Shown here in pieces: positions 1 through 43,387 of a stretch of 43,387 nucleotides of DNA. The stretch spans positions 1 to 43,387 of the forward strand of contig DAIDJG010000367.1 in the NCBI GenBank assembly GCA_027451445.1, given 5' to 3'. This stretch comes from Singulisphaera sp. GTDB taxonomy: Bacteria; Planctomycetota; Planctomycetia; Isosphaerales; Isosphaeraceae. The notes beneath the pieces are model-generated. The model saw only the letters and a list, made by a program, of their open reading frames with translations, had not been told where the DNA came from and ran no database searches. Positions within the stretch are counted from its first letter, which is position 1. Every line of letters starts with the position of its first letter. The position numbers and the translations under genes were made by a program.

Positions 1-6
1 CGATTT

Positions 7-75
7 CGCACTTGTGTCTCGCCCCAAGTGCCCTTCACTTTAGGCTGAGGGCACTTGGGGCGAGACACAAGTGCG
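7..75. repeat. 28-bp perfect inverted repeat (large hairpin)
   Basis: Bases 7-34 and 48-75 are exact reverse complements, separated by a 13-base loop. Each arm also contains CACTTG and CAAGTG, so smaller hairpins nest inside it. Neither side has a T-run, so it is not a standard intrinsic terminator. It could be a REP/MITE-like element or a processing hairpin of a transcript that begins left of the window. The inverted repeat is directly visible; its role is unknown. Confidence 0.8.
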
Positions 76-490
76 CAACCCCTCGGAAAGGTGGATCTCT
101 GAGGCCGCGATAATGGCTCAGTTCCCAACCGCTGCCAACACGCGGGCCTCCAACCACGGATCCCAGCCTCCCCGGGCAACGCCGGTGAGAGCTCGCAACG
201 CCATGGGCGCTTGATTGACTTCGCCTGGAATCGACGAGACGAACGGCGCAGTTCGGACGCTTCGCACGCTCCCACGGCCAATAGATCAGAGCAACGCAAG
301 AAAAAACTGCGTGGGTGATTGCAATCACCCATTCCATCTGATATTATCGCTACGGTTGTGAGCGATGAGCCGCTTCAACAAGCGCCCACAGCAGTGTTTG
401 GGCGGTGCGGAGTTTCAGCCGCTCGACGGCAACCCAGGCAGGCCGCCACCGGACGATTGCATGCAACCACGGATCGCGTTTCGCAGTCCC
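76..490. other. non-coding stretch upstream of the first giant gene
   Basis: No convincing gene is seen. Short ORFs on both strands here have no recognisable domain, no good ribosome binding site and arginine/proline-rich compositions typical of out-of-frame GC-rich DNA. The only clear structure is the 20-bp palindrome at 312-331. A 50-codon + strand ORF (365-517) and a 61-codon - strand ORF (350-535) both run into the conserved element at 491-549 and are not supported. Confidence 0.6.
301..331 (-). terminator. 20-bp palindrome with adjacent T-run (read on -)
   Basis: TGGGTGATTGCAATCACCCA at 312-331 is a perfect palindrome. Read on the - strand it is followed after five bases by six T residues (A-run at 301-306), as in an intrinsic terminator with GGGTGA/TCACCC arms and a TTGCAA loop. 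No convincing - strand gene ends here, so an operator for an unknown dimeric regulator is an equal alternative. Confidence 0.4.
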
Positions 491-549
491 AATAAACACA
501 CAGATATTCCTGATTGACTTTGGTGTGGTCTCCATAAGTCATTGTATCT
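491..549 (+). promoter_or_regulatory. 59-bp upstream element, copy 1
   Basis: This segment aligns without gaps to 15070-15128, which lies at nearly the same distance from the start codon of the second giant gene (176 versus 174 bp). By eye 50 of 59 positions match, including AAACACACAGAT, TTCCTGATT and CTCCATAA. It is probably part of a shared control region duplicated with the genes. An upstream activator site or an untranslated RNA element are both possible. Confidence 0.55.
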
Positions 550-606
550 CTATTATTATGGTTCCGTTTGTACGGATGGGGTAAAACACAATATCTTTGG
601 GAAGGC

Positions 607-635
607 TTGACTTGCTGGAGTTTGACCTGCATTCT
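607..635 (+). promoter_or_regulatory. candidate promoter of giant gene 1
   Basis: TTGACT at 607-612 and CATTCT at 630-635 are spaced by 17 bp. The second giant gene has TTGACG and CATTCT with the same 17-bp spacing at 15185-15213. The -35 match is good but the -10 is weak (3 of 6), so the call rests mainly on conservation between the two upstream regions. The predicted leader is about 80-90 nt and contains a perfect GACGACGTCGTC palindrome at 685-696 ahead of the ribosome binding site. Confidence 0.4.
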
Positions 636-724
636 CAATTTGTCGTTCCCGCAAGCTAGGGCAGATAGTCTCACCTCGTCCACCGACGACGTCGTCTCGG
701 GGCTCCCGACTGAGAGAGGCAAAC

Positions 725-3700
725 ATGCGTCGCGCTGCATCCCGGATTGGTACGCACACGTTCGATGGGCTTTTTGGAGCCGCCCGACGGTCGCAGAAGC
801 AACGGTGGGGGAAGCTGCGCCGACTCGCGATGGACGAGCTCGAGGCACGCACCTTACTGTCGACACTCCCTGCACCGCCTGTAAGTAGCACTTATGTCAA
901 TTTGTCTGTGCCTTTTGGTCCCCAGTCGTACAACGCGTCCACTACCGTAAACCCTCCCGCGTCGACGACGGACCCCGCGGGCAACAATAGCAGCCCCACG
1001 ATCATCGTGAACCCGGCCAATCCGCAGCAGATGGCTGCGGTGTGGGAGAACACGTCCTCAGCCGGAACGTTCGCGGAAGGAGCCTACTCCACGGACGGGG
1101 GCAATTCCTGGACGTTGTTCACTCCCGCCGATGACCTGCCTGTCTTCACTCAGGGCAATCCTCAGGGCAACTTTTTGGCGGTAACGGACGTCAGTGCGGC
1201 GTTCGACCGTAACGGCGATATATATACGCTCGTGTCGGAACACACCGCCGATAATTCCGCGGGGACCGGTGGTGAGCTGGTCCTGAACAAGTTCGGCATC
1301 AACGCCGACGGTTCGCTTTCGCACGCGATCCAGGACAAGATCGTCGATTCCTGGACAATCCTGGGCGCTACGAACGTCAACCAGGATCTCAAGCCGACGA
1401 TCGCGGTAGACACCAACCTCGCCAACGGGTTGCCCAATCAGACGAACGTCTATACGAACGCAACGATCAACCAGGCGGACCCGCATGCCGGGAATGTCTA
1501 CATCGCCTGGGGTACCAACGACTTGAACGGTAGCGGGGTCGGGAATTTTACCGCCAACACGATCAAGATGGTCGTGTCCACCGATGGCGGCAACACCTTC
1601 GGCGCCCCGTTCAATGCCGATACCCGAGGCAACGTCGGGCATCAGGCGGATAGTGCGCCTCAGATCGCGATTAGCCAGGGCTCGGCAACGGTCGCTCCGG
1701 GACAGGTCAGCGTCGTCTGGGACGACTTCGGCTCCGGTAATGCCAACGGAAGCAACCTCGATCAGATCGATTTTACGAGCATTCAGCCGGGCAACGGCAG
1801 CGTCGCCGATCTTGCGGTGCCCGCCAAGAATACGGGCCCGGTCAACGGCACCATCGCGGTATCGGGTGCCAATAATCCGGCGGTCAACACCACATTCCCG
1901 ATCGCGGTCCCAGCGGGGATTACGCCCACAAATCTTGCGGTCAAGGTCGAGATCACTCACCCAACTTTGGCGAATGTGTCGCTTACGCTGATTTCTCCCG
2001 ACGGCAAAACGAAGATCCCTCTCGTCGCCCCGGGTGCGGCAACGGGCGCCAACTTTGGCGCGTCGAGCTTTGGCGACAATGCGGCCACCGTCTTCGTCCC
2101 GAGCGCCCCGATCAGCCTCGCCAACGCAGCGGCACCGTACGTTAATAAATTCTCGACTCCAGGGCTCGCGAACCTACTCAACAAGCCTCTGCAGAGCGGC
2201 AACTGGCTGCTCCAGGTCACCGACAACGGAACCGCTGCTGGTTCGGTCGCGTATCTTGCCGACGCGGAACTGGCCGTCACCCAGGGGTTCATTCCGACCC
2301 CCGCAATCAACGTCATCGCTGGAGGCAAGGGCGTCGACGGCAACGGCATTGCCGTTCGAGGCGCATTGCTGAATTCGTATCCGCTCGCATCGACGGTCGA
2401 CCCGTTGGGAATCGGACCAGGGATCACAATCGCTTCCGACAACACACTGGGAGCGTACAGCGCGACTGCCGGGAATCTGTACATCGCCTACACCGACCGC
2501 GATACCAACCCCGCGATCACGACCAATCCGGCCGATAACACGGACATTTACGTCATCACGTCTACGAATGGCGGGCTCACATGGAACCCGGCCGTCAAGG
2601 TCAACAACGACAGCGCGGCGATCGACGGGTACTCCGAGGCTTATCTCCGGCAGGGACTGGGCGTGGAAACGGGACGTCCCCAGTTCCAGCCATCGATCGC
2701 CGTCGACGGGACCACCGGTTCGGTCGTGGTCACCTACTACGACGCCCGGTACGATTCCGCGGATGCCCGCGTGGCGATGACTCTCGCGACCAGCGTCGAT
2801 GGCGGCCAGAGCTTCGGCGGCGAGACGCCGCTCAACCAGCCGCTGAACGCCTACGACGAGGCGACGAGCAGCACGACCGTCAATCTCGGTCCCGTTCTCG
2901 ACAACCAGTCCCCCGGTAATCCCAAAACGGATGCGACTTTCTCCTACGGCAGCCACCAATCTGTCGCCGTCTGGGGAGGCCAGGTCTTCGCCGCGTGGTC
3001 GAGCAACCTGAACGGTGGATTCAACCCGTTGGCCACTGACCACCTCGACATCCGTGTGGCCCACGCGACGATCTCGAGCGGCCCGCGAATCGTCAGTGGC
3101 ACATCCGGGCCCGTGGGCGATCCCAGTAACACGTCCCCCACCGCGGCCGACCTGCTCAACGACCAGCCGAACCCAATCAACGGCGGGCCCCAGGCGCAGG
3201 CGTTCGAGGTCACCTTCGACCGCGCCGTTGACGCGAATACCTTCACCCCGGACCAAGTCATCATCCAGGAGCACGACGCCAACGGAAACGTCCTGCAGAC
3301 GCTCAATGGCGTGGCTGCGGGCATCGTCGTGACGCCGGTGGCGTCGAGCCTGAGCGCGAACGGTCTCTACACCCAGTTCATTGTGACCTTCCCGCCCGAC
3401 ACGATCCCTGGCACGATTGCCTATGAGGTGGGTTCCGGAATTAGCGATGACGTGAACTGGGCGGTCTCCGGTCAGACGAATTCGACCGGCAACTCGATGG
3501 ACCAGAATGGCAACGGCTATACGCTGGCCGGATCGTACACCATCGACGAGAAGAACAACGCATTCTCGATGCCGACTCCGACCAACGGGATCCCGCTTGG
3601 CGGTTCGTACGTTCGTTCGTCGCTGCCGATCGTGATTCCCGGCCCGCACGTTATCGCCACCGACGTCGGCAAGCGCGGGGTGACGGCGATCCAGGCAACG

Positions 3701-6700
3701 AACCCGGGTGTGGGTTACACCTCGGTCCCAACCGTGACGATCAGCGGCGGCGGCGGCTCGGGTGCCACGGCGACCGCCGCGATCAGCGGCGTTGTGACCG
3801 GTGTTGCGATCACCGATGGCGGCGTGAACTACACGTCGGCGCCCCAGGTGATCTTCAGCGGGGGCGGCGGCTCTGGCGCGGCCGGCACGGCGGTGCTGAC
3901 CAACGGCGTGGTGACCTCGGTCCTGATCACGAACCCCGGCGCAGGTTACACCTCGACACCCGCGGTCAGCTTCAACGGCGGCGGTGGCGCCGGTGCGGCA
4001 GGCAATGCGAGTATTGGCGAGGGCGTGACCGGATACTTCATCACGAATCCGGGCTCCGGCTACACCTCGGTGCCGACCGTCACGCTGAGTGGAGGCGGTG
4101 GATCGGGGGCAGCGGCGGACGCGGTCCTCTCCGGCGTCGTCTCAGCGATTCAGGTCAACAACCCCGGTTCGGGATATACGTTTACGCCCACCGTCACGCT
4201 GAGCGTCCCCCAGGGCGACCCCGGCTCGGGCGCCGCGGCCACAGCGATCATTAGCGGCGTCGTGAGCGCGATCTCAGTGGCCAATCCCGGGTTCGGCTAC
4301 AAGTCCGTGCCGACCGTGACAATCAGTGGCGGCGGCGGCTCGGGCGCCACGGCGGTCGCTGTGCTGAGCGGCGGCGAAGTCAGCGCGATCGAGGTCACCA
4401 ATCCCGGCTCGGGCTACACGTCCGCGCCCATGGTGACCATTAGCGGGTCGGGTGTATCGACAGCGATGGCCACGGCGTCGGTCACGATTGGAGTGACCGG
4501 ATTCATCATCACCAACCCGGGCTCGGGCTATGTCACTCCGCCCACCGTCACGATCACCGGCGGCGGCGGCTCAGGCGCGGCAGCGACGGCGTACACGATC
4601 ACCTCGATCCCTGGCGCCGCTGGACCTCAGCCCACCGCGGACAACGAAGTACTCAACGCAGCGCAGAGCTCACTCAATGTCACGTTCAACCAGGACATTG
4701 CCAATTCGTCCTTCACCCCGGCTCAGGTTTTGTCGATCATCGGCCCGGCGGGATCGGTCGGGCCGGCCCTCTCGGTTACGCCGTTCAACGACGGCACGGA
4801 GCCGGGAACCTCGCGCACGTTCGCGGTGAATTTCGCCACGCAAGCGCTAAGCGGCACCTACACGGTGCAGCTCGCTTCGACCATCGCGTCGGCGACGAAC
4901 GCTGCTGCGGGCATCTCGAGCTATCAGCTCGACTCGAACCTGAACGCGGGCGTTTACGACCTGATGCAGATCGCAGCGCCGGGCCAGAAGACCACCATCA
5001 CGCAGAGCGCCACCACACCGCTGATCTTCCCGCAGGGCACGACCCCGGTCACCTATACCAACAACGTTCCGCTGAGCATTCCGGCAGGCAGCACACAGAC
5101 ATCCTCGATCTCGGTGCCCTCGAGCTACCTTATCCAGGGTGAGACACTACAACTCAACATCTTTGACACGGCCGACCCCAACCTCAGTGCGGTCTTGATC
5201 CCACCTCCAGCCGTCGCCACAGCGCTTGGCCTGGCGCCCGGACAAGGCATACCGTTGTTCGCCAATGTCGGTGCGAACGGAGGCCAGGCCAATTTCCTGA
5301 ACACGCTCTTCGACGACTCCAACCCGAGCGTGACGACCCCAATCGTCAATGGTGGAGCACCGTTCTCCGGCCGCTACACGACGCAAGGCTTGCTGACCCT
5401 TGCCGCCCTGAACCAGCAGTCGGCTGCGGGGACATGGCAGCTTCAGATTACCAATGCCGCAGGGGCGAACGTGCCGACCGCCACGCTGACCAACTGGTCG
5501 CTGACGTTCATGCAGCTCGTCCCCAACAGCGGCCTCGGCGAGCCGGTGGCAGACCAGGCGACAGGAAGCTTCCGCATCTTCACGATGGACCCGACGAACG
5601 CTGTGTCGAGCCAGTCGTGGACGTCCGTCGGGCCGGCGCCGATCGGCGCGCTGAACGGCAACAACTCGGGCATGGTTGGCGGCATCGCGGTCGATCCGTC
5701 CGACCCGTCAGGCAACACGGTTTATGTCGCAGGCGCTGACGGCGGCATCTGGAAGACGACCAACTTCCTCACAACGAACCCCGCGGGCCCGACGTACATT
5801 CCGTTGACCGACTTCGGCCCCGCCTCGGGCATCAACATCGGCGGCCTCACCATCTTCGGCCGGAACAACAATCCGCAGAACTCGATCATCTTCGCCGTCA
5901 CCGGGTTCGCCGACGGGCTGAGCACGCCCGGCGGAGGCGCCAATAACGTCACCGGCAACCAGTTGAGCAAGGGCGTCGGTGTCCTCCGGTCGATGGACGG
6001 CGGCCAGACGTGGCAGTTGCTCGATAGCACCGTGAATGTGGATTCCGCCGGCAATTACTTGCCGCTCAGCTCGGTGCTGCGCGACCACGCATTCGTGGGC
6101 TCGACCTCGTACAAGATCGCGGTGGATCCGAACCCGACGCCGGCCGGCAATGTGATCGTGTACCTCACGTTGAACACGGCCCTGGGCGGAAATGCGGGCG
6201 TGTGGGTCAGCTACGACTCGGGCAATACGTGGGGCCTGGTGAACCGGAACTTCAACCCGGGCCTTCCGGAGTCGCCCGTTAACACAAACCGGATCCCCAA
6301 CCTGGCCGGCCAGGCGACTGACGTTGCGTTCGACAACACGAGCGGCGCGACCAACACGATCTCGAACCCGACGGGCAACCTTCAGGTCATCTACGCCGCG
6401 ATCCAGGGACAGGGTGTCTTCATCAGCCCGAACGAAGGTCAAAACTGGAGCCTGTTGACCCAGGGCAGCGGCGATCTCCTGATCCAGAACGGTGATTCCG
6501 GCAACCGCTCGCCGCTCCCCAATGCGACCCTTACCGCCCCGAATGGTTCGGGTCGCATCGTCCTGGCCACGCCGGCGCTCGTCCCCGTCTCGACCCCGAA
6601 CGCGGACACCGAGAACCAGATCTACTCGGGCTGGATCTACGCAGCGATCCTCAGCGGTGGACAGCTCAACGGCATTTACATGAGCAAGGACCACGGCCAT

Positions 6701-9700
6701 AACTGGGTCCAGGTCATGGATCCGACCGCGCTGCAGAACGTTAACGGATTCCAGCCCGCGATTCCGGACGGCAGCGGCTCGGCGAATGTCGCCGGTGGTG
6801 GCAACTACGACGTCACCGCCAGTCCAGTGCTCAACCAGGGTGACTTCAACCTCACCCTCGCGATCGACCCGCAAAACCCCAACATCATTTACCTCGGCGG
6901 TTTGAAGGCCGGTAACGAGGCGGGGCTGATCCGGCTCGATACGACCGATGTTGCCGACCCACACAACTTCACCACAAGCGATACCAATAACGACGGCGGC
7001 ACGCTGCAGACGGCCACGACCGGCCCCGTGACTCTGAACGGCCTGGGTCTCCACGGCTACAACCCGCTGGCAAATCCAACCCTCAACCTGCTCTACCAGC
7101 CAGGAAATGTGCTCAGTGGAGACGCCACGATCGTCGTGAGCGACGCCTCCGGGTTCTCGAACTCGGGCAATGGCGTGAAGTGGATCCCGTTCGACCTGCC
7201 GGGCAACAGTGTGGACCAGCACCGGCTGGCGATCATGATCGACCCAACCACCGGCCTTCCTCGTCTGATCATCGGCGACAACAACGGTGTATTCACCGGT
7301 GTCGACAACAATGGCACGTTCGTGACGGGCAGCACGGGCAAGAATGCCAATGGCGTGTTCACGACGGGCATCAACGGTGTGAGCGTCGCGGGCAATTTTG
7401 TGAACGGGATCGGTACGCATTCGATCGCCCTCGGAAGCCGCAACGGCAACCTGTCCATCACGCAATTCTACGACGGTGCGGCGCAGCCCAGCAGCGCGGC
7501 GGCTCAGGTCGCCTACGTGCAAAATCTGATCGACGCCGGCTTGCTCTACGCGACGTCGCAATCGAATGGGTCGGTCTACTCGCCGACTGGGATCCTCACC
7601 ACGGGCGCGGGCAATTCGGCGGCCGACCCCACCGACGCCGGCAACCTCGTCTGGAACGAGAACTCCTCACCGCCCCCCGGCAGGATCACCGCGAGGGGCC
7701 CCTCGGGAGGAGACATCACCACCGCCCAAACGGGAACGTTCGACCCGACGACCGTAGGCAACCTCTACAGCTATCTCTTCCCCAACGGGGGCGGAAACGG
7801 GTCGGACTTCATCACCGTGCAGTCGCCCGAGAACGCGGCGTTCCCGAACCAGCCGGTCGGCACCACGAACGGGCTGCTCATCAACAACGCCCCGTCGCCC
7901 CCCAACCCGGACAGCCTGGATTGGCCCGACTTCCAGGGAATGCCGCTCGTTGTGAACCCGATCGACGCGCAGCAAGAACTTGTCGCTTCGGCAACCGGCC
8001 TCATCTTCCGCACCGAGAACATGGGCCTGAACTGGTTCCAGATCGCCAACGGGAGCCAGCTTGACGGGGCCCAGGTCTCGGCCATGGCCTACGGCGCACC
8101 GGATCCGGCGTTTCCGAATAACGGGAGTCTGGACGACTTCATCTACGCCGGCACGAAATTCGGCAATATCTACGTGACCCAGAACGGCGGCGGCAGCCAG
8201 GGTGTCTCCGGTAACAACCCGTGGACCCAGGTCTCGTTCGGACTCGACGGCTCGTTCGTCCGCCAGATCATCACCGACCCCAACCGCGGGTCTCACGACG
8301 CCTACGCACTTACCAACGAGGGCGTCTACTATCTGGCCGACGTGCAAAAACTGCTCAACGATATCAACCTGGCCCAGCATAATCCCAACAACCCCGCGGA
8401 CAAGGTCCCCGCGATCGATGGGTGGCAGAGGATCGACGGTGCGTTCAACGCAAACGTCCACAGCCAGGATCCGCCCCCCAACCCGAACACCAACCCTCCC
8501 TACGGGACAGTTCCCAATAACGGGACGGGCATGACGACCAACACATTCCCGGGCGATTTCAATTCGTTCCCGATTGGGCACATCTCGATCACCGTAAACA
8601 TCAGTGCCAGCAACCCTGCCAACGTCTCGGCCGTGCTCGTGGCGCCCAACGGTACACAGATCACCTTGTTCGGGCAGGGTACCAAAATCACGAACTTCCA
8701 AAACGTCACGTTCGACGATAACGCCACCACCAGCGCCTACTCCAACAATATCCCGCCGGGCACAACAACGTTCCAAGTCGGTAGTCTTCAGTACCTCAAC
8801 GCCTTCGCCAACATGGACGTGCAGGGCCAATGGACGTTGAAGGTGACCGACACCAACGCGAATAGCAACGTCACCGACACCACCTTCATTAGTGGATGGT
8901 CGATGACCGTCGACGCCGTGACCCAGCAGGCCCAGACCTCGAACGTCTACGGGATCACCTCCAACGCCTTCGGCGACCCCAACCAGGCGGCACCGCTCTT
9001 CGGCGGACCTCTCCAACTGACACCGGCCTACGGCTTCGGCGCTGTGACGTCCATCGCGGCCGACTGGCGATACGTGATTCCCAACTCGTTCTCCGGCCCG
9101 GAAACGACCAGCCCAACCTCGACTCACCCGATCCTCTACGTTGGCGGTGTCGGTGGCGTGCTCCAGTCGATCGACAACGGACAAAGCTGGAGCGTCTTCC
9201 CCGCCCCGTTGGCCGGCAGCGCGCCCGACGTCGTCCCTCCCGCGGGCCAGACCGGTGGAATGCCCACCGCGAACGTCACGTCGCTCACCATGTCGACGGG
9301 CGACGTCAACCCGACGACCGGGCACCCGATCCAGACACCGGGCGATCCCAACGTGATGGTCGCCTCGACGTACGGCAACGGGATGTATGCGATCCGGCTC
9401 GCGCCCCAGGTCTTCCCAACGTCGCTCGGTCTCGACGCCAACAATCCGCCACCGCAAGGGAGCGATGTCGGTGCTTTGCCGACCGACCTCATCACGGACG
9501 TGAAGGGCGCCTTCATCGACGGCTACAGCGAGGCCAGCGGCTTTGGCGGTAACGTGCGGATCACGCTCTACGACTACACGAACCCCGCTAACCCGGTCTA
9601 CATCGGCGGCTTCAACCCCGCGCTGGGCATCGGCGCCGGTAACCCGACCGACATCCCGGCCAACTACACCGATGCTGCCGGCCACTTCTCCGTCCAGATC

Positions 9701-12700
9701 GCCAACACCGCCGAACTGACGGACGGCGTCAAGAGCATCGGCGTGCAGGCAACAGACGACTCGGGAACGGAAGGCAATGTCGGCCTGTTCCAATACACCC
9801 TGATCACCGCGACGCCACCCACGCCGGGAATTCAAGGCCTCGATACCGGGCTGCCGACTCCGAACGGCAGCGACAGCGGTACGCTGGGCGATCAGATTAC
9901 GAACGTCGCGCAGCCGTATCTCGATGTCACCGGGATCGGCACTGCCCAGACCGCCCCTATGACTGTCGACGCCCCGTACACGGTGATCCTCTTGCGGTCG
10001 ACGAGTGCCAGTGGCCCGTTCAACCAGGTCGCCACGCTTTCAAGCGCCGCGGGCGGAACGGTCGCGATCCAGGACCTCAATACGCTCATCGACACCACCG
10101 CGGGAACCACCGACACCGGCACGCCCTACTACTACGAGGCCGAGCAGGAAGACATCGCCGGCAATATCAGCCTCCCCAGCGCGCCGTTCCAGATTACATA
10201 CAAGAGCACCGCGTCCACGCCAACGAACCTCGCGCTCGATTCCAATAACCCCATCGTCGGCGGCAGCAGCGACACGGGCGTTAGCGGAACGGACAACATC
10301 ACGAATGACACCCAACCGTACTTCGTCGCCTCCAACATCGAACCCGGCGCCCGGCAGTTGATCCTCCTCCGCGCCACCAGCGTGGACGGCGGTTACACCC
10401 CGGTCAATACCGAGAATCTGACCTCGCCCTCGTCCACGATCGCGATTCAGGACCCTGGACCGGTGCAGCCCGACGGCACGTATTTCTACGAGGTCGAACA
10501 GGTCGACGTCGCGGGCAATACCAGCGCTGTGAGCGCACCGCTCTCCGTACTCTTCGTCACGGCACCGCAGCCCGCTCCGCTCACGGCCGTGCTCGACCCG
10601 ACGAGTGTTACCGGGCCGGCGGGAGGCCACCTCACCGCCGACACCAGTCCCAAGTTCGACGTCTCCGGCGTTGACCTGACGTTCCCGTTCCCGAGCGACG
10701 GTCCCGCCACGGTGTTCCTGCTCCGGTCGTTGAGCCCGACGGGCGGATTCACGCAAGTTGCCCAGGCCCAGGGCACCGCCGCGATGATGGTGCTGCAAGA
10801 TCCGGGTCCGGTTCCCGGGTCCGTCACGGGGATCACCTGGTACTACGAAGTTCGCCAGGAAGACGTGGCCGGCAATGTGAGCGCCCCGAGCGCCGTCGTG
10901 CCGGTGACGATCAAGAGCTCCGCTCTGACGCCAACCCAATTGGAGCTCGACCCCAGCCACCCGGTTCCCGGCGGCAGCGACACCGGCCTGAGCAACACCG
11001 ACGACATTACGAGCGACAATCAACCGTTCTTCATCGTGTCGAGCATCGAGCCCACGGCGCGGGAGGTCATCCTCCTCCGTTCCTCGGACGGCGGCACCAC
11101 GTTCACGCCGGTCAGCACGCTGAACCTCACATCGCCATCGCCGGCCACCGTCTCCATTCAGGACACCGGTCCCGTGCAGCCCGACGGGACCTATGTGTAC
11201 GAGGCCGAACAGGTCGACATCGTCGGAAACATCAGCGCCCCCAGTGCGCCGCTTCAGATCACGGTTTTGACGACGAAACCGAGCACGCCCGCGATGTCGC
11301 TCGATTCCGCAAGCGACTCCGGCGTCCCCGGGGATAGCATCACCAATGTGACTGGTCCCACCTTCGACATCTCGGGTGCTACCGTCAATCCCGCCGTCCC
11401 GAGCGACGGTCCTTATCAGATCGTCCTGCTCCGCTCGACAAGCCCGAACGGCGTCTTCACACAGGTTGCGACCGCGCCCGTCGGCTCGTCGAGCACGCTC
11501 ACGGTCCGCGACGGCGGGCCGCTCTCCGGCAATCCGCCCGTCAGCGGAAACACGTACTACTACGAGGTGGAGCAGGAAGACGTCGCCGGCAACTTCAGCC
11601 CGCCCAGCGCACCGCTCCAGATCACCGTCAAGACCGCCGCCCAAACGCCGAACTCCGTCGCCCTCGCTTCGAGCAGCGACACGGGCATCAGCAACTCGGA
11701 CGGTGTGACGACGAACACGCAGCCGTTCATCACCGCGTCAAGCATCGAAGACAACGCGACCCAGGTGATCCTCCTTCGCGCCACGAGCGCCGGCGGACCG
11801 TACAACCCGGTCAACACGTTGAACAATCCGACGGTCACGAACGGTAGTGTCACGATCCAGGATCCGGGCCCGGTGCAGCCCGACGGCGTGTATTACTACG
11901 AAGTCAAGCAAGTCGACATCGCCGGCAACACCAGCTTGCCCAGCACTCCGTTCAAGGTCGTTGTTGTCACCTCGACGCCCACCGCCCCCTCACTGACACT
12001 CGCCAACGGCGGCGGCACGGGCGGTAACGTCACGAACAGCACCAGTCCGACTTTCGACGTCTCCGGCGTCACCGTCACACCGCCCGTCCCGGGCGACGCG
12101 CCGTACGCGGTGATCCTGCTGCGGTCGTCCACCGGCACGGCCGGCTCCTTCACCCCCGTTGCGACCTCGGGCGGCACCACGATCCAGGATCCGGGCCCGG
12201 TCAGGCCCGATGGCAACTACTTCTACGAAGTCGAACAGGAAGACGTCGCGGGCAACACGAGCCCACCGAGCGCTCCGCTGAATGTGTTGATCGTGACCTC
12301 GACGCCAAGCACCCCCTCGATCGCCCTGGCCAGCGACAGTGGTTTGGCGGGTGACAATACCACGAACGTCACGAGCCCATCGTTCACGGTCTCCGGCGTC
12401 ACGATTACACCTCCGTTCTCAGGTGACACGCCGTACCAGGTCTTGCTGCTCCGCGGCACGTCCGCGAGCGGACCGTTCACCCAGGTCGCGGCAGTCGCCG
12501 GTGGCTCGACGGGCTCCGTCACCATTCAGGATCCCGGCCCGCTCGCCGGCACTCCGCCGGTCAGCGGAATCCCCTACTTCTACGAAGTCGAGCAGGAAGA
12601 CGCTGCCGGCAACGTCAGCGCACCGAGTGCACCGCTCCAGATCATCATCAAGACGACCGCCCAGACGCCCGCGGCCCTTGAGCTCGACCCAGCCAGCGAA

Positions 12701-14839
12701 AGCGGCACGTTCGGCAGCAACGTCACCGCCTTCACGAACCCAACGTTCCAGGTATCCAACATCGAGACCACGGCGCAGCAGGTCATCCTGCTTCGTGCGA
12801 CCAGCGCGAACGGCAGTTACACGCCCGTCAACACGCTGACCAACCCCACGTTTAAAGACGGTTTGGTCTCGATCCAGGATCCGGGACCGGTGCAGCCGGA
12901 CGGCACCTACTATTACGAGGTCAAACAGGTCGACGTCGCCGGTAACACGAGCCCATCGAGCAGCCCGCTCGCGATCACGATCGATACCGCGCCACCGCCC
13001 CCCACGGCAGCCCCATCGCTCACTCCGGGCAGCGACACGGGCGTCAGCAATAGCGACAGAATCACGCAGAACAATGGCTCCGCACAGGCTCCGCTGACGT
13101 TCGCGGTCAACGTTGCCGGCACGACGGCGGTCACCAACCCATTCGTCCGCCTCTACGACGTCTCGGGAGCCACGCCGGTGCTCGTCGGCGGCCCTGTTGC
13201 GGCGGTCAACGGTGTCGCGACGATCACTATTAACAATCACAAGCTGGACGATGGCGAGCATGATTTCGCAACGTCCGTTGCCGCCAATGACACCAGCCCG
13301 GAGAGCACGCTGTCGCCCAGCACCGCGGTCACCATCGAGACGAGCACGCTCTACAAAGGCGACTCGCTGACCTCCAACTTCACGACCGTCGCACCCGGAT
13401 CCTTCACGTTCTACTTCAACCACCCGCTCGCCAACCTCGCGCCCGGCGTGGCCAACGGTACCGGATTCAACAGCAACCCGTTCGCGGTCATGCTGATCCC
13501 CAGCGGGCCGGATGGCGCCGCGACCCAGGCGCAGACGGGCACGTTCTGGACCGGCAACGACCTGCCCGTGCACAGCACGCTCGTCTATCAGGTCAACAAC
13601 GATGGAACCTCGCAGATTACCCTCACCCCGACGGTGCCGCTGGGAACGAACCTCTATCTCCTTTCGGTCCAGCCGAGCCTCACGGACCTCGCCGGCAACT
13701 CGATCACGATGGCGGGCGGCAACTCGGGGCCGTTCTACGACTCGTTCGACCTTCGGCTTCCGGCCGTCACCCCGAGTGCGCCTCAGGTCGTCAGCGTGAC
13801 CACTCACAACGGTACGACCGCAATCACGCCCAACACCAATCCGACCATCGCCCAGCCCGACTCGATCGCGATCCGGTTCAACAAGGCGATGGACTTCTAC
13901 CAGATCAACAACACCACGATCACGCTGTCGGCCGTGCTCGCAGGGTCGTCGACCCCAATCGTCGTACCGGCGGCCGTGACGTACAGTCCGTCGAACGATA
14001 CGGCGTACCTTACGCCCACAAGCATGTTGACTCCGGGGACGAAGTACATCGTCTCGGTGAGCGGTGCCCTGACCGACGATACGAACTTCCCGAGCACCGG
14101 CACACCGCTTGGGGTCAACTATGCGACGTCGTTCGAGGTCAACAGCGGCCCCGTGACGCCGAGCACCGGACCGTTTGTGGTCACGGCCACAACGCCGGTC
14201 AACGGCACAATCGCACAGGGACCGATCGGTTACGTGTCGGTCACGTTCTCGGCAGCGCTCAGCACGCAGTCGATCGGCCGCTACGCGATCATGGTGACGC
14301 CGAACCCCGCCGCACCCAACAACTATGTCCCGGTCAACGCGCAGTACGCGTTCAATCCCAACACCGACCAGTTGATCATCGTACCAACCGACGTTCTGGG
14401 CAACGCGATCGACTACCTGTCGCTCTCGAACCTGAACGCCGCCAACACCAACGCGCCGCTGCAGAACAACATCGGACAGGCGGCGGGCGTGGGCTCGAAC
14501 GCTCCGTACTACGCCACCTGGAAGCTTGCTCTGCCGGGGACTTCTGCCAACGTCGTGCGGCAGTCGTCGAGCGCCCTGGAATTCGTGACGCCATCGGCCA
14601 CGACGCCAACCGTCGTTTCCACGACAACGACCACAACCAGCACGATCACGCCCGACACGTCGACATCCGCGCCCGGCCACGTGTCCGGCAATCGCGTTCC
14701 GCAGTCGCTCGCCCACGCGACGCGACGGCAAATCCGGCTCGCGATGCGTGAGGCGGCCATCGAGCACGATCGCAACCTCTGGCTCGCCGCCCTCGAGGCG
14801 CTGGCAGGCGAGCCTGTCAAACGAGTGCGGCGAGTCTGA
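725..14839 (+). CDS. giant LEPR-XLL secreted/surface multidomain protein 1 (4704 aa)
   Basis: Start ATG follows GAGAGAGG by five bases, a context shared with the next gene. Residues 31-50 hold the basic planctomycete leader ending in LEARTLLS (LEPR-XLL type); no normal hydrophobic signal peptide is visible. Then come Asp-box propeller pieces (about 88-359 and 557-762; STDGGNSWT, STDGGNTFG, SVDGGQSFG), a P domain (361-520), Ig-like (782-975), eight glycine-rich NPGSGYTS repeats (986-1290), Ig-like, P domain 2 (1440-1599), a large VPS10/BNR-like propeller with Asp boxes (1616-2890) interrupted by P domain 3 (2595-2736), nine Ig/FN3-like repeats (3030-4089), SbsA-type Ig domains and a conserved basic tail (4613-4704). 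I saw no cysteine. Family knowledge supports export and surface location; ligand, partner and any enzyme activity are unknown. No protease catalytic domain accompanies the P domains. Confidence 0.9.
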   Translation: MRRAASRIGTHTFDGLFGAARRSQKQRWGKLRRLAMDELEARTLLSTLPAPPVSSTYVNLSVPFGPQSYNASTTVNPPASTTDPAGNNSSPTIIVNPANPQQMAAVWENTSSAGTFAEGAYSTDGGNSWTLFTPADDLPVFTQGNPQGNFLAVTDVSAAFDRNGDIYTLVSEHTADNSAGTGGELVLNKFGINADGSLSHAIQDKIVDSWTILGATNVNQDLKPTIAVDTNLANGLPNQTNVYTNATINQADPHAGNVYIAWGTNDLNGSGVGNFTANTIKMVVSTDGGNTFGAPFNADTRGNVGHQADSAPQIAISQGSATVAPGQVSVVWDDFGSGNANGSNLDQIDFTSIQPGNGSVADLAVPAKNTGPVNGTIAVSGANNPAVNTTFPIAVPAGITPTNLAVKVEITHPTLANVSLTLISPDGKTKIPLVAPGAATGANFGASSFGDNAATVFVPSAPISLANAAAPYVNKFSTPGLANLLNKPLQSGNWLLQVTDNGTAAGSVAYLADAELAVTQGFIPTPAINVIAGGKGVDGNGIAVRGALLNSYPLASTVDPLGIGPGITIASDNTLGAYSATAGNLYIAYTDRDTNPAITTNPADNTDIYVITSTNGGLTWNPAVKVNNDSAAIDGYSEAYLRQGLGVETGRPQFQPSIAVDGTTGSVVVTYYDARYDSADARVAMTLATSVDGGQSFGGETPLNQPLNAYDEATSSTTVNLGPVLDNQSPGNPKTDATFSYGSHQSVAVWGGQVFAAWSSNLNGGFNPLATDHLDIRVAHATISSGPRIVSGTSGPVGDPSNTSPTAADLLNDQPNPINGGPQAQAFEVTFDRAVDANTFTPDQVIIQEHDANGNVLQTLNGVAAGIVVTPVASSLSANGLYTQFIVTFPPDTIPGTIAYEVGSGISDDVNWAVSGQTNSTGNSMDQNGNGYTLAGSYTIDEKNNAFSMPTPTNGIPLGGSYVRSSLPIVIPGPHVIATDVGKRGVTAIQATNPGVGYTSVPTVTISGGGGSGATATAAISGVVTGVAITDGGVNYTSAPQVIFSGGGGSGAAGTAVLTNGVVTSVLITNPGAGYTSTPAVSFNGGGGAGAAGNASIGEGVTGYFITNPGSGYTSVPTVTLSGGGGSGAAADAVLSGVVSAIQVNNPGSGYTFTPTVTLSVPQGDPGSGAAATAIISGVVSAISVANPGFGYKSVPTVTISGGGGSGATAVAVLSGGEVSAIEVTNPGSGYTSAPMVTISGSGVSTAMATASVTIGVTGFIITNPGSGYVTPPTVTITGGGGSGAAATAYTITSIPGAAGPQPTADNEVLNAAQSSLNVTFNQDIANSSFTPAQVLSIIGPAGSVGPALSVTPFNDGTEPGTSRTFAVNFATQALSGTYTVQLASTIASATNAAAGISSYQLDSNLNAGVYDLMQIAAPGQKTTITQSATTPLIFPQGTTPVTYTNNVPLSIPAGSTQTSSISVPSSYLIQGETLQLNIFDTADPNLSAVLIPPPAVATALGLAPGQGIPLFANVGANGGQANFLNTLFDDSNPSVTTPIVNGGAPFSGRYTTQGLLTLAALNQQSAAGTWQLQITNAAGANVPTATLTNWSLTFMQLVPNSGLGEPVADQATGSFRIFTMDPTNAVSSQSWTSVGPAPIGALNGNNSGMVGGIAVDPSDPSGNTVYVAGADGGIWKTTNFLTTNPAGPTYIPLTDFGPASGINIGGLTIFGRNNNPQNSIIFAVTGFADGLSTPGGGANNVTGNQLSKGVGVLRSMDGGQTWQLLDSTVNVDSAGNYLPLSSVLRDHAFVGSTSYKIAVDPNPTPAGNVIVYLTLNTALGGNAGVWVSYDSGNTWGLVNRNFNPGLPESPVNTNRIPNLAGQATDVAFDNTSGATNTISNPTGNLQVIYAAIQGQGVFISPNEGQNWSLLTQGSGDLLIQNGDSGNRSPLPNATLTAPNGSGRIVLATPALVPVSTPNADTENQIYSGWIYAAILSGGQLNGIYMSKDHGHNWVQVMDPTALQNVNGFQPAIPDGSGSANVAGGGNYDVTASPVLNQGDFNLTLAIDPQNPNIIYLGGLKAGNEAGLIRLDTTDVADPHNFTTSDTNNDGGTLQTATTGPVTLNGLGLHGYNPLANPTLNLLYQPGNVLSGDATIVVSDASGFSNSGNGVKWIPFDLPGNSVDQHRLAIMIDPTTGLPRLIIGDNNGVFTGVDNNGTFVTGSTGKNANGVFTTGINGVSVAGNFVNGIGTHSIALGSRNGNLSITQFYDGAAQPSSAAAQVAYVQNLIDAGLLYATSQSNGSVYSPTGILTTGAGNSAADPTDAGNLVWNENSSPPPGRITARGPSGGDITTAQTGTFDPTTVGNLYSYLFPNGGGNGSDFITVQSPENAAFPNQPVGTTNGLLINNAPSPPNPDSLDWPDFQGMPLVVNPIDAQQELVASATGLIFRTENMGLNWFQIANGSQLDGAQVSAMAYGAPDPAFPNNGSLDDFIYAGTKFGNIYVTQNGGGSQGVSGNNPWTQVSFGLDGSFVRQIITDPNRGSHDAYALTNEGVYYLADVQKLLNDINLAQHNPNNPADKVPAIDGWQRIDGAFNANVHSQDPPPNPNTNPPYGTVPNNGTGMTTNTFPGDFNSFPIGHISITVNISASNPANVSAVLVAPNGTQITLFGQGTKITNFQNVTFDDNATTSAYSNNIPPGTTTFQVGSLQYLNAFANMDVQGQWTLKVTDTNANSNVTDTTFISGWSMTVDAVTQQAQTSNVYGITSNAFGDPNQAAPLFGGPLQLTPAYGFGAVTSIAADWRYVIPNSFSGPETTSPTSTHPILYVGGVGGVLQSIDNGQSWSVFPAPLAGSAPDVVPPAGQTGGMPTANVTSLTMSTGDVNPTTGHPIQTPGDPNVMVASTYGNGMYAIRLAPQVFPTSLGLDANNPPPQGSDVGALPTDLITDVKGAFIDGYSEASGFGGNVRITLYDYTNPANPVYIGGFNPALGIGAGNPTDIPANYTDAAGHFSVQIANTAELTDGVKSIGVQATDDSGTEGNVGLFQYTLITATPPTPGIQGLDTGLPTPNGSDSGTLGDQITNVAQPYLDVTGIGTAQTAPMTVDAPYTVILLRSTSASGPFNQVATLSSAAGGTVAIQDLNTLIDTTAGTTDTGTPYYYEAEQEDIAGNISLPSAPFQITYKSTASTPTNLALDSNNPIVGGSSDTGVSGTDNITNDTQPYFVASNIEPGARQLILLRATSVDGGYTPVNTENLTSPSSTIAIQDPGPVQPDGTYFYEVEQVDVAGNTSAVSAPLSVLFVTAPQPAPLTAVLDPTSVTGPAGGHLTADTSPKFDVSGVDLTFPFPSDGPATVFLLRSLSPTGGFTQVAQAQGTAAMMVLQDPGPVPGSVTGITWYYEVRQEDVAGNVSAPSAVVPVTIKSSALTPTQLELDPSHPVPGGSDTGLSNTDDITSDNQPFFIVSSIEPTAREVILLRSSDGGTTFTPVSTLNLTSPSPATVSIQDTGPVQPDGTYVYEAEQVDIVGNISAPSAPLQITVLTTKPSTPAMSLDSASDSGVPGDSITNVTGPTFDISGATVNPAVPSDGPYQIVLLRSTSPNGVFTQVATAPVGSSSTLTVRDGGPLSGNPPVSGNTYYYEVEQEDVAGNFSPPSAPLQITVKTAAQTPNSVALASSSDTGISNSDGVTTNTQPFITASSIEDNATQVILLRATSAGGPYNPVNTLNNPTVTNGSVTIQDPGPVQPDGVYYYEVKQVDIAGNTSLPSTPFKVVVVTSTPTAPSLTLANGGGTGGNVTNSTSPTFDVSGVTVTPPVPGDAPYAVILLRSSTGTAGSFTPVATSGGTTIQDPGPVRPDGNYFYEVEQEDVAGNTSPPSAPLNVLIVTSTPSTPSIALASDSGLAGDNTTNVTSPSFTVSGVTITPPFSGDTPYQVLLLRGTSASGPFTQVAAVAGGSTGSVTIQDPGPLAGTPPVSGIPYFYEVEQEDAAGNVSAPSAPLQIIIKTTAQTPAALELDPASESGTFGSNVTAFTNPTFQVSNIETTAQQVILLRATSANGSYTPVNTLTNPTFKDGLVSIQDPGPVQPDGTYYYEVKQVDVAGNTSPSSSPLAITIDTAPPPPTAAPSLTPGSDTGVSNSDRITQNNGSAQAPLTFAVNVAGTTAVTNPFVRLYDVSGATPVLVGGPVAAVNGVATITINNHKLDDGEHDFATSVAANDTSPESTLSPSTAVTIETSTLYKGDSLTSNFTTVAPGSFTFYFNHPLANLAPGVANGTGFNSNPFAVMLIPSGPDGAATQAQTGTFWTGNDLPVHSTLVYQVNNDGTSQITLTPTVPLGTNLYLLSVQPSLTDLAGNSITMAGGNSGPFYDSFDLRLPAVTPSAPQVVSVTTHNGTTAITPNTNPTIAQPDSIAIRFNKAMDFYQINNTTITLSAVLAGSSTPIVVPAAVTYSPSNDTAYLTPTSMLTPGTKYIVSVSGALTDDTNFPSTGTPLGVNYATSFEVNSGPVTPSTGPFVVTATTPVNGTIAQGPIGYVSVTFSAALSTQSIGRYAIMVTPNPAAPNNYVPVNAQYAFNPNTDQLIIVPTDVLGNAIDYLSLSNLNAANTNAPLQNNIGQAAGVGSNAPYYATWKLALPGTSANVVRQSSSALEFVTPSATTPTVVSTTTTTTSTITPDTSTSAPGHVSGNRVPQSLAHATRRQIRLAMREAAIEHDRNLWLAALEALAGEPVKRVRRV
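3680..4594 (+). repeat. eight glycine-rich ~38-aa repeats inside giant protein 1
   Basis: Residues 986-1290 are eight copies of a unit resembling VTxIxVTNPGSGYTS-xPTVTISGGGGSGA-xAxAxxSGV. The Gly-Ser loop and the NPGSGYTS turn are strongly kept and positions between them vary, while copy 5 has a longer loop with PQGDPGSG. The regular short strands suggest a beta-solenoid or stacked beta-hairpin rod; this fold is inferred, not shown. Confidence 0.85.
9812..12991 (+). repeat. nine tandem Ig/FN3-like repeats in giant protein 1
   Basis: Nine units of about 118 residues each end in a strand like YYYEVEQEDVAGNxSxPSAPL. Two unit types can be told apart: type B has SDSGxxGDxITNVT and QEDVAGN, type A has xIExxAxxVILLR, VQPDG and QVDVAGN. 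Their order here is B A B A B A B B A. The array probably forms a long stalk. Confidence 0.85.
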
Positions 14840-14853
14840 AGACTCGCCGCACT
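14824..14853 (+). terminator. 13-bp hairpin enclosing the stop codon of giant gene 1
   Basis: Bases 14824-14836 and 14841-14853 are perfect reverse complements; the four-base loop TGAA holds the stop codon TGA (14837-14839). There is no T-run, so it may act as an mRNA 3'-end stabiliser, a termination-efficiency element or a Rho-type site rather than an intrinsic terminator. The same layout is found at the end of the second giant gene. Confidence 0.6.
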
Positions 14854-15069
14854 GAGTTGCCGCCGAACCGCAACCCCGCAAGCCAAGGCGACGACGCTGG
14901 CCACCGCCAACCTCCGCTGCACTGGTTCGCTTCGTCAGAAAGGAGTTCCTCTCGCCTCTCACGCGTGCGACGGATGACGGAAAAACCGGTTCTCCTGCGC
15001 CAAATACCACGCCCGGTTTGGCGACTGTGAGGGCACTTCGGACATCCATGCATCGCATTGCGCACGCAC
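14854..15069. other. intergenic DNA between the two giant genes
   Basis: No gene is supported. A 7-bp hairpin with arms CGCCAAA and TTTGGCG lies at 14998-15023, and nothing else clear is seen. The rest of the gap to 15301 is the duplicated upstream region described separately. Confidence 0.5.
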
Positions 15070-15128
15070 GATAAACACACAGATCTTCCTGATTCAGTTT
15101 GGTGGGGCCTCCATAAATCCTTGTATTT
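15070..15128 (+). promoter_or_regulatory. 59-bp upstream element, copy 2
   Basis: This is the counterpart of 491-549, with the same length, no gaps and about 85 percent identity by eye. It starts 232 bp ahead of the second giant gene. Substitutions are scattered and do not follow codon third positions, which argues against a conserved small peptide and for a DNA or RNA control element, or simply recent duplication. Confidence 0.55.
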
Positions 15129-15184
15129 GAATGGTTACTTTGCGGATTGTATCGCAAGGGTCGTCGACAAAGCGTCCGGATGGC

Positions 15185-15213
15185 TTGACGGGCAAGTTTT
15201 TAACCGGCATTCT
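15185..15213 (+). promoter_or_regulatory. candidate promoter of giant gene 2
   Basis: TTGACG (15185-15190) and CATTCT (15208-15213) are separated by 17 bp, matching the pair ahead of giant gene 1. The downstream leader is also alike: CACCTCGTCCAC, a GACGTCTC block, GGGCTCC and GACTGAGAGAGGCAA directly before the ATG. The -10 is poor, so a non-housekeeping sigma factor is possible. Confidence 0.4.
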
Positions 15214-15301
15214 CGTTTTATCGTTTTCGTAATCTGGCGGGATCATCACACCTCGTCCACAAGACGATGACGTCTCAGGGCTCCGACTGAGAGAGGCAAT
15301 C

Positions 15302-18300
15302 ATGCGCCGCGCAGGATCCAGGGTTGGCAAGGTTTCGGTCGATCGCTCAGAGGGTTCCGAGGGGCGTTCGTTGCTGAGGCTGCGCAAGTCGAAGTGCCGA
15401 CGGCTTGCGCTCGAATCGCTCGAGGAGCGAACACTCCTTTCGACGCTGCCGACGACCTCGGCCACGGCCTGGGCAAACTTGAACACGGCTATCGGCGAAA
15501 GCGGGACCGGCGGTGCCGGCGGTGGCAACAACAGCTCGCCGACGATCGTCATCGACCCGAACAATTCCCTCGACCTGGCGGCGGTCTGGGTCCGGACAAC
15601 GGGGACTGGCTCCAACCGGCTTGGAGCCTACTCGAGTACCGGCGCACAGTACACCTCGGTGATCGAGGGCGCCTACTCAACCGACGGCGGAAATTCCTGG
15701 AACGCGTTGACAATCGCTGGGCTCAATCAGGTCGACCTCTCGCAGTCACAAGTGGGCGTCAGAGTTGGTTACAACGAGATCACCGACCCGAGCATCGCCT
15801 TCGACGGCTCGCATAACCTTTACCTCTCATACTCCGAGCACAACAACTCCTTCAGCGCCGGTTCGATCGATCTCGACAAGTTTACTTTTAACGGCGGCGC
15901 CCCGACGCAGGTGACACTGACCGGCGGTGGCAGCTCAGGCCCATACTCAATCCTCTACCAGTGGGCTGGCACCCAGGGAAGCGCACCGGCATACGCGCCT
16001 GCCCTTGCGGTGGATTCCAGTCCGGTGCCGAACGCGAGTACCTTCCTTCAGGGCCCTGTGGGCGTCAATGTCGGTCCGGCCGGCAACGTCTACGTCAGCA
16101 CGCCAAGCGGCAACATGGTGATGCAGTACAGCCTGACGACGGGCGGACTGCTCAACACGTACGCGAGTGCCGGGCAGGCGAGCCCCCAATACCAGGCATT
16201 CAATAACACCAATACGGAACTTTATGTTCCGAATCCCGCGAACCAGTCGGTCACCGCATACGACACCAACCCGACCACTCCACCGACGAGCACCGTCGAC
16301 GGTACTTTCACACTCAAGGGCGACACGCTGAACGTGCCCGAAGGCGAAGCGTATGGCCCTGATGGAAATCTTTACGTCGTCAACACCGGGGGTAACGACG
16401 TCCTCGAATATGACGGTTTCAGCGGTGCGTTCATCAAGGATTTCGTCCTCCCGGGAACCGGTGGTCTCAACGCTCCCAACGGCATCGCGTTCGTTCCTGG
16501 CGACGTAAACGGGAGCTTTTACGTCAGCAGCAGCAACAGCAACCAGATTCTCGAGTTCTACGGACCCAAAGCGTCCACCGCGCTCCAAGGAACGCTCGTC
16601 CCGGGCGGCACGATCACCGGCAACGCCAAAAGCCCCCTCGGCCAGCCGGGTGCCTTGGCTTACGCCCCGGCCGCGAGCCTGACGGGCGCCAACGACCTCT
16701 TCATCGCCAACACCGGCAACGAAAGTCTCACCACGAACGGTGGGACTCTCACCGCTCCGGTGTTCCAGGGCGCCTCGCTGAGCAACCCCCTCGGCGAGGT
16801 CATGACCACCACGACCCTTTCCAATGGCGACGTCATCCCCGTTCTCCTGGTCGTCAATCAAGGCTCTGCCACCCAGAACACCGGCTCCATCCTGGAATAC
16901 GACGGCACGAGTGGCGCCTTCATCAAGACGCTTGTCTCTAATCTGCCGCAACCTGACAGTATCGCCGTCGACTCCCAGTTGCCGACCGGCAACGTTTACG
17001 TAACGAGCAGCACGCAAAACGAGGTGCTCAGCTTCACGGTCGCAACCGGTGCGAACAATCCCCTCAATCCGTCAGGGGCCGTTTACGCCTCATTCGGAAT
17101 GAGTACGCCCGCCGGCCTTACGTTCGACCCCAAGTCCGGCAACCTCTTCGTGGTGAGCACGGCGACGAATAGCGTTGAAGAATTCAACGGTCCGACGTCG
17201 GGCACGCCTGGTGCGTTCGTCACACAGTTCGTCAATAACAGTGGTCTGCTCAGCAAAGCGGACGGCATCGCCTTCGGTCCGGACTCCAACCTCTACATCA
17301 GCAGCTCCCAGTCGAACACCATTGTTGCCTATCAAGGGACGACGGGAGCGAGTCCCGGCGCCCCGATCAAGGTGTTCGTCTCCGCCGGTCTCGACGGGAT
17401 GATCAACCCCAAGGGAATCGCCTTCGACCCGTCCAGCGGCAACCTGCTCGTTGCCGCGAGTGGGACCGTGTACGAGTTCTACGGGCCGACGGGAGTCGCG
17501 CCCGGGTCGGGTGTCACCACACCGTTCGGCGTTGGCATTTACACCAATACGAACGCGTTGTCGTCGGCCTACGGCATCGCGATCGGCTCGAACGGCCTGG
17601 TTTACGTCTCCAGCACCGGCACGAGCGAGGTGCTTCAGTTCGGCGGCACTTCGAACGCTCCGGTCGCCGCAGGCAACTTGATCGGCGATTTCGCGGCAAG
17701 CTATGACCCGACCGGTCTGGCGTTTGACGGCAGCGGCAATTTGTATGTGTCCATCGGGTCGCCCGCGGTCACCAAGCCTGCCATTCAGCAGAAAGGGATG
17801 GTCATCGAGTACACCCTTGGACTCGATGCGTCCAACAACATCGTCGCAACGTACGCCGGTACGGTCGCAGATCCTCAAACTGCTCTTTTCACAAAAGGCG
17901 CCGTGAGCGATCCGATCGGCCTGACCTTTGACAGCAGCGGCAAGCTCTATGTGGTCAGCGCGGGAGACGCCGAGGTCATGCGGTTCGCGCCTCCCGCTGC
18001 GACCACACCTCCAACCTTCCCGTGGACCGCCAGTCCCTCGTCGGGCAACGGGGCCGCCGTCTACACGACAGCCGGACTCAGCGCTCCCTTCGACATCGCT
18101 ATTGGGGGAACTGCCGGCAATGTGTACGTGACCGACGACGGATTTGCTCCGGGTCAGGTTGTTCAGTTCGCAGGTCCGGCCGCGGTGAACGCCGGCACTC
18201 TGTTGAGTCCCGCTGCGGGCTTTGCCGCGGTCTTCGACCCCGTGGCTGTGGCCTTTGATTCGAGCGGCAATCTCTACGTTGCCAACCAGTCGGCGAACAT

Positions 18301-21300
18301 GATCGAAAAGTTCGACGCGTCGACGGGGGCCTACAAAAAGACGTTCGTCGTTCCCCAATTCGTCAGTGCCAACGGTGGTTTGTCGGTGCCAACCGACATC
18401 GCTTTCAATGCGTTGGGAGACTTGTTCGTCAGTAGCTCCGGCTCGGACCGAGTGATCGAGTACTCCCCAACCGGCGCGTTTCTGAGCGATTACACCAGCT
18501 CCAAGGTCATTGGAGACCCCGAGGGTCTGGCGTTTGACGCATCGGACAATCTTTACGTTGCCGACGGATTCAACAACGACGTGCTCCGGTTCGCCGTCGC
18601 TGGTGGTGCGGCGACCACCTTCGTAGGCGTGGGGCAGGGAGGACTCTCAGCGCCGCGCGGCCTGGCGTTCGACTCCTTGGGAAATCTGTACGTCGCCAGT
18701 AGCACGAACGACGTGGTAATGCGGTACACGAGCGCCGGAGTGAACGACCCGATCACCGGCAATCCCGCAACCACCGCGGTCTTTGCGGGAGGCGCGGTGG
18801 GATACACCGATCCGACCACCGGCGCGAGTCAGTCCGACGTCTTGTTCGGCAACATCTACGTGGCCTGGACGACCAACGACACCTACCTCGACGCCAACGG
18901 GACCAACCCCAACAACATCCGCGTCGTCGGTTCCGACGACGGGGGTCAGACGATCTCCGCTCCCCGGTTCCTGAACACCGATGGGAATGCTATAGACGAA
19001 TATGTTGGCGGCAGCAACCGTGACTTTACGCCCAGCCTGGTCGTCAGCGACCTTTCCAACAACAAAATTGGCGGAGGCGTCCTCACGGCGGTCTGGGACA
19101 ACAATCCCAACAACGGAAACCCCGACAATATCGAGACCAACCAGATTACCAACGGCGTTGACACCCACATCGCCAACGGACCTGGCGTCGCGATCCAGAA
19201 TGCGATTGCCCCCGCGACCACTCCACCGAATTTCATCACGCGATCCACGACCTCGACCATTTCCGTCGCCGCCTCCGATTTCGGGGCGAACTTCAGCACG
19301 CTTTCCAACATCAACGTCACGCTGAACATCACTTCGCCCAACGAAGGCCTCAACACCATGGAGGCGATCCTGATCCCGCCCGCGTCCACGGGCGTCGGTC
19401 AGATCACGCTCTTCACCAACGCGACCGACGTGAACGGTAATGCAACCGGCACCGGAGGCATCTCCGGCAACTACATGGGTTCAACCGGTAGCATCACGAA
19501 CTCCAACGTTGGGCCCGCCAGCAGCACGTTCATCGGCGCGACGTTCGACGACGGGGCGTCGCACTCCATCACCAACACGGCGAATCCAACGGGGCGTTTC
19601 CGACCATTTGGCTCGATGTCCGCGCTCTACTCCGGCAACAACCTGCTCCCCATCAACCTTGCCGGCATCTGGACGTTGAAGATCATCAACTTCAACAGCA
19701 CCGGAACCAACCCGCAGTCGCAATTGGATAATTGGTCGATCACCTTCACGTCGGGCCTCACTCCCGGCGCCAACCAGGTCAGCGCCGGGACGTCCACCCT
19801 CCACGGCAGCCTTTACCAGGCCGGGCTCGCCGGCAGCACCTACACCGGCGCCAGCAGCGGGGCCATTCCCATCGGCTTCGGCGCGCAGCCCGTGATCGCC
19901 GAGGACGAGACACTGGGTTCGTTCAGTCCCTACCAGGGCAACATCTACATCGCCTACGCGACTCACCTCGGTAAGACCGACCCGACCATCAACCCGGCGA
20001 ACAACACCCAGATCATCCTGGCGACGTCGACCGACGGCGGAGCGTCCTACACGCAGGCCCAGGTCGACCGGGACCCGCCCGACCACGCGGTTGGCCCGTT
20101 GTTCCAGCCGACTGTCGCTGTCGATCAGGCGACCGGTACCGTGGTCGTCGGCTACTACGACACACGATATGATGCCGCTCAGGCCCGCGTGGCTTACACG
20201 ATCCAGACGAGCATCGACGGCGGCACGACCTTCAGTGCGAACTCGTTCCTGAACCAACCGAACCAGGCCTACGATGAGGCGTCGGGGAGTATTGTCACCC
20301 TCGGGCCGATTCCTGACAACGACTCCGGGGCCAATCCGATTGCGGAAAACACCTTCTCGTTCGGCGAGCACCAGGGTCTGGCCGTCTTCAACGGAGTCGT
20401 CTATGGTGCCTGGTCCAGCAATCTCAACGGTGGAACGAGTCACGATAATAATTATCCGGGCGATCTCAACCAATTGGACATCACCGTCGCGACCGCGACG
20501 ATCGCGAGCGGGCCACGGATCGTCGACGGCACTTCGGGGCCGGTCGGCCCGGGGACGATCAACAACTCGACCGCCGTGGACGGCAGTCCCATCGCGCAGA
20601 GGCTCTACGTACGATTCGACCGCCCGATCGATCCGAACTCGTTCAACCTCTCGGAAGTGACGATCAGCGCTCTCGACGCCAATGGCAACCCGCTCGCGTC
20701 GATCGTGCCGACGAATGTCACTCCCATCGGCACGGCCTTTCTCACTTACACTCCCCCTGTTGGCCAAAGCTTCTCAGAATACGAGGAATTCGAGGTCGAC
20801 TTCACGCCCGACTCCACGCCGGGGACGGTCAGCTACTCCATCAGCCCAGCCTCGGGCAGCGGGTTCGCATCGGAGATCCACGACCTGGTCCGCACGCTGA
20901 CCAGCGACGGCAACGTGATGGATCAGAACCAGAACAGGGTCATCGACGGAAACGACGCATTCGCGCAGCCCGCCCCGGCCACGCCGGGAAGCGCTCCGCT
21001 CGCCGGCGCCGGAACGTATGCGAACAACTCGCTCCCGATCATCGTCCCCGGTCCGCACCTGGTCGGCACGAACGTCGGGAACAGCGTGGGTGTGGGGAAC
21101 TCCGGGCCACAGGGAACCTCGGACAACGAGATCCTCAATAGCACCGGCAGCTACATCAACGTCAACTACGACCGGGAAATGAACGCAAGCTCGGCGACCC
21201 AGGGCGTCGAGAGCATCAGTGTGACCAACGGGGGCACGGGTTATACGTCGGTCCCCATCGTGACGATCGCCGGAGGTCAAGGCGCGGCCGCGACGGCACT

Positions 21301-24300
21301 ACTCGGCGTTACCACGATCACCGCGATCGCCAACGGCGGCTCGGGCTATTCCGTCGGCGAATTGCTCACCCTCCTTGGAGGTGTGAACACGGTCCCCGCG
21401 ACGATCAAAGTCACCGCAGTCGACCCGGTCACGAGCGCTGTTACGGCCGCCATCGTGCTCAGTGAGGGTACCTACACGTCTTTGCCGGGTAACCCGGCCT
21501 CGGTCACCAGTGCAACCGGCTCCGGTGCGAGGTTTGATGTCTCGGGAGGAGTGTCTGCGCCCTTCCTGGGAGCTGCGACGATCACCTCGATCGGATCTGG
21601 CGGCTCGGGCTACAACGTCGGCGATACGCTCTCGGTCGCTGGCGGCACCGGATCGCTCTCGGCACTCATCGAAGTCACTTCCGTGAGCGCGGGCGCAGTC
21701 ACGTCCGCCGTGTTGCTAAACCCGGGTATCTACACGTCCGCCCCCGCGAGTCCCGTCACAACGTCGGACAATTCGGGTTCAGGATCGGGTGCGACGTTCA
21801 ATTTGAGCTTCGACCCGCTCATCAAGGCCACGAGCGGCGGCACGAACTACACCACCGCACCGCTCGTCTTCTTCGGCGGCAACAACACCTCCATGGCGAC
21901 CGGCATTGCTGCCATCCTGGGGGGACAGGTCACGGGAATCCTCGTCACCAACACCGGTTCAGGCTACACCGCGGCCCCAACGGTCTACTTCAGCGGCGGC
22001 GCAACGGCCACTGCAACGGTCGTTAACGGGAAAGTCACACAGATCAACATCGTTAACGGCGGGATGTTCTACACCTCGATCCCGGCGGTGACGATCACGG
22101 GTGGCAACCCGACGACCAACGCGACGGCGACGGCCCAGCTCTGGCCCAACCCGGTCTTGCAGATCGTCGGACCCGCAGGCCAGGTTAATCTGCCCCAGAC
22201 GTTCTCTGCGAGCGCCGTAAACCAGAACGTCCCCAAGACGGCCGGCCAGGCGCTCAACTCCACCATCGACATTCCGCCCGACAAGAATACGTTTGCGCTC
22301 AGCAATCTCACCGTGACGGTGAACATTGCCGACGCCGCGGTCGCCGATCTCACGGGCTACCTGATCGCACCGAACGGAACGCGCGTGCTGCTGTTCCAGA
22401 ACGTCGGCGGACCTTCAGGGCAGAACTTCACCAATACGACGTTCTCCGACTCCGCGACGACCGCGATCAACGATCCCGCGTCCGTGGCCCCCTTCACCGG
22501 ATCATTCCGCCCGCAGGACACGCTCGGCCTTAGCCAACTCCTCCAGGGCGGTCTGAACGCAACCGACCTGGCGTCGGACCTCGCACATAGCGGCTGGACT
22601 CTCCAGCTCACCGACAACAATCCGAACGATGGCAAGGTCGCCACGCTGCTCTCCTGGTCCCTGACAGCGACGCCGGTCATCAATGTCCTGCCGCTCGTTC
22701 CCGGAGCAAATCCCGGAAGCTACACCGGGTTCATGGTCACATTCCCGCAGCAGTCGCTCAGCGGCACGTACACCGTGCAGCTCGCTCCCACGATTGTGTC
22801 GTTCGTCACCGGCGTGGGAGGCCTGAGCATCAACGGCAGCCTCACCGGTCCGTACGAGAACGATCAGAACCTGAACGCCGGCGTCTATAACCTGACTGGG
22901 AATCTCCCTCCTGCCACGCTCACGACGACGTACTCGTCGATCATACAGACGCCGGTGGCGACGACGCCGGTCTCCATCACGCCCCAGACCCAGACGGGCG
23001 CGTCGACAGGCGCAGTCGTCGTTCCCGACAACAGCGGGGCCGAATCACCCATTACGTTCCCGCTCGATCACGGCACGTTTCCCATCACCAGCCTCACTCT
23101 GACCGTCAACATCAGCGCCTCGGCGAATGCCAACTTGACGGGCTATCTCGTCTCCCCGACCGGCCAGATGGTCGAGTTGTTCACCGGCCTCTCGGGTCAG
23201 AATCTCGTCAACACAACATTCTCGGATTCGGCCAGCCAGCCGATCGGGACGGGCACCGCGTCCTACACGGGAACGTTCAAGCCGGTGTCGCCGCTGAGCG
23301 CCCTGAACCTCACCGATCTGGCCTTCGATACGCCGCACGCAACGTGGAAATTGCTCGTCGTCGATTCGCATGCAGGGGGCCCGGCGGACTCGACCACGAT
23401 CAATTCCTGGTCCATGACCGCAAACGACAACCTGTTCACGTCGCAGATCACGATCAACGACAACTACACCATCACAGCCGGAACGACGCTCGCCCTCGAT
23501 ATTCAGGACACTCACGATCCCGATCTCACCGCGTTCCTCGTTCCTCCGCCCGGAATGGGGGTTGCCCCCATCGAATTGTTCTCCGGTGTGGGCGCGACGG
23601 GGACGCAGCAAAACTTCATCGGCACGGTCTTCAACGACGGCATCAATCCCGTCACGGGCCAGATATACACGCCGATTCAGAAGGGCGGTCCTCCCTTCAC
23701 GGGCAGCTTCAGCACGCAACTCGAACCGAGCACGAACGGCCTTAAGACTCTGACGGGCAAGTCGGTCAACGGCGTGTGGACGCTCGAGATCATCAACAAC
23801 ACACAGACTGGCTCGGGTGCGCTGAAAGATTGGTCGCTGACGTTCAACAAGCAGAACGGCGGCTCCGGACTGGGCGAAACGGTCGCCGACCAAGCCTCGG
23901 CTTCGTTCCGCATTTTCACAATGGACCCGACGAACCCGCAGTCGAGCCAGACGTGGACCGCGGTTGGACCGGCTTCGCTTGGCGGCGGTCAGTCGGGCCG
24001 TGTCACCGCGATCGCCGTGGATCCCTCGGATCCGTCCGATAACACGGTCTACGCCGCCGGTGCTGAAGGCGGGGTGTGGAAGACGACCAATTTCCTGACG
24101 ACCAATCCGGGCGGCCCAACCTGGATCCCATTGACGGACTTCGGACCCGACTCATCGATCAACATGGGCGGGCTCGCGGTCTTCCCGCGGAATAACGACC
24201 CGCGCCAGTCGATCATCTTCGCCGCCACCGGTCAGGCCGACGCCAACTGGAACCAAGGGGTCGGGATCCTGCGCTCCGAGGACGGCGGTCAAACGTGGCA

Positions 24301-27300
24301 GTTGCTCGACAGCACTGTCAACGTCGACTCCAACGGCAATTACCTGCCGCTCAGCTCGCCGCTCCGCGACCACGCCTTCGTTGGGAACACGTCATTCAAG
24401 ATCGTCGTTGATCCGAAACCCGCCCCCAATGGCAACGCCATCGTCTACGCGGTGTTCAACGGGCCGAACGGCGGAATCTGGAAGAGCAGCGACTCGGGCA
24501 ACACATGGGGGCTCGTCAACGCGAATTTCAATCCCAAAGTGCCGGCTTCACCGAGCAATCCCTATCGCATTGCGAACCTCGCGGGACAAGGAAACGACTT
24601 CTCGTTCGACAACAGCAGCGGCACCGTCAACGTCATTAGCAACCCGACGGGCAACCTGCAAATCATGTTCGCGGCCCTCCAGGGGCAAGGCGTCTACCTC
24701 AGCACCGACGAAGGTCAATCGTGGAACTTGATGACCGGGGGCATTGGCAACCCCCTGATTCAGGACGGTGACGCCAAGCCGCCGATCAAGCCACCCGTCC
24801 CCGTGTCGAACCCCGGTGTGAGCCCGAATTTTCCGTCGGGAAGAATCCTCCTCGCGAGTCCTGACCTGGTTGCCAACTACACGGCGACCGACCAGTTCCC
24901 CTTCGGCGTGCAGAACTATGTTTACAGCGGTTGGCTCTACGCCCTGGTCGTCAATCCCGACAACAGCCTCCATGCCGTCTACATGACCAAGGACTTCGGC
25001 CAGAACTGGGTGAACGTACCGATTCCCGTGCTCGAGAACGGGACGCCCGCCAGTGCAACCGCCGCCATCCCAACGCTTAACGCGCCGACTCCCACAAACC
25101 CGGGCGCTCCCAACTTCGACGTCTTCAACAACGGGATCCAGGGTCAAGGTAACTACGACGCCACGATGGCGATCGATCCCCTCAACCCGAACATCCTCTA
25201 CGTCGGTGGTGCCAAGGATCTGCAAGTTGGCTCGCAAGGATTCATTCGGATCGACACGACCAATATCGCGGATGCGCATGCGTTCTATACGGACAGCCTC
25301 CGTCCCGACGGCGGCCAGATTCTGGTCAACGCCAACTCACCGGTAGTTCTCAAGGCGCCGAACACGAATAACAGCACGGTCGGGTTGAACAACAATCCGT
25401 GGCAAGACGCGATCATGAACCTCATCAACCCGGGTACCGTGTTCTTCGACAGCTCGACCTACTACATCGACAACACGCAGAGCTTCGCCAACGACGGCAC
25501 CGGTGTGACCTGGTCGTTCATGAGCAGTGCGCTCGCCGGCTCGACCGACCAGCACAAACTGCTCAGCATGATCGACCCCCTGACCGGTGAGGTGCGTCTC
25601 ATCTTCGGCGACGACCAGGGGATCTTCACCGGCATCGACAACAACGGTGTCTTTATCAGCGGCGTCGACAATGGTCGACTGGGCACGGCCTCGGAAGGAT
25701 TCGGCGCCCGCAACGGCAACCTCCAGATCACAGAGCTGTACCAGGGAGCGGTCCAGCCGAGCGCGGAGGCCGCGGCGGCCGCATTGTTCTACGCCGGCGC
25801 CCAGGACAACGGGGCGGATACATCCGGAAGTTACCAAAGCGTCATCGGGCAGGGACAGATTAGCTGGGGCGTCTCGGGCGGTGATGCCAGCGCAATGGCC
25901 ACCGACGCGGGCGGTTCCGGGTCTTACTATCAGTACCTCTGGCCCTGCTGCGGCGGCAACAACACCGACTTCTTCCTGGTCAACGGCAACCCGAGCACCA
26001 ACGGCCTGGTCTTGCCGGCATCGTTCCAGCAGGACTTCCCGCAGGTCGCCGATGTCTCGACGCTGGCGGTCAACCCAATCCAGGGCAATTCGGTCCTCGG
26101 CTCGGGCACGAACGCGGGCAAGGCACAGATCCTCATCGGCTCGCTCGACGGACGACTCTTCCGCACCGAAGACTCGGGCGCGACATGGTTCGTGATCGCC
26201 GACAATACGGTGCTCGACGGCTCCAACGTCACCGCCACGGCCTTCGGCGCCCCCGATTCCTCGGTCACCGGCAACAGCCTCGACAGCTTCATTTACGCCG
26301 GTATGGGCTCGGGTAAGGTCTATGTGACCATCAAGGGCGGCGGCCTTGGAAGCGGGACGAACCCCTGGATCAACATCAACAACGGCGCCCTTGCCGGGAA
26401 CAACGCGCCGGTCCAGGCGATCGTCGCCAGCCCGGATCGCGGCAATCACGAGGCCTACCTCGTGACGACCAACGGCGTCTACTTCAACCAGGACACCGTC
26501 GGTACCTACGATCCGGTGACCGGCCTCCAGATTACACCCCCTTCGCAGTGGGTGAACGTGACCGGCGACCTGTTCAATCTGCCCAAGCTCAACGGCTTCA
26601 ACGATCCCAATCAGACATACCAGCAGCTCGGGTTCCTCACGTCGCTGGCGGTTGACTGGCGGTACGTCATCCCCAACAACTTTGCCAGCCCACCCGCAAA
26701 CCCGACCGACCCGACCCAAACCCACCCAGTGTTATACGTCGCCGGTACTGCCGGTGTATTCCGCTCCACCGACGACGGCCAGACCTGGGCGCTCTTCCCG
26801 TCGCAGGACCCCAACAGCGCCTCGAGCGGGGTCACGCCGATTACTCCCGGCGGCGACATCCCCAACGTCAAGGTCAGCAACCTTCAGATGGCGATCGGCA
26901 ACGTCGATCCCACGTCAGGCCGACCCGTGCAGACCGTCGACGATCCCAACCTGCTCGTCGCCACCACGTTCGGCCGCGGAGATTTCGCCATCCGCCTCGC
27001 GCCGGACACCTTCCCCGCCTCGCTGGCACTCGACCCTGTCAACCCCCCACCCGGCGGCAGCGACAGCGGCCAGAGTCCCACAGACAAGATCACCAACGTC
27101 TGGAATTCGGTGATCGATGGCTATAGCGAGCAAAGCGCCTTCGGGAACACCGTCCGTATCACTCTCGTCGACGAAACCGATCCGCTGCATCCGACGTATA
27201 TCGGCGGCTATGACGGGGCAAAGATTGGCGGACAACTGATCACCGGCGAGCCCGCGGGTGCCGGCTTTGCCGATAGCACCGGCACGAACGCCGCCTATCA

Positions 27301-30300
27301 GACGAACGCCACCGGACAGTTCGCGGTGCCGATCTCGATCCGGATGCCGGACGGCGTGCGGACGATCGGAGTGGTCGCGACCGACTCCTCTGGAACGCAG
27401 GGGAACATCGCGCTGTTTACCTTCACCCTGATCACGGCCACACCGCCGACGCCAAGCCAGCCGACGCTCGACCCCGCGAGCGATACCGGGACGCTCGGCG
27501 ACAATATCACCAGCATCAATCAGCCGTTCATCGACGTCGCGGTCACCGAGAACCCGCAGACGGTGCCATTCCAGATCATCTTGATGCGGTCGACGAGCGC
27601 CGGCGGGCCGTTCACGCAGGTTGCGACCATCCCCATCCCGCAAGGGGCCGGTACGTATCCGATCCAGGACCTCAACACCCTCGTCGACACCACCGCGGGC
27701 ACAACCAACGCCGGCACGAACTACTACTACGAGGCGGAACAGGAAGACGTCGCCGGCAACTTCAGCGGCCTGAGCTCGATCTACCAACTCACCTACAAGA
27801 GCACCGCAACCAGGCCGACGAACCTCACACTCGACCCGGCCAGTGACAGCGGTGTCAAGCTTGACAACATCACCAATAACACGAGCCCAACATTCGACGT
27901 CTCCAGCATCGAGAGCAGTGCCCTCCAGGTCGTCCTGCTCCGTTCGTCGGACGGCGGCGTGACGTACAACGCCGTCAAGACCGTGAACCTCACCGCGCCA
28001 ACGACGACCCCGGTGCAGATCCAGGATCCGGGCCCCGTCCGGCCCGACGGACGATACCTCTACGAGGTGGAGCAAATCGACGTCGCAGGCAACCTGAGCG
28101 CCGCGAGCCTCCCGCTCCCGATCGTCATCGTGGCAACGCCCCCCACGCCCCCGTCCCTTGTACTCAACCCGGTGAGCGACAGCGGCGTCAAGGGCGACCA
28201 TATCACCAACGTGACGACGAACCTGCAGTTCGTCGTGTCGGGAGCCATCGTCACGCTGCCGGCGCCATTCCAGAACGATGCACCGGAACAGGTCCTCTTG
28301 CTGCGTTCCACCACGAATCTCGCCGGTTCGTTCACCCCGGTTGCATCGGCCACCGCGACGTCCACGTCGATCATCCTGGCCGACCCCGGTCCGCTCAATA
28401 ACGGTACGACCTATTACTACGAAGTCGAGCAGGAAGACGCGGCGGGCAACATCAGCACGCCGAGCACTTCGGTGCCCGTGACGATCAAGACGACCGCCCA
28501 GACGCCGAATGGCCTGGCGCTTGCCCCGGGCAGCGATAGTGGTGCGAGCTCAACGGACAACATCACGAACGTCACACATCCGTCGTTCGTCGTCTCGAAC
28601 ATCGAAGCCACGGCGCAGCAGGTGATCCTGCTCCGCGAGCCTGTGGGCGGCTCGACGTTCTCGACCGTCAGCACGCTGAACCTCTCCGCTCCAACCACCA
28701 ATCCGGTCACCATCCAGGATCCCGGCCCGGTTCAGCCCGACGGCGCGTATCTCTACGAAGTCGAGGAAGTCGACGTCGCAGGCAACACCAGTTCGCCCAG
28801 CACGCCGGCGCTCCAGGTGCTCGTCGTGGCAACGCCGCCGAGCACACCCTCGGTCACGCTCGACCCGGGCAGCGACTCGGGCGTACCCGGCGACAATATC
28901 ACCAACACCACCAGCCCCACGTTCGACATCTCGGGCGCCACGGCGTCGCTCGCCGCACCGTTCTCGGGCGATGCGCCGGACCAGGTCATGCTGCTCCGCT
29001 CCACCAGCCCGACGAGCGGCTTCGTGACCGTCGCGACCGCCACAGCAACCGGCAGCAACCTCACCTTGCAAGACTCCGGCCCGCTCTCCGGCAACCCGCC
29101 GGTCGCCGGAGTGACGTACTACTACGAAGTCGAGCAGGAAGACATCGCCGGCAACTTCAGCACACCGAGTGCGCCGCTGGCGGTGACCATCAAGACGACC
29201 GCCCCGACGCCGTCGGGACTCGCGCTCGACCCGAACCACCCCTCGCCGGGAGGCAGCGACACGGGCCGCAGCAACGCCGATGCGGTCACGAACGACAGCG
29301 CGCCCTTCCTCGTCGTCTCGGGGATTGAGGCGAACGCTCAATCCGTCACCCTCTTGAGCTCCTCCAACGCGAGCGGCCCGTTCACCCCGGTCGTGACGGC
29401 GACGCCGCCCACGTTCAACTCGAATGGGACGGTCTCCATCCAGGCGCCCGCACAGTCCGACGGCGTCGTTTACTTCGAGGTGCAGCAAGTCGACGTCGCC
29501 GGTAACACGAGCACCGCGAGCGCACCGCTCAAGGTTCTGGTCGTGACGTCGACTCCCGCCACACCTTCGCTAGCGCTCGACGCCCTCAGCGACAGCGGCA
29601 CGGTCGGCGACAACATCACCAACGTCACCGATCCCTTGTTCGACGTCAGCGGCCTCTCGGTGCCCTTCCCGGCGGACGGCCCCGAACAGCTCTTCCTCCT
29701 CCGTTCCGCCACCGGCACCCCCGGCAGCTTCACCCAGGTCGCGACGATTACCAACTCGGGCACGATCCGCGATCCCGGTCCGCTCGCGGGCGCTCCGCCG
29801 GTCGCGGGCATCACGTATTACTACGAAGTCCAGGCCGAAGATGTCGCGGGCAACTTCAGCGCTGACAGTGCTCCACTCGCGATCACCATCAAGACCACGG
29901 CGCAGACGCCGACCGGACTTGCTCTCGACCCGAGCCACCCGTCCCCCGGCGGCAGCGACACAGGGCTCAGCAGCACCGACAACATCACCAACGACACGAC
30001 GCCCTTCTTCACCGTGTCGAGCATTGAAAACGGTGCGGAGAAGGTCCTCCTGCTCCGCTCCACCAGCGCGACCGGGACGTTCACGGCCGTCAACACGCTG
30101 AACAATCCCACGATTGTCAACGGCACGGTCTCGATCCAGGACACGACCGGCGTCACCTCCGACGGGATCTACTACTACGAGGTCGAGCAGGTCGACATCG
30201 CCGGCAACCTGAGCTCGCACCGGTCGCCGCTCTCCGTCCTGTTCGTGACCGCCAAGCCAACCTCGCCGTCCCTGACGCTCGACCCCGCGAGCGACACCGG

Positions 30301-33300
30301 CACGCTGGGCGACAACATCACGAGCAACATCAACCCGGCGTTTGACGTCTCCGGCGTCACGGTCAGCCCGCCGTTCCCGGCGGATGGACCATTCCAGGTC
30401 ATCCTGCTTCGTAGCACCTCGGCGAGCGGACCGTTCAACCAGGTGGCCACGGTGTCGGGTAGCGGCTCGGGCAGCGTCACGGTTCAGGACCCGACGGGCG
30501 ACCAGCCCGACGGCTTCTACTACTACGAGATCGAGCAAGAGGACATCGCCGGCAACGTCAGTGCGCCGAGCAGCCCGCTCAAGGTGCTCATCGTCACGAC
30601 GCCGCCAGCCTCACCCTCGCTCACGCTCTCGGGTGGCACGGTCGTGGGTAACACCAGCGTCACCAACGTGACGAGTCCCACGTTCAACGTCACCGGCGTC
30701 ACCGTCACTCCCCCATTCCCTGGTGATGGAACGCAGAAGCTCATCCTGCTGCGGTCGTCCACCAACCTCAGCAACTCGTTCTCGCCGGTCGCCACGCTCA
30801 CGAACGTCGCGCCGGGCTCGGACTCGATCCAGGACCCGGGCCCGGTCCCGTCGGATGGCTACTACTACTATGAGGTCGAGCAGGTTGACGTTGCGGGCAA
30901 CGTCAGCGTCCCGAGCGCCGCGCTCAAGGTACTGGTCGTCACAGCGACGCCGAGCACCCCGGCGATCGCCCTGTCCAGCGACAGTGGTGTGCTGGGCGAC
31001 AAGATCACGAACGTGACGAACCCCTCGTTCAACGTCTCGGGTGTCACGGTGAACCCGCCGTTCGTGGGCGACGCGCCGTACGAGGTTCTGCTCCTCCGCG
31101 GCACGTCCGCGAGCGGACCGTTCAACCAGGTCGCCATGATCTCGGGCGGCTCGACGGGCTCCGTCACCATTCAGGATCCGGGCCCGCTCGCCGGCAACCC
31201 GCCCATCGCCGGCATCGCGTACTACTACGAGGTGGAGCAGCAGGACGTCGCCGGCAACATCAGCAGCCCGAGTGCTCCCTACAAGATCACCATCAAGACG
31301 ACCGCACAGACGCCGAACGCGCCAGCGCTCGATCCCACGAGCCAGAGCGGCGCATCGGCGACGACGACGTCGATCGTCAGCCCCGTGTTCGACGTGGCTA
31401 ACATCGAGCCCACGGCGCAGCAGGTCATCCTCCTTCGTTCAACGTCGCAGAACGGCACGTACGCCGCGGTCAATACGCTGACGAACCCGACAGTGACCAA
31501 CGGCTCGGTGTCGATTCAAGACCCCGGACCGGTGCAGCCCGACGGCACCTACTACTACGAGATCAAGCAGGTCGACGTCGCCGGCAATACGAGCACCGCG
31601 AGCGCTTCGTTGGCGCTGACCATCAACACCGCGGCTCCGCCGGTTCCCGGCGCCCCGACGCTCGACCCGACCAGCCAGACCGGCGGCAGCGCAAACCCGA
31701 ACATGACCAAGGACAACGGCTCGTCTCAGGCCCCCTTGACGTTCCAGGTCTCGGTCACGTCAACACCGGCTGTGACGAATCCCTACGTCTACCTCTACGA
31801 TGTCACCGGAACCACGCCCGTTCTCATCGGTGGTCCGGTTCAGGCCGTCAACGGCGTCGCGACGATCACCGTTAACAATCACACCCTGGCGGATGGCGTC
31901 CACGATTTCGCAACCTCCGTTGCCGCCAATCCGACGTCGCCGCAAAGCGGCCTCTCGGCGAGCACAGCGATCACCATCCAGACGAGCACCCACTACACGG
32001 GCGACTCGTTGACGTCGAACTTCTTCACCAGCGCCCCAGGTTCGTACGTCTTCCACTTCGACCACGAGCTCGCCGGCTTCACACCCGACGTCGCAAACGG
32101 TACCGGCATCGCGAACGCTCCGTTCGCGGTGATGATCATTCCCAGTGGTCCTGACGGACGGATGACACAGCAACAGACCGGCACTTTCTGGTCCGCGCCG
32201 AACGGGGCTGACGGCGGCGACTTGCCGATCCATTCCACGGTGGTTTACCACGTGAACGGGGACGGCACCTCGCAGCTCACCCTCACGCCGATCGTGCCGA
32301 TGGGGACGAACCTCTATCTGCTCTCGGTGCAAGGGAGCCTGACCGACCTGGCGGGCAACACGGTCACGTCGCTGTCTGGCAAGCTCGGACCGTTCTACGA
32401 CTCGTTCGACCTCCGGCTGCCCCAGGTCAATCCCGCCGCGCCGCAGGTGGTGAACGTCTCGACGAACAACGGCGCCACGCGAATTGTGCCGGGTACCAAC
32501 CCGACGATCGCCCAGCCGGATACCATCGCCATTCAGTTCAACAAGGCGATGAACTTCTACGACATCAACAACTCAACGGTGTTCCTCCAGGCCCTCCCCA
32601 ATGGGACCTCGAACTTGAGCACCGTCCCGACGGTCGTGACTTACAGCCCGTCGACCCAGACGGCTTACCTCACGCCAACGGCCCGGCTGACTACGGGGAC
32701 AAAGTACATCATCGTGGTTCGGGGTGCTCTCACCGATGACACACAGTTCCCCAGCGACGGCACCCCGATCGGCGCCGATTACTTCGCGACGTTCGAGGTC
32801 GCCACGAACCCCGTCGTCCCCGGTCCGGGCTCGTTCCGTGTCACGGCCACGACGCCTCAAAACGGGACTGCGATTCCGTCGCAGTTCGGGTACGTGTCGG
32901 TCACATTCTCCGGGCCGTTGAGCACGCAAGCCGTGACCCGATTCGACATCATGCTCACCCCGAACCCGTCCGCGCCCAATAACTACGTGCCGGTCAACGC
33001 CAAGATCGCGTTCAACCCCAACACCGACCAGGAGATCATCGTCCCGACGGACGTTATGGGTCACGCGATCGACTACCTCGGGCTCCAGAACCTGTACGAG
33101 GCGAATCTCGACGGCTCGCCGAACCTGAACGCTCCGCTGCTGAACGTCAACGGGCTGCCCGCCGGCATGAACGGCAACATCCCCTACTACGCGACCTGGC
33201 TGCTGAACATCCCCAGCCCGAGCGCCTCGCGGTCCTCGTCGAGTGCCGCGGAATTCGTGACCACGGCGAACGCAACACCTCCGACGGGTCCGGCCGCCGT

Positions 33301-33523
33301 AATCGGCTCGACGATCGCCACCATCGGGCACAGCACGGACAGCAGTCTCTCGGCCCCCGGTCACGTTTCGGCCAATCGCGTGGCCCAGACGCTCGCGGAA
33401 GCGAAGCGGTCGAAAGTGCGGTTCACAAAGGGAGACCACTCCGGCCACCACAACAGCAGCCTCTGGCTCACGGCGCTGGATCATCTGGCCGATGAGCCCG
33501 TCAGGCGGCATCGGCGCGTCTGA
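15302..33523 (+). CDS. giant LEPR-XLL secreted/surface multidomain protein 2 (6073 aa)
   Basis: Paralogue of the preceding gene with the same 5' context (GAGAGAGG then ATG). Domains: basic leader ending LEERTLLS (27-50); Asp-box piece (77-193, STDGGNSWN); a long NHL-like block (about 250-1163) of units like GIAFDxSGNLYVxSxxxNxV; Asp-box pieces (1167-1297, 1523-1710); P domain 1 (1312-1485); Ig-like; degenerate glycine-rich GSGY repeats (1970-2280); P domains 2-4 (about 2315-2460, 2572-2710, 2713-2852); VPS10/BNR-like propeller (2873-3897) with STDEGQSWN and STDDGQTWA boxes; twelve Ig/FN3-like repeats (4047-5445); SbsA-type Ig domains; conserved tail (6013-6073). I saw only three cysteines, one in the leader and a pair in WPCCGG. 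It is likely a secreted or surface-attached structural/adhesive protein; no enzyme can be assigned. Confidence 0.9.
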   Translation: MRRAGSRVGKVSVDRSEGSEGRSLLRLRKSKCRRLALESLEERTLLSTLPTTSATAWANLNTAIGESGTGGAGGGNNSSPTIVIDPNNSLDLAAVWVRTTGTGSNRLGAYSSTGAQYTSVIEGAYSTDGGNSWNALTIAGLNQVDLSQSQVGVRVGYNEITDPSIAFDGSHNLYLSYSEHNNSFSAGSIDLDKFTFNGGAPTQVTLTGGGSSGPYSILYQWAGTQGSAPAYAPALAVDSSPVPNASTFLQGPVGVNVGPAGNVYVSTPSGNMVMQYSLTTGGLLNTYASAGQASPQYQAFNNTNTELYVPNPANQSVTAYDTNPTTPPTSTVDGTFTLKGDTLNVPEGEAYGPDGNLYVVNTGGNDVLEYDGFSGAFIKDFVLPGTGGLNAPNGIAFVPGDVNGSFYVSSSNSNQILEFYGPKASTALQGTLVPGGTITGNAKSPLGQPGALAYAPAASLTGANDLFIANTGNESLTTNGGTLTAPVFQGASLSNPLGEVMTTTTLSNGDVIPVLLVVNQGSATQNTGSILEYDGTSGAFIKTLVSNLPQPDSIAVDSQLPTGNVYVTSSTQNEVLSFTVATGANNPLNPSGAVYASFGMSTPAGLTFDPKSGNLFVVSTATNSVEEFNGPTSGTPGAFVTQFVNNSGLLSKADGIAFGPDSNLYISSSQSNTIVAYQGTTGASPGAPIKVFVSAGLDGMINPKGIAFDPSSGNLLVAASGTVYEFYGPTGVAPGSGVTTPFGVGIYTNTNALSSAYGIAIGSNGLVYVSSTGTSEVLQFGGTSNAPVAAGNLIGDFAASYDPTGLAFDGSGNLYVSIGSPAVTKPAIQQKGMVIEYTLGLDASNNIVATYAGTVADPQTALFTKGAVSDPIGLTFDSSGKLYVVSAGDAEVMRFAPPAATTPPTFPWTASPSSGNGAAVYTTAGLSAPFDIAIGGTAGNVYVTDDGFAPGQVVQFAGPAAVNAGTLLSPAAGFAAVFDPVAVAFDSSGNLYVANQSANMIEKFDASTGAYKKTFVVPQFVSANGGLSVPTDIAFNALGDLFVSSSGSDRVIEYSPTGAFLSDYTSSKVIGDPEGLAFDASDNLYVADGFNNDVLRFAVAGGAATTFVGVGQGGLSAPRGLAFDSLGNLYVASSTNDVVMRYTSAGVNDPITGNPATTAVFAGGAVGYTDPTTGASQSDVLFGNIYVAWTTNDTYLDANGTNPNNIRVVGSDDGGQTISAPRFLNTDGNAIDEYVGGSNRDFTPSLVVSDLSNNKIGGGVLTAVWDNNPNNGNPDNIETNQITNGVDTHIANGPGVAIQNAIAPATTPPNFITRSTTSTISVAASDFGANFSTLSNINVTLNITSPNEGLNTMEAILIPPASTGVGQITLFTNATDVNGNATGTGGISGNYMGSTGSITNSNVGPASSTFIGATFDDGASHSITNTANPTGRFRPFGSMSALYSGNNLLPINLAGIWTLKIINFNSTGTNPQSQLDNWSITFTSGLTPGANQVSAGTSTLHGSLYQAGLAGSTYTGASSGAIPIGFGAQPVIAEDETLGSFSPYQGNIYIAYATHLGKTDPTINPANNTQIILATSTDGGASYTQAQVDRDPPDHAVGPLFQPTVAVDQATGTVVVGYYDTRYDAAQARVAYTIQTSIDGGTTFSANSFLNQPNQAYDEASGSIVTLGPIPDNDSGANPIAENTFSFGEHQGLAVFNGVVYGAWSSNLNGGTSHDNNYPGDLNQLDITVATATIASGPRIVDGTSGPVGPGTINNSTAVDGSPIAQRLYVRFDRPIDPNSFNLSEVTISALDANGNPLASIVPTNVTPIGTAFLTYTPPVGQSFSEYEEFEVDFTPDSTPGTVSYSISPASGSGFASEIHDLVRTLTSDGNVMDQNQNRVIDGNDAFAQPAPATPGSAPLAGAGTYANNSLPIIVPGPHLVGTNVGNSVGVGNSGPQGTSDNEILNSTGSYINVNYDREMNASSATQGVESISVTNGGTGYTSVPIVTIAGGQGAAATALLGVTTITAIANGGSGYSVGELLTLLGGVNTVPATIKVTAVDPVTSAVTAAIVLSEGTYTSLPGNPASVTSATGSGARFDVSGGVSAPFLGAATITSIGSGGSGYNVGDTLSVAGGTGSLSALIEVTSVSAGAVTSAVLLNPGIYTSAPASPVTTSDNSGSGSGATFNLSFDPLIKATSGGTNYTTAPLVFFGGNNTSMATGIAAILGGQVTGILVTNTGSGYTAAPTVYFSGGATATATVVNGKVTQINIVNGGMFYTSIPAVTITGGNPTTNATATAQLWPNPVLQIVGPAGQVNLPQTFSASAVNQNVPKTAGQALNSTIDIPPDKNTFALSNLTVTVNIADAAVADLTGYLIAPNGTRVLLFQNVGGPSGQNFTNTTFSDSATTAINDPASVAPFTGSFRPQDTLGLSQLLQGGLNATDLASDLAHSGWTLQLTDNNPNDGKVATLLSWSLTATPVINVLPLVPGANPGSYTGFMVTFPQQSLSGTYTVQLAPTIVSFVTGVGGLSINGSLTGPYENDQNLNAGVYNLTGNLPPATLTTTYSSIIQTPVATTPVSITPQTQTGASTGAVVVPDNSGAESPITFPLDHGTFPITSLTLTVNISASANANLTGYLVSPTGQMVELFTGLSGQNLVNTTFSDSASQPIGTGTASYTGTFKPVSPLSALNLTDLAFDTPHATWKLLVVDSHAGGPADSTTINSWSMTANDNLFTSQITINDNYTITAGTTLALDIQDTHDPDLTAFLVPPPGMGVAPIELFSGVGATGTQQNFIGTVFNDGINPVTGQIYTPIQKGGPPFTGSFSTQLEPSTNGLKTLTGKSVNGVWTLEIINNTQTGSGALKDWSLTFNKQNGGSGLGETVADQASASFRIFTMDPTNPQSSQTWTAVGPASLGGGQSGRVTAIAVDPSDPSDNTVYAAGAEGGVWKTTNFLTTNPGGPTWIPLTDFGPDSSINMGGLAVFPRNNDPRQSIIFAATGQADANWNQGVGILRSEDGGQTWQLLDSTVNVDSNGNYLPLSSPLRDHAFVGNTSFKIVVDPKPAPNGNAIVYAVFNGPNGGIWKSSDSGNTWGLVNANFNPKVPASPSNPYRIANLAGQGNDFSFDNSSGTVNVISNPTGNLQIMFAALQGQGVYLSTDEGQSWNLMTGGIGNPLIQDGDAKPPIKPPVPVSNPGVSPNFPSGRILLASPDLVANYTATDQFPFGVQNYVYSGWLYALVVNPDNSLHAVYMTKDFGQNWVNVPIPVLENGTPASATAAIPTLNAPTPTNPGAPNFDVFNNGIQGQGNYDATMAIDPLNPNILYVGGAKDLQVGSQGFIRIDTTNIADAHAFYTDSLRPDGGQILVNANSPVVLKAPNTNNSTVGLNNNPWQDAIMNLINPGTVFFDSSTYYIDNTQSFANDGTGVTWSFMSSALAGSTDQHKLLSMIDPLTGEVRLIFGDDQGIFTGIDNNGVFISGVDNGRLGTASEGFGARNGNLQITELYQGAVQPSAEAAAAALFYAGAQDNGADTSGSYQSVIGQGQISWGVSGGDASAMATDAGGSGSYYQYLWPCCGGNNTDFFLVNGNPSTNGLVLPASFQQDFPQVADVSTLAVNPIQGNSVLGSGTNAGKAQILIGSLDGRLFRTEDSGATWFVIADNTVLDGSNVTATAFGAPDSSVTGNSLDSFIYAGMGSGKVYVTIKGGGLGSGTNPWININNGALAGNNAPVQAIVASPDRGNHEAYLVTTNGVYFNQDTVGTYDPVTGLQITPPSQWVNVTGDLFNLPKLNGFNDPNQTYQQLGFLTSLAVDWRYVIPNNFASPPANPTDPTQTHPVLYVAGTAGVFRSTDDGQTWALFPSQDPNSASSGVTPITPGGDIPNVKVSNLQMAIGNVDPTSGRPVQTVDDPNLLVATTFGRGDFAIRLAPDTFPASLALDPVNPPPGGSDSGQSPTDKITNVWNSVIDGYSEQSAFGNTVRITLVDETDPLHPTYIGGYDGAKIGGQLITGEPAGAGFADSTGTNAAYQTNATGQFAVPISIRMPDGVRTIGVVATDSSGTQGNIALFTFTLITATPPTPSQPTLDPASDTGTLGDNITSINQPFIDVAVTENPQTVPFQIILMRSTSAGGPFTQVATIPIPQGAGTYPIQDLNTLVDTTAGTTNAGTNYYYEAEQEDVAGNFSGLSSIYQLTYKSTATRPTNLTLDPASDSGVKLDNITNNTSPTFDVSSIESSALQVVLLRSSDGGVTYNAVKTVNLTAPTTTPVQIQDPGPVRPDGRYLYEVEQIDVAGNLSAASLPLPIVIVATPPTPPSLVLNPVSDSGVKGDHITNVTTNLQFVVSGAIVTLPAPFQNDAPEQVLLLRSTTNLAGSFTPVASATATSTSIILADPGPLNNGTTYYYEVEQEDAAGNISTPSTSVPVTIKTTAQTPNGLALAPGSDSGASSTDNITNVTHPSFVVSNIEATAQQVILLREPVGGSTFSTVSTLNLSAPTTNPVTIQDPGPVQPDGAYLYEVEEVDVAGNTSSPSTPALQVLVVATPPSTPSVTLDPGSDSGVPGDNITNTTSPTFDISGATASLAAPFSGDAPDQVMLLRSTSPTSGFVTVATATATGSNLTLQDSGPLSGNPPVAGVTYYYEVEQEDIAGNFSTPSAPLAVTIKTTAPTPSGLALDPNHPSPGGSDTGRSNADAVTNDSAPFLVVSGIEANAQSVTLLSSSNASGPFTPVVTATPPTFNSNGTVSIQAPAQSDGVVYFEVQQVDVAGNTSTASAPLKVLVVTSTPATPSLALDALSDSGTVGDNITNVTDPLFDVSGLSVPFPADGPEQLFLLRSATGTPGSFTQVATITNSGTIRDPGPLAGAPPVAGITYYYEVQAEDVAGNFSADSAPLAITIKTTAQTPTGLALDPSHPSPGGSDTGLSSTDNITNDTTPFFTVSSIENGAEKVLLLRSTSATGTFTAVNTLNNPTIVNGTVSIQDTTGVTSDGIYYYEVEQVDIAGNLSSHRSPLSVLFVTAKPTSPSLTLDPASDTGTLGDNITSNINPAFDVSGVTVSPPFPADGPFQVILLRSTSASGPFNQVATVSGSGSGSVTVQDPTGDQPDGFYYYEIEQEDIAGNVSAPSSPLKVLIVTTPPASPSLTLSGGTVVGNTSVTNVTSPTFNVTGVTVTPPFPGDGTQKLILLRSSTNLSNSFSPVATLTNVAPGSDSIQDPGPVPSDGYYYYEVEQVDVAGNVSVPSAALKVLVVTATPSTPAIALSSDSGVLGDKITNVTNPSFNVSGVTVNPPFVGDAPYEVLLLRGTSASGPFNQVAMISGGSTGSVTIQDPGPLAGNPPIAGIAYYYEVEQQDVAGNISSPSAPYKITIKTTAQTPNAPALDPTSQSGASATTTSIVSPVFDVANIEPTAQQVILLRSTSQNGTYAAVNTLTNPTVTNGSVSIQDPGPVQPDGTYYYEIKQVDVAGNTSTASASLALTINTAAPPVPGAPTLDPTSQTGGSANPNMTKDNGSSQAPLTFQVSVTSTPAVTNPYVYLYDVTGTTPVLIGGPVQAVNGVATITVNNHTLADGVHDFATSVAANPTSPQSGLSASTAITIQTSTHYTGDSLTSNFFTSAPGSYVFHFDHELAGFTPDVANGTGIANAPFAVMIIPSGPDGRMTQQQTGTFWSAPNGADGGDLPIHSTVVYHVNGDGTSQLTLTPIVPMGTNLYLLSVQGSLTDLAGNTVTSLSGKLGPFYDSFDLRLPQVNPAAPQVVNVSTNNGATRIVPGTNPTIAQPDTIAIQFNKAMNFYDINNSTVFLQALPNGTSNLSTVPTVVTYSPSTQTAYLTPTARLTTGTKYIIVVRGALTDDTQFPSDGTPIGADYFATFEVATNPVVPGPGSFRVTATTPQNGTAIPSQFGYVSVTFSGPLSTQAVTRFDIMLTPNPSAPNNYVPVNAKIAFNPNTDQEIIVPTDVMGHAIDYLGLQNLYEANLDGSPNLNAPLLNVNGLPAGMNGNIPYYATWLLNIPSPSASRSSSSAAEFVTTANATPPTGPAAVIGSTIATIGHSTDSSLSAPGHVSANRVAQTLAEAKRSKVRFTKGDHSGHHNSSLWLTALDHLADEPVRRHRRV
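16051..18790 (+). repeat. NHL-like repeat block unique to giant protein 2
   Basis: About 910 residues of repeated units with the pattern (G/D)(I/L)AFDxxGNLYVxSxxxNxVxxF, typical of NHL/SMP-30-like beta-propellers. The number of units suggests two or three propellers. Giant protein 1 has no such block: its matching segments PTIAVD and NVYIAWGTND are nearly adjacent, whereas here PALAVD and NIYVAWTTND flank the block. It is therefore a clean insertion in this gene or a loss from the other. Confidence 0.75.
21206..22138 (+). repeat. degenerate glycine-rich repeats in giant protein 2
   Basis: This region occupies the same place as the eight regular repeats of giant protein 1 but is less uniform. 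Units such as VTNGGTGYTSVP, IANGGSGYSVG, IGSGGSGYNVGDT and VTNTGSGYTAAP are interleaved with longer spacers, suggesting either an older copy or a different solenoid geometry. Confidence 0.7.
27440..31633 (+). repeat. twelve tandem Ig/FN3-like repeats in giant protein 2
   Basis: Units of about 116 residues end in YYYEVEQ(E/V)DVAGN strands. The order of the two unit types is B A B A B A B A B B B A, compared with B A B A B A B B A in giant protein 1. The alternation suggests that growth was by A-B pairs near the front, with extra B units near the end. Confidence 0.85.
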
Positions 33524-33531
33524 CGCGCCGA
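33511..33531 (+). terminator. 8-bp hairpin enclosing the stop codon of giant gene 2
   Basis: TCGGCGCG (33511-33518) and CGCGCCGA (33524-33531) are perfect reverse complements, and the five-base loop TCTGA contains the stop codon TGA (33521-33523). No T-run follows. The arrangement mirrors the end of giant gene 1. Confidence 0.5.
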
Positions 33532-33548
33532 GCTGATGGCCATAGTGC

Positions 33549-33586
33549 AAAAAAACGGGCCGAGCTCCTCATTGAGGGCTCGGCCC
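33549..33586 (-). terminator. intrinsic terminator of the sigma factor gene
   Basis: On the - strand a stem of GGGCCGAGC pairing with GCTCGGCCC (33557-33565 with 33578-33586), extended inside by CCTC/GAGG with one bulged base and an ATT loop, is followed by C-bearing sequence and seven T residues (A-run at 33549-33555). This is a textbook Rho-independent terminator about 70 bp past the sigma factor stop. On the + strand it lacks a T-run but could still help insulate the end of the giant gene transcript. Confidence 0.85.
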
Positions 33587-33656
33587 AAACTCATTTCGAA
33601 GGGCCCGCAAAGGATGACCGTCCAAACGAGATAATGTGCCTCTTTGTGTTCACCGA

Positions 33657-34745
33657 TCAGAGCGCGGCCATTTCGAGCTCATCCTCAGCCGCGAATTTAC
33701 GTAGCTTGTCATACGCTCGCATTTCGATTTGGCGCACCCGCTCCTTGGTCACGCCCAGCTCTTTGCCGAGTTGTTCGAGCGTCATCTCCGCGGCACCGCC
33801 CAGCCCATAGCGATTGGTCACGATTCGGCGCTCGCGTTCGTCCAGCCGGCCGAGGAATCCCTGGAGCATCTCCTGGCGCTGGCGCCAGCCGGCTTCGGAC
33901 TCGTGTTCGTCGGACCGATGATCACCCTCACCCTCGAACAACTCGCCGTGGCCCGTCTGGAAGCGATCGTTGCGTACCTCTTCCTCGGGAATACTCCGCG
34001 AGAAGTTTCGGATGATGGCCCACGTGGCGTAGGTGCTGAATTTGTTGCCGAGTGCGAAGTCGAACTTTTCGACCGCCCGGATCAGCGACATATTGCCGTC
34101 GGAGACCAGCTCGAAAAAGTTGTTTCTCGGCCCAATCTTCTTCTTCGCAATCGAGACCACCAGCCGGAGATTCGCGCGAATGAGCTGATTCTTGACGGCG
34201 AGCGCCTCGCCCTGGAGCCGTTCGATCTCGTCCATATCCGCGGCACTCGCGTTCGACGGATCGAGCCGTGATCGCAGAAGCGCCGCCTGATGCCGAAGGA
34301 AATTCATCTTCCGGAACAGGTGCCGCTCCTGCTCCCGAGTCAGCAAAGGCGCGTCGTAGAGATCGGCCAAATAGGGAGGCAGCCCATCCGTCTTCTCTGC
34401 GCGGGGCGTCTCCGCCGCGGATTCCCCTTCGGGCATTGGACCGAGGATCTCGGCGTGCCGCGCAGGGTCGTCAAAACTCGGATGAGGCATGTAGTCAAAC
34501 TTTGACTCCAGTAACCTCAGCGCACGGACCTCGTTCAAAACGCGGCCGATCACCTTCGGAGTCCGACGGAACTGCCCGGCGATCGCCTCCGTGCTAATGC
34601 CCTCCCGAAAGAGACGGTAAATCTGGGCCTTCTGCGCCTCATCCAGCGGGGACTTTCCACCCACCAACACCGGACGCTTCGCAACTCCCTTACGGCCCCG
34701 ACGGGTCAGGCCGACCTCATCAAGCACTGTGCTGGGCATTTCCAT
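33657..34745 (-). CDS. sigma-70 family RNA polymerase sigma factor with N-terminal HTH
   Basis: Directs RNA polymerase to a promoter class. From the chosen start the protein has 362 residues. Residues 34-75 (DEAQKAQIYRLFREGIS...) look like an added helix-turn-helix; a short linker precedes LPPYLADLYDAPLLTREQE (122-140, region 1.2-like). Region 2 spans about 185-252, with NLRLVVSIAKKK, DGNMSLIRAVEKFD and KFSTYATWAIIR. Region 4 is near 303-352, with the HTH TLEQLGKELGVTKERVRQIE. Region 3 is short or very divergent. It resembles primary-like group 2/3 sigma factors rather than ECF factors. ATG at 34745 is preceded by GAGGAG at good spacing. An in-frame ATG at 34826 overlaps the TetR stop as ATGA but has a poor ribosome site and would place the operator inside the gene. 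The target regulon is unknown. Confidence 0.85.
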   Translation of the reverse strand: MEMPSTVLDEVGLTRRGRKGVAKRPVLVGGKSPLDEAQKAQIYRLFREGISTEAIAGQFRRTPKVIGRVLNEVRALRLLESKFDYMPHPSFDDPARHAEILGPMPEGESAAETPRAEKTDGLPPYLADLYDAPLLTREQERHLFRKMNFLRHQAALLRSRLDPSNASAADMDEIERLQGEALAVKNQLIRANLRLVVSIAKKKIGPRNNFFELVSDGNMSLIRAVEKFDFALGNKFSTYATWAIIRNFSRSIPEEEVRNDRFQTGHGELFEGEGDHRSDEHESEAGWRQRQEMLQGFLGRLDERERRIVTNRYGLGGAAEMTLEQLGKELGVTKERVRQIEMRAYDKLRKFAAEDELEMAAL

Positions 34746-34772
34746 GGGAATTCTCCTCAGATTGCCTCGACC

Positions 34773-34788
34773 AGTAGACCGGTCTACT
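34773..34788. promoter_or_regulatory. perfect 16-bp palindrome, probable TetR operator (sigma gene side)
   Basis: AGTAGACCGGTCTACT is a perfect palindrome 28 bp ahead of the sigma factor start and 35 bp past the TetR stop. Its core TAGACCGGTCTA reappears in altered form ahead of the TetR gene. Half-sites of the TAGACC kind resemble, from memory, sites of NemR-like and QdoR/YxaF-like TetR regulators. No clear -10 box was found next to it, so whether it controls a separate sigma-gene promoter or blocks read-through is open. Confidence 0.7.
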
Positions 34789-34822
34789 ACAAACGCAACG
34801 CGAAAAAGCCGGGCGCTTTCCT

Positions 34823-35407
34823 TCATACCCGCAAGACGGACGCAAAGACGACGTCGAGGAACGTCCTCAAAGGAGCAACGCTCCGCGTCGTCTTGGCACG
34901 TAGGACGGCTCCTTGCCAGCTATTAAGCCAAAAATCCGCCAATTGTTGCGGTTCGAGGTGGTCGGGAATCTCACCGGCCTCCCGTGCCTGTTGTAAACAG
35001 GCGGCGAAACGGCCGACCCAACCCTCGAAGATTTCCTCCAGCCTCAGTCGGAAGACTTCGCTTTGAGCGGCCATCTCCTGGCTGAGGTTACCCACCAGGC
35101 AGCCGGCTCGGCATTCCTGCGACTGCAAGCGTTCGATCAGCGACTCGAACAGCCCGCGTAGCCGCTCCATCGGGCTCCGGGACTCGTCGCTCAGCGACTC
35201 GTCAAGGATCGCGTCGAAACGGCTCGCGAAGTGGTTGAGCACCTCGAGACCGAAGTCCTCCTTGCTATTGAAGTAGTAGTAAAACGACCCCTTGGGGACA
35301 CCGGCGACCTGAAGCACGGCCTCGATCCCCGAGTTATTGTAGCCCCGCTGCAGGAAGACCTGCTTCCCGGCTTCCAGCAAACCCACCTTGGTCTTTTCCT
35401 TGCTCAT
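34823..35407 (-). CDS. TetR/AcrR family regulator, NemR/AcuR-like
   Basis: A one-component repressor of 194 residues, normal length for TetR. The N-terminal HTH runs through GIEAVLQVAGVPKGSFYYYF followed by SKEDFGLEVL (about residues 28-57), the classical DNA-binding signature. The ligand domain has CRAGCLVGNLSQEM, matching the GCL motif region of NemR/AcuR-type regulators, where the cysteine can sense electrophiles or oxidants; sensing here is inferred. Start ATG follows a GGGAGGGGGG ribosome site. Probable operators overlap its own promoter and lie between it and the sigma factor gene downstream on the same strand, suggesting autoregulation and control of the sigma factor. Alternative: it regulates a distant enzyme gene and only itself locally. 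Confidence 0.88.
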   Translation of the reverse strand: MSKEKTKVGLLEAGKQVFLQRGYNNSGIEAVLQVAGVPKGSFYYYFNSKEDFGLEVLNHFASRFDAILDESLSDESRSPMERLRGLFESLIERLQSQECRAGCLVGNLSQEMAAQSEVFRLRLEEIFEGWVGRFAACLQQAREAGEIPDHLEPQQLADFWLNSWQGAVLRAKTTRSVAPLRTFLDVVFASVLRV

Positions 35408-35470
35408 GATTCCCCCCTCCCGAGGGGACCGGCGTTACCCCAAGCGACTGCATCGTCGTTCACTGGATTT

Positions 35471-35499
35471 ATATTAGACCGGTCGTCTAGTAGGATCAA
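35471..35499 (-). promoter_or_regulatory. TetR gene promoter with operator in the spacer
   Basis: Read on the - strand: TTGATC (35494-35499), a 17-bp spacer, then TAATAT (35471-35476), a near-consensus housekeeping promoter. The spacer contains GACCGGTC (35477-35484) and the arms TAGAC/GTCTA (35475-35479, 35485-35489), a variant of the palindrome at 34773-34788 that differs by an apparent GTC duplication. A repressor bound here would block polymerase, as expected for TetR autoregulation. Confidence 0.7.
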
Positions 35500-35748
35500 G
35501 GGGCTGAAGCGGAAATCCTGAAAAAAACATCCTTGACCATTAAGAGGCTGTCACCATAACATTCTCCCTAACATCGCTCTCGAGGGGCGATGTCACTTGG
35601 CTACGGCGGCCCCCTGTGCGAATCATCGTCACGGCGGGGTTTTTTATGCGCGCTCCACTCTCAACTCCCCTTGGACGTCAGTGGAGCGGCCGGATACACC
35701 CCGAATTCCCGAGGCGTTGGCCGCTAACCCACACCCAAGCTCCAGGTC
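35500..35748. other. intergenic DNA upstream of the TetR gene
   Basis: No gene is supported. An ACATCGC/GCGATGT hairpin lies near 35572-35595, and TAAGAGGCTGTC at 35540-35551 differs at one base from the right end of the REP-pair element that follows, possibly marking a remnant of a related element. Confidence 0.4.
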
Positions 35749-35926
35749 TTAGAGTCTGTCTCGGAAGTGGAGCGGAGTTGGAAAAGGGGGACCGGCTCCG
35801 AGTCTTCGAGGTGCCTGTCCCCCTTTTCTGACGGAGCGGGCGTGGAAATGGGGACGGGCACCGTCCGAAGACGGCCGGAGCCAGTCCCCATTTCCACGCT
35901 CCCGGGACTTGTGGGACAGACTCTTA
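35749..35926. repeat. REP-pair (BIME-like) element: two inverted hairpins with matching ends
   Basis: The ends carry AGAGTCTGTC (35751-35760) and its exact reverse complement (35915-35924). Inside are two hairpins: GAAAAGGGGGAC/GTCCCCCTTTTC (35781-35792 with 35817-35828) and a 15-bp stem CGTGGAAATGGGGAC with its complement (35841-35855 with 35884-35898). The loop of the second is an inverted relative of the first (GGCTCCG, CTTCG and GTGCC motifs shared), so the whole unit is a large imperfect palindrome. This is how REP pairs moved by RAYT transposases look. No transposase is present in the window. Confidence 0.7.
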
Positions 35927-36540
35927 GCGTCGAGATCCTGGGAGGTGGTCGGCATGCCGTGGTCCACGAATCGTCAACCAACGACACCGCACATCAGTCT
36001 CCGGGACTCACAGACCGTCGGACCAGTCCACCGGCCGACGTTCTTGAGTACGACCGCGAGCCGCGAACCCAGCCGGACGCGATCGAGACAGCTCTCCCAA
36101 GGGTCGGCGCGGGATCACTCTTCCCGAATGACTCCGCGTGCAGTGGCCGTCCCACGGCTCGAATTCGCTGACGTCGTCCGCGCCAAGTTCGCGTCCTCCT
36201 TCGGTCGACGCCGCGAAGCTCCGTGCAGACTACGGCTTGCTTCGGTGCGAAGCGTGCAAATCGCAACGTCGCCAAGGATAGAACGCTCTGCGTGGGTCAG
36301 CGCAACGGATATAACTTATTACTCGGACGAGACTTATAGAGAATCCATACGCTTCTGGCGCGCCCTTTGCACATCCATGAGATCACTGCGAAAAGATCGT
36401 GAGTCCACGACCAGGCCTCGATCCCATCCCGACGATCGTTCTTGCCTGCAAGATTCGCATGCGCCACCGCGCCGCCGAGTGCGTTGCCGGCGCGGCGTCG
36501 CGAGGTCTTTCTCGTGGGCGAGGCGGGGCGCAGGGGATCC
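35927..36540. other. long non-coding stretch ahead of the kdp operon
   Basis: ORFs here on either strand have shadow-like composition, no domain and no good start site. An AT-richer patch at about 36306-36352 (GGATATAAC, GACTTATAG, GAATCC) stands out and is the best place for the kdp promoter, but no convincing -35/-10 pair was found. A hairpin of GCCG-rich sequence lies near 36470-36500. Confidence 0.4.
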
Positions 36541-36549
36541 TGGGGGGGG

Positions 36550-36597
36550 CTCCTGCGACCGCCCGTCCGCGGGAGAGAAAGTCTCTCGGGGCAGGAG
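36550..36597 (+). promoter_or_regulatory. leader stem that can mask a Shine-Dalgarno sequence
   Basis: CTCCTGC (36550-36556) is the exact complement of GCAGGAG (36591-36597), which contains most of the strong AGGAGG ribosome site in front of the TTG-start ORF at 36604. A second hairpin, GAGAGA-AAG-TCTCTC (36573-36587), sits in its loop. The fold could switch translation of the first ORF of the kdp transcript. No match to the known c-di-AMP riboswitch pattern was seen. Confidence 0.4.
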
Positions 36598-36603
36598 GTC
36601 ACC

Positions 36604-36822
36604 TTGATTTTCAACACTCTCGTTTTGGGTTTCTCGGCTGTCGCTCTGTTGATGATCCTCGTGGGTTGGACAGTTGATTTTGTTTGCAAGAAAGGAGATG
36701 GGAATGGCCATCGGCACACTGACGCTCGGAGTGATTATGTTCGTCCTGTTCTTCGGCATGGTCGCGGCGTGCGACCAGCTCTGACCCCGACTGCGAAGGA
36801 ACCCGAACCGTGCTCTACCTGA
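36604..36822 (+). CDS. candidate small membrane protein (TTG start), first ORF of the kdp transcript
   Basis: TTG lies five bases after a perfect AGGAGGT, the best ribosome site in this region. Residues 2-27 (IFNTLVLGFSAVALLMILVG, then WTVDFV) form one clear hydrophobic helix followed by KKGDG. The last ~40 codons overlap the 26-aa ORF at 36704 and the start of kdpF in another frame and are Arg/His-rich, as in a shadow, so only the front half looks genuine. Possible explanations are a real overlapping gene, a frameshifted small protein, or a leader peptide. Codon third positions are less GC-rich than in kdpA. Confidence 0.4.
   Translation: MIFNTLVLGFSAVALLMILVGWTVDFVCKKGDGNGHRHTDARSDYVRPVLRHGRGVRPALTPTAKEPEPCST
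36704..36784 (+). CDS. 26-aa small membrane protein ahead of kdpF
   Basis: MAIGTLTLGVIMFVLFFGMV followed by AACDQL: one predicted transmembrane helix. ATG at 36704 is six bases after AAGGAG; a second in-frame ATG at 36698 touches the ribosome site and is less likely. It has the size and shape of small Kdp accessory peptides such as KdpF but lacks the KdpF ending, so it may be an additional small subunit or regulator of the pump. No known family was recognised. Confidence 0.5.
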   Translation: MAIGTLTLGVIMFVLFFGMVAACDQL

Positions 36823-36890
36823 CCGCGCTCCTGACCGTGGCCGCTTTGGTGTACCTGACGTATGCCATGATCCGGCCGGAACGGTTTTGA
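36810..36890 (+). CDS. kdpF: KdpF, small subunit of the K+-transporting ATPase
   Basis: A 26-residue protein with a GTG start: LYLTALLTVAALVYLTYAMI then RPERF. One transmembrane helix followed by the typical KdpF ending (LxYAxxxPERF). In KdpFABC it stabilises the complex in the inner membrane. A ribosome site (AAGGA) lies nine bases upstream. Its place directly ahead of kdpA supports the call. Confidence 0.85.
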   Translation: MLYLTALLTVAALVYLTYAMIRPERF

Positions 36891-36898
36891 CGGGATTC

Positions 36899-36944
36899 GC
36901 CTCGGCGATCGCATTGGCGAACCAGCAGCCGCGACCGCCGAGGC
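36899..36944 (+). promoter_or_regulatory. 9-bp hairpin between kdpF and kdpA
   Basis: GCCTCGGCG (36899-36907) and CGCCGAGGC (36936-36944) are perfect reverse complements with a 28-base loop, ending about 50 bp before the kdpA start. No T-run follows, so it is more likely an mRNA stability or translation element than a terminator. Confidence 0.4.
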
Positions 36945-36995
36945 CCCCGATCCCCACCTAATCCTGCGCTACGCGCGCACAACGAGGACTTTCAC

Positions 36996-38750
36996 GTGGC
37001 ACTCGCCCCCACATCGTTTCTACACCCGCTCTGGGCCTTTGGCGTACCCATCGCCGCGTCCTTCCCGCTGGGATGGATGATGGCCCGTTCACTCGATCCC
37101 AAGGAGGCCAAGGCCGGCAAGGGACTCGATGCCCTGCCGATGTTCCTCTGCCGCCTCATCGGCCGCAAAACACCGGTCAAGATGAGTTGGAAGGACTATT
37201 GCATCGCCCTGCTGGCGTTCAACGCGGCGTTGTTCGTCATCACGTTCACGCTGTTTTACGTCCAGCAACACCTGCCCTTGAACCCCGATACCAAAGGATC
37301 ACTCGGGGCGCTCGGGTACAAGGATAGTGCAGGAGTCCAGCACGACGGCGTGGATACCGGCGTGGTCTTCAACACCGTCTGTTCGTTCGTCACCAACACG
37401 AACCTGCAACACTACTCGGGCGAACAGCACCTTTCGTACTTCAGCCAGTTGGCCTGCATCCTCTGGCTCATGTTCGTCACCCCGGCATGCGGCCTCTGCG
37501 CCATGCTCGCGGTGCTCCGCGGCTTGCGGGGGGATTCGCATATGGGTGACTTCTACGTCGACCTGATGCGTACCGTCCTGTTCGTCTTTCTGCCCTTCTG
37601 TTTCGTGATCGCCACCCTGCTGATCGCCTCGGGGGTCCCAATGACCTTCGACGCCGCAGCCAAGGCGACACCGCTCGACGGGGTCGCCGCGAAGATGGAA
37701 GCACAGACGATCTGCCGCGGACCCGTCGCCGCAATCATCGCGATCAAGCAGTCTGGCACCAACGGCGGCGGCTTCTTCGGCCCGAACTCGGCCCACCCAT
37801 TCGAGAACCCGACGCCCTGGACCAACCTGCTTTCCGTCGCCTCGATCGTCGCTCTGCCGATGGCCTCGATGGTGATGGCGGGGAAAATGCTGCGGAACGC
37901 CCGACATGCCGCGGTGCTCTACGGTGTGATGCTCACGTTGCTGATCACCGGTACCTCGATCGCCATCTGGGCGGAAACTGCCCCCAGTGCGGCTACGCAC
38001 GGTCTACCCGTTGTCGCGGAACCGAACATGGAGGGCAAGGAGACGCGCGTGGGCCCAGTGGCGTCAGCCACTTGGGCAGGGATGACATCCGGCACCTCCA
38101 ACGGCTCGGTCAACAGCATGCATGACAGCCTTAACCCGCTGGCCGGCATGATCCCGATGTCGCACATGATGCTCAACGTCGTCTTCAGCGGCATCGGCGC
38201 GGGGTTCGAGAACCTGTTTATCTACGTGATTGTGGCCGTATTCCTGGCGGGCCTGATGGTTGGGCGCACGCCCGAGTACCTTGGCAAGAAGGTCGAGGCG
38301 CGCGAGGTGAAGCTGGCCATGCTGGTCATGCTGATTCACCCCGTCTTGATCCTGGCAGGCGCGGCGCTCTTCGCGGCCCAGCCGTTCGGTGCCAAGACGG
38401 TGGCCAACCCCGGTTCGCATGGGTTCAGCGAGATTCTCTACGAGTTCACCTCGGCCGCGGCCAACAACGGCTCTGGCTTCGAGGGTCTGGGCGACAACAC
38501 GCCTGCTTGGAATGTCGCCACGGGTATCGTCCTTCTGCTGGGCCGGTTCCCCGCGTTGGTGCTGCCAATCGCGCTCGCCGGCTTCCTTGCCGCGAAGAAA
38601 CGCGTGCCCGAAACCACCGGCACGTTGCGGACCGATAACCTGACTTTTGCTGGCATGCTGATCGGTACCGTTCTCCTCGTCGGCGCGCTGTCGTTCATGC
38701 CGGCCGTCGTGCTCGGTCCGGTGGCAGACCACCTCGTTGCACTTAAGTAG
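36996..38750 (+). CDS. kdpA: KdpA, K+-binding channel subunit of the Kdp ATPase
   Basis: The K+-selective channel-like subunit of the KdpFABC pump in the inner membrane, 584 residues (E. coli about 557) with about ten membrane helices. The four filter regions are all present: FNTVCSFVTNTN (about 125), GTNGGGFFGPNSAHPFENP (about 254), NSMHDSLNPLAGM (about 373) and SAAANNGSGFEG (about 485). GRTPEYLGKKVEAREVKL and the ending GTVLLVGALSFMPAVVLGPV are also classical. GTG start, preceded by GAGGA at about eight bases; the first residues run into membrane helix 1. The N-terminus and the loops after helix 1 are slightly longer than in E. coli. Confidence 0.95.
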   Translation: MALAPTSFLHPLWAFGVPIAASFPLGWMMARSLDPKEAKAGKGLDALPMFLCRLIGRKTPVKMSWKDYCIALLAFNAALFVITFTLFYVQQHLPLNPDTKGSLGALGYKDSAGVQHDGVDTGVVFNTVCSFVTNTNLQHYSGEQHLSYFSQLACILWLMFVTPACGLCAMLAVLRGLRGDSHMGDFYVDLMRTVLFVFLPFCFVIATLLIASGVPMTFDAAAKATPLDGVAAKMEAQTICRGPVAAIIAIKQSGTNGGGFFGPNSAHPFENPTPWTNLLSVASIVALPMASMVMAGKMLRNARHAAVLYGVMLTLLITGTSIAIWAETAPSAATHGLPVVAEPNMEGKETRVGPVASATWAGMTSGTSNGSVNSMHDSLNPLAGMIPMSHMMLNVVFSGIGAGFENLFIYVIVAVFLAGLMVGRTPEYLGKKVEAREVKLAMLVMLIHPVLILAGAALFAAQPFGAKTVANPGSHGFSEILYEFTSAAANNGSGFEGLGDNTPAWNVATGIVLLLGRFPALVLPIALAGFLAAKKRVPETTGTLRTDNLTFAGMLIGTVLLVGALSFMPAVVLGPVADHLVALK

Positions 38751-38756
38751 GAGCCC

Positions 38757-39094
38757 ATGACTCACGTCACTTACAACCCGTTGAGCAGCGTGGCCAGGCT
38801 CACGACAACGTGCGCACGGCAATGCGTTGAAACGCGCTGCAACTCTCGAAAACGTGACGTGAGCCTTTCGCACGGTGCTCGCCGTCGTGCGGAGCGGCCC
38901 CTGGTTGAGCGCGGTCCCGGCCGCGTTTTGTACGACGGCCGTCGCGTACTGGAGAGAGCAGAGCGTGTACGGCCACTGACATCGGACAAGCAAGGCCGGG
39001 ACCGCGTCCGGCCAGGGGCTCAAACATCCCCGGTTCCGTCCTCGTTCGCGAGATGGAATCGCCAACCCGAATCCTCTCATTCAGGAAAGAATTC
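38757..39094 (+). ncRNA. structured kdpA-kdpB intergenic region, candidate RNA element
   Basis: The 344-bp gap is far longer than usual between kdpA and kdpB and holds many paired segments: CTCACGTCAC with GTGACGTGAG (38761-38770, 38854-38863); inside it GTTG and CAGCG with CGCTGCAAC (38780-38790, 38835-38843); a CGCACG/CGTGCG hairpin (38869-38891); and a long stem of CCCCTGG/CCAGGGG (38898-38904, 39012-39018) plus 13 bp CGCGGTCCCGGCC with its complement (38910-38922, 38994-39006), with a CGACGGCCGTCG palindrome (38933-38944) in its loop. It could be a structured RNA tuning the KdpA:KdpB ratio, or an inserted mobile fragment. An ORF spans it (separate entry). Confidence 0.4.

Positions 39095-39098
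<4 letters not shown>
38757..39098 (+). CDS. doubtful 113-codon ORF between kdpA and kdpB
   Basis: ATG follows an AGGAG by about four bases just after the kdpA stop, and the TGA stop overlaps the kdpB start as ATGA, a layout typical of translational coupling. Against it, the product is Arg-rich ([20 protein letters not shown]), has no hydrophobic core or known domain, and the DNA is dominated by inverted repeats. It may be a coupling ORF whose translation matters more than its product, or chance. Confidence 0.25.
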
Positions 39099-41233
<2,135 letters not shown>

Positions 41234-41278
41234 GTTCCTCCGCATACCGTCTCCAACGCGAAAAAGGAATCGCTCATC

Positions 41279-41872
41279 ATGATCCGCCAAACCGTACACG
41301 CGTTGCTCGCGTGCGTTGTCACCCTCGTGATTTGCTCCGTCGCCTATCCCTTGGCTCTATGGGGACTGGGCACCGCCCTGTTCCCACACCAGGCCGCGGG
41401 TAGCTTGATCTACGGTCCCGATAAGACCACGGTGATTGGCTCGGAGCTGATCGCCCAACCGTTCGCGTCCGACAAGTACTTCGTGTCCCGCCCTTCCGCC
41501 GTCGACTACAAGGCCGACGCCGCAGGCGGCTCGAACCTGGGCACCAAGAACCCTGACCTCCATGCCAAGGTCAAGGAACGGGCCGAGGCCCTCAAGGCCA
41601 CGCCGGAGAAGCCAGTGCCGGCCGACCTGATCGCCGCGTCCGGCTCGGGCCTCGACCCGCACATCAGCCCCGAGGCCGCCTACTTCCAGGCCGACCGCGT
41701 CGCGGCCGTGCGGCAGATGACCGTCGAGCAGGTCAAGTCGTTGATCGACACAATGACCGATAAAAGCGGGGCCGTCATCGGTGCGCCACCGCGCGTCAAC
41801 GTCCTGAAGCTGAACCTCGAGCTCGACAAAGAAACGTCGGCGAAACCCAAGGAAACGACGGCTTCCCGATAG
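41279..41872 (+). CDS. kdpC: KdpC, accessory subunit of the Kdp ATPase
   Basis: The single-span membrane subunit of KdpFABC that raises ATP affinity, 197 residues. One N-terminal helix (ALLACVVTLVICSVAYPLAL), then GSELIAQPF, the SRPSA segment and ASGSGLDPHISPEAA near residue 120, all KdpC hallmarks. The ATG follows AAAAAGGAA. The C-terminal tail (KETSAKPKETTASR) is charged and longer than usual. It lies 45 bp after kdpB. Confidence 0.93.
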   Translation: MIRQTVHALLACVVTLVICSVAYPLALWGLGTALFPHQAAGSLIYGPDKTTVIGSELIAQPFASDKYFVSRPSAVDYKADAAGGSNLGTKNPDLHAKVKERAEALKATPEKPVPADLIAASGSGLDPHISPEAAYFQADRVAAVRQMTVEQVKSLIDTMTDKSGAVIGAPPRVNVLKLNLELDKETSAKPKETTASR

Positions 41873-41920
41873 CGTGTCGATGGCCATTCGAGTGCTTCTC
41901 TCCAACGAACCGCGTGCAAC

Positions 41921-43054
41921 ATGGCGAACGAGCCGCAAGCTGCCGCGTCCGAGCAATTCCTGACCTTGATTCGCCGCCTGGAGCGCGGGCGGCTCAAGGT
42001 CTACCTCGGCTCGTCGGCCGGCGTCGGCAAGACGTATGCCATGCTTCGCGAGGGGCACCGGCTCAAGATCCAGGGGATCGAAGTCGTCATCGGCGTTGTG
42101 GAGACTCACGGCCGGATTGAAACCGCAGCGCAGATCGGCGACCTGGAAATCATTCCCGCCCGCACGATCGAGTACCGAGGCGTCGAACTGCGCGAGATGG
42201 ATCTGGACGCGATTCTGGCACGGCGGCCGAGTGTGTGTCTCGTCGATGAGCTCGCCCACACGAACGCGCCGGGGAGCCGTTTTCAGAAGCGCTATCAGGA
42301 CGTCGAGGAAATGCTCCGGGCCGGCATCAACGTGATTACGACCGTCAACGTCCAGCACATGGAGAGCCTTTACGACGAGGTCGAGCGCATCACTGGAGTG
42401 AAGGTCAAGGAGCGGCTTCCCGACTCGGTCGTCGCCGAGGCGGACCAGATCGTGAATGTCGACGTCTCGGCGGAGGATTTGATCGAACGGATGCGCGCGG
42501 GCAGCGTCTATCCGCTCGAACGCGCCGAGAAGGCGCTTGCCAACTTCTTCAAGGAGGAGAACCTCACGCGCTTGCGCGAAATCACACTGACCGAAATCGC
42601 CCATCTGATCGACCGTCGAGGGCGCCGGGCCAAGGCCGAGACGTCCGAGGAACCGCTCGGCGCCGAGCGCGTGATGGTCGGCCTGTCGAGTCGCAGCCCC
42701 AACGCGCAGGCGCTTTTGCGCAAGGCGTCGCGCCTGGCCGATCGCCTGAACGCCCCCTGGTACGCGGTTTACATTCAAACGCCGGCGGAGGACATCACCA
42801 AGATCGATGCCGCCACTCAGCGGGTGCTGGCCAAGAACCTGGAACTGGCCCAGCAGCTCGGCGGCATCCCCCTGACCTTCCGCGGCCCTGACGTGGCCAG
42901 CACGGCTGTTGCGTTCGCCGCAGAGTACGGAATCAAGGTGATCGTCATGGGCAAAAGCCGGGTCCCCTGGTTCCGCCGCTACCTCCATGAACCGATGATC
43001 GACCGGCTGATGCGACTGTCTACGGGCATCGACATTTCGATCGTTGATGTCTGA
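41921..43054 (+). CDS. kdpD: short KdpD: sensor and USP domains only, no histidine kinase
   Basis: 377 residues matching only the N-terminal cytoplasmic part of KdpD (full E. coli protein about 894). The Walker A-like GSSAGVGKT is at 30-38 and the Walker B-like CLVDELAHTNAPGSR at 106-120; QDVEEMLRAGINVITTVNVQ and HMESLYDEV follow. A universal-stress-protein-like domain (about 250-377, ERVMVGLSSRSPNAQALLRK and VIVMGKSR) ends the protein at a genuine stop. The membrane helices and the kinase core are absent, so signalling would need another protein, perhaps the gene that follows. The start ATG lies 48 bp after kdpC; the ribosome site is weak. Confidence 0.9.
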   Translation: MANEPQAAASEQFLTLIRRLERGRLKVYLGSSAGVGKTYAMLREGHRLKIQGIEVVIGVVETHGRIETAAQIGDLEIIPARTIEYRGVELREMDLDAILARRPSVCLVDELAHTNAPGSRFQKRYQDVEEMLRAGINVITTVNVQHMESLYDEVERITGVKVKERLPDSVVAEADQIVNVDVSAEDLIERMRAGSVYPLERAEKALANFFKEENLTRLREITLTEIAHLIDRRGRRAKAETSEEPLGAERVMVGLSSRSPNAQALLRKASRLADRLNAPWYAVYIQTPAEDITKIDAATQRVLAKNLELAQQLGGIPLTFRGPDVASTAVAFAAEYGIKVIVMGKSRVPWFRRYLHEPMIDRLMRLSTGIDISIVDV

Positions 43055-43106
43055 GATAGTGGAACCTCATGGGGAATGTGACATTCCCTGGTGGAAGAGA
43101 ACGACG

Positions 43107-43387
43107 ATGGGCCGACAAGAGCACGAACCCACGGACGATCCGTTGCAAATCCTCGGCGGAGCCTGGGACGCACTCGGTGATGACGGCGGCGACGAGTTCG
43201 CCCTCTGGCGCCGGCGATTGCGTCAAGGACCCAACGATGTTTGTCACTCCATGCAGACGATAGCCCGAACGCACTCTCCCAGAACGCAACTTCTTTCAGA
43301 AAGGGAACGAACGATGACATCCCCGCGTAGGCTGAGCGACCGGCTGCTGAAGGACGGCCTGATGGTGGTCGTGGTTTTCGCGCTCCT
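43107..43387 (+). CDS. partial ORF after kdpD, possible membrane sensor kinase
   Basis: An open frame from ATG 43107 (after GGAAGAG) to the window edge. It begins MGRQEHEPTDDPLQILGGAW then DALGDDGGDEFALWRRRLRQ; after a low-information stretch, a second in-frame ATG at 43314 (after AAAGGG) starts MTSPRRLSDRLLKDGLMVVV and VFALL, the beginning of a hydrophobic helix. Either the product starts at 43107 with an acidic N-terminal part, or the true gene starts at 43314 and the first part is a small degraded ORF. Operon position and the missing kinase of KdpD make a membrane histidine kinase likely, but no kinase motif is inside the window. Confidence 0.5.
   Translation, partial: MGRQEHEPTDDPLQILGGAWDALGDDGGDEFALWRRRLRQGPNDVCHSMQTIARTHSPRTQLLSERERTMTSPRRLSDRLLKDGLMVVVVFAL

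What the first reader, a model, noticed from the sequence alone, without database searches (positions are those of the whole stretch)
36604..36890. Two extra small membrane ORFs in front of kdpF
A 26-residue single-helix ORF (36704) and the front of a TTG-start ORF (36604) both have good ribosome sites and hydrophobic helices, directly before kdpF. They may be unreported small subunits or regulators of the K+ pump.
Basis: partly seen in the sequence, partly recalled or inferred. Interest (0 to 1): 0.55.

Follow-up and report, generated by a model that had tools for sequence, protein, structure and literature searches.

The report
Small membrane peptide before potassium-pump genes
A 26-residue membrane peptide encoded just in front of a bacterial potassium pump belongs to a family found at the same place in several bacterial phyla, often left unannotated, and is probably an overlooked part of the pump.

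Summary
In detail: ORF 36704-36784 (26 aa, one helix) and the TTG ORF at 36604 lie directly before kdpF with good ribosome sites. The two fare differently. The 36704 ORF belongs to a widespread family, called Z here. A one-helix ORF of 22-43 aa precedes kdpF in 166 of 186 assessable kdp loci: Planctomycetia 92 of 95, Bacillota 58 of 60, plasmid records I picked 16 of 22; none in E. coli, lactobacilli, Deferribacterota, sphingomonads. Profiles trained without a lineage still find its Z (medians 12-23 bits; shuffled about 0-1, kdpF 2-3). Codons show purifying selection (276 of 276 pairs pN<pS). All 49 genome-wide profile matches at E<=1e-5 lie before kdpA. Z is no KdpF copy and has no Pfam or NCBIfam model. 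Best reading: an accessory subunit of the pump, KdpZFABC; binding is inferred, not shown. It is not wholly unreported: a paper names a kdpZYABCXDE transcript in Clostridium acetobutylicum, and two Mycetohabitans records call Z 'potassium ABC transporter ATPase'. ORF 36604 occurs in 2 of 24 family loci, both of this genus; undecided.

The parts
36604..36822 (+). ORF1, TTG start, 72 aa; only the first ~33 codons (one helix) are at issue, the rest overlaps Z and the start of kdpF out of frame
   Evidence: similar helix ORF in the congener L002 at the same place; not found in 22 other family loci
36593..36599 (+). AGGAGGT ribosome site of ORF1
   Evidence: read directly
36704..36784 (+). kdpZ-type gene (Z), 26 aa, one helix, C-terminal CDQL (family mostly CDRL)
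36692..36697 (+). AAGGAG ribosome site of Z
   Evidence: read directly
36810..36890 (+). kdpF, 26 aa, GTG start
   Evidence: Pfam PF09604 E 2.9e-9
36996..38750 (+). kdpA
   Evidence: Pfam PF03814 E 6.3e-207
39053..41233 (+). kdpB (by position and the DKTGT motif in its translation; not run against a library)
   Evidence: translation
41279..41872 (+). kdpC (by position; not run against a library)
   Evidence: translation
41921..43054 (+). short KdpD: KdpD domain plus Usp; no histidine kinase domain recognised
   Evidence: Pfam KdpD E 1.5e-92 and Usp E 1.2e-7

Best explanation
The 36704 ORF is a real gene (kdpZ type). Its product is a single-helix membrane peptide, by charge N-terminus outside and C-terminus inside, made from the kdp mRNA just before KdpF. 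It most likely joins the KdpFABC pump as an extra small subunit that stabilises or tunes it, as KdpF does. Shown: conservation, purifying selection, fixed place, link to kdpA, charge pattern. Inferred: translation in this organism, binding to the pump, effect on it. ORF 36604 is at most a genus-specific addition.
For: Present in 166 of 186 assessable loci. Leave-one-lineage-out profiles: Isosphaeraceae 24 of 24, Bacillota 48 of 48, other Planctomycetia 57 of 65, plasmids 14 of 16 distinct held-out sequences beat all 20 of their own shuffles (12 of the Z had been assigned after a hit with the planctomycete profile, so for those the test is partly circular). Profile-profile match of other-planctomycete Z with Isosphaeraceae Z (E 4.7e-10) and with Bacillota Z (4.9e-10). 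Differences per site at codon positions 1/2/3 0.311/0.204/0.545, pN 0.255 against pS 0.615, 276 of 276 pairs pN<pS. All 49 profile matches at E<=1e-5 in 397 genomes lie on the same strand before kdpA; 27 of the 30 profile rows have their own loci there (28 loci), so 21 are loci not used as rows. More K/R after the helix than before in 145 of 153 distinct Z (254 against 6 residues); kdpF shows the same bias. Stop of Z to start of kdpF: overlap in 15, 0-5 nt in 29, 6-40 nt in 98 of 148 loci, which suits coupled translation.
Against: No protein or ribosome data. E. coli has no Z and its pump works; Deferribacterota, L041, sphingomonads, lactobacilli, Enterococcus, Acinetobacter and Halobacterium records showed none either, so Z is not essential to the pump as such. 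Three planctomycete loci (L016, L152, L157) lack it. The profile of other planctomycetes does not find the window's own Z genome-wide at E<=1; with the broader profile it scores 12.4 bits, well under its family's median of 23.3. At loose cut-offs the profile is not specific: 316 of 397 genomes have some match at E<=1 although 145 have kdpA, and the first match away from kdp is G391 at 2.1e-5. At most 20 candidates a genome were scored. The Bacillota profile alone finds no Isosphaeraceae Z and the direct comparison of the two is weak (E 3e-4); they are joined through the other planctomycetes. The Bacteroides and Rhodococcus members (L179, L183) rest on place and helix only (no profile hit). 26-32 residues carry little information.
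Confidence: 0.7

Rival explanations
1. Z is a leader peptide: only its translation matters, to open or pace translation of kdpF and kdpA.
For: Short, in front of kdpF, often within a few bases of it or overlapping it.
Against: Amino acids, not just an open frame, are conserved across lineages, and the helix followed by charged residues is kept in nearly all. No unusual RNA folding around it (z -0.25 and 0.36 for two window stretches, -0.25 for L002).
Confidence: 0.12
2. Z is a regulatory peptide that acts on KdpD (or on another membrane protein), not a pump subunit.
For: KdpF of mycobacteria interacts with KdpD and MmpL7 in two-hybrid tests (PMC3618439, passages), so such small helices can touch the sensor.
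Against: Z sits with kdpF and kdpA. The window's KdpD is a short form in which Pfam recognises only the KdpD domain and Usp, no membrane part, so a membrane contact with it is less likely here.
Confidence: 0.15
3. Z is a second, diverged copy of KdpF.
For: Same size, neighbouring place and same charge bias.
Against: kdpF rows share Y, P, E and F at fixed columns that Z rows lack. Profile-profile comparison finds no alignment. kdpF scores 1.7-3.1 bits with Z profiles where Z scores 12-23 (medians).
Confidence: 0.02
4. ORF 36604 is a real second small protein, perhaps a diverged Z copy, limited to this genus.
For: Strong ribosome site; helix ORF at the same place in L002 with 61% identity over 32 residues; pN 0.333 against pS 0.697 over 30 codons; no helix ORF at that place in 22 other loci, so such ORFs are not common there by chance.
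Against: Found in 2 of 24 family loci; codon-position signal weak (11/10/17); low score with Z profiles (1.8-7.2 bits; 54, 23, 3 and 17 of 200 shuffles score as high); the ribosome site is weak in L002; shared descent alone could keep the frame.
Confidence: 0.4

Closest known systems
KdpZ (first gene of kdpZYABCXDE) of Clostridium acetobutylicum
   Same: Extra gene at the head of the kdp operon, in front of a second gene (KdpY). I recall from the 1997 paper that both are small hydrophobic peptides (orfZ, orfY), and take KdpY to be the KdpF equivalent; that paper is not held.
   Different: Here in a planctomycete, with a shorter tail (CDQL instead of the WCxKQ... tail of Bacillota).
NCBI 'potassium ABC transporter ATPase', 34 aa (WP_338861741.1, WP_212667346.1), Mycetohabitans
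   Same: Same place directly before kdpF, one helix, CDKL tail.
   Different: The name does not fit a 34-residue peptide. Of the 16 plasmid records with a Z, 2 carry this name, 2 have it inside a longer 'hypothetical protein' (Phyllobacterium 57 aa; Arthrobacter 65 aa) and 12 list no gene there; the PLSDB gene table is incomplete by its own note, and one of the 12 records (L187) is almost unannotated.
KdpF (PF09604)
   Same: Single helix, ~26 aa, in the same operon, positive residues after the helix; stabilises the E. coli pump in vitro (title of Gassel 1999, seen in a reference list).
   Different: No sequence relation found; both occur together.
CydX of cytochrome bd oxidase
   Same: Works-like comparison: a 37-aa member of a large membrane complex, hard to identify because of its size (abstract of PMC4325964 in a search listing).
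   Different: Other complex, no homology claimed or tested.

Membership tests
kdpZ (C. acetobutylicum type) | small one-helix peptide encoded directly before kdpF (kdpY) on the same strand | tested here: met
   (that the Clostridium product is small and hydrophobic is recalled)
kdpZ (C. acetobutylicum type) | sequence relation to C. acetobutylicum KdpZ itself | not testable with these tools
   paper not held; its sequence was not among the loci fetched
kdpZ (C. acetobutylicum type) | sequence relation to Bacillota peptides at that place | tested here: inconclusive
   direct profile comparison E 3e-4, prob 39.8; both match other-planctomycete Z at E about 5e-10; Bacillota profile alone finds 0 Isosphaeraceae Z
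kdpZ (C. acetobutylicum type) | transcribed with kdpFABC under K+ limitation | not testable with these tools
   no expression data here
KdpF (PF09604) | match to the Pfam or NCBIfam KdpF model, PE.F end | tested here: not met
   no family hit for 36704; no profile alignment with kdpF
ABC transporter ATPase (the database name) | nucleotide-binding domain | tested here: not met
   26-34 residues; no such match for the window's Z or the 30 rows of A2
subunit of the Kdp complex | physical presence in the purified complex | not testable with these tools
   no solved chain matches profile A2 better than E 0.18; the Kdp structures I recall are of the E. coli pump, and the E. coli locus read here (L190) has no Z
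lipoprotein (LxxC-D look of LVAACD) | positively charged N-terminus and lipobox kept in the family | tested here: not met
   N-flank almost without K/R (6 residues in 153 sequences); many members have no Cys there

The most novel reading that the evidence does not exclude
In most of the lineages sampled here the high-affinity potassium pump is a five-part machine, KdpZFABC. The textbook four-part pump of E. coli lacks a small subunit that is old, widespread and under selection, and the solved structures therefore miss it.
Probability: 0.55. Interest if true: 0.75.

Novelty: new member of a known kind. Interest (0 to 1): 0.58.

Why it matters
KdpFABC is a model pump known mainly through the E. 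coli complex. A conserved extra peptide in front of kdpF in planctomycetes, clostridia and other Bacillota, rhizobia and other proteobacteria means the studied complex may lack a part that many other versions have. It is cheap to test, would correct a misleading database name, and would add a second tiny subunit to a P-type ATPase.

Tried and rejected
Rejected: Z as a KdpF duplicate; Z as lipoprotein (charge pattern); a structured leader RNA (z -0.25, -0.25, 0.36; folds of 24 loci, no common form by eye). Rfam: 13 hits, all below the gathering score; the one over the ORFs, PhrS at 36571-36685, 15.7 bits against 37, is taken as chance. Promoter and terminator scan: one promoter-like site at 35533, over 1 kb upstream (shuffles 0.3, sd 0.6), one terminator-like site on the minus strand (shuffles 1.6). 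No structure prediction was run: the peptide is below the 30-residue limit for a single protein and a lone helix would decide nothing.

I recall the 1997 C. acetobutylicum paper (not held) and a kdpZFABCN operon of Alicyclobacillus (not found by one search). Papers seen only as passages: PMC5401905, PMC11018627, PMC9650054, PMC11364881, PMC5716572, PMC3618439, PMC6255902; term searches in PMC11796252 and PMC10117765 found none of the terms.

Limits of the survey: of the 145 of 397 genomes with a kdpA match I read loci L001-L036 and 60 more stretches; not all listed loci were fetched (for example G040, G332, G102, G363, G262, G212, G213, G044 and those shown only as C-terminal pieces). The Bacillota loci come from one kdpA peptide scan (72 loci of several phyla) and lean to near relatives; some are near-identical. 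Plasmids: 23 of 463 records, chosen by me from a spread list. In one search, 12 Z were assigned by hand after profile hits, 6 by eye, one pick (L078) was dropped and 5 loci (L019, L026, L037, L046, L092) were set aside as contig ends, cut genes or duplicates. Absence in L192, L195, L198 is by eye. The other plus-strand hits of the planctomycete profile at E<=1 are these 12 Z plus L030 (E 0.018) and L141 (E 1), taken as chance. In one search the Isosphaeraceae group of 24 includes L027 (another family) and the duplicate L037. The 14 Isosphaeraceae rows checked were picked by me because they lie at kdp loci; at E 0.01-0.05 matches away from kdp also occur.

Full report
What was claimed. Two extra small membrane ORFs stand before kdpF, at 36704 (26 aa) and 36604 (TTG start). 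Both are there, with good ribosome sites. The operon continues kdpF 36810-36890, kdpA 36996-38750, kdpB 39053-41233, kdpC 41279-41872 and a short KdpD 41921-43054; kdpF, kdpA and KdpD were checked by Pfam, kdpB and kdpC by position and translation only. The window lies in a genome of Isosphaeraceae: its congener G171 carries a kdp contig of the same length and match as the named Isosphaeraceae MAG contig of L037 (84-85% KdpA identity to the window).

Conservation of 36704. In the family, the peptide before kdpF reads MA..TLALG..LFALFFGLV.ACDRL. Other Planctomycetia have MD...L.....FF.....LV..CD.L, Bacillota have M.D..M.A.L...FGL..LLV.WC.KQI...E. Alpha- and betaproteobacterial, Deinococcus, Arthrobacter and Bacillus badius plasmid records have like peptides, e.g. 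Azospirillum MLDIIALAITAAFFAASIAYVHACDRL; of 16 plasmid records with a Z, 2 name it, 2 bury it in a longer hypothetical protein and 12 list no gene there. The final count is 166 of 186 assessable loci: Isosphaeraceae type 25 of 26 (window included), other Planctomycetia 67 of 69, Bacillota 58 of 60, plasmid records 16 of 22, Deferribacterota 0 of 3, Thermodesulfobacteriota 0 of 1, sphingomonads and a Hyphomonas-labelled contig 0 of 5. The 20 misses are L016, L039-L045, L074, L078, L107, L152, L157, L182, L186, L189, L190 (E. coli), L192, L195, L198.

Chance. The ORF rule alone is met in 154 of 167 loci, 253 of 3340 shuffles, 10 of 167 reverse strands. A profile from other planctomycetes (60 sequences) found 22 of 24 Isosphaeraceae-group, 43 of 57 Bacillota and 7 of 9 plasmid Z at E<=1 among 4892 six-frame segments, and nothing on the reverse strand; the Isosphaeraceae profile found no Bacillota Z and the Bacillota profile no Isosphaeraceae Z. 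Leaving one lineage out and training on all others gave held-out medians of 23.3 (Isosphaeraceae), 12.3 (other Planctomycetia), 20.8 (Bacillota) and 20.2 (plasmids) bits against -0.3 to 1.1 for shuffled sequences and 1.7 to 3.1 for the kdpF of the same loci. Over 397 whole genomes the profile A2 has 49 matches at E<=1e-5; all 49 end 40-524 nt before a kdpA on the same strand, so the family is tied to kdp. 27 of its 30 rows have their own loci among the 49; 21 loci were not rows. Limits: at most 20 candidates a genome were scored, 316 of 397 genomes have some match at E<=1, and the first one away from kdp is G391 at 2.1e-5. A2 missed the window's own Z at E<=1; the window's Z scores 12.4 bits with the broader profile trained without its family.

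Selection. Over 24 Isosphaeraceae sequences and 25 codons, third positions vary most (0.311/0.204/0.545), pN 0.255, pS 0.615, all 276 pairs pN<pS. Window against congener: Z pN 0.206, pS 0.504; kdpF 0.018, 0.508. Z is thus less constrained than kdpF.

Topology and place. 145 of 153 distinct Z carry more K/R after the helix than before it; 116 of 153 have D or E in the first four residues; kdpF shows the same bias (0 against 159 K/R in 146 distinct sequences). By the positive-inside rule both point C-terminus in. A two-hybrid study of mycobacterial KdpF argued for a periplasmic C-terminus (PMC3618439, passage), so the orientation should be tested. Z ends within 40 nt of kdpF or overlaps it in 142 of 148 loci.

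ORF 36604. The first 33 codons have a counterpart in L002 (61% identity over 32 residues, E 0.02 in that genome). A helix ORF at that place occurs in 2 of 24 family loci. Codon signal is weak (11/10/17; pN 0.333, pS 0.697). Z profiles give it 1.8-7.2 bits, and 3 to 54 of 200 shuffles reach that; the L002 counterpart gets 5.5-8.9 bits. Its frame runs on through Z and into kdpF, which a real gene need not do. It stays undecided; a genus-specific peptide is possible.

What Z does. A peptide of this size, encoded beside kdpF at the head of the pump genes and without free-standing copies among the strong matches, is best read as an accessory subunit. The E. coli pump shows that Z is dispensable in some lineages. 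In the window's KdpD Pfam sees only the KdpD domain and Usp. PMC11018627 (passages) reports that a short KdpD of Deinococcus geothermalis is controlled by c-di-AMP and that versions of only these two domains are thought to act solely by the serine phosphorylation of KdpB that inhibits the pump. Whether Z takes part in that control is open.

What is known. PMC5401905 (passage) names a kdpZYABCXDE transcript of C. acetobutylicum. I recall that the original authors described orfZ and orfY as small hydrophobic peptides, but that paper is not held. Mycetohabitans records call Z 'potassium ABC transporter ATPase'. None of 30 Z rows has a convincing Pfam or NCBIfam match (best E 0.044 and 0.025) and no solved chain matches the profile better than E 0.18. 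My searches found no paper that treats these peptides as one family (listed under tried and rejected). The new parts are the breadth, the tests of homology and selection, and the planctomycete members.

Noticed in passing
window 41921-43054: KdpD is only KdpD domain plus Usp by Pfam, without a recognised histidine kinase; PMC11018627 (passages) describes such short forms as serine kinases that inhibit the pump.
   Followed up: partly
G171 (same genus), contigs C369, C3, C20, C87, C490: The congener has seven kdpA match pieces on five contigs (85%, 64%, 40% and other identities), so several kdp operons; the genome is rated 10% contaminated.
   Followed up: no
L007 and L010, between Z and kdpF: An extra ORF of 87 aa with a C-terminal helix (MHRRFV...) stands between Z and kdpF in these two genomes (both genus g9).
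   Followed up: no
L022, -215 to -27 before kdpA: Besides its normal Z, a second Z-like helix (LLLGLATYAELFGALASFDRR) lies in frame with kdpF without a stop; a possible Z copy or Z-F fusion.
   Followed up: partly
G000 C565, C143, C395, C338, C602, C177, C103, C146, C326, C515: Ten weak matches (50% over residues 10-31, E 0.15-0.2) to the ORF1 helix, several in 34-35-aa frames, some near contig starts; perhaps a repeated element, not aligned with each other.
   Followed up: no
window 35776-35924: Stretch upstream of the operon that attracts microRNA matches in Rfam on both strands, all below the gathering score; probably hairpin-forming repeats, not examined.
   Followed up: no
L196:3176-3343: Phyllobacterium zundukense has an extra hypothetical 55-aa gene between kdpA and kdpB.
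   Followed up: no
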